Below, one piece after another: positions 1 to 42,912 of a DNA stretch of 42,912 nucleotides. This stretch comes from a virus: positions 1 through 42,912 of IMG/VR virus record IMGVR_UViG_3300042937_000482. One strand, 5' to 3'. The notes under the pieces were generated by a model. The model worked only from the letters and a program-made list of their open reading frames with translations, was not told the origin of the DNA and ran no database searches. The first letter of the stretch is position 1; each line of letters opens with the position of its first letter. A program made the position numbers and the translations under genes.

Positions 1-1036
1 TTTGGCTACGAGAGGATTGGTATTGGTTGTTAAAAGTCCCATCGGAAACAAGAAATACAAAATGATTGCCTATAACATTGCTAGATGAGTCAGCTTCGTA
101 AACTAAACTCCCCTCACTCGCATTCCAGAAACTACTAAAATCCGTCCCAGTAATTTGACAAACATCCGCTGATCTTGTCACCGCTGCTGTGGTGGTTGGG
201 ATGTAGCTAGTTGCGAATGAGCCAAGTTCTAGTTGCTGGCCCCAAAGGTAGACAGATTCCGTTCCAGCAGCAGTAAATGTTGCCCCACGCCCTGCTGTCG
301 CTGAGCCAATTAGGCTAATGTATCCGGCAGATGTCGTTCCCGCTGCTGTGTATGTAATTATGCACCTATACCATCCGTTACCAACATTAACTATTGATGA
401 TGTGGCAGACCCACCTGCACCAAGCGTACCCACTACTCCGCTGCTAATATTGAAATTGGCGAAACCATTTGCCACACCATTTAGCACAATTTGCACAAAA
501 TCGTGTGTATTCTTTTTTACATAAATAGAAAATGTGTAAACAGAACTGGTGACGGTTGTAACTGCTTGGTAGGCATATGGGTTTACCGTACCAGCAGAAG
601 CCGCTAGACTTTCAGCTGTTGTGTTTCCATCTGGACTAGCTGCCTGATTTGTTGAAATTGTTCCTTGGTTGATTGAATAAGCAGCATTATTAAACTGCTC
701 ACTATACAGATTTAAATTCGTCCGCTGCTCCTCCACTAACAGCCCCTTACTCACCCAGCTAGATCCGTTGTAGACATGGTTGAATCGTGGAGCGTTTATC
801 GCTGCTGAGGACAGCACACCGGAAGAAGTAAAATATGTGCCAGTCGATGCACGGCTAAAACTTGGCGTAGGACCATAGGCCGCTGGCAAAGACCTATCTG
901 TAGCCCAATCTAGATCTAAGGCTGGCAAAGGATCTTGAATAGACCTAGCCCTTTTAGCGCCCGTCAAACCAGCAGAAATACCCACGCCAATCATGCTGTG
1001 CCCTCTGTTGGTTCCGATGCTAAGTAGGTCCAGCAT
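1..1036 (-). CDS. LamG/CBM-like phage receptor-binding tail protein (3' end cut by window)
   Basis: The reading frame opens at ATG 1036 and stays open to the left edge (345 codons visible), so the C-terminus is missing. The N-terminal part has the phage-tail lectin signature: a FSRASTGTYF segment, then APRFNHVYNG and a GLLVEEQRTN segment. A Ser/Thr/Gly-rich beta domain follows, and then a YLWGQQLELG...TSYIPTT strand typical of concanavalin-like tail proteins. It is a homolog of the complete 426-aa protein at 32814-34094: the first ~100 and the visible last ~70 residues are almost identical, while the middle domain (nucleotides about 216-714) is different. Likely role: surface carbohydrate recognition at the tail tip. 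Function is inferred from the fold signature and from its place after the tail genes. Confidence 0.8.
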   Translation of the reverse strand, partial: MLDLLSIGTNRGHSMIGVGISAGLTGAKRARSIQDPLPALDLDWATDRSLPAAYGPTPSFSRASTGTYFTSSGVLSSAAINAPRFNHVYNGSSWVSKGLLVEEQRTNLNLYSEQFNNAAYSINQGTISTNQAASPDGNTTAESLAASAGTVNPYAYQAVTTVTSSVYTFSIYVKKNTHDFVQIVLNGVANGFANFNISSGVVGTLGAGGSATSSIVNVGNGWYRCIITYTAAGTTSAGYISLIGSATAGRGATFTAAGTESVYLWGQQLELGSFATSYIPTTTAAVTRSADVCQITGTDFSSFWNASEGSLVYEADSSSNVIGNHFVFLVSDGTFNNQYQSSRSQ

Positions 1037-1037
1037 G

Positions 1038-1301
1038 TTAGTACCAATTGACTAGGTTGGTGGCAGTTGTGCCGGTTGCCTTCACTCGGCTAACACGGAT
1101 CGGCAACACCTCACCGTTGTAAACCGTGTAGGTCACATCTGATCCGCCACCCGCTGGAGTGACTACCAGAGTGCCGCCTACGCCTACCCGGATGGCCCGT
1201 GAATTGAAAGCTAGATCCGTGCTGTCCGATGGCGTAATGGCCACCTGATTATCCGCCGGGCTCGTCAAGCCTTCTACAAAACTGCTGTGCTGATCAGCCA
1301 T
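1038..1301 (-). CDS. Small phage tail/adhesin-associated protein (87 aa)
   Basis: An 87-aa protein lying one base before the LamG-like gene and one base after the 139-aa gene upstream, so the three are one translational unit. It has a beta-rich sequence with GVGGTLVVTPAGGGSD and a Y-x-V-Y-NG strand, suggesting a small trimeric or decoration-type beta domain. A copy differing at about one residue lies at 34096-34359. No enzymatic motif. This gene type commonly sits beside tail-fibre genes in phages, but I cannot name a characterised function. Confidence 0.8.
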   Translation of the reverse strand: MADQHSSFVEGLTSPADNQVAITPSDSTDLAFNSRAIRVGVGGTLVVTPAGGGSDVTYTVYNGEVLPIRVSRVKATGTTATNLVNWY

Positions 1302-1302
1302 C

Positions 1303-1722
1303 TTAGTACTCCTCCACTACTGCGATTACATCCGTTTGCTTTGCTGCCGTCATCGTTGCCAAGCATCCAACCTTTAGGATGTGGCCATTTTTCAAAGGCA
1401 AAATGCTCCTGCTATTTAGATCCCTTGGCAGCCCTGGCAGCAGGCTAGACCCCAGAATATCCACGCTAGCCACCGCGCCATCTGTGCCACTGGCCAATGC
1501 CACCCGCACTGTGCCAAGCAGGAAATCCGTTGTGCCGTCATTGATGGCAACCTTCAGGTTTACAGCCGCTGTGTCAGTGGTGGTAACTGTGATGCTTTTA
1601 ACCACAGCATCATCTGTGCTGGCTGTGTACAGGGTCACATAGCTGGTGGTGTCTGTGCTGGTTAGGCGCTTGCCTAGCACATTGATTTCTTGGGTGAAAT
1701 TCAGGTTGGTACTCTTAGCCAT
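1303..1722 (-). CDS. Distal tail / adhesin module protein (139 aa)
   Basis: 139-aa beta-rich protein, with ATG preceded by AGGAGGAAGA. Repeating Thr/Val-rich strands (SITVTTTDT, LKVAINDGT) and a KNGHILKVG strand resemble small phage head- or tail-decoration proteins. Its close homolog at 34361-34780 starts with GTG instead and follows an HNH gene rather than a tail gene, so this gene marks the 5' boundary of the duplicated module. The exact role is unknown. Confidence 0.8.
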   Translation of the reverse strand: MAKSTNLNFTQEINVLGKRLTSTDTTSYVTLYTASTDDAVVKSITVTTTDTAAVNLKVAINDGTTDFLLGTVRVALASGTDGAVASVDILGSSLLPGLPRDLNSRSILPLKNGHILKVGCLATMTAAKQTDVIAVVEEY

Positions 1723-1730
1723 TCTTCCTC

Positions 1731-2150
1731 CTAATTTTGAACTTTAATCGGATCATTCATCGTGACTGCAAAAGTCCCCGCGCTGCTGCTGATGTCCGCG
1801 CCAAAATCGATGTAGCAGACCAGTTCGTCCGCGCTCGATGCGCCGCCTCGGCTCCTATAGATCACTGCGCCGCGTGCGGTGATTGTGCTGCTGGTCCAAC
1901 TGGTGATGCTGAAGGTGATCTCCACATCGTTATTGGTGTTGTCCACCGCTGCGACTGTGCAGGTTGCCGCGTTGCCATCGGCGGTGTAGCCTGTTCCCGA
2001 AACCTCGTTTGTGATGTCGTTGCGCTTGTCGTGCGCTTTATCTGCGGTGTAACTACTGGTAACCAGCAGGCATTTAAATGTGTTGGAGGCGCAGTTAATT
2101 GAACCCGTGAACGAGTCGTAATAAAACGAGTTGTACACGAGACTCGCCAT
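1731..2150 (-). CDS. Conserved phage structural protein, tail-fibre region (139 aa)
   Basis: ATG overlaps the stop of the holin-like gene (TAATG). The sequence has the pattern FKCLLVTSSYTAD, EVSGTGYTADG, WTSSTITARGAVIYRS and YIDFGADISSS. This matches a widespread uncharacterised phage protein found near tail-fibre genes; I recall the family pattern but not a tested function. It has no counterpart in the second copy of the distal-tail module, so the duplication stops before it. Probably a virion or fibre-associated beta protein. Confidence 0.75.
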   Translation of the reverse strand: MASLVYNSFYYDSFTGSINCASNTFKCLLVTSSYTADKAHDKRNDITNEVSGTGYTADGNAATCTVAAVDNTNNDVEITFSITSWTSSTITARGAVIYRSRGGASSADELVCYIDFGADISSSAGTFAVTMNDPIKVQN

Positions 2151-2410
2151 TATTCTTTATCCTGTTTTTTAAACTGACCACCTTGAATCATGTCGGTGAT
2201 GCGCTCAATCTCGGTGCCAAGTTGCTGCTGTGTTTTAGCCAGGACAGCAAGCGTGCTTTCCAGTGAATGCAGGAATGCAAAATGCCGATCACGCAGTGGA
2301 ACAATTAGTTCGCGTGCAATCCAAGAACAGCACTGCCAAAACGCATAACCGGCGACACAGAGTCCCATGGTTGGCAAACCAAACTCCCTGATGAATTGAA
2401 TGGCATCCAT
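2150..2410 (-). CDS. Putative holin-like membrane protein (86 aa)
   Basis: 86 aa with one hydrophobic segment at about residues 10-30 (FGLPTMGLCVAGYAFWQCC). A long amphipathic helix follows (LHSLESTLAVLAKTQQQLGTEIERI), with a charged C-terminus (FKKQDKE). The ATG has GAGGACCGCC upstream. It lies 8 bp after the papain-like peptidase gene, so the pair could form a lysis cassette. Small one-TM coiled-coil proteins beside a lytic enzyme are often annotated as holins; here the call rests on topology and position only. It could instead be a membrane-anchored tail chaperone. Confidence 0.5.
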   Translation of the reverse strand: MDAIQFIREFGLPTMGLCVAGYAFWQCCSWIARELIVPLRDRHFAFLHSLESTLAVLAKTQQQLGTEIERITDMIQGGQFKKQDKE

Positions 2411-2418
2411 GGCGGTCC

Positions 2419-3318
2419 TCAGATCAGCCAGTTGATGGAACGAGCCGGAAACCCGGTGAACCTTGAGAATGCAAAGCTATCGCGTTGTTTCAGCATTCCA
2501 TCAGCTACCTCGGCATCCACCCACCAACCGGATGCTGGCGCGTCTGGGTGTGATTTAGGACCGGTCGTGCTGCTAAATCCGTAACTGTTCACGATGAACA
2601 AACCCGGTCGCTTGCCGGTCTTCCTGTAGCCTATAAACGACATCGAGTGGTTCCACCGACCACTCGGTGCCGCATAGCCTTCGGAGTCGCGCTTTAGGCT
2701 GAATCCTCGATTGCTGGCGACCTGTATCCCATAGCCTTGGCCAAGTGCTGAAACCGCATCGCTAAACGATGTGATCAGTGTGCAGTTGCCGATTGGATGG
2801 CGCTTGGCTATGTCCTCGATCTCAGTCGGTACGCCTTTTCGGCCCCAGTCACGGCAACGCGCCTGGTCGTATTTGGTCAGATCGTATGCGCCATATATTC
2901 CCTGCGCTATTACTCCCCAGCGCCGCACCCACTCTGCCGCCCAAGCGCCGATGGAACCATCACCGGAAATCTTTCCACCGCCGATCTCAACGCGGGAGCC
3001 GCCATAAATTGCTTCCATGCACGGAATGCGTGTTTCCTCTGCATCACCTGCGATTATTTCACCAGCCTGCGTGAGCATTAGCGCGTGGCTGGTTCCGAAT
3101 GAAACGCAGGAGCCGACAGAACCTTGAGACAGTTCAGGCCATGCCGTGCCGCTGGCCTTTTGCCATGCCTGCCATCCCAACACCTCGTCGGGTAGGCTGG
3201 CCTCGTCCACTGCGCTGGCTGGCGTGTCTCCCCATGTTGGCATAGGTAGGCCGGAGACCACCGCGTCGACCGCTGCGGGATCCTCGATCCAACCAAAATT
3301 CTGATCGACCTGAGCCAT
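2419..3318 (-). CDS. Papain-like (C1) cysteine peptidase
   Basis: 299 aa. The catalytic triad of clan CA is visible: Q65 and C71 in QGSVGSCVSF (compare papain QGxCGSCW), H224 in RWNHSMSF and N244 in NSYGF (compare NSWG). The region before Q65 is Pro/Ala/Asp-rich and has no signal peptide. It sits after the tail-tip genes and next to a holin-like gene. Either lysis by proteolysis of a protein envelope layer, or a virion-borne peptidase for host entry, would fit. No lysozyme, amidase or transglycosylase is recognisable anywhere in the window, which makes this the best endolysin candidate. Enzyme class is well supported; the biological role is inference. Confidence 0.8.
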   Translation of the reverse strand: MAQVDQNFGWIEDPAAVDAVVSGLPMPTWGDTPASAVDEASLPDEVLGWQAWQKASGTAWPELSQGSVGSCVSFGTSHALMLTQAGEIIAGDAEETRIPCMEAIYGGSRVEIGGGKISGDGSIGAWAAEWVRRWGVIAQGIYGAYDLTKYDQARCRDWGRKGVPTEIEDIAKRHPIGNCTLITSFSDAVSALGQGYGIQVASNRGFSLKRDSEGYAAPSGRWNHSMSFIGYRKTGKRPGLFIVNSYGFSSTTGPKSHPDAPASGWWVDAEVADGMLKQRDSFAFSRFTGFPARSINWLI

Positions 3319-3322
3319 GTTT

Positions 3323-3994
3323 TCACCGTGCCAAGGTATTAAGGATTAGGCTGATCCGGCGGCACTGCGCGGCACATCTTGCGCCGAGTCCCCCCGCCAG
3401 GTTGGCCGCCGGATCAGTTCCCAGTGCGCTGGACAGTTCGTCCGCAATGCGCTGCCTGACCGTGATCAGCTTGTTGCCGATGCCGGCTTGCTGGCTAAGT
3501 AGCCTTAGCGCGCCAGTCCATGCGCCAAGCGTTGCGTGCTGACCGGCCATTACCTCGCCTTGGCGGTAGAGTTCGGCCAGTGTCTTCAGGCTGTTCTGTT
3601 GGTCTGATTCCTGCAAACCGCCAACGATGCTGGCCAGTGCTTGGTACAGCGGATCCTTGCTGATGTCGTCCGGTGTTGGAACTGGTGGCACTGGTGGCAC
3701 AGGTGCAGGCAGATCACCAGCGATGATATCGGTGGTGGCGTATTCCGGCACATCTCCCGCAGCGGTGACAAATGTCAACCGGTATTTTCCTGGTGTGTAG
3801 CAGATCACCCGGAATGATAGTTTGCCGTTGGCGGCGACCTCTTGGAATGCGTCACAGTCGCCGGCTGGTGGGATCAGGATGGTGTTTTTGCCGGTCGAAA
3901 CAACTTCGACTCGCGCCAATCGGTTGCACGGCGTGCGCACCTCCGGCGGTGCCTTGATATCAGCGAACAGCAGGAAAAGTATGGCGGGTGTCAT
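3323..3994 (-). CDS. Exported or virion protein with N-terminal hydrophobic segment and Pro-rich linker
   Basis: 223 aa. It begins with a short hydrophobic stretch (ILFLLFADI) that may be a signal sequence. A small beta domain with YTPGKYRLTF and VTAAGDVPEY strands follows (Ig-like in appearance). A linker of repeated PVPP units lies around residues 97-106, followed by a helical C-terminal half. GAGGT abuts the ATG, closer than a normal ribosome binding site. Function unknown; position suggests a tail-tip or lysis accessory protein. The upstream gap carries one copy of a repeated motif (4010-4025). Confidence 0.65.
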   Translation of the reverse strand: MTPAILFLLFADIKAPPEVRTPCNRLARVEVVSTGKNTILIPPAGDCDAFQEVAANGKLSFRVICYTPGKYRLTFVTAAGDVPEYATTDIIAGDLPAPVPPVPPVPTPDDISKDPLYQALASIVGGLQESDQQNSLKTLAELYRQGEVMAGQHATLGAWTGALRLLSQQAGIGNKLITVRQRIADELSSALGTDPAANLAGGLGARCAAQCRRISLILNTLAR

Positions 3995-4009
3995 ACCTCA
4001 AATTTAAAT

Positions 4010-4025
4010 AACCCGACGAACTCAG
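4010..4025 (-). promoter_or_regulatory. Recurrent boundary motif CTGAGTTCGT, copy 1
   Basis: On the minus strand CTGAGTTCGT is followed by cgGGTT. The TGA inside the motif is the stop codon of the 103-aa gene. Two further copies lie at 13309-13324 and 15343-15358, both also built on a TGA stop. Here the motif ends 16 bp before the next ATG, as it does before the portal gene. Too close to the start for a normal promoter; it may be a recombination boundary sequence or an RNA element. Confidence 0.5.
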
Positions 4026-4333
4026 ACACCTTTAGCCATCCAGTCTGGACAGGTCGAACAGATGGCCTCGCCGGATTTAGCCTGGCCAATCTTTCGGCAT
4101 TGGCCATGGATAGCGCAGGAGCGCAGTACAGCCACGCCGCACCCGCAGGTTGCTGGATCCTCGATGGCTTCGCCCAGGTGAACGCATGGCGTGGTTGTTC
4201 GGGTGATCCATTGCTTGCGGAATGCTGGATTAATGCCGGTGCCGCCCCAGAGGCGGTTGTATTCCGGGTTGGTTAGGTAGAGGTAGCACACCCGGCATTC
4301 GCAGGTGGTCGGTTCAAGTGGACATGGTTTCAT
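4022..4333 (-). CDS. Cys-rich small protein, probable zinc-binding (103 aa)
   Basis: 103 aa with 11 cysteines: CECRVC near the N-terminus, a central C-x-H-L-G, then CGCG, SCAIHGQC and ICSTCPDW. The C-x-H-L-G ... C-x-x-H-x-x-C ... C-x-x-C arrangement resembles small zinc-binding proteins seen in some phages and bacteria whose function is not established. It overlaps the upstream gene by ATGA, so it is translationally coupled to the Cys-rich tail protein. Possible roles are metal-dependent assembly of its neighbour or a zinc-bound tail-tip module. Confidence 0.65.
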   Translation of the reverse strand: MKPCPLEPTTCECRVCYLYLTNPEYNRLWGGTGINPAFRKQWITRTTTPCVHLGEAIEDPATCGCGVAVLRSCAIHGQCRKIGQAKSGEAICSTCPDWMAKGV

Positions 4334-5085
4334 AGGGTGAAGGTAATGTCGAATGAACCTTTACGAAGGTAACCCTGATAAATTTGTCCGCCTGTGTAAG
4401 TGATGGAAAAAGGGCTGCAACTGTACGTCAATAGGGTCATTGGCACCCTAAAAAGAAACGGATTTTGGTCCCAAAATTTTAATTGAGAAAAATTATCTGG
4501 ACTAAATAATGTCGAGCAATCGCACGCAATGCAATAAAAGGTTAGGCCGTTAGGTACATAAATATTACTGTAAATATAACATAAGTCATCATATGGCGGT
4601 GCAGTTGCAGTTCTTATTTTAAATCGCGTTGTTGGAGGCGATACTAATGGGCAAGAAGTCGCCGGCGTTACCACAAATAGACTTTCAGTTCTCAACGAAT
4701 TATTTGCGATCACATCAATACTGGCAGATGAAGGCAGACATAGATCAGCCAGACTGTAACCACCATAACCAGACATGGAGAAAGTGGCGACTAATTGTAC
4801 GGGAACAGTGTTATCTACGGCACCTGGACAGAAGCCACCAGCGGAAAACCACTTTTTAAGATAAGTAACAGGAGGCACACAGCATGATGAACAGGAAAGC
4901 GTTTTGGTAGTTGTACCACCAGTTTCGCCGCTTGCGCCGCCGCTTGGTGTTATTGCGAAAGATTTAGTGGACTCTGGATAAAAGTTAATCCCAGTAGAAC
5001 CAGCGGTAGCCGTTCCGCTCGGCTGAGACACCGTCGCCGTTGTCGGCGAAAACGGTTCAGCAATTGCCGTTGCGGATGCTGCCAT
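4330..5085 (-). CDS. Cys-rich, Ser/Thr-rich putative tail-surface protein (251 aa)
   Basis: 251 aa with 11 cysteines. It starts with a low-complexity Ser/Thr/Gly/Ala region (residues 1-60), followed by LSCSSCC, and later a CIACDC cluster and scattered Cys in a beta-rich body. The DNA is visibly more A+T-rich than its neighbours, especially at 4380-4860, hinting at separate ancestry or strong diversification. It is coupled by TAATG to the upstream gene and by ATGA to the Cys-rich 103-aa gene. No homology is recognised; position points to a tail-tip or adhesion protein. Confidence 0.6.
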   Translation of the reverse strand: MAASATAIAEPFSPTTATVSQPSGTATAGSTGINFYPESTKSFAITPSGGASGETGGTTTKTLSCSSCCVPPVTYLKKWFSAGGFCPGAVDNTVPVQLVATFSMSGYGGYSLADLCLPSSASIDVIANNSLRTESLFVVTPATSCPLVSPPTTRFKIRTATAPPYDDLCYIYSNIYVPNGLTFYCIACDCSTLFSPDNFSQLKFWDQNPFLFRVPMTLLTYSCSPFSITYTGGQIYQGYLRKGSFDITFTL

Positions 5086-5555
5086 TAGGTAGACCTACCG
5101 CCGGGAATGTGTAGCGTTTTCTTAGTGACCGTCAGCACTCCAGAAACACAGGTGATGTCGGTCACCACCTGAATTGACAGGATCGGTCCGGAACTTGTGA
5201 CGTAAACATCTTTGGTGGTCGTCCCACTGATCAGCTTCGTGTACATGTATTTGCCGATGTATTTGCCGTTAGGCAATGTTTTAGCATCAGGTTCACGAAT
5301 GATGATTTCGGTGTAGTCCGTGCGCCATTCGTTGTTGTTGTTATCCCACCAGACGATCTTGCCTGTGTGATCACCTGCCGGCGTGGTTGTTCCTGTCACC
5401 TGGACAAAGTCGATGCCGTCACCCGGTTGGCTAATATAGCTGTCTTCGGTTGCGCCAAATCTAGGTGCCAGTCTGCCGCCCTCGAATGCGCGCAGCATGG
5501 TGGCCAGCCGTTCGGCTGATTCGCTGGATAGGGAAAACCCGACTTCCGGTGGCAT
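5085..5555 (-). CDS. Putative tail-tip protein (156 aa)
   Basis: 156-aa beta-rich protein coupled by TAATG on both sides. Features include FEGGRLAPRFGATEDS, a VWWDNNNNEWR loop and a C-terminal VSGVLTVTKKTLHI strand. The VSGVLTV... ending is common in small phage tail-associated proteins. No enzymatic motif; function unknown beyond membership in the tail operon. Confidence 0.65.
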   Translation of the reverse strand: MPPEVGFSLSSESAERLATMLRAFEGGRLAPRFGATEDSYISQPGDGIDFVQVTGTTTPAGDHTGKIVWWDNNNNEWRTDYTEIIIREPDAKTLPNGKYIGKYMYTKLISGTTTKDVYVTSSGPILSIQVVTDITCVSGVLTVTKKTLHIPGGRST

Positions 5556-6535
5556 TAGAGCGGACTCGGAAAGGTTGTTGATGCGACCACATCAAAAGAC
5601 AATTGCGCAGCATTATCGGTCCAGACTCCAGCCGCTTCGGTGTTTTCAGCTACAAATCCTTGAGCATCCAAGCCGACAGGCTGGGTGATGTATTTGCCAT
5701 TCTTTTTGATCGGACCTTTGACGGTGGTTTGGTTGCCGGCAGCGTCCCTGGCATATTGTTTGGCTTCGAGTCCGACCGACCGCAAATCCCAAGTCCAACT
5801 GTAACGCACTTCAAAATTGATTGACCATCGCCAGTAGCTCAAACCTTCCTCGTAAACCAGATTCGCTGAAATCCCACGCAGTCTCGCCCGCTTGGCGGCT
5901 ATTATCCAACTGCCTATTGTCAGTGTGTTGGTGTTAATTTTACCTAGAGCGGAAACCCAGCCGTCACCCGGCGCACTGGTGCTGTTCAGGCCAATGGTGA
6001 TGGCGATGGCTGGGATGTCAATCATGTAGGGTGGCGAAATAGGATCGCCAGCCGTGTTCACGATTGGTTCGTCTGTGACCACATCTTTTTCAACCACACG
6101 CTGGCCGACATTGATGGTCTGAAAGGTGTAGTCTCTCGGCCTCGAAAGCGGATTGGAAACCCTGCTGGCTGGTGGTTGACCTTTTTGCTGGGTGTCGATT
6201 TGCGGATTGCCGGTGGCCATCATTCCGCCACCACCACCGCCACCACCACCACCACCACCGACCCAAGCATCCATGGCGTAGGCATATTGCGCGGTTACGA
6301 TCCAAGCCAGCGGATTGTCGCTGTCCTGCACCGGACTTAGTGAAACGCAAAATGCCTTGGCATCTTCTGGATAAACGCTAAATATTAAAGGCAAACTGGG
6401 ATGGCTACCGGCGTAAAATGGACCAGCCGTCGCATCGTCGGTGATGATGCGGAATTGCCGTGTGTACTGGCGTTGAAAACTGGAATTGACCGAGCCGGAT
6501 TTGCCAGCCAATTCTTTAAAGCTGACATATGCCAT
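5555..6535 (-). CDS. Tail protein with poly-glycine hinge (326 aa)
   Basis: 326 aa directly after the tape measure gene (TAA then ATG). Residues 93-104 are twelve consecutive glycines, encoded by a GGT/GGC repeat (about 6225-6260). They separate an N-terminal globular part from a long beta-rich C-terminal part (YWRWSINFEVRYSW, with a following RDAAGNQTTVKGPIKKNGKY segment). By position it would be a distal-tail or baseplate-hub type protein of a siphovirus. No sequence motif confirms this, so the specific role is left open. Confidence 0.65.
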   Translation of the reverse strand: MAYVSFKELAGKSGSVNSSFQRQYTRQFRIITDDATAGPFYAGSHPSLPLIFSVYPEDAKAFCVSLSPVQDSDNPLAWIVTAQYAYAMDAWVGGGGGGGGGGGGMMATGNPQIDTQQKGQPPASRVSNPLSRPRDYTFQTINVGQRVVEKDVVTDEPIVNTAGDPISPPYMIDIPAIAITIGLNSTSAPGDGWVSALGKINTNTLTIGSWIIAAKRARLRGISANLVYEEGLSYWRWSINFEVRYSWTWDLRSVGLEAKQYARDAAGNQTTVKGPIKKNGKYITQPVGLDAQGFVAENTEAAGVWTDNAAQLSFDVVASTTFPSPL

Positions 6536-7642
6536 TTACAATCCCTTTCCGAATTCAAGCAGGCCAGGGAGAAATCTAGTAGCGCTAGCCTCGATCCCTC
6601 GTGCCACTTCACCCAAAATGAAAACCATCTTGTCGGAATTTTCGGCGATCTTTTCTTGCGGGTTGTTTTGTTGCGTGCTGAACCGGTCACGCATCCGACT
6701 TTCCCACTCAGCGACCGAACCGCGTTCAAGTGCTTGCGCAAATATATTTTCTGGTGCCGCTTGGTCTTTGCCCATGCCTAGGCGCGGCGCCCGCTCAGCA
6801 CCTTTGGCCGCCTCTAGATTGCCTTGAAGATTGCCAAGACTTGCCGCAAAGTTTTCCAATCCAGCCTGGAAGTTTGCCAGTCCGCCGCCTTCGTTGGCGT
6901 TAAATTGCTGAGCGTTGCCGCGCATAGCCTCGTTAAATTCTTTGCGGTTTCGCAATCCGAGATCCAATAGAACCTCGTTCCATGCCTGATTAAGAGCGCC
7001 CGGGTTGGTTATTTTTCGTAGCTCATCGATGCCTTTGGCAATGCCTTCGACGAAATACTTAACGCCACCTGTAAGCGCTTTAGCAATGTCTATGGTGTAA
7101 TCCCGAACCACTTTAAAAACATTTTGCAGGAATTCAAAGTTGCCATCATCATCTCGAACCCAACCAAATGCCTTGGCGATTTCCTCGGCAGTGACGGCTA
7201 AACCTTCAAACACGCCACGCATGATTGCTAAGCCTTCTTTGATCACGCCTTCAAATGGTTCAGCCAGGCGGACGATTAGGTTGTCCCACGATTCCGACAA
7301 AAGCGCCATCTGGCCTGTCATGGAGCCTAGCCATTTAGGCTCACGCATTAGCGAACCTTGGTCGGCCACCTGGCTGAATTGTAGTTCTTCATTGGCCAAC
7401 AATGCGTCTCTAGCGCTACTGGCTAGATTCCGCATCATGCCAACCGCGCCTGCGCCAGCCGCCGCAAATATTCCAAACTTGAATGCTCCGAGTACCGAAC
7501 CCAATCCCGCGCCAATCTGGCTAACGGTGGACATCCGTTTGCCAAAGTCCTCGACCTTGTCAGCGATCTTGTTCAGCCCGCTTTCGGCTCGTGAGCCGTC
7601 CAGCGCGACCGATATCGCCAGATTGGAAATCGATTCAGCCAT
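6536..7642 (-). CDS. Short tail tape measure protein
   Basis: 368 aa. The N-terminus has the ISVALDGSRAESGLNKI...VEDFGKRM pattern of tape measure proteins. A hydrophobic Gly/Ala-rich segment follows at about residues 45-70 (IGAGLGSVLGAFKFGIFAAAGAGAVGMM), then helical, Gln/Asn/Ala-rich sequence. It directly follows the G/GT chaperone genes, as in lambda-like order. It is much shorter than typical siphovirus tape measures (700 or more residues), implying a short tail if it acts alone. Confidence 0.75.
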   Translation of the reverse strand: MAESISNLAISVALDGSRAESGLNKIADKVEDFGKRMSTVSQIGAGLGSVLGAFKFGIFAAAGAGAVGMMRNLASSARDALLANEELQFSQVADQGSLMREPKWLGSMTGQMALLSESWDNLIVRLAEPFEGVIKEGLAIMRGVFEGLAVTAEEIAKAFGWVRDDDGNFEFLQNVFKVVRDYTIDIAKALTGGVKYFVEGIAKGIDELRKITNPGALNQAWNEVLLDLGLRNRKEFNEAMRGNAQQFNANEGGGLANFQAGLENFAASLGNLQGNLEAAKGAERAPRLGMGKDQAAPENIFAQALERGSVAEWESRMRDRFSTQQNNPQEKIAENSDKMVFILGEVARGIEASATRFLPGLLEFGKGL

Positions 7643-7955
7643 CGGACCTTTCCACTGGTTTGGCGCCTAGCGACAATAGCGCCAGGCGCATTTCCTCGGG
7701 TGTTACCTGCCGCACTTCATCAGCAGATCTTGTCGTCCACCATGGCAGCGATATCCTGCGTGCCGTTTCTGCTGGATCCTTCAGGTGTGCTGCCATCACC
7801 GAATAAGACCAGCCGAGCGTTGCGAGTGTATCCAGCCTGTATGGTCCCCATGGTTCTTGCTGCGCAAGCGCTATCCAATCGTTTAGCTCATTTGCTCCCA
7901 GCGTGCATTCCAGTTCTGCGACTGTCCGTCCCAAGTGACCGGCCAGCGCCAGCAT
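7635..7955 (-). CDS. Tail assembly chaperone T part, expressed by -1 frameshift from G
   Basis: The open frame (106 codons from ATG 7955) carries ELNDWIALAQQEPWGPYRLD, a motif typical of the T portion of lambda-type G-T chaperones. The frame continues upstream without stop to the slippery site at 7976-7982. A -1 shift gives a 221-residue GT fusion: 108 residues of G and then 113 from this frame. The ATG has no clear ribosome binding site, supporting expression by frameshifting rather than by initiation. The gene overlaps the tape measure start by 8 bp. It acts in tail assembly by loading tube subunits on the tape measure. Confidence 0.8.
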   Translation of the reverse strand: MLALAGHLGRTVAELECTLGANELNDWIALAQQEPWGPYRLDTLATLGWSYSVMAAHLKDPAETARRISLPWWTTRSADEVRQVTPEEMRLALLSLGAKPVERSDG

Positions 7956-7972
7956 GAAGCGGCGCTGGTGAC

Positions 7973-8299
7973 TTAGTTTTTTTCCGGTGTTCCGCCTAGG
8001 CCGGACAACTGCTGTGCTTTCGCTGCGATGGTTTCCATCACATGCAGCGGGAATGATTTACCGATTAGGTCGGTGTCTGATGGATTGAATATCTGCTGGC
8101 CTTTTTCATCGACGATCACTTTGGCTAGCATCGGCAAAACCAGAGACTCGAACTTTTGGCCATCGCTGATTTTCTCGCGAAACTCCAGCGCTTCGCCTGC
8201 GGAAAGCTCGCGGACATAAACAAAATCATTTAGCTCGGGGATCTCGACTCGCTCACGTTTGAGCAGGGCGTAAGGTTTGAAGCTGTCGCGGGTAAGCAC
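7973..8299 (-). CDS. Tail assembly chaperone G
   Basis: 108 aa, GTG start with AGGAGGTTTT in front. The pattern is ...VEIPELNDFVYVRELSAGEALEFREKI..., matching tail assembly chaperones between the tube and tape measure genes. It ends PEKN-stop, where the last codons GAA AAA AAC form the shift site. The short G product and the longer GT product are both expected. Order (tube, G, GT, tape measure) is the canonical siphovirus arrangement. Confidence 0.85.
   Translation of the reverse strand: MLTRDSFKPYALLKRERVEIPELNDFVYVRELSAGEALEFREKISDGQKFESLVLPMLAKVIVDEKGQQIFNPSDTDLIGKSFPLHVMETIAAKAQQLSGLGGTPEKN
7976..7982 (-). promoter_or_regulatory. Programmed -1 ribosomal frameshift site A AAA AAC
   Basis: On the minus strand the G frame reads GA(A AAA AAC) TAA: a perfect X-XXY-YYZ heptamer immediately before the G stop codon. 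Slipping back one base continues CTA AGT CAC CAG, which joins the T frame without a stop. A-AAA-AAC is a known efficient bacterial slippery heptamer. I did not identify a stimulatory hairpin. Confidence 0.85.
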
Positions 8300-8307
8300 A
8301 AAACCTC

Positions 8308-8721
8308 CTAGAGTTGAAACGTGATGATGTAGGTAATTAGACCGGAAGTGCTGGACAGGTCGATGCCTGTAACGCTGGCCAGTTTCACGCCAGTGAATTC
8401 CAACAACGGTGTTGCTGGCACATACGGCATTTCAAACCGCAGGTCGTAGCTACTGGCGTTGGTCAGGCCGACGCGCCAACCGCTGTAAGTGTTACTGGCG
8501 GTTGCGGTATCTTCCAGGTGCATCGTGATCGACACGGTGCCGGGATCGACTCTGCCAATGTATTTGGACAAAGTCATTTCGCTGGCAGCAGTGTTATCAC
8601 TGAATGACCTGGTGATTGTGCTACCAGTCAAACCCAGCACATATGGCAACTCGACATAGGATCCCACACCGCTTGCGCGGGTGTATACCTTGGTGCCTGC
8701 TGCCATGACTGGACTTGGCAT
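8308..8721 (-). CDS. Tail tube protein paralog 2
   Basis: 137 aa, starting PSPVMAAGTKVY. It shares the segment VDPGTVSITMHLEDTATASN with the TDPGTVQFTFQLQDTATATN segment of the upstream gene at 8725-9144. Both are small beta proteins of tail-tube size, placed between the tail terminator and the G chaperone. Tandem paralogs suggest either a two-component tube or one tube protein plus a decorated variant. The two genes are 3 bp apart. Which of the two is the main tube protein cannot be told from sequence. Confidence 0.75.
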   Translation of the reverse strand: MPSPVMAAGTKVYTRASGVGSYVELPYVLGLTGSTITRSFSDNTAASEMTLSKYIGRVDPGTVSITMHLEDTATASNTYSGWRVGLTNASSYDLRFEMPYVPATPLLEFTGVKLASVTGIDLSSTSGLITYIITFQL

Positions 8722-8724
8722 GTG

Positions 8725-9144
8725 TTAGGCTGTCAGCGTCATGGTTGCGGTGTAGGTCACCGTCGTATCGTTGGCACCTAGTTCTGGCGTGGTCAGCTCA
8801 CTGATGAAGCCGCTGAATGTGTACAGCGGTGTGGAATCAAAAGCGCCAGGCATGTTTACCGTGACCGTGATCAGTGTGCCAGCAACCAGAATGGTGTTCA
8901 GTCCTGTCCACTCGTTGGTTGCGGTTGCCGTATCCTGCAACTGAAACGTGAACTGGACGGTGCCGGGATCGGTCCGCACAGGCCGGCGTTTCATGGTCGT
9001 ATCACTCAGCAGAGTAATATCGGCTACCGCTCGCTGCTTGGTGTTGCCACCAATGGCGGTGAGTCCGGTCATCGTGACGGAAGTGCCGCCAGCAACCGGC
9101 ACATACGCTGCCGTTGTGCCTACGGCAAACACTGGATCTGGCAT
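8725..9144 (-). CDS. Tail tube protein paralog 1
   Basis: 139 aa, ATG preceded by AGGAGGTGATTCC. N-terminus PDPVFAVGTTAAYV parallels the PSPVMAAGTKVY start of the next gene, and both carry the DPGTV...Q/EDTATA core. Position after the tail terminator gene and before the chaperones identifies it as a siphovirus tube protein. Homology is to its own neighbour; family membership is inferred from size, beta content and order. Confidence 0.75.
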   Translation of the reverse strand: MPDPVFAVGTTAAYVPVAGGTSVTMTGLTAIGGNTKQRAVADITLLSDTTMKRRPVRTDPGTVQFTFQLQDTATATNEWTGLNTILVAGTLITVTVNMPGAFDSTPLYTFSGFISELTTPELGANDTTVTYTATMTLTA

Positions 9145-9155
9145 GGAATCACCTC

Positions 9156-9563
9156 CTAAATATAAGCGCCATCTACCTGTAAATTAACCAACCGAATGGA
9201 CTCATCGGATCCGTCGAGTATCACCTCGGATACATCCGACTGGCTAATCACCCGCCAGAAAAAGATTTTTGGATTAGTCAGGCCAACCCAAGTTCCCTGT
9301 TCCAACTGGGTGCGTAGCCATGCGGTCACAGACTCGCATTCGCTGCGAGTCTCAGCAGTCACGACTAGGTTCACGCTAGCTTGCCGTGCAACTGTGGTTC
9401 CATCGAGGCGCAGAACCGGCGTGTCTTCGCTGCCGGTGTAAACGATAAACGGCAGAGTTGAACCGGCTGGCGCAATCTCTGGCGAGATACCACCAGGGAT
9501 AGTAGCGGCGTAACCTGTTTGTCCGGTCAAATACGTTCGGATAGCCTTGCCGAATACGGACAT
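9156..9563 (-). CDS. Tail terminator/completion protein (DUF3168-like)
   Basis: 135 aa, ATG preceded by AGGAGGCATC. The pattern fits DUF3168-type tail completion proteins: an N-terminal helix, then GGISPEIAPAGSTLPFIVYT, VNLVVTAETRSECESVTAWLRTQL and a C-terminal DESIRLVNLQVDG strand. These proteins cap the tail tube at the head end. It lies between the HK97 gp10-like gene and the tube genes, as expected. Confidence 0.75.
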   Translation of the reverse strand: MSVFGKAIRTYLTGQTGYAATIPGGISPEIAPAGSTLPFIVYTGSEDTPVLRLDGTTVARQASVNLVVTAETRSECESVTAWLRTQLEQGTWVGLTNPKIFFWRVISQSDVSEVILDGSDESIRLVNLQVDGAYI

Positions 9564-9571
9564 GATGCCTC

Positions 9572-10669
9572 CTATCGTGAAGCCAACAGCTTGGCGACTT
9601 GGTCACGCAGTTTGTTTCTCACCAGTGTTCTGACTTGGCCTTGAGTTGCTGCGAATGCTGGTCGCATGAACGGGTAAGGTTTCACGCTCTTGCCGGTGTT
9701 TGCGCCACGAACCTTCAGGATGTGACCTTTCTCAAGCCACCAGGCATATTGTTTAGGATCGTGCGTTACCAGTTTGTTTATAAATGGATTCCATGCTGTG
9801 ACCTTGTAGCCTGAGCGCGGACCGACAATGCACAGCACCCTGCCGCTCGATGTTCGTTTCCACTTTGCGTTTTTCCATTCTGCACCGCTGGCCATGCCAC
9901 GCGGGTTGATACCGCTACCGCCAATCACCCGGCCATCCGCTGCCGAGCGCGCAACCGATTGAGGTTTGGCCATGTGAACCTTGACACCGATGGACCGTGC
10001 CAAAGCGCCGGTTTGTCCCACTTCCGTGACCGTGTTATTGCGTGTGCCAAATGCGCCTTTGGTTGTGATTGCAAATCGCAGCAACTCCCGCTCTTCCGGT
10101 GTGCTGACCATTTTTTTAATTTGTTCAACAGAGTAGGTGCGCTTTTTAACCGTGACCAACTTTCTTGGCCTGCCGCGTTTAGGCTGTTCCGGCTTGGCCT
10201 GTTGAATCGACTTTGGCTTTTCTGGTTTAACCGCCGGTGGTTTGGGTTTGCGTTTAATCCTGATGCCGAACTCGTTGAACACCTCACGCATCAGTTTGTC
10301 GGCATCTTTGCGCACAGCCTTGGAAATCTTGTTGCCGTATTTGCTTGCCACTTTCATGGCGCGGCGGCTAGCCTTCCTAGCAATTGCGGAGTGTGGCTTC
10401 AGGATCTTTTTAAGTTTTTTCTGGTACTGTTGCGCCTCTTTGCCGGCGGCGGCTATAAATTTAGACAGGCGACTTGGTTTGCCAGCCGCCTTCAACCGGT
10501 TGATGCCTACCCTAGCCTTGATGCTAGACCGGATTGCAGGTATCAGAAGCCTGCCAATTTCCCGAGCTACCGAGCGAAAGACTTGTTGCTTCTTTTTGGG
10601 GAACTCCAACACGGTGCGGATCAGTTTATCCGCACCATTAAATTCAAGTTTGTAGCCGAAATCGGCCAC
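9572..10669 (-). CDS. HK97 gp10-like head-tail protein with large basic insertion carrying an AT-hook
   Basis: 365 aa, GTG start overlapping the upstream stop (TAGTG). The C-terminal part (ITTKGAFGTRNNTVTEVGQTGALARSI ... AWWLEKGHILKVRG ... PYPFMRPAF) matches gp10-like neck/tail completion proteins, which are usually near 120-160 aa. Here residues about 50-215 are an unusual Lys/Arg/Pro-rich insertion with helical KKLKKILK segments and a classic AT-hook core KRGRPRK at 164-170. The insertion suggests DNA contact at the neck, or an entry-associated DNA-binding role. The fold assignment is good; the insertion's role is inference. Confidence 0.75.
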   Translation of the reverse strand: MADFGYKLEFNGADKLIRTVLEFPKKKQQVFRSVAREIGRLLIPAIRSSIKARVGINRLKAAGKPSRLSKFIAAAGKEAQQYQKKLKKILKPHSAIARKASRRAMKVASKYGNKISKAVRKDADKLMREVFNEFGIRIKRKPKPPAVKPEKPKSIQQAKPEQPKRGRPRKLVTVKKRTYSVEQIKKMVSTPEERELLRFAITTKGAFGTRNNTVTEVGQTGALARSIGVKVHMAKPQSVARSAADGRVIGGSGINPRGMASGAEWKNAKWKRTSSGRVLCIVGPRSGYKVTAWNPFINKLVTHDPKQYAWWLEKGHILKVRGANTGKSVKPYPFMRPAFAATQGQVRTLVRNKLRDQVAKLLASR

Positions 10670-11001
10670 TAAACCACCTCTTCAGAACAGGTTATTTCTA
10701 GTATCTCGTTCAGGTAATCCACATTGGTGATGCTGCTAATTTCTAATACGCGCGAACCAAGCAGTAGCCGCCAAGTCTCGTCCATGCTGGCCAGTGCGCT
10801 GGCGTAGCGGATCCGTACAGTATGACCGAGAGTTACTTGGCCTTTATTGACTGTGGCTTGCGTGCCACCGCCACGACCAATCATCTCAGACCAAACAGTT
10901 GAGACAGTTGTCCAGGTGATGGCTTCCTGTCCGTAGCTGTCCACGGTCGCAGTAGGCGACTGCACAACCACACGGTGCCGCATTCTGCCGGCTGGGATCA
11001 C
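10669..11001 (-). CDS. Head-tail adaptor / head closure protein
   Basis: 110 aa, GTG start overlapping the connector stop (GTGA). The sequence MIPAGRMRHRVVVQSPT...YGQEAITWTTVSTVWSEMIGRGG is characteristic of the SPP1 gp16 / HK97 gp9-type head closure family (start ...AGxLRHRVxxQ). It connects portal-bound adaptor to tail. Neighbours on both sides are head-tail joining genes. Confidence 0.85.
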   Translation of the reverse strand: MIPAGRMRHRVVVQSPTATVDSYGQEAITWTTVSTVWSEMIGRGGGTQATVNKGQVTLGHTVRIRYASALASMDETWRLLLGSRVLEISSITNVDYLNEILEITCSEEVV

Positions 11002-11603
11002 TGGTATTCCCCGCTGTCGTACAGAGAGAGAAGACTTTCCACCGCGTAGGGAACCGGCAAGCCTGCCTCCTGGCTGGCGGCCTCACGCCTGATGTACCAG
11101 TTGCCGACCAGTAACAGGATGGCTTGCTTGATCGGTCCAGGCACATCTGCGCCGGTGGTGCCAAATCCAGCGTAAAAAGTGACCTCTACCGGGTATTTGC
11201 GCTCACTGTCGAGCGTAGGCCAGCCAGCGATTCCCCAGACGGACAGGACCGGTGGGTTGCTGTTGTAGGCTAAAAATTCTTCATCGCTCAGAGTCCACGA
11301 TGTGGTGGTCACATCGTCAGGGTTGTAGTAGCTGATAACCGGTGAGTAGGTTCCCGATGTTGTGATCATTGGCCGGCGCATGATCTCGATATCAGCGCCA
11401 TCGGCTGGGAAGTCCTCTAGCCGCATCCGCCATTGCTGGCGGATTAGCGCCAACCGTGTGGTGCGTTCGACATGATCACGAGCGGTGGAAATCAACGCCG
11501 AAATCAGCGTGTCATCGTCCGAGTGATCAACTCGGATATGCGCTTTGGCTTCGGCCAGAGTGACCGGTTCAGATGCCGGAGCGGTGATCCGTTCTAGGAA
11601 CAT
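10998..11603 (-). CDS. Head-tail connector (adaptor) protein
   Basis: The ATG at 11603 is chosen because GAGGTGAGT precedes it and the protein then begins FLERITAPASEPVTLAEAKAHIRVD, the standard start of gp6/phiE125 gp8-type adaptors. The 201-aa product continues with a helical DHVERTTRLALIRQQW segment, and a C-terminal helix ending in PYAVESLLSLYDSGEY. An open frame extends upstream to 11798 but lies over the neighbouring gene and has no family support. Adaptor between portal and head closure protein. Confidence 0.85.
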   Translation of the reverse strand: MFLERITAPASEPVTLAEAKAHIRVDHSDDDTLISALISTARDHVERTTRLALIRQQWRMRLEDFPADGADIEIMRRPMITTSGTYSPVISYYNPDDVTTTSWTLSDEEFLAYNSNPPVLSVWGIAGWPTLDSERKYPVEVTFYAGFGTTGADVPGPIKQAILLLVGNWYIRREAASQEAGLPVPYAVESLLSLYDSGEYQ

Positions 11604-11610
11604 ACTCACC

Positions 11611-11820
11611 TCACTTGCGTTTTTTGGCCTTTGGCGCTTCCTCGGTGGTCGTCTCGACTTCCGGCTCGGGATTGGCACCATTGCTAGCCACATGGATGGC
11701 CAAACCTCGCTCAACCAACCTGTCAGCTTCGACCTGATCAACGCATGGGAACAGTTCCCCTGGCATCCATGCTGTAACGGAATTGGCGAGCGCTTCAAGC
11801 AGTACTACTTCCACAGGCAT
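11611..11820 (-). CDS. Small capsid-adjacent protein (69 aa)
   Basis: 69 aa starting at ATG 11820, with GGAGG upstream. Sequence PVEVVLLEALANSVTAWMPGELFPCVDQVEADRLVERGLAIHV, then an acidic Glu/Thr stretch and a Lys-rich end (KAKKRK). Small proteins with this PGE...V...AxRLVxxGLA pattern occur after capsid genes in many phages; function is not established. It lies just downstream of a strong terminator that follows the capsid gene. Confidence 0.7.
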   Translation of the reverse strand: MPVEVVLLEALANSVTAWMPGELFPCVDQVEADRLVERGLAIHVASNGANPEPEVETTTEEAPKAKKRK

Positions 11821-11835
11821 ATTCAGTACCTCCAC

Positions 11836-11872
11836 AAATAAAACCGGTCCAGCGGAATCCCGCCGGACCGGT
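11836..11872 (-). terminator. Rho-independent terminator after the major capsid gene
   Basis: On the minus strand ACCGGTCCGGCGG pairs with CCGCTGGACCGGT (13 bp with one G-T) around a GATT loop, followed by TTTATTT. It sits between the capsid stop (11900) and the small gene starting at 11820. It should lower transcription of the neck and tail genes relative to the capsid. Confidence 0.85.
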
Positions 11873-11899
11873 CAGATTAGCCCGGTCCCAATTGCGGGA

Positions 11900-13264
11900 T
11901 TAGGCCTGGGTAAGGCGCTTCAGGGCACTGGAAATTGTGACCTTGGAATCAGACCGAGCAAGAGCGACAAAGGCGCTTTGGCCGTATTCCATGTACCTCT
12001 CATCACTGCGCACCAACTGGATATCAAGCGCATCGCGGATGATGAATTTGGACCAGTCGCCAAACAAGATGGTCTTGGCAGTTGTGGCAACACTGGATGC
12101 CATGCTGTTGTTGATCACAACTGGATAGCCGAACAGCCTGTCAGGTTCACCCACGATGTAGCTTTGGGTGAAGACTGGTTGGCCGTAACTGTCTTTCAGC
12201 TTGCGGATGGCAAGCAGAATGTTGTCATGCATCATGAACGCGCCAGCGTCACGATAGCCGCGATCCACCGAGTGGACCAACCCGAGCAGGTCGTCCACGG
12301 CAATGGCGGTTGCGCTCGCTGCGGTCACACCAGCGGCGGAACCAGTCACAGCACCTTGCGGTTGGCTGGAACCAGTGCCGGTGCTGAAGAAGCCGAGTTG
12401 GCTTCGACCGATGCGCTCACCCAGCAAGTTACCAAGGATTTCGCCAACATTGATGGCGGAATCTTGTAGCAGTTCCAGGCTGGCCAAAACCAGCTTGGAG
12501 GTAAACTTGTACGCGTTGAGTGTGACCTTGCTGAATGTCACATCCTGCGCGGCATAGGCGACATTCTCAGCCACCAGTTCACCGGTGTTGCTGGTATCGT
12601 CCACGGTTGGAATGTCGATTGGGTTTCCGCTTGCCGTGCGAATCACCTGGGCGAATTGGCGAATCGGGCAGGTGTAGGCCAAAGCCTGTTCCAGCGAACG
12701 AATCAGATCGGTTGGAACTAGGTAACCACCAGCGGTGCCCGTACCAGCAGACTGGGCGCGAGTTTCCTTGTTGGGATTCTCGTACAGTCGCAGGTTCAGC
12801 ACCTTGTTGTTCAGGTTGAAACCGATCTCATTGGCAGCGCGGACATGGTCAGCGGTGCAGAGACCGGTTGGCTGAAGTGCCCAACCGCGCAATGCCATGT
12901 CGCGGTTGCGAATGGCGCGGCGATCATTCAGGTCGCGAACAAGGTTCGGCACTGGAGTGTTCACATACACCGGCTCGCTTGCGGCTGGCGGCTTGGGTAG
13001 TTGATTCAAAGCTGGAATTGACCGAGCAGATGCCTGCTCTACTGAACCTTCACCAGGATCGGCAGCGGGATCAGCCATGAGTTCAGCCTCCAAAGTTGCG
13101 ACCTTCGCATCAATCTCATTCACCTGTGCGACCAGCGCATCAAATGCGGCTTGCTCTTCGGGTGTGAGTTGTCGCTCTTGCATTCCGGTTAGTTGCGCCA
13201 TCAATGCGGAACGTGCTTCAAGCAGTTCTTCGCGAGTGGCCTTTGAAATCACGATCTTATTCAT
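11900..13264 (-). CDS. HK97-fold major capsid protein
   Basis: 454 aa from ATG 13264 (AGGAG with 8-nt spacing). N-terminal ~100 residues form a helical delta/scaffold region (REELLEARSALMAQLTGMQERQ...). The HK97 body follows: TAGGYLVPTDLIRSLEQAL, an IDIPTVDDTS...LVAENVAYAAQDVTFSKVTL E-loop/P-domain region, then RIGRSQLGFFSTGTGSSQPQG and LFGYPVVINNSM. A DWSKFIIRDALDIQLV strand closes the protein. All are typical HK97 motifs. It follows the prohead protease, which probably removes the N-terminal domain, and is followed by its own terminator. Confidence 0.92.
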   Translation of the reverse strand: MNKIVISKATREELLEARSALMAQLTGMQERQLTPEEQAAFDALVAQVNEIDAKVATLEAELMADPAADPGEGSVEQASARSIPALNQLPKPPAASEPVYVNTPVPNLVRDLNDRRAIRNRDMALRGWALQPTGLCTADHVRAANEIGFNLNNKVLNLRLYENPNKETRAQSAGTGTAGGYLVPTDLIRSLEQALAYTCPIRQFAQVIRTASGNPIDIPTVDDTSNTGELVAENVAYAAQDVTFSKVTLNAYKFTSKLVLASLELLQDSAINVGEILGNLLGERIGRSQLGFFSTGTGSSQPQGAVTGSAAGVTAASATAIAVDDLLGLVHSVDRGYRDAGAFMMHDNILLAIRKLKDSYGQPVFTQSYIVGEPDRLFGYPVVINNSMASSVATTAKTILFGDWSKFIIRDALDIQLVRSDERYMEYGQSAFVALARSDSKVTISSALKRLTQA

Positions 13265-13308
13265 CTGGTAATCTCCTGTGTGTGAATCACATGAATTCAA
13301 AACTATAG

Positions 13309-13324
13309 AACCTAACGAACTCAG
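13309..13324 (-). promoter_or_regulatory. Recurrent boundary motif CTGAGTTCGT, copy 2
   Basis: CTGAGTTCGT followed by taGGTT, with the TGA being the protease stop codon. It lies 45 bp before the capsid ATG. It shares the motif with 4010-4025 and 15343-15358. Confidence 0.5.
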
Positions 13325-13893
13325 AACCTGCGCAACCCAAGCACCTGCAAGATGTTTGTGTTCCGACTCAACAAAAAGCGGGACAATGAACGCAGACCAA
13401 CTTCTGTCTGAGGATAGGCCGGGATGGATACCACCGAAACTTCCATCAAGTTGGCGTGCCGAACAATTCTGCGGCGCAATGGCTCATCGCCTTCTGGTGG
13501 CAACCACTCGTCATCGCCTTTCGAGAGGGTGAACCCAAAAGACATTTGGGACACATCGCCGCGCCTGATTAGTTCTGCGGCATCTTTGGCATAGCTGGTC
13601 GATGGTAGGTCAATTTCAACCGCTAGGCCTCGGGTGTCTTCGTGAAGGCGTAGCGTGCCAGCGGATCGTCTACCTAGCACCAACCGCGTGTCGTGATCGA
13701 GCAGCGCACGCACATCCTCGTTGGAATCAAGCGTTCGCTTGAATGCTCCTGGTGCGATGAACTCACGGAACCCGCCAAGGTTTTCACTCGGCTGGTTAAA
13801 TACTGCGGCGTATCCGTGCAGCTTGTTGCCTTCGCTCTCCACCTCGGCAATGCTGCCGACGCGGCGCTCGATCTCTATTCCGGCGGTTGGCAT
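13321..13893 (-). CDS. Prohead protease (HK97 gp4 / U35-type)
   Basis: 190 aa, start with GAGGAGAGTTCCG. Family motifs: GYAAVFNQPSENLGGFREFIAPGAF near the N-terminus, catalytic His in LLDHD, the ALLDHDTRLVLGRRSAGTLRL block, catalytic Ser in SQMSFGF, and a VSVVSIPAYPQTEV ending. It matures the capsid and is placed correctly between portal and capsid. Starts 18 bp before the end of the preceding small gene. Confidence 0.9.
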   Translation of the reverse strand: MPTAGIEIERRVGSIAEVESEGNKLHGYAAVFNQPSENLGGFREFIAPGAFKRTLDSNEDVRALLDHDTRLVLGRRSAGTLRLHEDTRGLAVEIDLPSTSYAKDAAELIRRGDVSQMSFGFTLSKGDDEWLPPEGDEPLRRRIVRHANLMEVSVVSIPAYPQTEVGLRSLSRFLLSRNTNILQVLGLRRF

Positions 13894-14078
13894 CGGAACT
13901 CTCCTCTTTCGCTGAACCTGCGGATGCGGCCAGTCTCGGTGTTCTCCGTATCTGTCGAAATCATGTCTTGAAACGACAGGTGGATTGGCGGTTGTTGTGG
14001 TGGGCCGGGAGGTAACCGGCGCGGCGTTCGCGCCTCACCCAGAATCAGCAAGATTCCATCCCAAGTGGACTCAGCCAT
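13875..14078 (-). CDS. Small unknown gene between portal and protease (67 aa)
   Basis: 67 aa from ATG 14078 (AESTWDGILLILGEA start), overlapping the portal end by 8 bp and the protease start by 19 bp. It contains a PPGPPQQPP proline run and a hydrophilic C-terminus. No motif. The coupled overlaps argue that it is translated; the product is unidentified. Confidence 0.5.
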   Translation of the reverse strand: MAESTWDGILLILGEARTPRRLPPGPPQQPPIHLSFQDMISTDTENTETGRIRRFSERGEFRCQPPE

Positions 14079-15327
14079 TGAGTGGATCCATTGCATCAAC
14101 TGGTTGATCGCCAGCAGGCGCACGCGCACCAGGAGCGGTGTCGGTTAGCGGTTGCATGTTCGTCGGACTTAGGTATGTATCTCCACCCGGAATCGGATCC
14201 CATGATTCCAGCTTGCGAATCTGATTGACCGACAACCATCCCCAGTTGCGACCGATAGAATAAGACTTGTACCGTGTGAGAATGTCCGCGCGTAGCAAAC
14301 CCTCAACGCTGTGTTCCCATGTGTACCAGCCCCATTCATGTTCGCGAACCAGCTTGCGGTTGGCTTCCTGCTCAACTCTAATCAAATGCGGCTGAATGCA
14401 GTCGGTAAGGAACTGAATGTTCTGCGCCTCGATGCTTTCGCCACCGCCGCCCAAACCCATCTTGGCCGGTGGGATGCCGAATATCCGGCAGACTTCACGA
14501 ACTTGGAATTCCCGAGTCTGAATTGTTTGCGCATCTTCAGGCGATGTGCTGGTTGGCGTAAACGTCAGGCCTTCTTCTAGTACGGCGATTCGGCCAGCAT
14601 TGGCCAACCCGGTGTGGAGTTTCTCGAAGTCGCTACGCAGTCTGCGCCGCGCATCGTCGGACAGTTTGCCTGGATGCGTCAGCACACCAGATGGCCTTGC
14701 GCCGTTGGCGTAAAGAGTTCCGCCAAAATCTTGAGTTGCCTTGGTCAGTTCCAGTGAATTGCGGCATAGGTCCAGCAGGCTGTTGCCGTTGAATGTCCCA
14801 CGCAAGACGAACATGTCCGCCTCGGAAACCCACGTGTCCGCGTCGTTGGCGTAGGGATCCGATTTGATTCCGTAGAACTTCTTTCCCAAAATGTCGTCGG
14901 TCTTTTCGATGATGTGGTCGGCGGAGATTTCTTGAAGATTCCTTGCGCCACCATCAATCCGAGAGATGCGAGCGTAGGCGACACCATGGACCAACATTTG
15001 AAATATCAGGCTAGACCTGATTTCCATTTCGTTGCGGTTTTCGTTGTACTTCCAAACGTCCGCCTCGTTGCGGTTTTCCGCTCGGTTCCTGCCGCCATCG
15101 ACCTGGCGGTGGTACAAGTGCAGAGGTAGACCCCCCACGGTTTCCGAAATCAACCGCAGACCAGCCAGGACGGCTGGAATGCCGAGGTAGTCCATCGCAC
15201 CCGGTCGGCCATTCCAAGTTTGTTCAATTGCGTTGAAATCGTTTAGCACTAGCGGACGGCCACGCTGACCAGCGCCCAACAGGCTGGAAATACTTTTGCC
15301 AATGCGCTTTAGGATACTGTCTGCCAT
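14071..15327 (-). CDS. HK97-type portal protein
   Basis: 418 aa. Typical portal blocks: AMDYLGIPAVLAGLRLISETVGGLPLHLY near residue 50, then ENRNEMEIRSSLIFQMLVHGVAYARI, RGTFNGNSLLDLCRNSL, and REVCRIFGIPPAKMGLGGG with a following NIQFLTDCIQPHLIRVEQEANRKL segment. The portal forms the dodecameric DNA channel at one capsid vertex. The C-terminal tail is Pro/Ala-rich. It follows the large terminase across a gap containing the repeated CTGAGTTCGT motif. Confidence 0.92.
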   Translation of the reverse strand: MADSILKRIGKSISSLLGAGQRGRPLVLNDFNAIEQTWNGRPGAMDYLGIPAVLAGLRLISETVGGLPLHLYHRQVDGGRNRAENRNEADVWKYNENRNEMEIRSSLIFQMLVHGVAYARISRIDGGARNLQEISADHIIEKTDDILGKKFYGIKSDPYANDADTWVSEADMFVLRGTFNGNSLLDLCRNSLELTKATQDFGGTLYANGARPSGVLTHPGKLSDDARRRLRSDFEKLHTGLANAGRIAVLEEGLTFTPTSTSPEDAQTIQTREFQVREVCRIFGIPPAKMGLGGGGESIEAQNIQFLTDCIQPHLIRVEQEANRKLVREHEWGWYTWEHSVEGLLRADILTRYKSYSIGRNWGWLSVNQIRKLESWDPIPGGDTYLSPTNMQPLTDTAPGARAPAGDQPVDAMDPLNG

Positions 15328-15342
15328 TTCTTGATTCTCTAA

Positions 15343-15358
15343 AACTGAACGAACTCAG
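15343..15358 (-). promoter_or_regulatory. Recurrent boundary motif CTGAGTTCGT, copy 3
   Basis: CTGAGTTCGT followed by tcAGTT; the TGA is the large-terminase stop. The motif ends 16 bp before the portal ATG, the same distance as in copy 1. Confidence 0.5.
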
Positions 15359-16929
15359 AGAACCATCAGGCCACCGGATTCATAGCCCGACCGGCTCGAT
15401 ACCTCATGGTGCCGCGCTCTGGCCATACTCATCACGGATGCGATCACTGGATCAATCTTGTCGCCACTCTTGGATTTGTCCGGCCTGACATTGCCAGCCG
15501 GATCCTGAACCATGGAAACATTCGTGAATGCCCAGCGGTACAGCGGATTTTTGCGGATGCGGACTTTGCCTGAACTAACCAGTGCCTCGAAATCTTTTGA
15601 TGCTGGTGACATCGAGGCGAAGCCTTGTGGAAATGCCACCACCGTGTGGCCTTCCGATTGCAACTGATTTGAAAGCGCAACAGAGTTCCACTTGTCCACC
15701 GCTATTTCGCGGATGTTATATCGCGTCGCCATCTCTTCGATGTGCCGGTGAATCTGCGTGTAATCGATTACCTCGCCATCAGTCACGATCACATGGCCGG
15801 ATTTTTCCCATGGCTGAAACCGTGTGCGGTTGGCTCTCTCTCGGGTGGTCAAAGCGCCACGCGGTGCCCATGACCAGGAGTCGAGGTAGAAGATTCCATC
15901 TATCGGCCAGACTGCGGCGATGCTGGTCAGGTCGGTTGTGCTGCTGAGGTCTAAGCCTAGGAAACAATCTTTGCCGGTGAGGTCCGGCCAATCGGATTCC
16001 TCGACCATCGACGCATCAATCTTGTCCAGGCTAAACCACCGGGACTCAGCCGATACCCACTGGGATAGAAAGAATTGCCGAAAGGATATTTCCTTGGCTG
16101 GGTTTTCCTGCGCTTCACGACAGGCATTCGACAGGAATTCTTCCGAGACTGAGACACCTAGATTCGGGTTGGCGCTCAGCCAGGTGGATCGGTCTTTCCA
16201 ATCGGCTTCCTCTGGTGCGCCGAAAAGCACAGGCAAAAAGGTTGGATCCTCAACGATGCCATCACGGATCCGCTTGGCGTAGCTATGCGTTTGGTAACAG
16301 ATGGTGTTTTTGTCAAAGCCTGAAGTTGAAATTAGGAACGACAGTGGCTGTCGTCTGGCTCCCATCGAGGTGGTAAGAGCCTCGTATAGATCAGCTTTTT
16401 TCTGAACCCACAACTCATCGAATATCAGCGTTGAGATCGACAGGCCATGCGCATTAAATCCATCAGCACTAACCACCTTGTAGGTCGATCCGTCCTGCGT
16501 CTCGATCACCTTTTTGTACACTCGGCACATGCGCCGCAGGATCGGGTTGGCCAGAATTGCGGCGCGGGCCACGTCAAACACCAGACTGGCTTGTTCCCTG
16601 GTGCCTGCCGCGCTGATCACCTGCGCTCCCGGCTCGCCATCGCAGATCAAACCATAGAGCGCCACCGCCATGGCCAAGAAACTTTTGCCGTTCTTCCGGC
16701 CAATCTCGACATAGCTGGTGCGGTATTGGCGCAAACCATCCTTGCGGATCGTGTCGTATAGCGGACGGATGATCCGCTCCATCTGCCACTCTTCAAGCAG
16801 GAATGGTTGGCCTCGCTGCGGTCCATGGACATGCGTCAAATATTGAGCGCAAAAGCTCCTGAACTTCTCACTCGGAAGATTCTTCTTGGGTTTGCTCGCA
16901 CGCCTTTTTGGCGCTCTGGCCATGGTCAT
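15355..16929 (-). CDS. terL: Terminase large subunit
   Basis: 524 aa, ATGA overlap with the small subunit. ATPase: Walker A GRKNGKS at about residues 77-83 and Walker B TLIFDE at about 167-172, followed by a SFLISTSGF coupling motif. Nuclease: acidic residues in CFLGLDLSSTTDLT, VTDGEVIDY and AVDKWNS. The C-terminal SGDKIDPVIASVMSMARA block is typical of HK97-type (Terminase_1) large subunits. It pumps DNA into the prohead and cuts it. N-terminal RAPKRRASKPKK is basic. Confidence 0.93.
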   Translation of the reverse strand: MTMARAPKRRASKPKKNLPSEKFRSFCAQYLTHVHGPQRGQPFLLEEWQMERIIRPLYDTIRKDGLRQYRTSYVEIGRKNGKSFLAMAVALYGLICDGEPGAQVISAAGTREQASLVFDVARAAILANPILRRMCRVYKKVIETQDGSTYKVVSADGFNAHGLSISTLIFDELWVQKKADLYEALTTSMGARRQPLSFLISTSGFDKNTICYQTHSYAKRIRDGIVEDPTFLPVLFGAPEEADWKDRSTWLSANPNLGVSVSEEFLSNACREAQENPAKEISFRQFFLSQWVSAESRWFSLDKIDASMVEESDWPDLTGKDCFLGLDLSSTTDLTSIAAVWPIDGIFYLDSWSWAPRGALTTRERANRTRFQPWEKSGHVIVTDGEVIDYTQIHRHIEEMATRYNIREIAVDKWNSVALSNQLQSEGHTVVAFPQGFASMSPASKDFEALVSSGKVRIRKNPLYRWAFTNVSMVQDPAGNVRPDKSKSGDKIDPVIASVMSMARARHHEVSSRSGYESGGLMVL

Positions 16930-17336
16930 CCCAACGATCTCATGATTGGGTTGTCGCCTGCTACCGCCATCACTTGGTCTTCTTTGGCTCGACTGGTCAC
17001 CTTGCTACGCGGATCCATCAGGAGTTTGCCGAGCTGGTTGGCGTAGGCGGTTTCCATCTGGCGAAGCTCTTTCACCATTGGGTGCAATGCGCCTTGTCCA
17101 GTGCTGCCTGAAATCATCCAGCTTTCCAGTGCATCAACCTCACGCCTGATCCGCTTCAGCCTGGCGCGTTGGTGTACCAGCAGGAGGAAGGATTCAAGGC
17201 TAGTGTTGCTGACATGGCCGGATTTGGTAACCTGCGAATGCAGAACAACGTAGGATTTTTTTTCTTCCGGGTTTAGGTCTTCCGGTGGCTGGCTCGGGAT
17301 TCCATCAACCACCATCGGCATCTTCTTTGTCGGCAT
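16926..17336 (-). CDS. terS: Terminase small subunit (P27 family)
   Basis: 136 aa. Helical protein with the P27-family end pattern ...LRQMETAYANQLGKLLMDPRSKVTSRA (compare LxLTPxxRxR). A helical ...SLESFLLLVHQRARLKRIRREVDALE segment precedes it. It recognises packaging DNA and is coupled to the large subunit by ATGA. Upstream lies a noncoding gap and then an HNH gene, the standard order in HNH-dependent cos phages. Confidence 0.85.
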   Translation of the reverse strand: MPTKKMPMVVDGIPSQPPEDLNPEEKKSYVVLHSQVTKSGHVSNTSLESFLLLVHQRARLKRIRREVDALESWMISGSTGQGALHPMVKELRQMETAYANQLGKLLMDPRSKVTSRAKEDQVMAVAGDNPIMRSLG

Positions 17337-17513
17337 CTGTCACCTTGGCAGAGAAAATTTTGATATCACTTCCAACGCTTACAACCTGATATCAGTCACT
17401 AGACTTTAAAAGCTGCCGAATTTCGGCAGAAAAGTTGGCTTGATTCGCTAGGGTCCTTTCTGGCAGGGTCTAAACCCGCACCATCCCCCCCACTTTAACC
17501 CTATAACCTGATA
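17337..17513. other. Noncoding gap upstream of terS: candidate cos / late control region
   Basis: 177 bp with no credible gene, in a window where most gaps are a few bases. It contains GATATC at 17362, 17388 and 17510 (with a fourth at 17545). The 12-mer AACCTGATATCA is repeated at 17383-17394 and 17505-17516. A 17-nt inverted repeat lies at 17413-17429, and a C-rich run near 17485. Position between HNH and terS is where cos sites and late promoters lie in related phages. The assignment is inference. Confidence 0.5.
17413..17429. promoter_or_regulatory. Inverted repeat CTGCCGAA-T-TTCGGCAG
   Basis: Perfect 8-bp arms around one central base, flanked by CTTTT-type runs on both sides (minus: stem then CTTTTAAAG; plus: stem then AAAAG). 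It could be a weak bidirectional terminator separating early from late genes, or a protein-binding palindrome near cos. Confidence 0.55.
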
Positions 17514-18206
17514 TCACCTTTCTTTAGAGTTTTTTATTCCTTTTGATATCTTGCCTTTCACTGGTTTCTCGTCTCGGCTACCGTTTTGACGGCGTGGCAA
17601 CTGCGGCACATCGGCTGAAGGTTTTCGCTGTCGAGGCGCAGGTCTGGCCTCAGTCTCAGCGGCTGGATGTGATCGACCAGCGTTGCCACTGTCGTTCGTC
17701 CCGCTTGCTCGCACGTCCGGCACAGCGGGTTGATTCGTAGGTACAGCCTGCTGTACCGAGTCCACACGCTGTCGTACCCGCGCGCGTGTCGGCTTTGGTT
17801 TGCCTGTCGGCTGTCGGCTGAGTGGAATTGATTTGGCCTGTGGCTCGACATTTTTTTCGGCATGTTTGCAATCATCCTGTGGTTGCCAAAGGTTTAGGCC
17901 TTTTGCCGCTCGTCGCCGTAACCGCCGGATCTTTTCGTAGCTTCCGCCTGGCGCATCGGTTGGCCAGTAGGACTGGCGCGGCGTGCCAAACATTTCAGGC
18001 GCTAGGCGTAGGACTACTTCGCCCCACTGTTCCAAGGTCCACTCGTCCAACTCTTCGGCTACATCCTCGATGATGTCGGCTAGTTTCTCACCGCTCAAAT
18101 TCTTTTGCGTGCCTATCGCCCTGGTCAGTGCTGCAATCCAGTGTGCCGGATAGCCCGAACCCAGCAGGCGTTTTTGAATACGCACGACTGGAATCACAGG
18201 TATCAC
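17514..18206 (-). CDS. Unknown protein between RusA and HNH, long overlap with HNH frame
   Basis: GTG-started frame of 230 codons. Residues 1-115 look like a real helical protein (NLSGEKLADIIEDVAEELDEWTLEQWGEVV, then YEKIRRLRRRAAKGLNLW). The remainder is Arg/Pro/Gln-rich low complexity and lies opposite the strongly conserved HNH frame at 17558-17863, so it may be open only because of base composition. Element B has an unrelated-looking gene in the same slot (35093-35503). Ribosome binding site is weak. The N-terminal half is credible; the tail is doubtful. Confidence 0.5.
   Translation of the reverse strand: MIPVIPVVRIQKRLLGSGYPAHWIAALTRAIGTQKNLSGEKLADIIEDVAEELDEWTLEQWGEVVLRLAPEMFGTPRQSYWPTDAPGGSYEKIRRLRRRAAKGLNLWQPQDDCKHAEKNVEPQAKSIPLSRQPTGKPKPTRARVRQRVDSVQQAVPTNQPAVPDVRASGTNDSGNAGRSHPAAETEARPAPRQRKPSADVPQLPRRQNGSRDEKPVKGKISKGIKNSKER
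17558..17863 (-). CDS. HNH endonuclease (terminase-associated)
   Basis: About 101 aa from ATG 17863 (an earlier ATG at 17875 is possible). The zinc/HNH core is clear: RGYDSVWTRYSRLYLRINPLC-x-x-C, then LVDHIQPLR, DSENLQPMCRSCHAVKT. Same architecture as the HNH genes of element B at 34773-35063 (RGYDRTWQKLR...LCRKC...VDHIISIR). In HK97-like phages this HNH protein acts with terminase in cos cleavage, and here it lies just upstream of terS. Confidence 0.9.
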   Translation of the reverse strand: MPKKMSSHRPNQFHSADSRQANQSRHARGYDSVWTRYSRLYLRINPLCRTCEQAGRTTVATLVDHIQPLRLRPDLRLDSENLQPMCRSCHAVKTVAETRNQ

Positions 18207-18230
18207 ATCCCAGCGGACGCGGCACAGTGT

Positions 18231-18596
18231 TCATCCCTCCAGCCGTTTAACGCTGACCTGCATCCGAGCATCAGCACCGTCACCCGCTCCCATGCCAATT
18301 GATATTTGTTTGATCACCGAGCAGTTGTCATCAATGATCAAACCCATTTTGCAGAGACCATCGAGCGTCGGCTTGAACACGTTGTCTAGGTCTCGGTTAG
18401 CGCGCCAGCCTTTGCCCGGGATGATCGTGATGTCCACCGAGAGTGGCCCGCCTATCACCGGTTGAACACCATCGACCAGGACGCAGACCTGTAGCTCTTT
18501 CAACCATCGTTTGTAGGTAGCGGATAGGTAGGTGGCTTTACCGTGCCGTTTCCAAATGTGGTTCACGCTGGGTGGAATTGGCAGCGTGAGTTGCAT
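18231..18596 (-). CDS. rusA: RusA-family Holliday junction resolvase
   Basis: 121 aa from ATG 18596, which overlaps the upstream stop (TGATG). RusA pattern: LPIPPSVNHIWKRHGKATYLS at the N-terminus, and the catalytic block RDLDNVFKPTLDGLCKMGLIIDD with the conserved Asp residues and Lys. It cuts branched replication or recombination intermediates before packaging. Element B carries a divergent homolog at 35500-35883. Confidence 0.9.
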   Translation of the reverse strand: MQLTLPIPPSVNHIWKRHGKATYLSATYKRWLKELQVCVLVDGVQPVIGGPLSVDITIIPGKGWRANRDLDNVFKPTLDGLCKMGLIIDDNCSVIKQISIGMGAGDGADARMQVSVKRLEG

Positions 18597-18847
18597 CAGG
18601 TCCCACCGTTCAGTTTGTCCCAGTGATCCACCGTGATGCGCCACAGTTTTTTATCTGGCCTGCCTGGCGCTTGGATTTGATCCCTGTGCCAGCGAATAGC
18701 CTTCAGCAGCGCATCACGGTGGTCCTGCAAACCGTTCAACAACTTGGTGCCAGTGGCCAAAAGTATCGTTGCGCTCTCCATCTGGCTTCGCAGTAGAACC
18801 ACCTCAGCTCGCAGGGTAGCCAGTTCCCGTTCTGTATCCGGGTTCAT
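18596..18847 (-). CDS. Small coiled-coil protein (83 aa)
   Basis: 83 aa from ATG 18847 (GAGGTAAGCGCC upstream). The N-terminal half is coiled-coil-like (TERELATLRAEVVLLRSQMESATILL) and the C-terminus has Trp/Arg-rich RKLWRITVDHW. An open frame extends upstream to 19150, but that part is opposite the secreted Cys-rich gene and is not favoured. Unknown function; coupled to RusA. Confidence 0.6.
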   Translation of the reverse strand: MNPDTERELATLRAEVVLLRSQMESATILLATGTKLLNGLQDHRDALLKAIRWHRDQIQAPGRPDKKLWRITVDHWDKLNGGT

Positions 18848-18860
18848 GGCGCTTACCTCG

Positions 18861-19175
18861 TTAGTATCGGCAGCAGGCATACCATGTGCCATTGGCCGAC
18901 TGTGCGTATCCGACTTCTCTAGGCGCCCAACGATTCCGGAAACAGCAGTTGTGTTCCGCCGCTGCTGGACTAGATCCTGAACCACAGCCTTCATATCCGG
19001 CGTTTCCACCAAAGTGCGCAACGCGGCCAATTCTGGCCATCTGCTCGGCAACTGCTTGCGCTGTGCCGAATCCGACATTAGCCACCGCCTTAGCCACAGG
19101 CCGACGACTGAAAGGACCAGCACCAACGGCAACAGGCAAACCACAAACAAGCAGGCAAAATAATAAGGTTCTCAT
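18861..19175 (-). CDS. Small exported Cys-rich protein (104 aa)
   Basis: Start at ATG 19175 with AAGAGGT upstream. N-terminal signal peptide (RTLLFCLLVCGLPVAVGAGPF). The mature part is Ala/Gly-rich with GYEGCGSG, HNCCFRN and a WYACCRY C-terminus. Cysteines in an exported protein suggest disulfides. Placed in the early operon next to another exported protein, so a lysogen-expressed envelope or exclusion factor is possible. No family recognised. Confidence 0.6.
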   Translation of the reverse strand: MRTLLFCLLVCGLPVAVGAGPFSRRPVAKAVANVGFGTAQAVAEQMARIGRVAHFGGNAGYEGCGSGSSPAAAEHNCCFRNRWAPREVGYAQSANGTWYACCRY

Positions 19176-19184
19176 AGGCACCTC

Positions 19185-19421
19185 TTACTTGGATTTCGCA
19201 GGCACTGGCACAATTTCAATGGTTTTGCCAACTGGCTTGGCGGTAACCCTAAATCGCTCTTTAGTGATGATCTCAGCCGCCTGTTTGGTTTCTGTTACCA
19301 CCTCGGTGGTAGTAGCGCATCGAGCAGCGCGGCGGTCTTTAATTCTGTCGAGTGGACCAGCCTGGCATAGCAGGCAAGAAATTGAACCGATGGCAGCAAT
19401 AGTCAAAAGCGCTTGGTGCAT
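19185..19421 (-). CDS. Small exported protein (78 aa)
   Basis: 78 aa, ATG preceded by GGAGGTTCACA. Hydrophobic N-terminus HQALLTIAAIGSISCLLCQAG could be a signal peptide or a lipoprotein signal with Cys in ISC or LLC. The rest is charged and beta-like (VVTETKQAAEIITKERFRVTAKPVGKTIEIVPV). It is directly upstream of the exported Cys-rich gene. Function unknown; perhaps part of a superinfection or spanin-like envelope pair, which is speculation. Confidence 0.6.
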   Translation of the reverse strand: MHQALLTIAAIGSISCLLCQAGPLDRIKDRRAARCATTTEVVTETKQAAEIITKERFRVTAKPVGKTIEIVPVPAKSK

Positions 19422-19468
19422 TGTGAACCTCCATGTCAGAAATGCTTACATGATTATCTTACAAAGCA

Positions 19469-19645
19469 CTAACCGGATCCGCAAACCACATTCCGCCCCC
19501 GGGGAATCGAACCTCGGCGCACACACCAGCAAGCGGACGAACAAGGAAGATTCAGGCCCAGCCTGAACGATTGCGATACCCAATAGGTTTGCCGTCCAAT
19601 CATTCCACCCGGTTTTATGTTCCACACTGCACGGGTGATCAGCAT
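19469..19645 (-). CDS. Possible small gene (58 aa) in an otherwise gene-poor gap
   Basis: ATG 19645 with GGAAAACC upstream. The first half looks protein-like (LITRAVWNIKPGGMIGRQTYWVSQSF); the second half is Arg/Cys/Gly-rich. A 69-codon frame (19446-19655) overlaps it in another phase, so the true gene, if any, is uncertain. The gap also holds a perfect 7-bp hairpin at 19551-19567 and a tRNA T-arm-like string near 19500-19516. Confidence 0.3.
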   Translation of the reverse strand: MLITRAVWNIKPGGMIGRQTYWVSQSFRLGLNLPCSSACWCVRRGSIPRGRNVVCGSG

Positions 19646-19670
19646 GGTTTTCCACTCTAGTGGCTTGGTG

Positions 19671-19766
19671 CTATCGCAACCGATTGCGGTTGCTCCGTGA
19701 AAATTCTTCGTCTAGAAAATCGACAACCTCAACAACAAGCAAAATCCATTGGAGTGGATTCCACAT
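19671..19766 (-). CDS. Possible short gene (31 aa) after DUF3310
   Basis: ATG 19766 lies 3 bp after the DUF3310 stop, and a GTG at 19769 overlaps that stop (TAGTG), matching the coupling style of the operon. Product: a hydrophobic/acidic helix (NPLQWILLVVEVVDFLDEEF) with a basic end. Only short length argues against it. Confidence 0.35.
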   Translation of the reverse strand: MWNPLQWILLVVEVVDFLDEEFSRSNRNRLR

Positions 19767-19768
19767 CA

Positions 19769-20002
19769 CTACGCTGTCTCTTGCGGTTCTAGCTCTTTTA
19801 TTAGCCGTTGAAGGCAATCAATCGCCTTGGCGATGTCGTCCTTGAATTTTTCACGACCACCTTTAGATCCAGCGCGGTAAATGTATTTCACCGCATTACC
19901 GCGCCAGAAATTCTCCATACCTCCAGCGCCGATAACATCACGGATAAAATCCGCGCAGCTCATGCCGCTTGCACCGATGTAGTGTTTCGGGTCGTCTGCC
20001 AT
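19769..20002 (-). CDS. DUF3310 protein
   Basis: 77 aa from ATG 20002 (GGAGGTGAGTG upstream, TGATG overlap). Contains PKHYI...C.DFIRDVIGAGGMENFWRGNAVKYIYRAGSKGG...DIAKAIDCLQRLI, the diagnostic pattern of DUF3310 phage proteins (HY-x-x-G...E-x-I...F-x-x-GNA-x-KYl-x-R). The biochemical role is not firmly known. Element B has a homolog at 37012-37254. Confidence 0.85.
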   Translation of the reverse strand: MADDPKHYIGASGMSCADFIRDVIGAGGMENFWRGNAVKYIYRAGSKGGREKFKDDIAKAIDCLQRLIKELEPQETA

Positions 20003-20361
20003 CACTCACCTCCCGGCAGCGGTGCCTTGCAGTATCCGGGCTGCAAATTGTCACCCGGCAAGCCTTCGCCTTTGACATAAATTTCGTGGTAGCGTCGTTT
20101 GCCCTGAAAGTAATTAACCAACTCTTTTTCGCCAGTCTCATCTAGCCAGCGTGATGAGTACATCACTGGTGGTGATGGTCCGATGTATTTTTCACCAGCC
20201 ATCTCGGAAGCTATTGCTCCAGCGTGGATAAGAACTTTGAAACTTGCGAATCGCTCTGCCGTCATTGGTACGCTTGGGTCTGGCGTATCAATCAGCGGTG
20301 CAAACTTTTTGTCCAGACGGCAAAGCAGCTCTTCTAGCGTTTTCTTGCAGCACTCGTTCAT
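20002..20361 (-). CDS. Unknown early protein (119 aa)
   Basis: 119 aa, start with GGAGATGAGCA and ATGA overlap with the small membrane gene upstream. Features: a charged helical N-terminus (KKTLEELLCRLDKKFAPL), ERFASFKVLIHAGAIASEM, and a Tyr-rich region. No family recognised. Placed between DUF3310 and a membrane protein in the early operon. Confidence 0.6.
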   Translation of the reverse strand: MNECCKKTLEELLCRLDKKFAPLIDTPDPSVPMTAERFASFKVLIHAGAIASEMAGEKYIGPSPPVMYSSRWLDETGEKELVNYFQGKRRYHEIYVKGEGLPGDNLQPGYCKAPLPGGE

Positions 20362-20516
20362 TGCTCATCTCCAGTCGCCCAGTGAATGAATGCCTTAACA
20401 GTCGGCCATATGTGGGCAGAAAGAGCTCCTGCGAAAAATGAGATAGCCGCAATCATCACGACAGCGACACCCACGGCTTTTCCTCCTAGTGCTCTAGCTA
20501 AATCGTTGCCGGTCAT
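20358..20516 (-). CDS. Small single-pass membrane protein (52 aa)
   Basis: Found by reading the gap: ATG 20516 overlaps the upstream stop (TAATG) and its TGA overlaps the next ATG (ATGA). The product has one transmembrane helix (AVGVAVVMIAAISFFAGALSA) between a short N-terminus (TGNDLARALGGK) and a C-terminus with Trp. The perfect coupling at both ends makes it credible despite its size. Possible phage moron or small holin-like protein; no family assignment. Confidence 0.65.
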   Translation of the reverse strand: MTGNDLARALGGKAVGVAVVMIAAISFFAGALSAHIWPTVKAFIHWATGDEQ

Positions 20517-20743
20517 TACCCACCTACCTTTGCCGAACCAATCGAATCAAAATACTTGTTGACCCACTCTGGCCAATACCGCTCACCGCGCGAGGTCACC
20601 GAGGTTTGCTGAAGCACCAGCAATCGCAGCCTGGCTAAATCAGAACGCAGCTCTTGAATCTCATCCTCGCAGGCCTCACGCACGCAGCCTAATAGGTCCG
20701 CCAAGATCTTGTCCGCCTTCATCTTCTGCTCGGTCGTTAACAT
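20516..20743 (-). CDS. Small helical protein with YWPEWVN motif, shared by both elements
   Basis: 75 aa, ATG with GGAGGTACCAGA. Helical body (EDEIQELRSDLARLRLLVLQQTSV) and a C-terminal RYWPEWVNKYFDS motif. The gene at 38652-38837 has the same layout (ARAEVDRLRRLIRDQTGV ... YWPEWVN), so this is a real conserved family of these elements. Probably a coiled-coil with a C-terminal interaction peptide. Overlaps the end of the upstream frame by 68 bp. Confidence 0.7.
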   Translation of the reverse strand: MLTTEQKMKADKILADLLGCVREACEDEIQELRSDLARLRLLVLQQTSVTSRGERYWPEWVNKYFDSIGSAKVGG

Positions 20744-21368
20744 TCTGGTACCTCCTCAACATCGCCTCGACTGTGGCCCGCCACAGTGGTGGACCTTTTT
20801 CCTGTTCGTGAGTTTTTAGCTCGGCATTCACCTCGACAGCGCGGGTTTCCATCTGGGTTTGGTAATGCGGGTTCTTGCTGCTGTAGCGCATAAACGACAT
20901 CAACGACTTTGGATCTGTTTGCCGACCAGCCGCCCTGGCGTTTAGCTGTTCGCCTGCTGAACAGAAACAAGTAACCGCCATGGTGGTTCGCGGCTTGCGC
21001 CACTCTGGTCCCCAAACGCTCGACAGGTGCGGCAGACCACACACCCAACCGGAATCGCTGCACATGTCGCATTGCACCGGGATCGTGTCATCCAGCCTCC
21101 GTGACTCAGCCTGTGCCGACATGCTGCGATCTTGCTGCCGTAACTCGTCACGCAGTGCCTCTAGGAACTGCGTTGGGAATTGCGGCATCGGGTTTCGCCT
21201 GGTGATCGCATACACCGCGCTGACCAGTTCGCTGTTGCTGCGACCTTCGGCATGGAATAGCTGGCCCCAGGCAAACAGCGTTTGTCCCCAAGCTGGCGTG
21301 TTCGCATGGAACAGGCCCTGGAACAAATCCAGCCACAAGGTTTGACCAGCAGGCACTATTGCGCTCAT
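20676..21368 (-). CDS. Replication-region protein with Cys cluster (230 aa)
   Basis: ATGA overlap with the replisome-organiser-like gene. Contains a helical LVSAVYAITRRNPMPQFPTQFLEALRDEL region, and a CDMCSDSGWVCG ... CFCSAGEQ cluster that resembles a small zinc site. Its placement after a helicase-loader/organiser type gene suggests a DNA replication accessory. The last ~22 codons overlap the next gene. No firm family. Confidence 0.55.
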   Translation of the reverse strand: MSAIVPAGQTLWLDLFQGLFHANTPAWGQTLFAWGQLFHAEGRSNSELVSAVYAITRRNPMPQFPTQFLEALRDELRQQDRSMSAQAESRRLDDTIPVQCDMCSDSGWVCGLPHLSSVWGPEWRKPRTTMAVTCFCSAGEQLNARAAGRQTDPKSLMSFMRYSSKNPHYQTQMETRAVEVNAELKTHEQEKGPPLWRATVEAMLRRYQNVNDRAEDEGGQDLGGPIRLRA

Positions 21369-22165
21369 CGGACCACCTCCGGCAGACAGGGTAACGGTTG
21401 TGCTGAACCGGCGGTGGTTAGTCCGGCCTGCTGGGCGAAGACCTCAGACCATGGACGGACTATTGGCGCGGTGCGTGTCTGGTAGGTCGGCGCGGCTGGT
21501 GGTTTCGGTTTGTCGCTTGCCCTGGTCAACCAGCCAGTGAAGAACCTATCCATGCCGCCGGCGGTTTTGCGGTTGTCCGGATTGGCTTCGACCCAAGCCA
21601 AAGCCTTGCGCGCCTCGGCCATGACATCGAGTTTCGGGAATAGCTCGGTTAGGCGATCCACTTTTGCCTGGCGTAGGTGCCAGTGCGACACTTCGCCATC
21701 GGTGGGGAATGTAATGACTACGGGTGAGGAGTCGGAATTTTTCTCCTTTTTCTCCTTCTTCTTCTCTTTCTCTTTCTCTTTCTCTAGGTACACATCGTTG
21801 CGCACGTCGTGCGCACTAGCTGCGCACACATTGCGCACAGAATTCATGCGCCTCGCATTGTCCGCTCGGCGCTTGGCTGAAGTGCCGTTATGTACTTGGT
21901 AATTAACGAGATACACACCATCATCCCTAACGTCTGCCCAACCGGCATTGACCAGCTCGGCAGTGAATCCAGGCATGGAAACCATGTGGTCGATGGCCTG
22001 CGCGGTCATGTACGGTAGGTGCTCACCGTCAGCGTGTAGGTCTGCGATGCTCCACAAGTGCACAAGCCCGCCAATGATGTGCACGGGATGCGCACACAAT
22101 GCGCACGCAATGCGCACAACCTTCGGATGCGTGGCCAAATGCGTTCGGACTTTGATCCAGCTCAT
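21365..22165 (-). CDS. Putative replisome organiser / DnaT-like replication protein
   Basis: 266 aa, AGGAGCAAACCA before ATG. N-terminus SWIKVRTHLATHPKVVRIACAL and LVHLWSIADLHADGEHLPYMT with DVRDDGVYLVNYQVHNGTSAKRRADN is the winged-helix domain found in phage replication initiators. A low-complexity Lys/Glu linker of about 17 residues (near residue 130) follows. The C-terminal domain is ELFPKLDVMAEARKALAWVEANPDNRKTAGGMDRFFTGWL, typical of DnaD/DnaT-type C-termini. It probably opens the origin or recruits the host helicase; element A shows no primase of its own. Confidence 0.7.
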   Translation of the reverse strand: MSWIKVRTHLATHPKVVRIACALCAHPVHIIGGLVHLWSIADLHADGEHLPYMTAQAIDHMVSMPGFTAELVNAGWADVRDDGVYLVNYQVHNGTSAKRRADNARRMNSVRNVCAASAHDVRNDVYLEKEKEKEKKKEKKEKNSDSSPVVITFPTDGEVSHWHLRQAKVDRLTELFPKLDVMAEARKALAWVEANPDNRKTAGGMDRFFTGWLTRASDKPKPPAAPTYQTRTAPIVRPWSEVFAQQAGLTTAGSAQPLPCLPEVVR

Positions 22166-22180
22166 TGGTTTGCTCCTGGC

Positions 22181-22882
22181 TTAAGAGTTTTTGTGGTAGT
22201 GGGAGTCGAATGGCATGCCGAGTTCCGACACTTCTACTTTGACTCGGACATTGTTAATTTTGTGGTGCGACCTGTCGCTGTAAATTTCTGATGGGTTGTT
22301 TGGATCACGAACAAAAGCAAGAATTTCCCAAACAACATTCGGATCATTTGTTTTAAATTCAACCCAGTCCCTCGGCTCAACATCACAAAGGCCAGGACGT
22401 GTACAGCGGACACAAACCTTTGAAGAATTTCTCCGCATTCTTAATGCTGGTCGCTTCCAAATAAAGCTATTTGATTGATCAATTGTTGGTCCATTCATGT
22501 ACAAAACGGCAACGCCAAAAGTATGTATTCGATTCCCTTGGAATTTCATGGAGCCAAAATTACGGATGTTCCTGCACCCGCTTTTTATAACGGCATATGG
22601 TTGAAGGCATTTGGCGTGCAACTTGTAGAGCTGATCCATCTGAGATGGACCTATCTGTTCAACAGATCCATCTGGAAAAATCTGTTTTCTTTCAATCAAT
22701 ATGTGGACCTGATATTCCCTAGAAAGTGAATGGCCGTCACCCATTCTTGTTCGATACTGAAGAAATGATCCATCAATATTCATGATGGAATTTTCAGAAG
22801 ATGGGAGCCGGTCTTTCATTTTGTCGTTAACCTCGACCATCCAAGGTTCAGCGACATTTTTATTTCTCAACACGCCAGACAT
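22181..22882 (-). CDS. Unknown protein, A+T-rich accessory gene (233 aa)
   Basis: 233 aa with an excellent AGGAGGTTTAA ribosome binding site. The DNA is clearly richer in A+T than its neighbours. Features: basic N-terminal half, CVRCTRPGLCDVEPRDWVEF (possible metal site), and SHHKINNVRVKVEVSEL near the end. No family recognised. Base composition and position between replication and methylase genes suggest a recently acquired accessory gene (moron); an anti-restriction or defence role is possible but unsupported. Confidence 0.6.
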   Translation of the reverse strand: MSGVLRNKNVAEPWMVEVNDKMKDRLPSSENSIMNIDGSFLQYRTRMGDGHSLSREYQVHILIERKQIFPDGSVEQIGPSQMDQLYKLHAKCLQPYAVIKSGCRNIRNFGSMKFQGNRIHTFGVAVLYMNGPTIDQSNSFIWKRPALRMRRNSSKVCVRCTRPGLCDVEPRDWVEFKTNDPNVVWEILAFVRDPNNPSEIYSDRSHHKINNVRVKVEVSELGMPFDSHYHKNS

Positions 22883-22919
22883 TTAAACCTCCTGATTACA
22901 CAACCTTCCTTGGATTTAA

Positions 22920-24158
22920 TTAAACACCTCTGAGTGAAATGATTCTTTCGCAGCTCCTAGCGTAATTAGCTGAATCAATTTCAAAGGCTACCCACTTGCG
23001 GTTAACCTTCTCGCAGACGGCAGGTGTTGTCCCACCACCACAAAACGGATCGACAACCAAGTCACCTGGCTTAGTTAATTTCTCAATAAAATAGAGAGCT
23101 TCTGACTCTGACTGTTGCCATTCGTGGTGAGACTTTTCCTTGGTGCCGGTGGCGACATCGTTGATGAATGTCTCCTTATCGCCACGGGTTTCCTTCACGA
23201 ACCACAGCATGGGTTTCCAACCGTTGATAATCCCGTACTCATTCATGCGCAGAAGAGTTGGTCCAGAGTGGTAGCACGAGCAGCACCACCAGTAGCGCAA
23301 GTGTTTAGACAGAATTTCCATAGCCGATGGCAACTGGATCTGCCCGAGGTAGAACACTAAGCTCCCGCCTGGTCGAAGCTTCTTGGCAGCAAATTCACCC
23401 AAGCCATCAAACAACTTAATAGCGGCGCGGTCATATGGCGGATCAGTGAATATCAGGTCAACCGATCCATCCGGGACCCTGTCACCTATCAACCTGAAGT
23501 CGCCGAGATGGATCTCGTCAACTTCCTTCAGCTTCGAGACGGCTTCAGCCTTGGCCGTCTCGATGCGTTCTTTGGTTGCCTGCTCTTTGAGGTCACGGAA
23601 GACACGGTTGATGGAGACTTCCCGGCCTTCGAGCTTTCTTTCAACTTCTTTGTCAAGTTTTCCAGCTTCGATTGCTTGTGCGATCTTCTTGATCTTGTCA
23701 ATATTTCCGTGACTAACTCCAGCAATCTTGGCAAGTTCATTCCTTGTTTTTGGCAACTCTACTTCTGTTTTTGCTTGTGCCAATTTTGGCACAAGCAAAA
23801 CGCCACCCTGTCCACCCCGTTGGTTGGCCTTCATCCTTTTGCCAATAACTTCCTCCAGCCTAAGCGATAGTTTTCCCTTCGTATAATCCGACAAATTCCT
23901 CCGCCCAAACTGGTTGCGAATAATCCACTCGATGGCATGCGAGCGATCCTCAAACGCCACCTCGTGAACATCGAAGGCCATGCCGTGCTTGGTGCAAATA
24001 TCGTAGCGGTTGTGTCCGTCAATCAAGACACCATCCCAGACGGATAATGGATCTCGGCAACCTTCTGCCAGGATGTTTTCCTCTAATTGTTTCCGCTCAT
24101 CTGGCTGGAGAGGCGGTATCAATTCTTTAAATTCAGAATCAATTTTAAATTCACGCAT
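22920..24158 (-). CDS. ParB-like nuclease/DNA-binding domain fused to DNA methyltransferase
   Basis: 412 aa from ATG 24158 (GGAGG upstream, TGATG overlap). N-terminal ParB/Srx-like domain: QLEENILAEGCRDPLSVWDGVLIDGHNRY (motif at about 45-52). A KorB/ParB-type HTH lies near 138-160 (NELAKIAGVSHGNIDKIKKI). The methyltransferase has DPPY at 239-242 before PFCGGGTT at 371-378, the beta-class order, so it should methylate adenine N6 or cytosine N4. This fusion is common in phages; roles include protection from host restriction and regulation by methylation. Confidence 0.88.
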   Translation of the reverse strand: MREFKIDSEFKELIPPLQPDERKQLEENILAEGCRDPLSVWDGVLIDGHNRYDICTKHGMAFDVHEVAFEDRSHAIEWIIRNQFGRRNLSDYTKGKLSLRLEEVIGKRMKANQRGGQGGVLLVPKLAQAKTEVELPKTRNELAKIAGVSHGNIDKIKKIAQAIEAGKLDKEVERKLEGREVSINRVFRDLKEQATKERIETAKAEAVSKLKEVDEIHLGDFRLIGDRVPDGSVDLIFTDPPYDRAAIKLFDGLGEFAAKKLRPGGSLVFYLGQIQLPSAMEILSKHLRYWWCCSCYHSGPTLLRMNEYGIINGWKPMLWFVKETRGDKETFINDVATGTKEKSHHEWQQSESEALYFIEKLTKPGDLVVDPFCGGGTTPAVCEKVNRKWVAFEIDSANYARSCERIISLRGV

Positions 24159-24505
24159 CACACCACCTCCCAAACCGCAATCGGCCTACCATGACATTCA
24201 GGCCGACGGCTAGCAATCACTCGGTCCGTCTTGCGAATAATCCCGCGCCTAGCTGCTTCCTGAAACGCTGCGCCTAACGCTCTCGGTTCCGGTGGCTGGA
24301 TCACCAATGGCCACACATCGTCACTGGTCAGTAGCCGGTGCTTCAGCGACACATGCCGAATGGCATTGATCGCGTCGTCAATCCAATTGGGTGGAGCATT
24401 CGCAGCAACTCTGGCAATCGCCTCATCACGCAATTGCTCACCTGTTGGCGGCGGCAACTGCGCACCGTAGGCATCCACGCCTCCGAAAAGGTCGTTCTGT
24501 CGCAT
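24158..24505 (-). CDS. Winged-helix-like phage protein with N-terminal QNDLF (115 aa)
   Basis: Start at ATG 24505 with AAGGA upstream. The product begins RQNDLFGG, then has a helical middle (WIDDAINAIRHVS...LLTSDDVWPL) and a C-terminal ALGAAFQEAARRGIIRKTDRVIASRRPECHGRPIAVWEV. The latter is a pattern I know from phage replication-region proteins of uncertain function. Q-x-x-L-F at the extreme N-terminus fits the sliding-clamp-binding consensus, although element A has no clamp in the window. An HTH/DNA-binding accessory is most likely. Confidence 0.6.
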   Translation of the reverse strand: MRQNDLFGGVDAYGAQLPPPTGEQLRDEAIARVAANAPPNWIDDAINAIRHVSLKHRLLTSDDVWPLVIQPPEPRALGAAFQEAARRGIIRKTDRVIASRRPECHGRPIAVWEVV

Positions 24506-24624
24506 GTTTACATCCTTAAAAAAAACCACCGGCGGGACTGCCAGCACCCGCATTTCCCCGAGGATCTATCGAGGATCCTTGTTTGGCATCATGCCTAGGC
24601 ACTTAGAAGACGGTGGTGATCGGG

Positions 24625-25089
24625 TCAAAATGGGTAATCGTCATTGTTGAATTCTTTGCCAGGCTGAGGATTCACCACACGCGGCTCGGCGTGGTACGGC
24701 ATATACTCGACCACCTCGGCAGACTCCCGACCGTTCCACTCACGGATTCGGGTTCTGATCCGGAGTTTGTGACCGACCAGTTCCGATGAACTGGTAATTT
24801 TCTCTAGGTGGCAAGCGCGTTGAATGCTGCGCAGGCTGGCCAATGCGATCTCGACCGCCTTGGCGTTTTTGTTCTTCAGGTTCAGCCTGTCCCAAATCCG
24901 CTGGCCTGCAAACTGTCCGTCCTCGATACGCAAAACCAATTCCAGATAGGCGCCATCACCGGCCTTGGTCGGCTTGGTTTCCTCGCTGAGGATCTCCACC
25001 CGGTATGTTCCAGGCTGAACCGTTTCATACTGCCTGCGCTCGGTCGGTTTGTTGCCGGCCAGCATCGAATCAAATTCGCTCAGATCCAT
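24625..25089 (-). CDS. DUF669 single-strand DNA-binding-like protein
   Basis: 154 aa from ATG 25089 (GGAGAG upstream). DUF669 pattern: GTYRVEILSEETKPTKAGDGAYLELVLRI ... GQRIWDRLNLKNKN ... AVEIALASLRSIQRAC. The C-terminus ends NNDDYPF, an acidic-aromatic tail like the DDDIPF tip of bacterial SSB. It follows a recombination-type gene, as expected for a phage recombination pair. Homolog in element B at 41183-41695 ends SDDMPF. Confidence 0.85.
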   Translation of the reverse strand: MDLSEFDSMLAGNKPTERRQYETVQPGTYRVEILSEETKPTKAGDGAYLELVLRIEDGQFAGQRIWDRLNLKNKNAKAVEIALASLRSIQRACHLEKITSSSELVGHKLRIRTRIREWNGRESAEVVEYMPYHAEPRVVNPQPGKEFNNDDYPF

Positions 25090-25105
25090 GGTCAAACTCT
25101 CCTGG

Positions 25106-25849
25106 TTAATTAGCCTCTGCGATAGCTGCACGCTCAGCCAGCATCGATTGGAGTGAATCCAAAACCTCGTCTGCCTGTTGTTCGGTCAATTCCTTGGCGG
25201 ATTTCACGCCATAGGTTTTGCGCATCCCGGTGCGGAAAACCTCAGCATCTGAAATCACGCCAGCGTTTTTGGCTCGGCTGATCAGTCCGACAATCTTTTG
25301 AATACTCTGCTCACTGACACTGCGCACCATGCCAGCCTCGGAAACCTCAACCTTCGGTGCCGAAACCTGAACCGGCATCGACCTGGTCTCGATCTCAGCG
25401 TGTGGGATCTCTTCGGCTGGTGTGGTTTCCAACCCGGCATCGAGCAGCGGCACAATCCAAGCCAGGGCAGATCGGCAAGCGCGACTGGTGGCTCGGGTCT
25501 GCGCCATTGCTCGGCGTGCATAGCGAGGTCGCTTCGCCCACATGCCCTCGTCCATGCCGAGGTAACCTTCAGCACTGGCGACGATCTCACCATCCGACAA
25601 CCGCACCAGATCGCACACCGCCCGGATGTCGCCGTTGCTTAATTCCTCGACGATTCCGATGCGCGGTGAATAGCCACAGGATGCGGCCAGTGCCTGCCAT
25701 CCCTCCGCTTTTATGTAGCGCTTGCCCTGCAATTGCATCGAGCATTGCATTACGATTGCTCGGCAAGCGTTTGCTGTCGCCTGTCCTTTAGTTACAACCG
25801 ATTGCGGGTTGGTCTCAGTTTCGTATACCGCCAATGCTGTCTCACTCAT
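25106..25849 (-). CDS. Putative single-strand annealing / recombination protein
   Basis: 247 aa, start at ATG 25849 with GGAGACAGGTC. The central segment AEGWQALAASCGYSPRIGIVE ... VRLSDGEIVASAEGYLGMDE ... YARRAMAQTRATSRACRSALAWIVPLLDAG resembles phage annealing proteins of the Rad52-like/ERF type, with a conserved AQTRATSRA helix. A variable linker and a C-terminal helical domain (QKIVGLISRAKNAGV) follow. It is directly upstream of DUF669. Element B has a Sak4-like ATPase in the equivalent position, so the two elements appear to have swapped annealing modules. Confidence 0.6.
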   Translation of the reverse strand: MSETALAVYETETNPQSVVTKGQATANACRAIVMQCSMQLQGKRYIKAEGWQALAASCGYSPRIGIVEELSNGDIRAVCDLVRLSDGEIVASAEGYLGMDEGMWAKRPRYARRAMAQTRATSRACRSALAWIVPLLDAGLETTPAEEIPHAEIETRSMPVQVSAPKVEVSEAGMVRSVSEQSIQKIVGLISRAKNAGVISDAEVFRTGMRKTYGVKSAKELTEQQADEVLDSLQSMLAERAAIAEAN

Positions 25850-26171
25850 GACCTGTCTCCTTTTTTGATGACACCAATTCGCCAACAACGTCGATGAACC
25901 AAACCGTTGGATGCTTCAGCACACCGCCCCAAGGTTTGCTCATCGTCCAGCACCTGCGCTGTTCGTATGGTCTCCACTGGGACAGGCTCACGAAAACTTT
26001 GAGGCCACCTTCATCCCGAATAATCAATTTTGTGTAGGTCTCGAAATCCCGCTCAAAATAGGTGGGACAATCACTTGCCACCCACTGCCGGTAGAAGTCG
26101 ATGATCATCAAAGACCACTTATCCGCTCGATCAATCAGTTTGTCTGGCAAGATGTCGTCTTCGCTGTGCAT
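25842..26171 (-). CDS. Unknown early protein (109 aa)
   Basis: Start at ATG 26171 (GGAGGAAAAAGAA upstream), inside the end of the sigma gene; its stop overlaps the recombination gene start by 8 bp. Acidic, aromatic-rich sequence (LMIIDFYRQWVASDCPTYFERDFETYTKLIIRDE, PTVWFIDVVGELV). No family recognised. Confidence 0.6.
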   Translation of the reverse strand: MHSEDDILPDKLIDRADKWSLMIIDFYRQWVASDCPTYFERDFETYTKLIIRDEGGLKVFVSLSQWRPYEQRRCWTMSKPWGGVLKHPTVWFIDVVGELVSSKKETGHE

Positions 26172-26899
26172 TTCTTTTTCCTCCGTTTCTTGTTGTGTTT
26201 GTCCTGGTTTAGTTGGTGATAAAGGCGCTTCTTCGCCTTGGCAATTTGTCCAGCGCAATTCAAGCAGTACATTGGCTGGCACTTATTGCTGTGTTTAACC
26301 AGTGGCCCACCGCAGGACTTGCAAGCTCCAGTCAGGCGAACCTCATCAGGGAATTTACGGGTGAGCTTTTGCCTAACCTCGAATAAGGTTTGGCTGGCCC
26401 ACTGCCGCGAATATCCCATGCCCGCACCGATATCCGGCAGCGAAACATCTTCAGCCAGGCGTTGCAGAATTGCGGCACTGCGCGGCGAACATTCAGCGAT
26501 CACAGCGGAGACTAAATCGGCCCGCTCAACCTGTTCAAAACCCGGGTCGGTGTACCCGCAAAGCAGACCGAGATTTGCCCCTTCGCTGGAATGCTGTTTA
26601 TCCAGACTGGTAGTCACCACGCCCCAGCCAGCGCGCTTGGTTCGGCCCATCACGTTAATGTTTCCGCGCCTCAGCCAGGCTAATCGCTCAGCCAGTGTTG
26701 AGAGCGAATAACCGCGAGCTGGTGAGTACCTAGCCACAGCCAGGCACAACACCTCTAGGCATTCAGCTTTCCAATCCTCGTGGTCCCATCCGTATGGCGC
26801 GCGGAATTTATTCGCAAGGTAATAACCCAGCGCAATGTTTTCCTGAACCTGTTGCTTGCCGTACTCGGTCAAGCAATATTCCGGCCTATCCCTGGACAT
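26135..26899 (-). CDS. Phage sigma factor-like protein with C-terminal zinc ribbon
   Basis: 254 aa from ATG 26899 (GGAGGGCACAGC upstream). Sigma region 2-like helices lie at about 15-70 (ENIALGYYLANKFRAP ... DWKAECLEVLCLAVARY...GYSLSTLAERLAWLRR). A region 4-like HTH lies at about 150-190 (SAAILQRLAEDVSLPDIGAGMGYSRQWASQTLFEVRQKL). The end is CKSCGG...YCLNC and a very basic tail (NKKRRKKK). The region 2 layout matches the two proteins of element B (37587-38132, 38125-38655). It probably redirects host RNA polymerase to phage promoters. Confidence 0.7.
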   Translation of the reverse strand: MSRDRPEYCLTEYGKQQVQENIALGYYLANKFRAPYGWDHEDWKAECLEVLCLAVARYSPARGYSLSTLAERLAWLRRGNINVMGRTKRAGWGVVTTSLDKQHSSEGANLGLLCGYTDPGFEQVERADLVSAVIAECSPRSAAILQRLAEDVSLPDIGAGMGYSRQWASQTLFEVRQKLTRKFPDEVRLTGACKSCGGPLVKHSNKCQPMYCLNCAGQIAKAKKRLYHQLNQDKHNKKRRKKKCTAKTTSCQTN

Positions 26900-27173
26900 G
26901 CTGTGCCCTCCGCGCCATCCGCCATTTGTTTTGGCAGGTTGTGCAGACAGGCCGGCTGTCGATGTAACCACTGCGCCAGCGAATCCATCCTCGATCCAGA
27001 TAACGCGTCGCACCTGCCACTGTTGCCGGATCGGCTTCGGGCGATATCGCTGGAGTTAGGCACAGGTGGCAGATTTCAAACCGCATCTTGCTCGGCAAAT
27101 AAAGCTCGTTACCGTTGGGACAGATGTACGATTCGTGTTCATAGTCACGCAGTCCATAAGCCTTCCTAGCCAT
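26886..27173 (-). CDS. Small zinc-finger-like protein (95 aa)
   Basis: Start ATG 27173 with GGAGG four bases upstream. Cys pairs: YICPNG, CHLC and CTTC, with RPVCTTCQNKW near the end and basic flanks (WRMARRAQHV). The gene at 42441-42710 in element B has a comparable CHCSWC ... GRPVCVMCRADL layout just upstream of its recombination ATPase. Probably a DNA- or RNA-binding early regulator. Overlaps the sigma start by 14 bp. Confidence 0.65.
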   Translation of the reverse strand: MARKAYGLRDYEHESYICPNGNELYLPSKMRFEICHLCLTPAISPEADPATVAGATRYLDRGWIRWRSGYIDSRPVCTTCQNKWRMARRAQHVQG

Positions 27174-27277
27174 CACGCCTCCATGAAATCAATTAGTGCG
27201 AGGTTTACTATTTCCATGAAATCGGGTTCCCAGATTGTCCCAATCAGAGACATTCCGAGTTGGTATCCTGTGTCCAT
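27173..27277 (-). CDS. Very small early protein (34 aa)
   Basis: ATG 27277 with a perfect AGGAGG and a TAATG overlap upstream; its TGA overlaps the next ATG. Sequence is aromatic/acidic (DTGYQLGMSLIGTIWEPDFMEIVNLALIDFMEA), predicted amphipathic. The double coupling and ribosome binding site make it convincing in spite of its size. Function unknown. Confidence 0.6.
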   Translation of the reverse strand: MDTGYQLGMSLIGTIWEPDFMEIVNLALIDFMEA

Positions 27278-27462
27278 TAGTCCTCCTGTTCAGCGCGGAA
27301 ACATCGCCAGCAAAGTTGCTCGGTGATCGATGCTGTTATCACGCCACACTGGTCGCAGGAACCGTGTCCGGTATCACCAGACTCTCGCGCAAAACCTTGA
27401 TTTGCCTCGGCCCGTCCACCAGCAGGCGGATGTATGGACCGTCCTTCACCACTGTCACCCAT
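27277..27462 (-). CDS. Zinc-ribbon micro-protein; start uncertain
   Basis: The frame ends SCDQCGVITASITEQLCWRCFRAEQED: C-x2-C, 11 residues, C-x2-C. The partial gene at the right edge (42820-42912) ends with CEACGALGAVSASGLCQSCK, identical Cys spacing, and is also coupled to its downstream gene. This supports translation here although the frame overlaps the CsrA-like gene over most of its length. Real start unresolved: ATG 27462 has no ribosome binding site, and a GTG at 27342 overlapping the CsrA stop would lose the first Cys pair. Confidence 0.5.
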   Translation of the reverse strand: MGDSGEGRSIHPPAGGRAEANQGFARESGDTGHGSCDQCGVITASITEQLCWRCFRAEQED

Positions 27463-27524
27463 GCCGTCACACCTCCATGTCCGACCTGAATTCGTTCGCC
27501 ATCTTTGATCCTGATAGAAAGCAT
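27339..27524 (-). CDS. CsrA-like RNA-binding regulator
   Basis: 61 aa, ATG preceded by AAGGAGATGCACGG. Aligns along its length with CsrA: ML-x-I, DGERIQVG (compare VGETLMIG), VTAWVTVV, the strand YIRLLVDGPRQIKVLRESL (compare VRIGVNAPKEVSVHREEI), including the conserved Arg after the last V-x. Two G/E and G-P/A-P turns match. CsrA dimers bind GGA in leader RNAs and control translation. In a phage early operon it could retune host carbon and motility genes, or time phage translation by binding its many AGGAGG leaders. Function inferred from similarity. Confidence 0.72.
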   Translation of the reverse strand: MLSIRIKDGERIQVGHGGVTAWVTVVKDGPYIRLLVDGPRQIKVLRESLVIPDTVPATSVA

Positions 27525-27537
27525 CCGTGCATCTCCT

Positions 27538-27669
27538 TTAATTGCTGAAAACTTTGGCGCTTATGTCGCAGTCGGGAACTGGTGAGTAACTCACCCGGAC
27601 CTCGTACCGCGTGGCAGAACAGCCAGAAAGAAAACCAACCAGGCAAATCAGAACTGCGAATGTCTTCAT
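27538..27669 (-). CDS. Small lipoprotein (43 aa)
   Basis: Start at ATG 27669. Signal with lipobox KTFAVLICLVGFLSGC (Cys at about 17) followed by SATRYEVRVSYSP and a short mature part. The 37-aa gene at 42707-42820 is a clear counterpart (LCSGCAGTRTEVAVSYY). First gene of the leftward early operon, placed next to the control region, so probably expressed early or in the lysogen. A superinfection-exclusion lipoprotein is a reasonable guess only. Confidence 0.7.
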   Translation of the reverse strand: MKTFAVLICLVGFLSGCSATRYEVRVSYSPVPDCDISAKVFSN

Positions 27670-27685
27670 GCCCGATTTTCTCCGG

Positions 27686-27715
27686 TGTGTATACACAGGG
27701 AACACACAATGTAAA
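27686..27715 (-). promoter_or_regulatory. Leftward early promoter with palindromic operator
   Basis: Reading the minus strand, TTTACA, 16 bp, TATACA gives a plausible sigma-70 promoter. The -10 lies inside the perfect 12-bp palindrome TGTGTATACACA (27686-27697), a likely repressor site. It would drive the lipoprotein-CsrA-sigma operon. Confidence 0.5.
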
Positions 27716-27739
27716 CACAATCCTACTATCTGTTTATCT

Positions 27740-27768
27740 TTGAAAACCGTGGTTTTCGTTGGTATGAT
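27740..27768 (+). promoter_or_regulatory. Rightward promoter for the repressor-like gene
   Basis: TTGAAA (27740-27745), exactly 17 bp, TATGAT (27763-27768). A 16-bp palindrome GAAAACC-GT-GGTTTTC (27742-27757) fills the spacer, so a bound protein would block it: a candidate autoregulatory operator. Confidence 0.65.
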
Positions 27769-27799
27769 TTGGGCTGTTAGCTAATTAGGTGGGCGATTG

Positions 27800-28003
27800 G
27801 TGAGCAAGAAACGGAACAGACCAGTAGGCAAGCATGTCCGGATTAACCCGGCCATCTATGCGCTGATGAAGGTGGTCGCAAAGGCCGACCGCCGCTCAAC
27901 TGCAAAGGCGATAGATTGGGCTTGCGCAGAATACCTGCGGCTCAATCATCCCGAGATTGCGTCTGGTTCTGGTTCCGTTGAGTTGCCGAAAGATGCCACC
28001 TAG
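27800..28003 (+). CDS. Ribbon-helix-helix-like regulator, the only convincing plus-strand gene
   Basis: 67 aa from GTG 27800 (AGGTGG 8 nt upstream; a TTG at 27797 is less well placed). Sequence KKRNRPVGKHVRINPAIYALMKVVAKADRRSTAKAIDWACAEYL fits a small RHH/CopG-like DNA-binding fold: a basic beta strand followed by two helices. It has its own promoter with an operator-like palindrome and a strong terminator, and faces the early operon. It is the best candidate for the lysogeny repressor or a Cro/Arc-type regulator, and could also be an antitoxin-like protein. Confidence 0.65.
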   Translation: MSKKRNRPVGKHVRINPAIYALMKVVAKADRRSTAKAIDWACAEYLRLNHPEIASGSGSVELPKDAT

Positions 28004-28096
28004 AAGCGGGGATTGATATGGCGGCGGCAACACTCGTATACTGAGGTTGCCAACCTTTGACTGTGGAAGGCGCTGTTAGCACTGCTGACAGTTGGG

Positions 28097-28130
28097 CCCA
28101 CCGTGTTAGCGCACGGTGGGTCTGTTTTTT
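28097..28130 (+). terminator. Rho-independent terminator after the plus-strand regulator
   Basis: CCCACCGTG-TTAGCG-CACGGTGGG (9-bp perfect stem) followed by TCTGTTTTTT. It ends exactly at the stop codon of the convergent excisionase gene, so it also shields that gene from rightward transcription. Confidence 0.92.
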
Positions 28131-28336
28131 CAGCGTGCCTTCTGCGCCCTGTGGGCTTTCTCCCGTAGCCAGCAGTCGATTTCACTAGTTAGCCAGCGAC
28201 GATTTCGACCTAGGCTAAAGCCTTTCGGGAGTCCGCCGGACGACATGAGCCGGTACAGCATCGGACGCGAGCAGCGCAATTTCGCCGCAAGTTCTTTTGT
28301 GTTCAGCACTTGTTCGCCCAGGCTCTGTTCTGACAA
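28130..28336 (-). CDS. xis: AlpA/excisionase-type HTH protein
   Basis: 68 aa starting at TTG 28336; the start is set by GGAGG with 8-nt spacing. HTH_17/AlpA pattern: LNTKELAAKLRCSRPMLYRLMSSGGLPKGFSLGRNRRWLTSEIDCWLREKA. Such proteins act as recombination directionality factors or small regulators next to phage integrases. It is the gene immediately downstream of the integrase. Confidence 0.8.
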   Translation of the reverse strand: MSEQSLGEQVLNTKELAAKLRCSRPMLYRLMSSGGLPKGFSLGRNRRWLTSEIDCWLREKAHRAQKAR

Positions 28337-28517
28337 GTCTTAATCCTCCGTTTGCAAAAACAACCTAAAAAAAACATCCGCTATTACTATGTTACCTAAA
28401 AAAACGTGGTCAAAATTCTAGCGGTCGTCGTAACTACAATTTTTCTTGGATCACCTCCCATTTACATAGTGTACGCCTGTTCACCTACTTGCAGTGAGGA
28501 CAGGGAATCTTGCACGG
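28337..28517. promoter_or_regulatory. Intergenic region between integrase and excisionase with spaced repeats
   Basis: 181 bp, A+T-rich, no gene seen. ACCTAAAAAAA(A)C occurs twice in direct orientation at 28363-28375 and 28394-28405, 31 bp apart (about three helical turns). These are candidate Xis or repressor sites; A-tracts suggest bent DNA. Could contain attP or the xis promoter. Confidence 0.5.
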
Positions 28518-29690
28518 TTACTCCGTTTTTTTCGCCGGGGACATGGCGCGGTCGATTTGCTCCCGGTCAACGACTGGCGACAGGTGGCTGTAGTGTTTGG
28601 CCAAAATATTTAAATTGACCCATCCGCCCATTCGCTGGACCAGAACCATTGGCACACCCGAGCGGATCAGGTGAGTGGTGCCGCCATGGCGCAGCGAATG
28701 GAAACAGGCGGCACCATCGGCGGTTAATTTCTCGATCTTTGCCGACTTCAGATCGTTGTTAAAATTCTCGCTAAAATTTCCCTGCCTTGCCCCAGCAAAC
28801 AGTTTGCCGCCAGTGGGACATTCTGCCACCAGCCGCTTTAAGTCAGAGGTTAAATGTCCTGGTGCTGGCACCTGTTGGCCTTGGCCGGTCTTGGACAGTT
28901 CTGGCCTCAGCATGATGGTCACGCCAGCTGATCCAAATTTTAAATCCTCAGCCTTCAAATTCATTAGGGCAGACCTTCTGGCTATGGTCGCAAACGCCAG
29001 CCTGTAAAGCAGAGACCTAGGCCAAGGCGCGGCTTTCGCTAGGCGTTCAACCTCGTCGATAGTTAAAGGCCTTCGCGCCTTGACAATCTTGGTGGAGTAT
29101 TTTGGAAACTTCGGGGAGGCAGACAACAGACTACGGTCTGCCATCCACCGAGTAAATAGTTTGAGTGTTTCTAAAATTTTGCCTTTTGTGCCTGGCGCTT
29201 TGTCCATCCCAACGAACCACTGCGAAATCCATTCAGATGTAAGCGCACGCAGATCCTGAACTGTGACTAGTTCGAGCTCTGCCAATGCGCGCCGCAGCGC
29301 TGGCCGCGTGTTCGCCAGAGTCTTATGACTGATGCCACTGCTGGCGCGTTCAGCCTCAAACTGCGACACATACTCTGCCAAGGATTTAGTCGTCTCAATC
29401 ACCGCTGGCACCTCTTTGCCGCTGGCAATGTTGTCTTCCTTGATCTGCCGGTTGTGCAAAATCCTTTGGCTGGCTTCTTTGTTTTTGACCAGCCTAATCG
29501 TCACGATTTGGCCGTTAGCCAGGCGAACTTGGCCATGCCAATCCTTCGATGGGATCCGAGCGCGGCCGCCCTTGCTCAACGGGAACCAAGCCATCTTGCC
29601 GTCGTGCCTTAGGCAGACTTCGGTTTTACCTTTAACCACTCTGGTTTTTGCGCCGGCAGGGACAGGCCGGGTGTAGGTAGGTCGGTGCAT
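28518..29690 (-). CDS. int: Tyrosine recombinase / phage integrase
   Basis: 390 aa from ATG 29690 (a GTG at 29744 is possible). SAM-like core-binding domain near 105-195 (LAEYVSQFEAERA...HKTLANTRPALRRAL). The catalytic domain has Arg at 239 in ATIARRSALMNL, HSLRHGG at 331-337 (His and Arg), a GGW in place of GH at about 357, and nucleophile Tyr at 367 in HYSHL. All catalytic residues are present, so it should be active. It catalyses site-specific integration. The N-terminal part is an unusual basic/beta arm domain (arm-type binding). Confidence 0.93.
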   Translation of the reverse strand: MHRPTYTRPVPAGAKTRVVKGKTEVCLRHDGKMAWFPLSKGGRARIPSKDWHGQVRLANGQIVTIRLVKNKEASQRILHNRQIKEDNIASGKEVPAVIETTKSLAEYVSQFEAERASSGISHKTLANTRPALRRALAELELVTVQDLRALTSEWISQWFVGMDKAPGTKGKILETLKLFTRWMADRSLLSASPKFPKYSTKIVKARRPLTIDEVERLAKAAPWPRSLLYRLAFATIARRSALMNLKAEDLKFGSAGVTIMLRPELSKTGQGQQVPAPGHLTSDLKRLVAECPTGGKLFAGARQGNFSENFNNDLKSAKIEKLTADGAACFHSLRHGGTTHLIRSGVPMVLVQRMGGWVNLNILAKHYSHLSPVVDREQIDRAMSPAKKTE

Positions 29691-29946
29691 GATCTTGTTC
29701 TTTTCTTGTGAATGCGGGCGGTAGGCCCGTTTACGCTGGTACACACTACATTACAAGAAATCGGAAATCAAATGCAAGAGCATCAGTATTTTGCCTGAAA
29801 ATCACATACTAAATCCTCGCTACCCGATGAATTATTCGTCAAAATTGCGGGGAAAATTGAATGTTTTTTTCTTGTCTTGTGATTTTCTTGTGATTTGTGG
29901 GGAGACAATAATTTACCAACCATTACCATAAACCGCTGCCAACTGG
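29691..29946. promoter_or_regulatory. Junction of elements A and B: repeated TTTCTTGT sites, attP candidate
   Basis: About 250 A+T-rich bases upstream of int with no gene. TTTCTTGT occurs at 29702 (+), 29753 (-), 29868 (+) and 29884 (+). The unit CTTGTGATTT is tandemly repeated with 11-bp spacing (29876 and 29887). A short CGGGC-GCCCG hairpin lies at 29715-29729. Iterated sites next to int are typical of arm-type Int sites or a repressor array. If A and B are tandem prophages, the shared att site should lie here. Confidence 0.5.
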
Positions 29947-30375
29947 TCAACCAACCACAATTCCCCAACGGTTATACCGCGTGCCAAGCCGGTCCACATC
30001 GTGCCAGCGTTTATCGAACCGGCGCGGTGTCTCGGCTATAGGTCCACGGCTTGGGCACTGGAAATGCAGCCGCCGGTCCTTCTGGCCTCCGCACACCATG
30101 TAGTGACCTATTGGCTCGGTGCTGCATGTGGCCAGTACGATAACCGGTCGTTTGGTTCTGGTGAACCAAGCCAGGTCGGCTAGCGTCATGGTTCCGCTAA
30201 TGACCGGCAGTCCTGAAATCCGCATGGCCGATTCGATGGCTCGCGGATCGGTGCCGTCAATTTCGGTGGTAAGTGTGGTTTTTCTGGAAACCTTGAAATG
30301 ATTCCAAACGATCCGGCAGCATACCGAACCGCAGTCGTAGTCATGCTGTTGGCGGAGGTCCGGCAACTGGATCAC
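29947..30375 (-). CDS. C39-like cysteine peptidase (142 aa)
   Basis: Start at GTG 30375, overlapping the upstream stop (GTGA); then IQLPDLRQQHDYDCG. C39 features: Gln9/10 oxyanion, Cys15 in DYDCGSVC, His91 in IGHYMVCGG, and a following F-x-x-P-S-x-G-segment. C39 domains cut after double-Gly leaders in bacteriocin export, but this one is stand-alone with no ABC transporter or leader peptide seen. Last gene of element B, in a cassette with HNH and phosphoesterase. Lysis, host takeover or anti-phage peptide roles are all open. Confidence 0.7.
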   Translation of the reverse strand: MIQLPDLRQQHDYDCGSVCCRIVWNHFKVSRKTTLTTEIDGTDPRAIESAMRISGLPVISGTMTLADLAWFTRTKRPVIVLATCSTEPIGHYMVCGGQKDRRLHFQCPSRGPIAETPRRFDKRWHDVDRLGTRYNRWGIVVG

Positions 30376-31238
30376 GGCGCAATGGCCTGTGGCGAAATGT
30401 GAAGGCTGCCATCGGATTTTCCTAAACGCCGGCAATTGAACTGGAGAATCCAGCCGCCTAGCGGACGAGCGGCTCGACCTTTCTCAGCGTGCCAGCCGTC
30501 GATTTCATCTTTGTAGGTCGAACACCTGATAAATAACTGCTTTTGTTTCCAGAGTTTCCCCACACCGGAAACACCGAGCATAATGTTCTCGTCATAGTTC
30601 CGGCGGTGGATGTGACCGCTGACATAGATATCCGCGCTGTACATGCTTCTAATACGGTTTTGATCGATAAAACCGCGTGTCACTTCCGCCCCACCTCCAC
30701 TGCCATGGGTAAAATGCAACAATACTTGTCCTTTATGGTTTGATTTTTGATTGATTTGGATTTGAACGAATCCCCAGTATCCAGCCTCAAGTGCTGTTCC
30801 GCCCATCTGGGTGAGGCCTTCGACAAACCGGGAGATCAGATTGGTATCGTGCCTTTTGGCAACCGAGGTTTCATGGTTGCCAGGTGCGACGATTGCGAGA
30901 ATGGATTTGTATGGCTTGAACCATTCGAGCGCGGTACTGATCACGCTGTCGAAATACCGACCGCCTCGATGCTCCTCGCGCAAGCTCTCCTGGCTGGATC
31001 TCGGATCCCATCGTCCTTGCATCACATCGAATAGATCACCAGCGATTAGGACCGGCATGTTTCTCGATAGTGCGAGATCCATATGCTCTTTGAGAAGCGC
31101 CAAATCGCATTGCGCCGAGTCCCAATGCAGGTCGGTTAGGACCAGCAATTCTGGAACATCCTTGCTGGAACTATCGATGCCGAAAGTGATTTTGTGAACC
31201 TTGTCATCGACCTTGGCCGCAGACCATTGGATTGGCAT
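30372..31238 (-). CDS. Calcineurin-like metallophosphoesterase
   Basis: 288 aa from ATG 31238 (GGAG upstream). All five metal motifs are present: D36-x-H38 in LTDLHWD, GD68 in IAGDLFD, GNHE at 120-123, a His in LLHFTH near 175-178, and GHIH at 208-211. The family includes nucleases (SbcD/Mre11-like), nucleotidases and protein phosphatases; an extra region between GD and GNHE is short, and no SbcC partner is present. Coupled to the C39 peptidase by GTGA. Possible DNA end processing or cyclic nucleotide cleavage; substrate unknown. Confidence 0.85.
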   Translation of the reverse strand: MPIQWSAAKVDDKVHKITFGIDSSSKDVPELLVLTDLHWDSAQCDLALLKEHMDLALSRNMPVLIAGDLFDVMQGRWDPRSSQESLREEHRGGRYFDSVISTALEWFKPYKSILAIVAPGNHETSVAKRHDTNLISRFVEGLTQMGGTALEAGYWGFVQIQINQKSNHKGQVLLHFTHGSGGGAEVTRGFIDQNRIRSMYSADIYVSGHIHRRNYDENIMLGVSGVGKLWKQKQLFIRCSTYKDEIDGWHAEKGRAARPLGGWILQFNCRRLGKSDGSLHISPQAIAP

Positions 31239-31251
31239 CGGGACTCCATTC

Positions 31252-31578
31252 CTAGGGACGAGAGCGAACCTTGGCCAGCCACGCGTTCGCATCCTCGCGC
31301 ACGCTTTGGTTGTGGCTCGACCAGTTGAACAGGTGACCGAATGCCAGATGGCAGGAATCACCACACAGCGTGAGGAGGTTTGCCGGGTCTAGTTCGGAAT
31401 CTCGGTCTATGTGAAATGGAATGACATGGTGAACTTCAAGATTTTTGGACCGTCCACACGCGGCGCAAGATCCAAATTTACTGAGATGCTTTGACCGCGC
31501 GGATCTCCAGCCGGGTGAGCGTGGAACTCCCAACCACATTTCCACTTCTGGCTGGAATAGCTTGCGCCAGTTGATCAC
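31252..31578 (-). CDS. HNH endonuclease
   Basis: Start taken at GTG 31578, which overlaps the upstream stop (GTGA) and gives INWRKLFQPEVEMWLGVPRSPGW, the usual N-terminus of this HNH group. Core: CAACGRSKNLEVHHVIPFH, ELDPANLLTLCGDSCHLAFGH. Complete metal and Cys residues. This HNH type is different from the terminase-linked HNH proteins. It belongs to the terminal cassette of element B; it may be a homing or defence nuclease. Confidence 0.85.
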   Translation of the reverse strand: MINWRKLFQPEVEMWLGVPRSPGWRSARSKHLSKFGSCAACGRSKNLEVHHVIPFHIDRDSELDPANLLTLCGDSCHLAFGHLFNWSSHNQSVREDANAWLAKVRSRP

Positions 31579-31889
31579 TTGCTTAGCCGGTTGATGAGCA
31601 GGCCAATTGCCCATTGCGCTAGCAGCATCCATGGGATTGGCAAGAATTGCTTGGCCTCGTCTGGTCCTTCCGCTTGGCTGATTGCTGCCTCCAGCGTGGC
31701 TTCAGGATCGAATGCCTCCCCTGTCTCCATGCTGGGAGCAGGCACAGCTATTTGAGCGCCGTACAGCGCAACCGTAGCGGCAGCGGCTAGCACGTCGCGT
31801 CCCCATGGTGTTTTCTGCCTGGCGAAATCCAAGAGGATTTTCAGGGAATTGATTGGCAGTTCGTTGGGTAATTGAATGGGATCAAACAT
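31575..31889 (-). CDS. Small protein with C-terminal membrane helix (104 aa)
   Basis: 104 aa, AGAGAGGTGTCCT before ATG. N-terminal amphipathic region with WGRDVLAAAATVALYGAQIAVP (possible first membrane helix). Acidic linker, then FLPIPWMLLAQWAIGLLINRL (membrane helix) at the C-terminus. Two-helix topology and position after tail genes make it a candidate holin for element B, with no sequence family to confirm it. Confidence 0.5.
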   Translation of the reverse strand: MFDPIQLPNELPINSLKILLDFARQKTPWGRDVLAAAATVALYGAQIAVPAPSMETGEAFDPEATLEAAISQAEGPDEAKQFLPIPWMLLAQWAIGLLINRLSK

Positions 31890-31900
31890 AGGACACCTCT

Positions 31901-32209
31901 CTAAAACTGGGTAGCTACAACCTCAAAACTTGATTCATCAACTGCGGTGTATGCGCCTGCGCCAGCAAAATTAAAATAATGGGTGCCACTGGCACCAACT
32001 AAATAGTCGTAATAGAAAACACCGGTGGAACTACGAATAATTGTTCCCGGATAGTTGTAGGTGGTTGTCGTGCCTGCGGGGTTTTTCACCTTGAGAACTA
32101 CGGTTGTTGGATCAGCCAGCACGCTGGCCAAGTCTTTGAAAGTCGCCTGTAGCCGAACAAGGTCGCCGACATTGTAACTGTAGGTGCCAGTGTTGGAGTT
32201 GTACGGCAT
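31901..32209 (-). CDS. Small phage tail-associated beta protein (102 aa)
   Basis: 102 aa, CGGAGGTTAGCAT before ATG. YNVGDLVRLQATFKDLA...DPTTVVLKVKNPAGTTTTYNYPG...VFYYDYLVGASGTHYFNFAG is a widespread small phage protein with an Ig-like beta domain found beside tail-fibre genes. No tested function known to me. Confidence 0.7.
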   Translation of the reverse strand: MPYNSNTGTYSYNVGDLVRLQATFKDLASVLADPTTVVLKVKNPAGTTTTYNYPGTIIRSSTGVFYYDYLVGASGTHYFNFAGAGAYTAVDESSFEVVATQF

Positions 32210-32212
32210 ATG

Positions 32213-32479
32213 CTAACCTCCGAGAATCGCAGTGGTGATAGTGGTAGTCTCGGTGACAGTCATGGTCAATTGAGTGGATTTGCCTATTACGGTAGTCGCA
32301 ATAATGGCAGGCTCAGCCGCACTAACCGAACCACCAGCCAACAGCCCATACCCTGCCAATGCAAAATTCAGCCGGTCGGTAAGCCTGCGAGTTGGCAGAA
32401 CTTTGGCCGCGCTGTCAGCCGATCCGCCCAGGCTGGTGGACTGTAACAGGCATAGATTCAGTTTGCTTGTGTAGCTCAT
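32213..32479 (-). CDS. Small tail-region protein with Thr-rich tail (88 aa)
   Basis: Start ATG 32479 overlaps the upstream stop (ATGA). Small helical N-terminus, a Gly/Ala-rich hydrophobic middle (LNFALAGYGLLAGGSVSAAEPAIIATTVIG) and a strand-forming TQLTMTVTETTTITTAILGG end. Unknown function, in the fibre operon. Confidence 0.6.
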   Translation of the reverse strand: MSYTSKLNLCLLQSTSLGGSADSAAKVLPTRRLTDRLNFALAGYGLLAGGSVSAAEPAIIATTVIGKSTQLTMTVTETTTITTAILGG

Positions 32480-32817
32480 GCCCACACCTGGTTGGGTATG
32501 GCTGGGTTCTCTGGGTCACGCACGACGATGTACGGCAGAATCTGTGCTGGCAGCTCAATTTCTACCAGGCTCCTAACCATCACCCACCATTTACCATCGC
32601 CTGCAAACACCGGCACAGGCTCACCGTTTTGACCTTCAGTAGTGTCCCCCGTGGGCGCGTAGTGTTCACCCATCACACAGATGGCCAGATCTAGTGTTGC
32701 TTGTGTGGTTGACCACTCGCCTGTGTCTAGATCTTGCGTGGAATACCCCAGCGACCGGCCAACCTGTGCGGCCTGTAGCTGGGAATCAAAACGCAGGAGT
32801 ACATCTTGAATTGTCAT
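32476..32817 (-). CDS. Unknown protein after the receptor-binding gene (113 aa)
   Basis: 113 aa, start overlapping the LamG-like stop by ATGA. Contains VLLRFDSQLQAAQVGRSLGYS, ATLDLAICVMGEHYAPTG and GDGKWWVMVRSLVEIELP. The coupling suggests a partner of the receptor-binding protein, perhaps a fibre chaperone. No family recognised. Confidence 0.6.
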   Translation of the reverse strand: MTIQDVLLRFDSQLQAAQVGRSLGYSTQDLDTGEWSTTQATLDLAICVMGEHYAPTGDTTEGQNGEPVPVFAGDGKWWVMVRSLVEIELPAQILPYIVVRDPENPAIPNQVWA

Positions 32818-34094
32818 GTAGACAACTCCTGTAATTTGGAGTTTGTTAGGCGTGTATTAAAATAGCGTAGGCGGGCGATGTGGCCGTTAAGTGCTGCACT
32901 TATCAAGCTAGAACCACCAATTTCCATCCTGTTTACCGTTGGCAATGTTCCAGATGCGTCAGTCAGTACTGCCGATCCATCGTCGCTAAAAGCAAAATCG
33001 TCAACTTTATATGCCATTGCGTCCTTGCTTGTTGCTCCCTGCAACCATGCGCCAGCAGAAGTGTAAATTAAGGCTTGCCAAACATTTCCATTTTTAACCC
33101 AAAAACCAACATCCGTGTAGGCATTATTTTGGCTACGAGAGGATTGGTATTGGTTGTTAAAAGTCCCATCGGAAACAAGAAATACAAAATGATTGCCTAT
33201 AACATTGCTAGATGAGTCAGCTTCGTAAACTAAACTCCCCTCACTCGCATTCCAAAAACCACTAAAGTCAGTCCCAGTTATCTGACAGACATCCGCTGAC
33301 CTTGTCACCGCTGCTGTGGTTGTTGGGATGTAGCTAGTTGGGAATGCGCCTGCTTCCAGTTGTGCGCCCCAAACATAAACCTCCTGACCAGCCTGATCTA
33401 CATAAACACCGGGAGCTTGCACTGGGGTAGTCGTAGCTGTGGCAGTTTGAGTGACTGAGTATCTAACCCATTCGCTAGTGATAGTTAAAACCAACCATGT
33501 TCCACCGCTACCATATGGATTGGTGTTAATCCATACATTTCCAGTTCCAGACTTCCTTTTTAGCCATACCGAAAATGTATACGCTGTTCCGTTTGCGTAG
33601 GTAATTGAGGCGAGGTTTGCTACCCAGTATGGGCCGGTTCCGTTAACCATTAGTGCTGCTGTATTAGTTCCATCTGGTGCAGCAGCAGAATTTGCCGTCA
33701 CAGATTGACCACTCCCGCTAGTATTCCTCTGCCAGTAGGTCACATTGGCTAAATCGCCTGAGCTTCTACATGAATTCGTCCGCTGCTCCTCAATCAATAA
33801 CCCCTTACTCACCCAGCTAGATCCGTTGTAGACATGATTGAATCGTGGAGCGTTAATCGCTGCTGTGGTTAGCACACCGGAAGAAGTAAAATATGTTCCA
33901 GTCGATGCCCTGGAAAAACTTGGCGTAGGCCCATAGGCCGCTGGCAAAGATCTATCAGTAGCCCAGTCTAAATCCAGAGCTGGTAGTGGATCTTGAATAG
34001 ACCTAGCCCTTTTAGCGCCCGTCAAACCAGCAGAAATACCCACGCCAATCATGCTGTGCCCTCTGTTGGTTCCAATGCTAAGTAGGTTAAGCAT
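32814..34094 (-). CDS. LamG/CBM-like phage receptor-binding tail protein (complete)
   Basis: 426 aa. Same N-terminal signature as the protein at the left edge (FSRASTGTYF, APRFNHVYNG, GLLIEEQRTN). Then its own variable jelly-roll-like domain (residues about 108-250: YTFSVWLKRKSGTGNVWIN..., ending YVWGAQLEAGAFPTSYIPTT). The shared C-terminal LamG-like domain follows (GSLVYEADSSSNVIGNHFVFLVSDGTF...FNTRLTNSKLQELS). Swapping of the middle domain with conserved flanks suggests receptor-specificity exchange. Located at the virion tail tip by inference. Confidence 0.85.
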   Translation of the reverse strand: MLNLLSIGTNRGHSMIGVGISAGLTGAKRARSIQDPLPALDLDWATDRSLPAAYGPTPSFSRASTGTYFTSSGVLTTAAINAPRFNHVYNGSSWVSKGLLIEEQRTNSCRSSGDLANVTYWQRNTSGSGQSVTANSAAAPDGTNTAALMVNGTGPYWVANLASITYANGTAYTFSVWLKRKSGTGNVWINTNPYGSGGTWLVLTITSEWVRYSVTQTATATTTPVQAPGVYVDQAGQEVYVWGAQLEAGAFPTSYIPTTTAAVTRSADVCQITGTDFSGFWNASEGSLVYEADSSSNVIGNHFVFLVSDGTFNNQYQSSRSQNNAYTDVGFWVKNGNVWQALIYTSAGAWLQGATSKDAMAYKVDDFAFSDDGSAVLTDASGTLPTVNRMEIGGSSLISAALNGHIARLRYFNTRLTNSKLQELST

Positions 34095-34095
34095 G

Positions 34096-34359
34096 TCAGT
34101 ACCAATTAACCAAGTTAGTGGCAGTTGTCCCGGTTGCCTTTACTCTGCTAACACGGATCGGCAACACCTCGCCGTTGTAAACCGTGTAGGTCACATCTGA
34201 TCCGCCACCCGCTGGAGTGACTACCAGGCTACCGCCTACGCCAACCCGGATGGCCCGTGAATTAAACGCCAGATCCGTGCTGTCTGATGGTGTAATGGCC
34301 ACCTGATTATCCGCCGGGCTCGTCAGGCCTTCTACAAAACTGCTGTGCTGGTCAGCCAT
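34096..34359 (-). CDS. Small phage tail/adhesin-associated protein, copy 2 (87 aa)
   Basis: Matches the 87-aa gene at 1038-1301 with about one residue difference (GGSLVV for GGTLVV) but with synonymous base changes. Retention of protein sequence with silent changes indicates purifying selection on both copies. Confidence 0.8.
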   Translation of the reverse strand: MADQHSSFVEGLTSPADNQVAITPSDSTDLAFNSRAIRVGVGGSLVVTPAGGGSDVTYTVYNGEVLPIRVSRVKATGTTATNLVNWY

Positions 34360-34360
34360 C

Positions 34361-34780
34361 TTAGTACTCCTCTACTACTGCTAGAATGTCTGTTTGCTTC
34401 GCTGCTGTCATTGTGGCCAGACAACCAACCTTCAAAATGAAACCATTCTTTAGCGGCAATATAGTCCGATTATTTAAATCCCTTGGCAGCCCAGGCAACA
34501 GGCTGGAACCAAGAATATCCACGCTAGCCACCGCGCCATCTGTGCCGCTGGCCAATGCCACCCGCACTGTGCCAAGCAGGAAATCGGTGGTGCCATCATT
34601 GATGGCAACCTTCAGGTTTACCGCGCTGGTGTCTGTGGTGGTGACTGTGATGCTTTTAACCACGGCATCATCTGTGCTGGCTGTGTACAGGGTCACATAG
34701 GTGGTTGTGTCTGTGCTGGTTAGGCGCTTGCCTAGCAAGTTTATTTCTTGGGTGAAATTTAGATTAGTTGATTTAGCCAC
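34361..34780 (-). CDS. Distal tail / adhesin module protein, copy 2 (GTG start)
   Basis: 139 aa from GTG 34780; AAAGAGG upstream. The GTG lies inside the last codons of the HNH gene (overlap GTGGCTAA). The copy at 1303-1722 uses ATG at the same residue, so the start codon was replaced or changed when this gene came to follow the HNH gene. Protein body is nearly identical to copy 1. An in-frame extension upstream of 34780 is an artefact of the HNH frame. Confidence 0.8.
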   Translation of the reverse strand: MAKSTNLNFTQEINLLGKRLTSTDTTTYVTLYTASTDDAVVKSITVTTTDTSAVNLKVAINDGTTDFLLGTVRVALASGTDGAVASVDILGSSLLPGLPRDLNNRTILPLKNGFILKVGCLATMTAAKQTDILAVVEEY

Positions 34781-35063
34781 GCTGCTGGTCCTCTTTAGTT
34801 TTCTTGCAATGGCAGGCCCTGCACAGGGCTTGCAGGTTTTCCGGGTCAAGTCTCAAGTCTGGCCGTCTGCGAATGCTTATAATGTGATCCACATCACCCG
34901 CGGCCTTGCCGCATTTCCGGCACAATGGCTCCCGCCTCAAAACCATCAGCCTGAGCTTTTGCCAAGTCCGGTCATACCCTCGGGCATGGGTCGATGGCCT
35001 GGTCAAAGCCCTAGGCATGGCTGGGGCTGTGCTTCTGTGCTGGGCAAGCTTGCGCGGAATCAT
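34773..35063 (-). CDS. HNH endonuclease (terminase-type) lacking an adjacent terminase
   Basis: 96 aa. Core: RGYDRTWQKLRLMVLRREPLCRKCGKAAGDVDHIISIRRRPDLRLDPENLQALCRACHCKKT, the same family as 17558-17863. In element A this gene precedes terS; here it runs directly into the distal-tail module with an 8-bp overlap and no terminase, portal or capsid follows. Complete catalytic residues. May still act on cos DNA packaged by another phage's terminase, which is speculation. Confidence 0.88.
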   Translation of the reverse strand: MIPRKLAQHRSTAPAMPRALTRPSTHARGYDRTWQKLRLMVLRREPLCRKCGKAAGDVDHIISIRRRPDLRLDPENLQALCRACHCKKTKEDQQRG

Positions 35064-35092
35064 TCCCGCAAACTACCACCAGCCCCGCACGA

Positions 35093-35503
35093 TCACCCGG
35101 GAAATAGCTCTAGCTGCACTGGCTCATCAACACCCGCGGAATCCCTCGGGTGGTGCAGGGCTAGCCCGCACCTGGCCCGCTCACTCAATCTCCACAACAT
35201 GCTCCGGCTGCCGGGAATGGCCGCGCTGGTCTTCTTGCTTGGTGGGCTGTCGAGATACAGCTCCGGGCAAACCAGCTCACACAGCATGGCCCACCGTGCC
35301 ACCGTGATCCTCGGCACCAATTCCGGGATAGTTTCCAGCCGGTCCTCCAGCTCATCCAGTGGCACATCATCCGGCAGCTCATCCATGGCCACGGCCAGCC
35401 CATCCAGTATCTCTTGATCCTGTAGCCACAGCCTCACATGGTCCAGCCTCTTGGCCACCTCGGCAGCCGGAACCGTGCGCTCATCCACCTCAAACCTATT
35501 CAT
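35093..35503 (-). CDS. Unknown protein ending in a sliding-clamp-binding motif (136 aa)
   Basis: 136 aa, ATGA overlap with RusA. Acidic helical middle (MDELPDDVPLDELEDRLETIPELV), WAMLCELVCPEL, and a C-terminal QLELFPG. QLELF (residues 130-134) is an excellent match to the bacterial beta-clamp-binding pentapeptide (QL-S/D-LF), in the exposed C-terminal position usual for such motifs. The element encodes its own clamp 0.4 kb upstream. Body function unknown; probably recruited to replication forks. Confidence 0.65.
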   Translation of the reverse strand: MNRFEVDERTVPAAEVAKRLDHVRLWLQDQEILDGLAVAMDELPDDVPLDELEDRLETIPELVPRITVARWAMLCELVCPELYLDSPPSKKTSAAIPGSRSMLWRLSERARCGLALHHPRDSAGVDEPVQLELFPG

Positions 35504-35883
35504 GCTTCCGCTCCGTAATGCCGCACAGATACCACCACCTCTGCCTCAGGTGAGGTGCCTGGCCCCAGCTCGATCACTACCCGCTGGATCACCGTGTGAT
35601 CGTCCGCCGGGATCAGCCCCTCACGCACTAGGAAATCCAAAACCGGCTTGGCCATGTTGTCCAAGTCCCGCTTCCGCTGATCCCAGCCTTTGCCCCGTCT
35701 GGCCTCGATGTGAACCTCTAGGGGCCCGCGCCATTTGCAGGGCTTACAAAATTGGCACATGAGTGCCACTTGGGCCCGCTGGATCCACTGGGTGTAATTC
35801 TTGGAAAGAAAGGTCCGCCCCCGCGCATGGCGCCAGATGTGATTGACAGATGGGGGCAGGGGCAGACAGATGGTGAGAGCCAT
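35500..35883 (-). CDS. rusA: RusA-family Holliday junction resolvase
   Basis: 127 aa. ICLPLPPSVNHIWRHARGRTFLS start and the catalytic KRDLDNMAKPVLDFLVREGLIPADD block with conserved Asp residues. Homologous to 18231-18596 but clearly divergent. Located between clamp and HNH, in the same relative order as in element A. Confidence 0.9.
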   Translation of the reverse strand: MALTICLPLPPSVNHIWRHARGRTFLSKNYTQWIQRAQVALMCQFCKPCKWRGPLEVHIEARRGKGWDQRKRDLDNMAKPVLDFLVREGLIPADDHTVIQRVVIELGPGTSPEAEVVVSVRHYGAEA

Positions 35884-35890
35884 GAGGCTC

Positions 35891-37015
35891 CTAGGTTAGG
35901 GGCATGACAAGGGCGCTGTAAAAATCGCCCCCGATCACAACAGGATGCCCCTCACCTTTAACCGAAAGCTTTGCCGATTCACCGCAATGCCTGACACAGT
36001 CCGCCAAGTATGCTGGGTTAAGATTAATGTCTAGCTCATCCCCCACCACATCCACAGCCAGATCTACCGTGGCTTGCCCGCGGCCCGTGCCCCGAGATTC
36101 CAGGGTGAGGCCATGAGGTCTGATCCTCAAGCCCATCCTCCGTGTCTCGCTGTCCACGCACACACTAGCCCGCTTGATACCTGAGAGAAGGTTTTCGGTG
36201 CCAATCTCAAACACTGTGCCCGCCTTACCCTTGGGCCAAACGGCATCCACATCCGGGAACTTGCCCTCAATCAAAACCGTGGTCATGGCCACTTCAAGGA
36301 TGCCCTCCACATACCACTCCACCCTGAGTTGGCGCGTGGTCCATGAGAAGACCGCAAACTCCACAGCCACCTTCTCCATCACATCCACAGCCCGATTGGG
36401 CACCGTGATGGGATCAGGTGCCCCGTATGGCGGGTGGCTCTGATTGGCCAGCCACTCCTCCACCAGGCTGCATTCAGCCATAGCCAATCGCCTGCCGTCT
36501 GTGGCAATTGCCTGTAAGAAATGATTGGTAATTCTCAGGTGTACCCCGTTCATGGTGAACCTTGAGGCATCCGTACTGGCCGCGTAGGATACCCGCCTAA
36601 CCACCTGCCGAAGCTTGCCCCCTGTAGCTACCAGCTTCCAATCTGGCTCAGCCAGGGGAACATCTGGCAGCTTCTCCGGCTCTCCAGTCTCAAGCCGGTA
36701 CACCATGCCAATTGAGCTGATCACAGCCTCCGTGCCATCAATCTGAATGGTAACCTCTCCGGCAGGCATAGCCCTGAGCACAGCCAAGAGCTGGTGGGCT
36801 GGGAGCAATACCTCACCCGGCCCCTCCAGTAGGATCAGCTTGAGCCCACACTCTAGGTGGATCTCAAGATCCGTGCCATGCACCGTGGCCTTGAGAATAT
36901 CCGGCACCTTCAGCCTGAGAAATCCGAGCTCTGGCCTAGTTGGCTTGCTTGGCACCACTCCGCACACCATGGCCACCGCGGCCAGTAAACTATCCCGCTC
37001 TGCCTCAATTCTCAT
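35891..37015 (-). CDS. dnaN: Phage-encoded DNA polymerase III beta subunit (sliding clamp)
   Basis: 374 aa, close to the bacterial length (~366), GGAGGGGTT before ATG. Three-domain clamp pattern: GTDLEIHLE near residue 50, HFLQAIATDGRRLAMAE near 165-180 (the highly conserved ATDG-R-LA), NLLSGIKRASVCVDSETRRMGLRI near 275, and LNPAYLADCVR...FYSALVMPL at the end. It should form a ring on DNA and tether polymerase. Complete clamp genes in phages are uncommon. Not a host remnant: it is coupled on both sides to phage genes. Confidence 0.92.
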   Translation of the reverse strand: MRIEAERDSLLAAVAMVCGVVPSKPTRPELGFLRLKVPDILKATVHGTDLEIHLECGLKLILLEGPGEVLLPAHQLLAVLRAMPAGEVTIQIDGTEAVISSIGMVYRLETGEPEKLPDVPLAEPDWKLVATGGKLRQVVRRVSYAASTDASRFTMNGVHLRITNHFLQAIATDGRRLAMAECSLVEEWLANQSHPPYGAPDPITVPNRAVDVMEKVAVEFAVFSWTTRQLRVEWYVEGILEVAMTTVLIEGKFPDVDAVWPKGKAGTVFEIGTENLLSGIKRASVCVDSETRRMGLRIRPHGLTLESRGTGRGQATVDLAVDVVGDELDINLNPAYLADCVRHCGESAKLSVKGEGHPVVIGGDFYSALVMPLT

Positions 37016-37254
37016 AACCCCTCCCCTTTTTCGTTTCCCTGCTTCTGCTCAACCTCAGCAATCAAAAACTCCAAGCACCGAATTGCTTTCCTGAGATCTT
37101 CCACCCCGTTCTTATGCCAGCACCTCCACAGGTACTTGATTGCACACCCGTGCCAGTAGGCCATCATTCCAGCCTGGCCCAATACAGCCCGCTGGGCCTC
37201 ATGGCATTCAAGCCCTGTCTGGCTCACATAGTGGCTAGGGTCTACTTTGCTCAT
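37012..37254 (-). CDS. DUF3310 protein
   Basis: 80 aa, ATGA overlaps on both sides. DPSHYVSQTGLECHEAQRAVLGQAGMMAYWHGCAIKYLWRCWHKNGVEDLRKAIRCLEFLIAE follows the DUF3310 pattern (HY...G-x-E...A-x-KYL-x-R...D-x-x-KA-x-x-x-L). Homolog of 19769-20002. Confidence 0.82.
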   Translation of the reverse strand: MSKVDPSHYVSQTGLECHEAQRAVLGQAGMMAYWHGCAIKYLWRCWHKNGVEDLRKAIRCLEFLIAEVEQKQGNEKGEGL

Positions 37255-37466
37255 GAACCACCCTGCTCCTGTTGGTCTTCGTTGTCCATAATCTCCAGCT
37301 CCAAAATGTCCATGCCCTGCCGTATCAAAGCCCTACTCCTCCGGAGCCACTCCCTAGCCGTCCGTAGCCTGCTGGTTTCCGCCAGCTTCACACCCTGGCC
37401 CACAAGCTCCACAGCCTGCCCCAGGTGTTTCACTAATTCCTTGTACCGGGTTTTGTCCAGTGTCAT
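37251..37466 (-). CDS. Small helical protein (71 aa)
   Basis: Start ATG 37466 with GAGGAGGCTGGAA. Entirely helical and basic (ELVKHLGQAVELVGQGVKLAETSRLRTAREWLRRSRALIRQGM), acidic C-terminus (NEDQQEQGG). Overlaps DUF3310 by ATGA. Unknown function. Confidence 0.6.
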   Translation of the reverse strand: MTLDKTRYKELVKHLGQAVELVGQGVKLAETSRLRTAREWLRRSRALIRQGMDILELEIMDNEDQQEQGGS

Positions 37467-37590
37467 TTCCAGCCTCCTCAGCAAGTCTTAGTAACCTTCC
37501 CAAAAGCTTATGCTGCTTGGCAGCAAATCCATATTTGCCCGCTATCTCATGCACGATCTGTGCCACCTCTCCCCATCTGTCCATGCTCAC
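37354..37590 (-). CDS. Small unknown protein (78 aa)
   Basis: GTG 37590 overlaps the sigma-factor stop (GTGA). Helical N-terminal half (WGEVAQIVHEIAGKYGFAAKQHKLLGRLLRLAEEAGND), then a Gly/Cys-rich tail that overlaps the next gene for about 110 bp and may be a composition effect. Moderately credible because of the coupled start. Confidence 0.45.
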   Translation of the reverse strand: MSMDRWGEVAQIVHEIAGKYGFAAKQHKLLGRLLRLAEEAGNDTGQNPVQGISETPGAGCGACGPGCEAGGNQQATDG

Positions 37591-38132
37591 CCCGCGTACT
37601 CAATCCCGTGTTTTTCGATGTGCTGGTTTAGTTCCCTAATAGCGTTGTCTTGGATCTGGCGCACCCGCTCCTTGCAAATCTTGAAATGCTCAGCCAATGC
37701 CGCTAGTGTCATCCCGGCCATTCTTTGCCGAAGGATGGAGGCCCCACGCTCATCCAAAAGGGGCAGTAGGGTTTCTAATTGGGCCCGGGCATATCTGCCC
37801 CGGTCCATGTCGATGGCTGGAGCCGGTATATAACACTCTGTTTCTGCCAGGCTATTTACTTCATTGTTCCTCTTTTGCATGGCACCCAATCGCCACATGC
37901 CGTGCCGGAAAGAGTGGAAGGCATAGGTGGAAAACTTGAACCCCAGCTCCGGCTTGTAGCCAGCCGCCGCGATCACCAGCCGATACAGACATTCAGCCAC
38001 CCACTCATCCTGAGTAATTCCGTAGGCTGGGGGCCTGTACTTGCGGGAAAACTTATAGGCCAATGCCAGATTGTCATCTACCAGCTTCTGCTGTTCTGCC
38101 GTAAGCATTGGCCGCGGTTTATGCCTACCCAT
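37587..38132 (-). CDS. Phage sigma-70-family factor
   Basis: 181 aa. Region 2: NLALAYKFSRKYRPP...DEWVAECLYRLVIAAAGYKPELGFKFSTYAFHSFRHGMWR. Region 4 HTH: LPLLDERGASILRQRMAGMTLAALAEHFKICKERVRQIQDNAIRELNQHI, with the standard SKERVRQI-type recognition helix. A complete, minimal sigma factor. Probably drives element B transcription after early phase. The upstream gene is a second sigma-like protein. Confidence 0.85.
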   Translation of the reverse strand: MGRHKPRPMLTAEQQKLVDDNLALAYKFSRKYRPPAYGITQDEWVAECLYRLVIAAAGYKPELGFKFSTYAFHSFRHGMWRLGAMQKRNNEVNSLAETECYIPAPAIDMDRGRYARAQLETLLPLLDERGASILRQRMAGMTLAALAEHFKICKERVRQIQDNAIRELNQHIEKHGIEYAG

Positions 38133-38655
38133 TCAATCGGTCCCCCCATCTCCGAGCCATGTACCTTAGGGCCATGTCGTACTGTTTCCTCACCGTTTCC
38201 TTGCTGCACCTCAGCACCCGGCCAATATGCGAATAGGATTTACCCCGTAGGCGTAGGGTAATAACTGGCTGCCACCTTAGGGGCAGTCGCTGGATTATTC
38301 CCCTCACCAGCACCGCGGCCTCACTCACGGCATCCCCCGTGGTCTGGTCCCGGTAGTCAACCACATCCACTTCATGGCTACAGGCCACCACCCGGGAAAT
38401 ATCCCGGCATTTAAAGCTCATGCGCTTCTGGCAGCACTTCCACCCGTTCATCATCACCCGGGTGGCATAGCCAGGGAAATTCTTGCTCTGGCTAGGTTTA
38501 AACTTGATTGCCGCCATGGTCATGTAGTACCAACATTCCGCGGTCCAATCCGCCTGGCACATGCCCCGTGGGGGCTGCCACTGGTGGCTGAAATAATAGG
38601 CCAGATTCAGATTGGCATTAACCAGCTCCTGCTGGTCTGGTGTCATGGGTTTCAT
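38125..38655 (-). CDS. Second sigma factor-like protein
   Basis: 176 aa from ATG 38655 (GGGAGGAGTT). Same N-terminal layout (LVNANLNLAYYFSHQWQPP...DWTAECWYYMTMAAIKFKPSQSKNFPGYATRVMMNGWK). C-terminal HTH VLVRGIIQRLPLRWQPVITLRLRGKSYSHIGRVLRCSKETVRKQYDMALRYMARR. Tandem with, and related to, the sigma factor at 37587-38132, so a duplication followed by divergence. Two factors could give two promoter classes. Confidence 0.78.
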   Translation of the reverse strand: MKPMTPDQQELVNANLNLAYYFSHQWQPPRGMCQADWTAECWYYMTMAAIKFKPSQSKNFPGYATRVMMNGWKCCQKRMSFKCRDISRVVACSHEVDVVDYRDQTTGDAVSEAAVLVRGIIQRLPLRWQPVITLRLRGKSYSHIGRVLRCSKETVRKQYDMALRYMARRWGDRLNG

Positions 38656-38837
38656 AACTCCTCCCATCCCGGCTGTGGCCCACTCTGGCCAAGCTCAACA
38701 TTTACCCACTCAGGCCAGTAGGTACGCCCCTGAACCATCACCCCGGTCTGGTCCCGGATAAGGCGCCGGAGCCGGTCCACCTCGGCCCGGGCCTCCTGCA
38801 ATTCGCTAAGCATGTGGTCTGAATCTCTGTCCGCCAT
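38652..38837 (-). CDS. Small helical protein with YWPEWVN motif, element B copy (61 aa)
   Basis: 61 aa, ATG after GGGAGAGATAC, ATGA coupling to the sigma gene. Coiled coil (LSELQEARAEVDRLRRLIRDQTGV), then RTYWPEWVN. Homolog of 20516-20743. Conserved in both elements despite different surroundings. Confidence 0.7.
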   Translation of the reverse strand: MADRDSDHMLSELQEARAEVDRLRRLIRDQTGVMVQGRTYWPEWVNVELGQSGPQPGWEEL

Positions 38838-39004
38838 GTATCTCTCCCATCTTCCCTAGACTGTCTTGTAAATAGATAATAAATATAATTAATTCAATAA
38901 TTCATTAATTCATTACCTGTTAGTTTCTTGTTTGTTCTCTCTGTTACTCTCTCCTTCCTTTCCCCTATTACCTAAGGGTGATCTTGAATTATTGAAGAAT
39001 TAAA
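38838..39004. other. A+T-rich intergenic region with three 8-bp iterons
   Basis: 167 bp, the largest noncoding gap of element B, directly after the primase-helicase gene. AATTCAAT-AATTCATT-AATTCATT is tandem at 38891-38914 within an A+T-rich tract; a TTTCTTGT (also seen near int) lies around 38922. Candidate replication origin or promoter region for the sigma-clamp-RusA operon. Confidence 0.5.
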
Positions 39005-41101
39005 TCACTCGGGTTTTACAGTGTTTTCATGACAAAAATACCTCAGGGCCTTCCTTCCAGGCTTCAATGATTCATCCAGCTTTGCCAGGATTTCACCCGA
39101 TTGAAGTAATGCCTCAAGCACCTCGGCCCGCTCCCTGGGGCTGAGAGATTGGGTGCGCCTGCATAATTCACTCCCCGTGAGCCCATGCTTACCTGATTCC
39201 TGAATAGACCGGAGCACCCGCTTCCTCCGGCCATCAAATGGCCCGTCTGCCACCCATTGATGGGCAAGGTAGATCAGACGCTGGGTAAGGTATTTGGAGA
39301 GCTCACAGGCCCATCTAGAGGCCTCTAAATCAATCTGGATTGGCTCACCTGGCACCATGCGGGAGCAGGTGTGGAGGAGGGCCAGCTTGCGGGCCTTCTC
39401 AGCCGCCCGGCTCCACAGGGTGTTCAGTTGGCTTTCTTCCTTATCCTGTGCGCGGTCACACTCCTCATCAAACTGATCCAGCATGGCCCCAGCCTCCCGG
39501 GTGCTGGTGATCACCAAAGGCTTGGGGTGCATACCCGCTAGGTTGCCCGTGCCGGGTGTCCAATTCACCCAAGCCCGAACTTGCTCCACCAAGTCAGCAG
39601 GTGGGGCCATTGCCCGTGGCTTGCGCTTTTTTGGCCTAGTGGCTGGCCCTTCCCATATCAGCACCCGAGATAGAAACCCATCTGCCACGCTGTCTGCTGT
39701 CAGGCCTTGGTACAAGCTTTCCGGAACCGTGGTGCCGAATAGAACCACATTGGGTTGGTGGATCTCAACCCGCTTGCTGATGTCCGCGTAGGCATCCCCC
39801 AGATACACCGAATGGCTTGAGGTGTAGAATTTCATAAAATTTGTGACGATGCCGCTTAGATGTGGGGCCTTGTCTCCCACAGCAGATATCCCCCGGAGCC
39901 ATCGGCCTATTTCATCAATGAGCCAGACCATGCTGGGCTGTTGGCCCGTGTGTGTGACTAGCCCCGCATGGCTGGCAATGCTTTCCCCCAACATTGCCCC
40001 AGCACCTGCTTGCCAGAGGATCTCTTTAACTGCTGACCTTGGCGCCTCTTTGCCAGCCCCCGATGGCGCCACCCCAAGGCCATAGAGGTTGGGCCTAGTG
40101 CCGATTTCATCCATCACCCGCCTGCCTGTGATCACGCTCAATAGGCTCAGGCCTGCTCCAAGGGCCAAGATGGGCTGGGGCCTGTGCGAGCTATCCAGCA
40201 TGTATTGGCAAGCATCAGCCAGCAGGCCCGGCACCTCAAGCAAGTGAGCCGGAAATGGTCCCGGGTCAATTGGCCCGATGCTGTCAGGGATCTCCTCGGC
40301 CATCTGCCCCCAATGGCCCTCCACGAGAGCCACGGTGATCTGGTCAGGCTCATAACGGCTAATGGAGTCGGCGATCCGCTCCACCTCTGATTCACACAGG
40401 GGAGGGCAGCACCTATCAGCATTTGCCCTGTGCAATGCGCTGGCAATCTCCCCCCGGCTCATGCCTGCCCGCCGCATGGTGCCCGCTAGACGGGCTAGGG
40501 TGTAATTCCTTTGGCCATCCGGTATCGGGTTGCTGTCCCCCAATATCGGCCCCTGTGGCAAAGCCCCCGGCCCGCGGCCCTGTGCTAGGGCATCCGCCAT
40601 TTTGATGAGCCACTCCGGAGGCTCTGGCAATCTACCCAATGGATCCAGCTCGAGCCCATCAATCCACTGGTACTGGCTGCCATCTTCCAGCCTGCTAGGT
40701 GGGGCCACTATGTAACCACCATTAGCCCGGGTGTCCACCTTGGTGGCCAATCGGCCCGCTGTGCTCCGGTACTCCCGTGCCTCCGGCTGTCGGTAGATAT
40801 GATGCCTGCCGCCTGATGGTGTCACTGAAGTGGGAGCTTGGCAGAGCTCGGCAGCCAGCTCTTGATTGGTTGGCCAATCATTATCCCCACCATCCACATC
40901 CACCACCAACAGGCCATCAGTAACCAGCCCAATATTGGCTGTGGGGCATGCCTCCCACCAGGCCCGGATCTGAGCCTCATCCGTGGTGGCATCGTTCCTT
41001 CCATGCGTGGTGTTGGGAAGCTTCCGGCCTGGTCGGCAGGGGAAAACCCGGTAGCCCATGGCTGCATATTGGAGGGCTGAGTCTAAGAGCATTTCGTCCA
41101 T
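39005..41101 (-). CDS. Primase-polymerase / DUF3987 helicase-like replication protein
   Basis: 698 aa. N-terminal prim-pol (AEP) domain: YAAMGYRVFPCRPGRKLP, catalytic D68-V-D70 in LLVVDVDGGD and the GGRHH block at 97-101. PriCT-like region at about 200-250 (RNYTLARLAGTMRRAGMSRGEIASALHRAN...ESEVERIADSI). DUF3987 ATPase domain: Walker A-like GVAPSGAGKEA at 343-353 and WLIDEIGRWL (Walker B) near 395. This is a replicative primase-helicase; with the clamp and annealing genes it gives element B a fairly autonomous replication set. Confidence 0.88.
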   Translation of the reverse strand: MDEMLLDSALQYAAMGYRVFPCRPGRKLPNTTHGRNDATTDEAQIRAWWEACPTANIGLVTDGLLVVDVDGGDNDWPTNQELAAELCQAPTSVTPSGGRHHIYRQPEAREYRSTAGRLATKVDTRANGGYIVAPPSRLEDGSQYQWIDGLELDPLGRLPEPPEWLIKMADALAQGRGPGALPQGPILGDSNPIPDGQRNYTLARLAGTMRRAGMSRGEIASALHRANADRCCPPLCESEVERIADSISRYEPDQITVALVEGHWGQMAEEIPDSIGPIDPGPFPAHLLEVPGLLADACQYMLDSSHRPQPILALGAGLSLLSVITGRRVMDEIGTRPNLYGLGVAPSGAGKEAPRSAVKEILWQAGAGAMLGESIASHAGLVTHTGQQPSMVWLIDEIGRWLRGISAVGDKAPHLSGIVTNFMKFYTSSHSVYLGDAYADISKRVEIHQPNVVLFGTTVPESLYQGLTADSVADGFLSRVLIWEGPATRPKKRKPRAMAPPADLVEQVRAWVNWTPGTGNLAGMHPKPLVITSTREAGAMLDQFDEECDRAQDKEESQLNTLWSRAAEKARKLALLHTCSRMVPGEPIQIDLEASRWACELSKYLTQRLIYLAHQWVADGPFDGRRKRVLRSIQESGKHGLTGSELCRRTQSLSPRERAEVLEALLQSGEILAKLDESLKPGRKALRYFCHENTVKPE

Positions 41102-41130
41102 CGTGGATCCCCATTTCCTAACGCTCCAAG

Positions 41131-41158
41131 CCCCGCCAGGCTGTGAGCCTGGTCGGGG
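41131..41158. promoter_or_regulatory. Strong hairpin between DUF669 and primase genes
   Basis: CCCCG-CCAGGCT-GTG-AGCCTGG-T-CGGGG: 12 paired bases with a single bulge and a three-base loop. On the transcribed (minus) strand it is not followed by a T-run, so an RNA processing or stability element in the operon is more likely than a terminator. Confidence 0.6.
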
Positions 41159-41182
41159 TGAGCTGGTTAGGTTGTGGTGGGA

Positions 41183-41695
41183 TCAGAAGGGCATATCATC
41201 AGATGGTGTGGCCATCTGGGCTTGGGTCACCTTAGCCGGAGCCTTGCCCCATGCTGGTGGCTTGGCAGGGGCCTTGGGTGGGGCCTGCTGTGTTGCTGGA
41301 TCTTGGCAGGGCTTATAGCCCTTTATCTCGTTCCTCACGGTGCCATCCGGGCTGGTAGTCTGCACCACCTTCACCAGCAATGGCTCACCGTGCATGTCGG
41401 AACTGTCTTCAGGTGTGGCAATGCCCACAGCCCGGCAGATGCTGGCCAGCTCCCCCTTAGCGATTTCCACCGCCACAGGGTTGGGATTCCTGAGGTTTAG
41501 ACGGCTCCAGAACCTTTGGCCTTGGTATGACCCCTCAATCACCTTAAAGGAAAATTCCAGATAGGAACCCGTGCCCGCCTTGGTGGGCTTTTCCTCAGAG
41601 CTGACAATCTCCACATAATACTCCCCAGCCGGTACGGCATCACTGCCACCGCGGGTAGCCTCAATCTTGCTGGCATCAAACCCTGATAACTTCAT
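41183..41695 (-). CDS. DUF669 single-strand DNA-binding-like protein
   Basis: 170 aa from ATG 41695 (GGAGGGTGATTGAG upstream). AGEYYVEIVSSEEKPTKAGTGSYLEFSFKVIEG-YQGQRFWSRLNLRNPNPVAVEIAKGELASICRAVG is the DUF669 core, clearly homologous to 24625-25089. Pro/Ala/Lys linker, then an SSB-like SDDMPF tip. Lies directly after the Sak4-like gene. Confidence 0.88.
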   Translation of the reverse strand: MKLSGFDASKIEATRGGSDAVPAGEYYVEIVSSEEKPTKAGTGSYLEFSFKVIEGSYQGQRFWSRLNLRNPNPVAVEIAKGELASICRAVGIATPEDSSDMHGEPLLVKVVQTTSPDGTVRNEIKGYKPCQDPATQQAPPKAPAKPPAWGKAPAKVTQAQMATPSDDMPF

Positions 41696-41700
41696 CTCAA

Positions 41701-42444
41701 TCACCCTCCCATTGCAGAAAGAAAACCATCCCATGAGAGGGGGATCTCATTGGGCAAACTGAACCGATTCTTGGCCACACATGCTGGCCCCCCCACACAC
41801 CGGAGCACCCTTTCCTCCCCGGATTTCGCTGTGGCCGCTAGGTGTCGCACACCACCGCGGCCCTGTTCCTCGGATACCCTGATCCGCCTGGTGGCGAACA
41901 GCAGGGCATCACACCATTCCGAAATCACCCCGCTAGCCAATTTGTGTAGCCGCGGGCTGTAACGGTCATAAGCCGGGCTCTCCGGATCCTCATACCGCTC
42001 AATTTTGCTGTGAGCCACCAAAATAATGGCCATGCCTTTGGATTCCCGGAGCCGGTCCATTTGCTCCAGTAATTCACGCCAGTACTTCAAGGCCAAAGTA
42101 TAGCCCTGCCCGTATCCGAATTGGGAAATATCCTCTTTCTTGTGAGCCGTGCAGACATAATCCCAGATCAGCCGCTCGAGCCAGTCCAGGGAATCAAGCA
42201 CCAAGGTCTGGTATTCATGCTCCTGAGTCTCGAGCTCGAGCAGATCCGCTTGGATTTCCGCCAACTTGCTGGCCACTGGGAACTTGTCCGCCTCGATCTG
42301 GCCCAGCCCATCCTCCGTCTGGAGGACGATGGGGTTAGGGGCAGAGCATGCAAAGGTGCTTTTCCCAATGCCCTCCGTGCCATACACCACCAGCCTTGGT
42401 GGCAGATTGGTTTTGCCCCGTTGAATCCTCTGTAGCCTGCTCAT
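41701..42444 (-). CDS. Sak4-like RecA-fold ATPase (putative annealing protein)
   Basis: 247 aa. Walker A GTEGIGKST at 22-30, Walker B YQTLVLDSLDWLE near 80-90, and an IILVAHSKIERYEDPE segment with a sensor-like VAHS. RADDWCD-type features appear as ISEWCDALLFATR. This is the compact phage Rad51/RecA-like family (Sak4) that works with phage SSB-like proteins; DUF669 follows immediately. Confidence 0.82.
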   Translation of the reverse strand: MSRLQRIQRGKTNLPPRLVVYGTEGIGKSTFACSAPNPIVLQTEDGLGQIEADKFPVASKLAEIQADLLELETQEHEYQTLVLDSLDWLERLIWDYVCTAHKKEDISQFGYGQGYTLALKYWRELLEQMDRLRESKGMAIILVAHSKIERYEDPESPAYDRYSPRLHKLASGVISEWCDALLFATRRIRVSEEQGRGGVRHLAATAKSGEERVLRCVGGPACVAKNRFSLPNEIPLSWDGFLSAMGG

Positions 42445-42710
42445 TCTGTCCCCCTTTTCTCATCGATCTTTAGATCCGCCCTACACATCACACACACGGG
42501 CCTCCCGTGGTATTTCCCACCAATCTCCCCCAGCAATCCAACAGCCACCAGCCTCCGGAGCTTGGGCATCACCTTGATGGTGCTAGCCCGCGCCATCACC
42601 ATAAAACACCAGGAGCAGTGGCACACCTTCAGGGCTAGTGGCAGCTCCATGCTGATGCCCCGGCCATCGGTATATTGGACATATTGGGCCTCTGATTTCT
42701 TGTTGCTCAT
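42441..42710 (-). CDS. Small zinc-binding wHTH-like protein (89 aa)
   Basis: 89 aa, AAGGTGACCAA before ATG. VCHCSWC near residue 30, KVMPKLRRLVAVGLLGEI (helix-turn-helix-like) and GRPVCVMCRADL give a C-x2-C ... C-x2-C pair around a small helical domain. Similar in layout to 26886-27173. Likely DNA-binding regulator of element B's early operon. Confidence 0.65.
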   Translation of the reverse strand: MSNKKSEAQYVQYTDGRGISMELPLALKVCHCSWCFMVMARASTIKVMPKLRRLVAVGLLGEIGGKYHGRPVCVMCRADLKIDEKRGTE

Positions 42711-42820
42711 TTGGTCACCTTTACTGTCACTTCACCATCTTGGTGGTAATAGCTCACCGCCACCTCTGTCCGTGTTCCCGCGCAACCACTACACAGGGCC
42801 AGTAGGATTAAAATCCTCAT
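42707..42820 (-). CDS. Small lipoprotein (37 aa)
   Basis: ATG 42820 with AAGGAGCTGTGTG. Signal and lipobox RILILLALCSGC, then AGTRTEVAVSYYHQDGEVTVKVTK. Counterpart of 27538-27669 (SGCSATRYEVRVSY). Conserved in both elements although the neighbouring gene order differs. Confidence 0.7.
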   Translation of the reverse strand: MRILILLALCSGCAGTRTEVAVSYYHQDGEVTVKVTK

Positions 42821-42912
42821 CACACAGCTCCTTCCGTCTTGCAGCTCTGGCATAGCCCACTGGCCGATACAGCCCCTAATGCCCCGCATGCCTCACACCG
42901 GATTTCTCCAGG
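42820..42912 (-). CDS. Zinc-ribbon micro-protein, partial (5' end beyond window)
   Basis: Open frame entering from the right edge and ending at TGA 42820-42822, which overlaps the lipoprotein ATG (TGATG). Visible 30 residues contain RCEACGALGAVSASGLCQSCKTEG: C-x2-C, 11 residues, C-x2-C, identical spacing to the frame at 27277-27462. Start not seen. Confidence 0.6.
   Translation of the reverse strand, partial: PGEIRCEACGALGAVSASGLCQSCKTEGAV

Follow-up and report, generated by a model that had tools for sequence, protein, structure and literature searches.

The archaeal pair of PCNA and Hjc is a case in which a Holliday-junction resolvase is coupled to a sliding clamp, and there the resolvase itself binds. 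In bacteria, the canonical clients of the beta clamp are polymerases, ligase, and mismatch repair proteins, which use a motif such as those of Pol II and Pol V/UmuC of Escherichia coli; where the motif is C-terminal, it is placed on a flexible tail. QLxLF is the consensus of the tightest natural motifs, and the broader canonical form is Q-phi-x-[LM]-[FL] (PMC11139829). Phages also aim at clamps with small proteins. In T4, which has a trimeric clamp, gp45, of its own, gp33 (112 aa) and gp55 carry C-terminal clamp-binding epitopes of hydrophobic and acidic residues, that of gp55 behind a divergent linker (PMC2988020), and Gp168 of phage Twort occupies the DNA channel of the host beta clamp (PMC11139829).

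The window analyzed here is the whole stretch of 42,912 nucleotides and encodes a beta clamp close to a 136-aa protein that ends with VQLELFPG. With canonical clients, this protein shares the exact consensus and the C-terminal position on a flexible tail, and the co-encoded clamp has an intact pocket, but it is none of the three kinds of client and belongs to an unnamed phage family. It resembles gp33 and gp55 as a small phage protein with a putative C-terminal clamp epitope, and here, too, the phage encodes a clamp, but the tail is of the QLxLF type and the gene adjoins a gene for a RusA resolvase instead of late-transcription genes. Like Gp168, it would be a small protein with which a phage targets a beta clamp, although here a peptide for the pocket is implied, in a phage that possesses its own clamp. 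As in the archaeal pair, the reading preferred below would put junction resolution on the sliding clamp, but by a separate, translationally coupled adaptor; the RusA protein lacks a conserved canonical motif. In the literature, a resolvase-clamp “plug-in” of this kind was found described for no phage.

The clamp cassette and the QLxLF tail

Two related phages, A and the clamp-bearing B, contribute to the window, a mosaic in which a B-type early region is joined to a nearly complete A-type phage. The order is the B-type early region, the HNH gene, and the fibre block, followed by the A-type integrase and the A genome, and a direct repeat of about 92% identity (positions 1 to 1722 and 33128 to 34849) contains the fibre genes for 139, 87, and 426 aa. 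A recombinant, tandem prophages, or a chimeric contig would each account for this layout; the clamp cassette was nevertheless confirmed on independent IMG/VR records. The idea that the right half (B) may be a satellite, lacking capsid genes and arranged in tandem with a phage, was rejected because an independent 33.1-kb IMG/VR phage record, L110, which was located via its RusA gene, contains TerS, TerL, head, tail, integrase, early region, clamp, RusA, a 141-aa protein, HNH, and fibre genes on a single contig. The phage is temperate and probably has planctomycete bacteria as hosts, as indicated by a PGS..K...L..R...GL.L.HP.D sequence element shared with planctomycete chromosomal proteins and by relatives of its Prim-Pol protein in two planctomycete metagenome-assembled genomes (MAGs).

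All genes of the cassette are on the minus strand. It begins with a gene for a DUF3310 protein (37012..37254), followed by those for the clamp (35891..37015), a RusA-family resolvase (35500..35883; PF05866, 48.8 bits with a cut-off of 22.8; phrog_34, E value of 2.4e-20), the 136-aa protein (35093..35503), and an HNH endonuclease assigned by Pfam and PHROG (34773..35063). The same order from DUF3310 to HNH was present in L110, and that from the clamp to HNH in all four records with a clamp, the window and three other IMG/VR records; in each of them, the HNH gene comes after the 136-aa gene.

The clamp gene encodes a complete protein of 374 aa, as had been proposed earlier from the sequence, with 152.9 bits for TIGR00663 (cut-off 137.65), all three Pfam beta-clamp domains, and an E value of 1.1e-52 for PHROG 947, the family of phage-encoded beta clamps. 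The fold agreed: the model, with a mean pLDDT of 76, matched the E. coli beta clamp 3pwe with a Z score of 35.2 over 355 residues and an rmsd of 3.5. Its identity to the clamps of sequenced phages, e.g., that of Thermus phage Lalka8, was about 28 to 30% at most, and a viral scan with the clamp as query recovered only the already known relatives. In subsites I and II of the peptide-binding pocket, residues R152, T172, G174, R176, L177, P242, V247, N320, Y323, M362, and P363 are the same as in E. coli, while H175 is changed to R and M364 to L, both as in planctomycete clamps. Between the window and L110, 16 of the 18 pocket residues were identical compared to 37% of the overall protein (p about 5e-6); judged by these residues, the pocket is far better conserved than the remainder of the clamp. 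The pocket core is also that of planctomycete host clamps. Next to its normal dnaN, one planctomycete MAG contained a second, divergent DnaN-like gene (L205, G003:C133:2958-4097) with an E value of 7.1e-36, which was below the family cut-off.

The start of the 136-aa gene overlaps the stop of rusA by 4 nt (ATGA), and the comparison with a 91% identical copy revealed 42 synonymous and 12 non-synonymous codon changes. Both the overlap and the mostly silent codon changes mark 35093..35503 as a real gene. The product had no match in Pfam, PHROG, or NCBIfam, and hence none to T4 gp33 in PHROG or Pfam, although homologues of gp33 are poorly conserved themselves (PMC2988020). An AlphaFold2 model based on an alignment of 11 sequences predicted a folded helical domain of residues 10 to 84 (35252..35476) with a pLDDT of about 83 to 91, a low-confidence helix at residues 100 to 111, and residues 116 to 136 with a pLDDT below 50 and without secondary structure. 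The QLELF motif, residues 130 to 134 (35102..35116), is thus predicted to sit in a flexible, accessible tail behind the folded domain. The best match of this domain in Foldseek was no better than an E value of 0.3, and VIA-align yielded at best Z scores of 6.8 for a part of propionyl-CoA synthase and 5.2 for DdmE, values that carry little weight with helical models.

How probable is such a tail by chance? With the composition of the window, 0.0018 QLxLF motifs ending within the last three residues would be expected in its 71 tiled open reading frames (ORFs), and 0.036 at the same position in the same ORFs if the canonical pentamer is relaxed. When the fetched loci were tiled into 2113 ORFs, the sole C-terminal QL.LF belonged to a member of the 136-aa family, compared to an average of 0.11 for permuted patterns, although this background is rough due to greedy tiling, included non-coding ORFs, and displacement of the window's own copy. 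QLELF is kept in L003/L005 (98% identical) and in L004 (91%), which has little weight alone because the entire protein is conserved there. Three of the five motif codons, however, differ from the 91% copy, and all of these changes are silent (CAG/CAA, CTA/TTG, CTA/CTG). The strongest evidence comes from L110, the homologue of which is 54% identical and ends at its extreme C terminus with DSLGVKLEERQLSLF (RQLSLF): the linker residues have diverged while the motif differs solely at the free third position. QLELF and QLSLF both satisfy the canonical pattern in its best form, QLxLF. On alignment evidence, the motif is kept in four of four known clamp-bearing members, three of which are at least 91% identical, so that they represent effectively two independent tails of one origin.

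Of the canonical motifs in the window, L004, and L110, that of the 136-aa protein alone recurred in all three cassettes. The other replication, sigma, RusA, and HNH proteins of these three had no canonical motif kept across all of them; motifs kept less widely were QADLL of Sak4, in two of the three, and an N-terminal QIDLPL in RusA of L004.

Relatives in phages without a clamp

In the A-type part of the window, a gene for a 230-aa protein (17514..18206, minus strand) follows that for the A-type RusA, which is located immediately upstream (18231..18644, minus strand). The within-window comparison with the 136-aa protein gave a BLAST E value of about 6e-4, indicating a diverged relative; a profile built from the 136-aa family matched down to 1e-47, but this score is not independent because the 230-aa protein itself is in the profile. 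The best A-type record (G210, 33.8 kb) appears almost complete, with TerS at one end and, all the way round, the gene for the 230-aa protein at the other. A third type of 106 aa follows RusA in L122 to L124. Whole-record searches located a clamp solely in the window, L004, L005, and L110; twelve records that belong to the A type, the 106-aa type, or a further RusA group yielded none.

No QLxLF was found in A-type proteins, the tail of the 230-aa protein included, and the 106-aa type ends with EELGLWG, at the same place as the motif but without Gln and Phe. RusA and the 136-aa family are adjacent in three lineages, with overlapping starts in most, and the clamp-less relatives follow RusA without the motif. 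These three lineages suggest that the protein is associated with RusA and the canonical tail with the phage clamp. The earlier note had named conservation of the motif as one point on which its idea could fail; the motif is kept within the clamp-bearing clade, and its absence from the clamp-less relatives fits a dependence on the clamp. Against this, EELGLWG could be a decayed form of the QLxLF tail or one directed at the host. In the clamp-less relatives, TerS or other genes follow instead of HNH.

The element SAAIPGSRSMLWRLSERARCGLALHHPRD of the 136-aa protein (residues 92 to 121, 35141..35230), of the form PGS..R..GL.L.HP.D, is common to the A-type relatives. Small planctomycete chromosomal proteins share it as PGS..K...L..R...GL.L.HP.D, e.g., in L107, L108, and L099, without the tail. 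Beyond these proteins, tblastn against phages yielded no credible distant relatives of the 136-aa protein, a core-alignment search of GTDB genomes had zero matches, and a B-type profile had zero matches in 392 genomes of the phylum of L018, in a search without a positive control. A weakly similar 82-aa ORF in L089 was rejected as a chance match.

The chromosomal proteins with the variant APAGS..K...L..R...GLPLWH..D (L107:1432-1647, L108:1393-1644, L099:1252-1644, L101:1468-1671, and L100:1369-1650) had no Pfam or NCBIfam entry, with two tested against Pfam and one against NCBIfam, and their neighbours vary (holB, csrA, RNase D).

A possible adaptor for RusA and competing readings

The earlier note had suggested a phage-specific clamp partner. 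The gene, its conserved near-ideal motif, and the adjoining intact phage clamp agree with a clamp partner, but lend no support to its specificity, since the pocket core of planctomycete host clamps is the same and the tail could bind either clamp. Binding of the tail to a beta clamp is very likely, and the main target would probably be the phage clamp. In this mechanism, the flexible C-terminal QL[E/S]LF peptide would dock in the hydrophobic pocket of a clamp of the beta type, in all likelihood the one that the phage itself encodes in the same translationally coupled cassette, and the folded N-terminal part would carry a cargo. The best candidate for the cargo is the RusA-type Holliday-junction resolvase, the product of the coupled gene, because both genes are found side by side in each of three lineages, mostly with an overlap; this assignment is tentative and a little less than evenly balanced. 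Guided by the clamp as a mark of replication, RusA could then resolve branches in the new phage DNA ahead of packaging. Of the two recruitment activities suggested earlier, that of RusA is plausible owing to the location of its gene between those for the clamp and the 136-aa protein, while that of HNH is weaker because HNH is not the next gene in the clamp-less relatives. The 136-aa protein as a clamp-tethered adaptor with RusA as likeliest cargo is given about an even chance. Adjacency does not show a contact with RusA, which might act alone, and judging from the pocket residues the host clamp would accommodate the QLELF peptide as well. In a broader and more speculative version, the family may accompany RusA in planctomycete phages generally and couple Holliday-junction or branch resolution by RusA to the phage clamp, with the QLxLF tail as a modular “plug-in” of the clamp-bearing lineage; this version as a whole is possible but rather doubtful.

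The two sigma-70-like genes (37587-38132 and 38125-38667, minus strand) raise the question of a late-transcription coactivator similar to T4 gp33, in which the folded part would contact RNA polymerase or a sigma factor of the phage while the tail holds the phage clamp, coupling late transcription to replication. One or two sigma-like proteins and the clamp are indeed encoded beside the 136-aa protein, and the epitopes of gp33 and gp55 are C-terminal as well. The sigma proteins, however, have no canonical clamp motif, no similarity of the 136-aa protein to gp33 was found with Pfam or PHROG, and the family adjoins RusA also in clamp-less phages, so that its core job needs no clamp; such a coactivator is unlikely. 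The same conserved neighbour bears on a replication accessory that bridges the clamp to SSB or to the Prim-Pol/DUF3987 protein (39005..41101, minus strand) and lends processivity. Prim-Pol is encoded within the same early region, and Prim-Pol, SSB, sigma, and HNH proteins of the window, L004, and L110 are without a canonical motif, but it is RusA, not Prim-Pol, that stays next to the protein from lineage to lineage, and clamp-less relatives occur without this Prim-Pol, none being in the A-type early region. Such a function appears improbable.

A different outcome would be interference with the host, with the tail filling the pocket of the host clamp in competition with host polymerase or repair proteins. 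The identical pocket core of phage and planctomycete clamps would allow this, and phage inhibitors of host clamps exist, although Gp168 blocks the DNA channel and not the pocket (PMC11139829). Such an inhibitor, however, would block the phage's own clamp too, and the motif is confined to phages that also encode a clamp with this pocket. Its absence from clamp-less phages disfavours the host clamp as only target, and no indication of the previously suggested displacement of host polymerase was obtained; interference is considered quite unlikely. It is even harder to maintain that QLELF is incidental or the cassette misassembled. The mosaic window with its direct repeat and the close relationship of three of the four members could be cited for this explanation, but the cassette was seen in three other IMG/VR records, and QLSLF in the 54% homologue and the silent motif codon changes argue against chance, leaving this explanation very improbable.

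Possible clamp-binding tails in other phage proteins

Small family-less phage proteins with a clean clamp-docking tail are useful handles on the purpose of phage beta clamps. If the 136-aa protein is indeed an adaptor, this would mean that a phage, one of a planctomycete group that is mostly uncultured, wires junction resolution, and perhaps preparation for packaging as well, to the replication clamp via one short, mutable peptide. A C-terminal QxxLF tail is suggested as a simple rule to find phage clamp clients.

A 115-aa protein of phage A (24158-24505, minus strand) had been proposed as a weaker match due to its RQNDLF start. The protein exists, and Q-N-D-L-F in the start M[RK]QNDLFGG is kept in an 86% identical A-clade copy, but the N-terminal motif is absent from homologues in Xanthomonas, Streptomyces, and Arthrobacter phages. 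Conserved at the clade level only, it was not used as evidence.

A queuine tRNA-ribosyltransferase-like protein of the A-type record G210 (L195:13962-14852; phrog_887, E value of 1.3e-57), possibly a DpdA-type DNA transglycosylase, ends with LQTQGELFA, and a protein similar to it (L188:125-628) with TKQQELFA. The C-terminal QxxLF on this enzyme suggests clamp-guided DNA modification. Finally, an 86-aa protein of no known family in an A-type phage (L119:765-1025) ends with KQGDLFA, possibly another tail for clamp binding, although this phage encodes no clamp itself.
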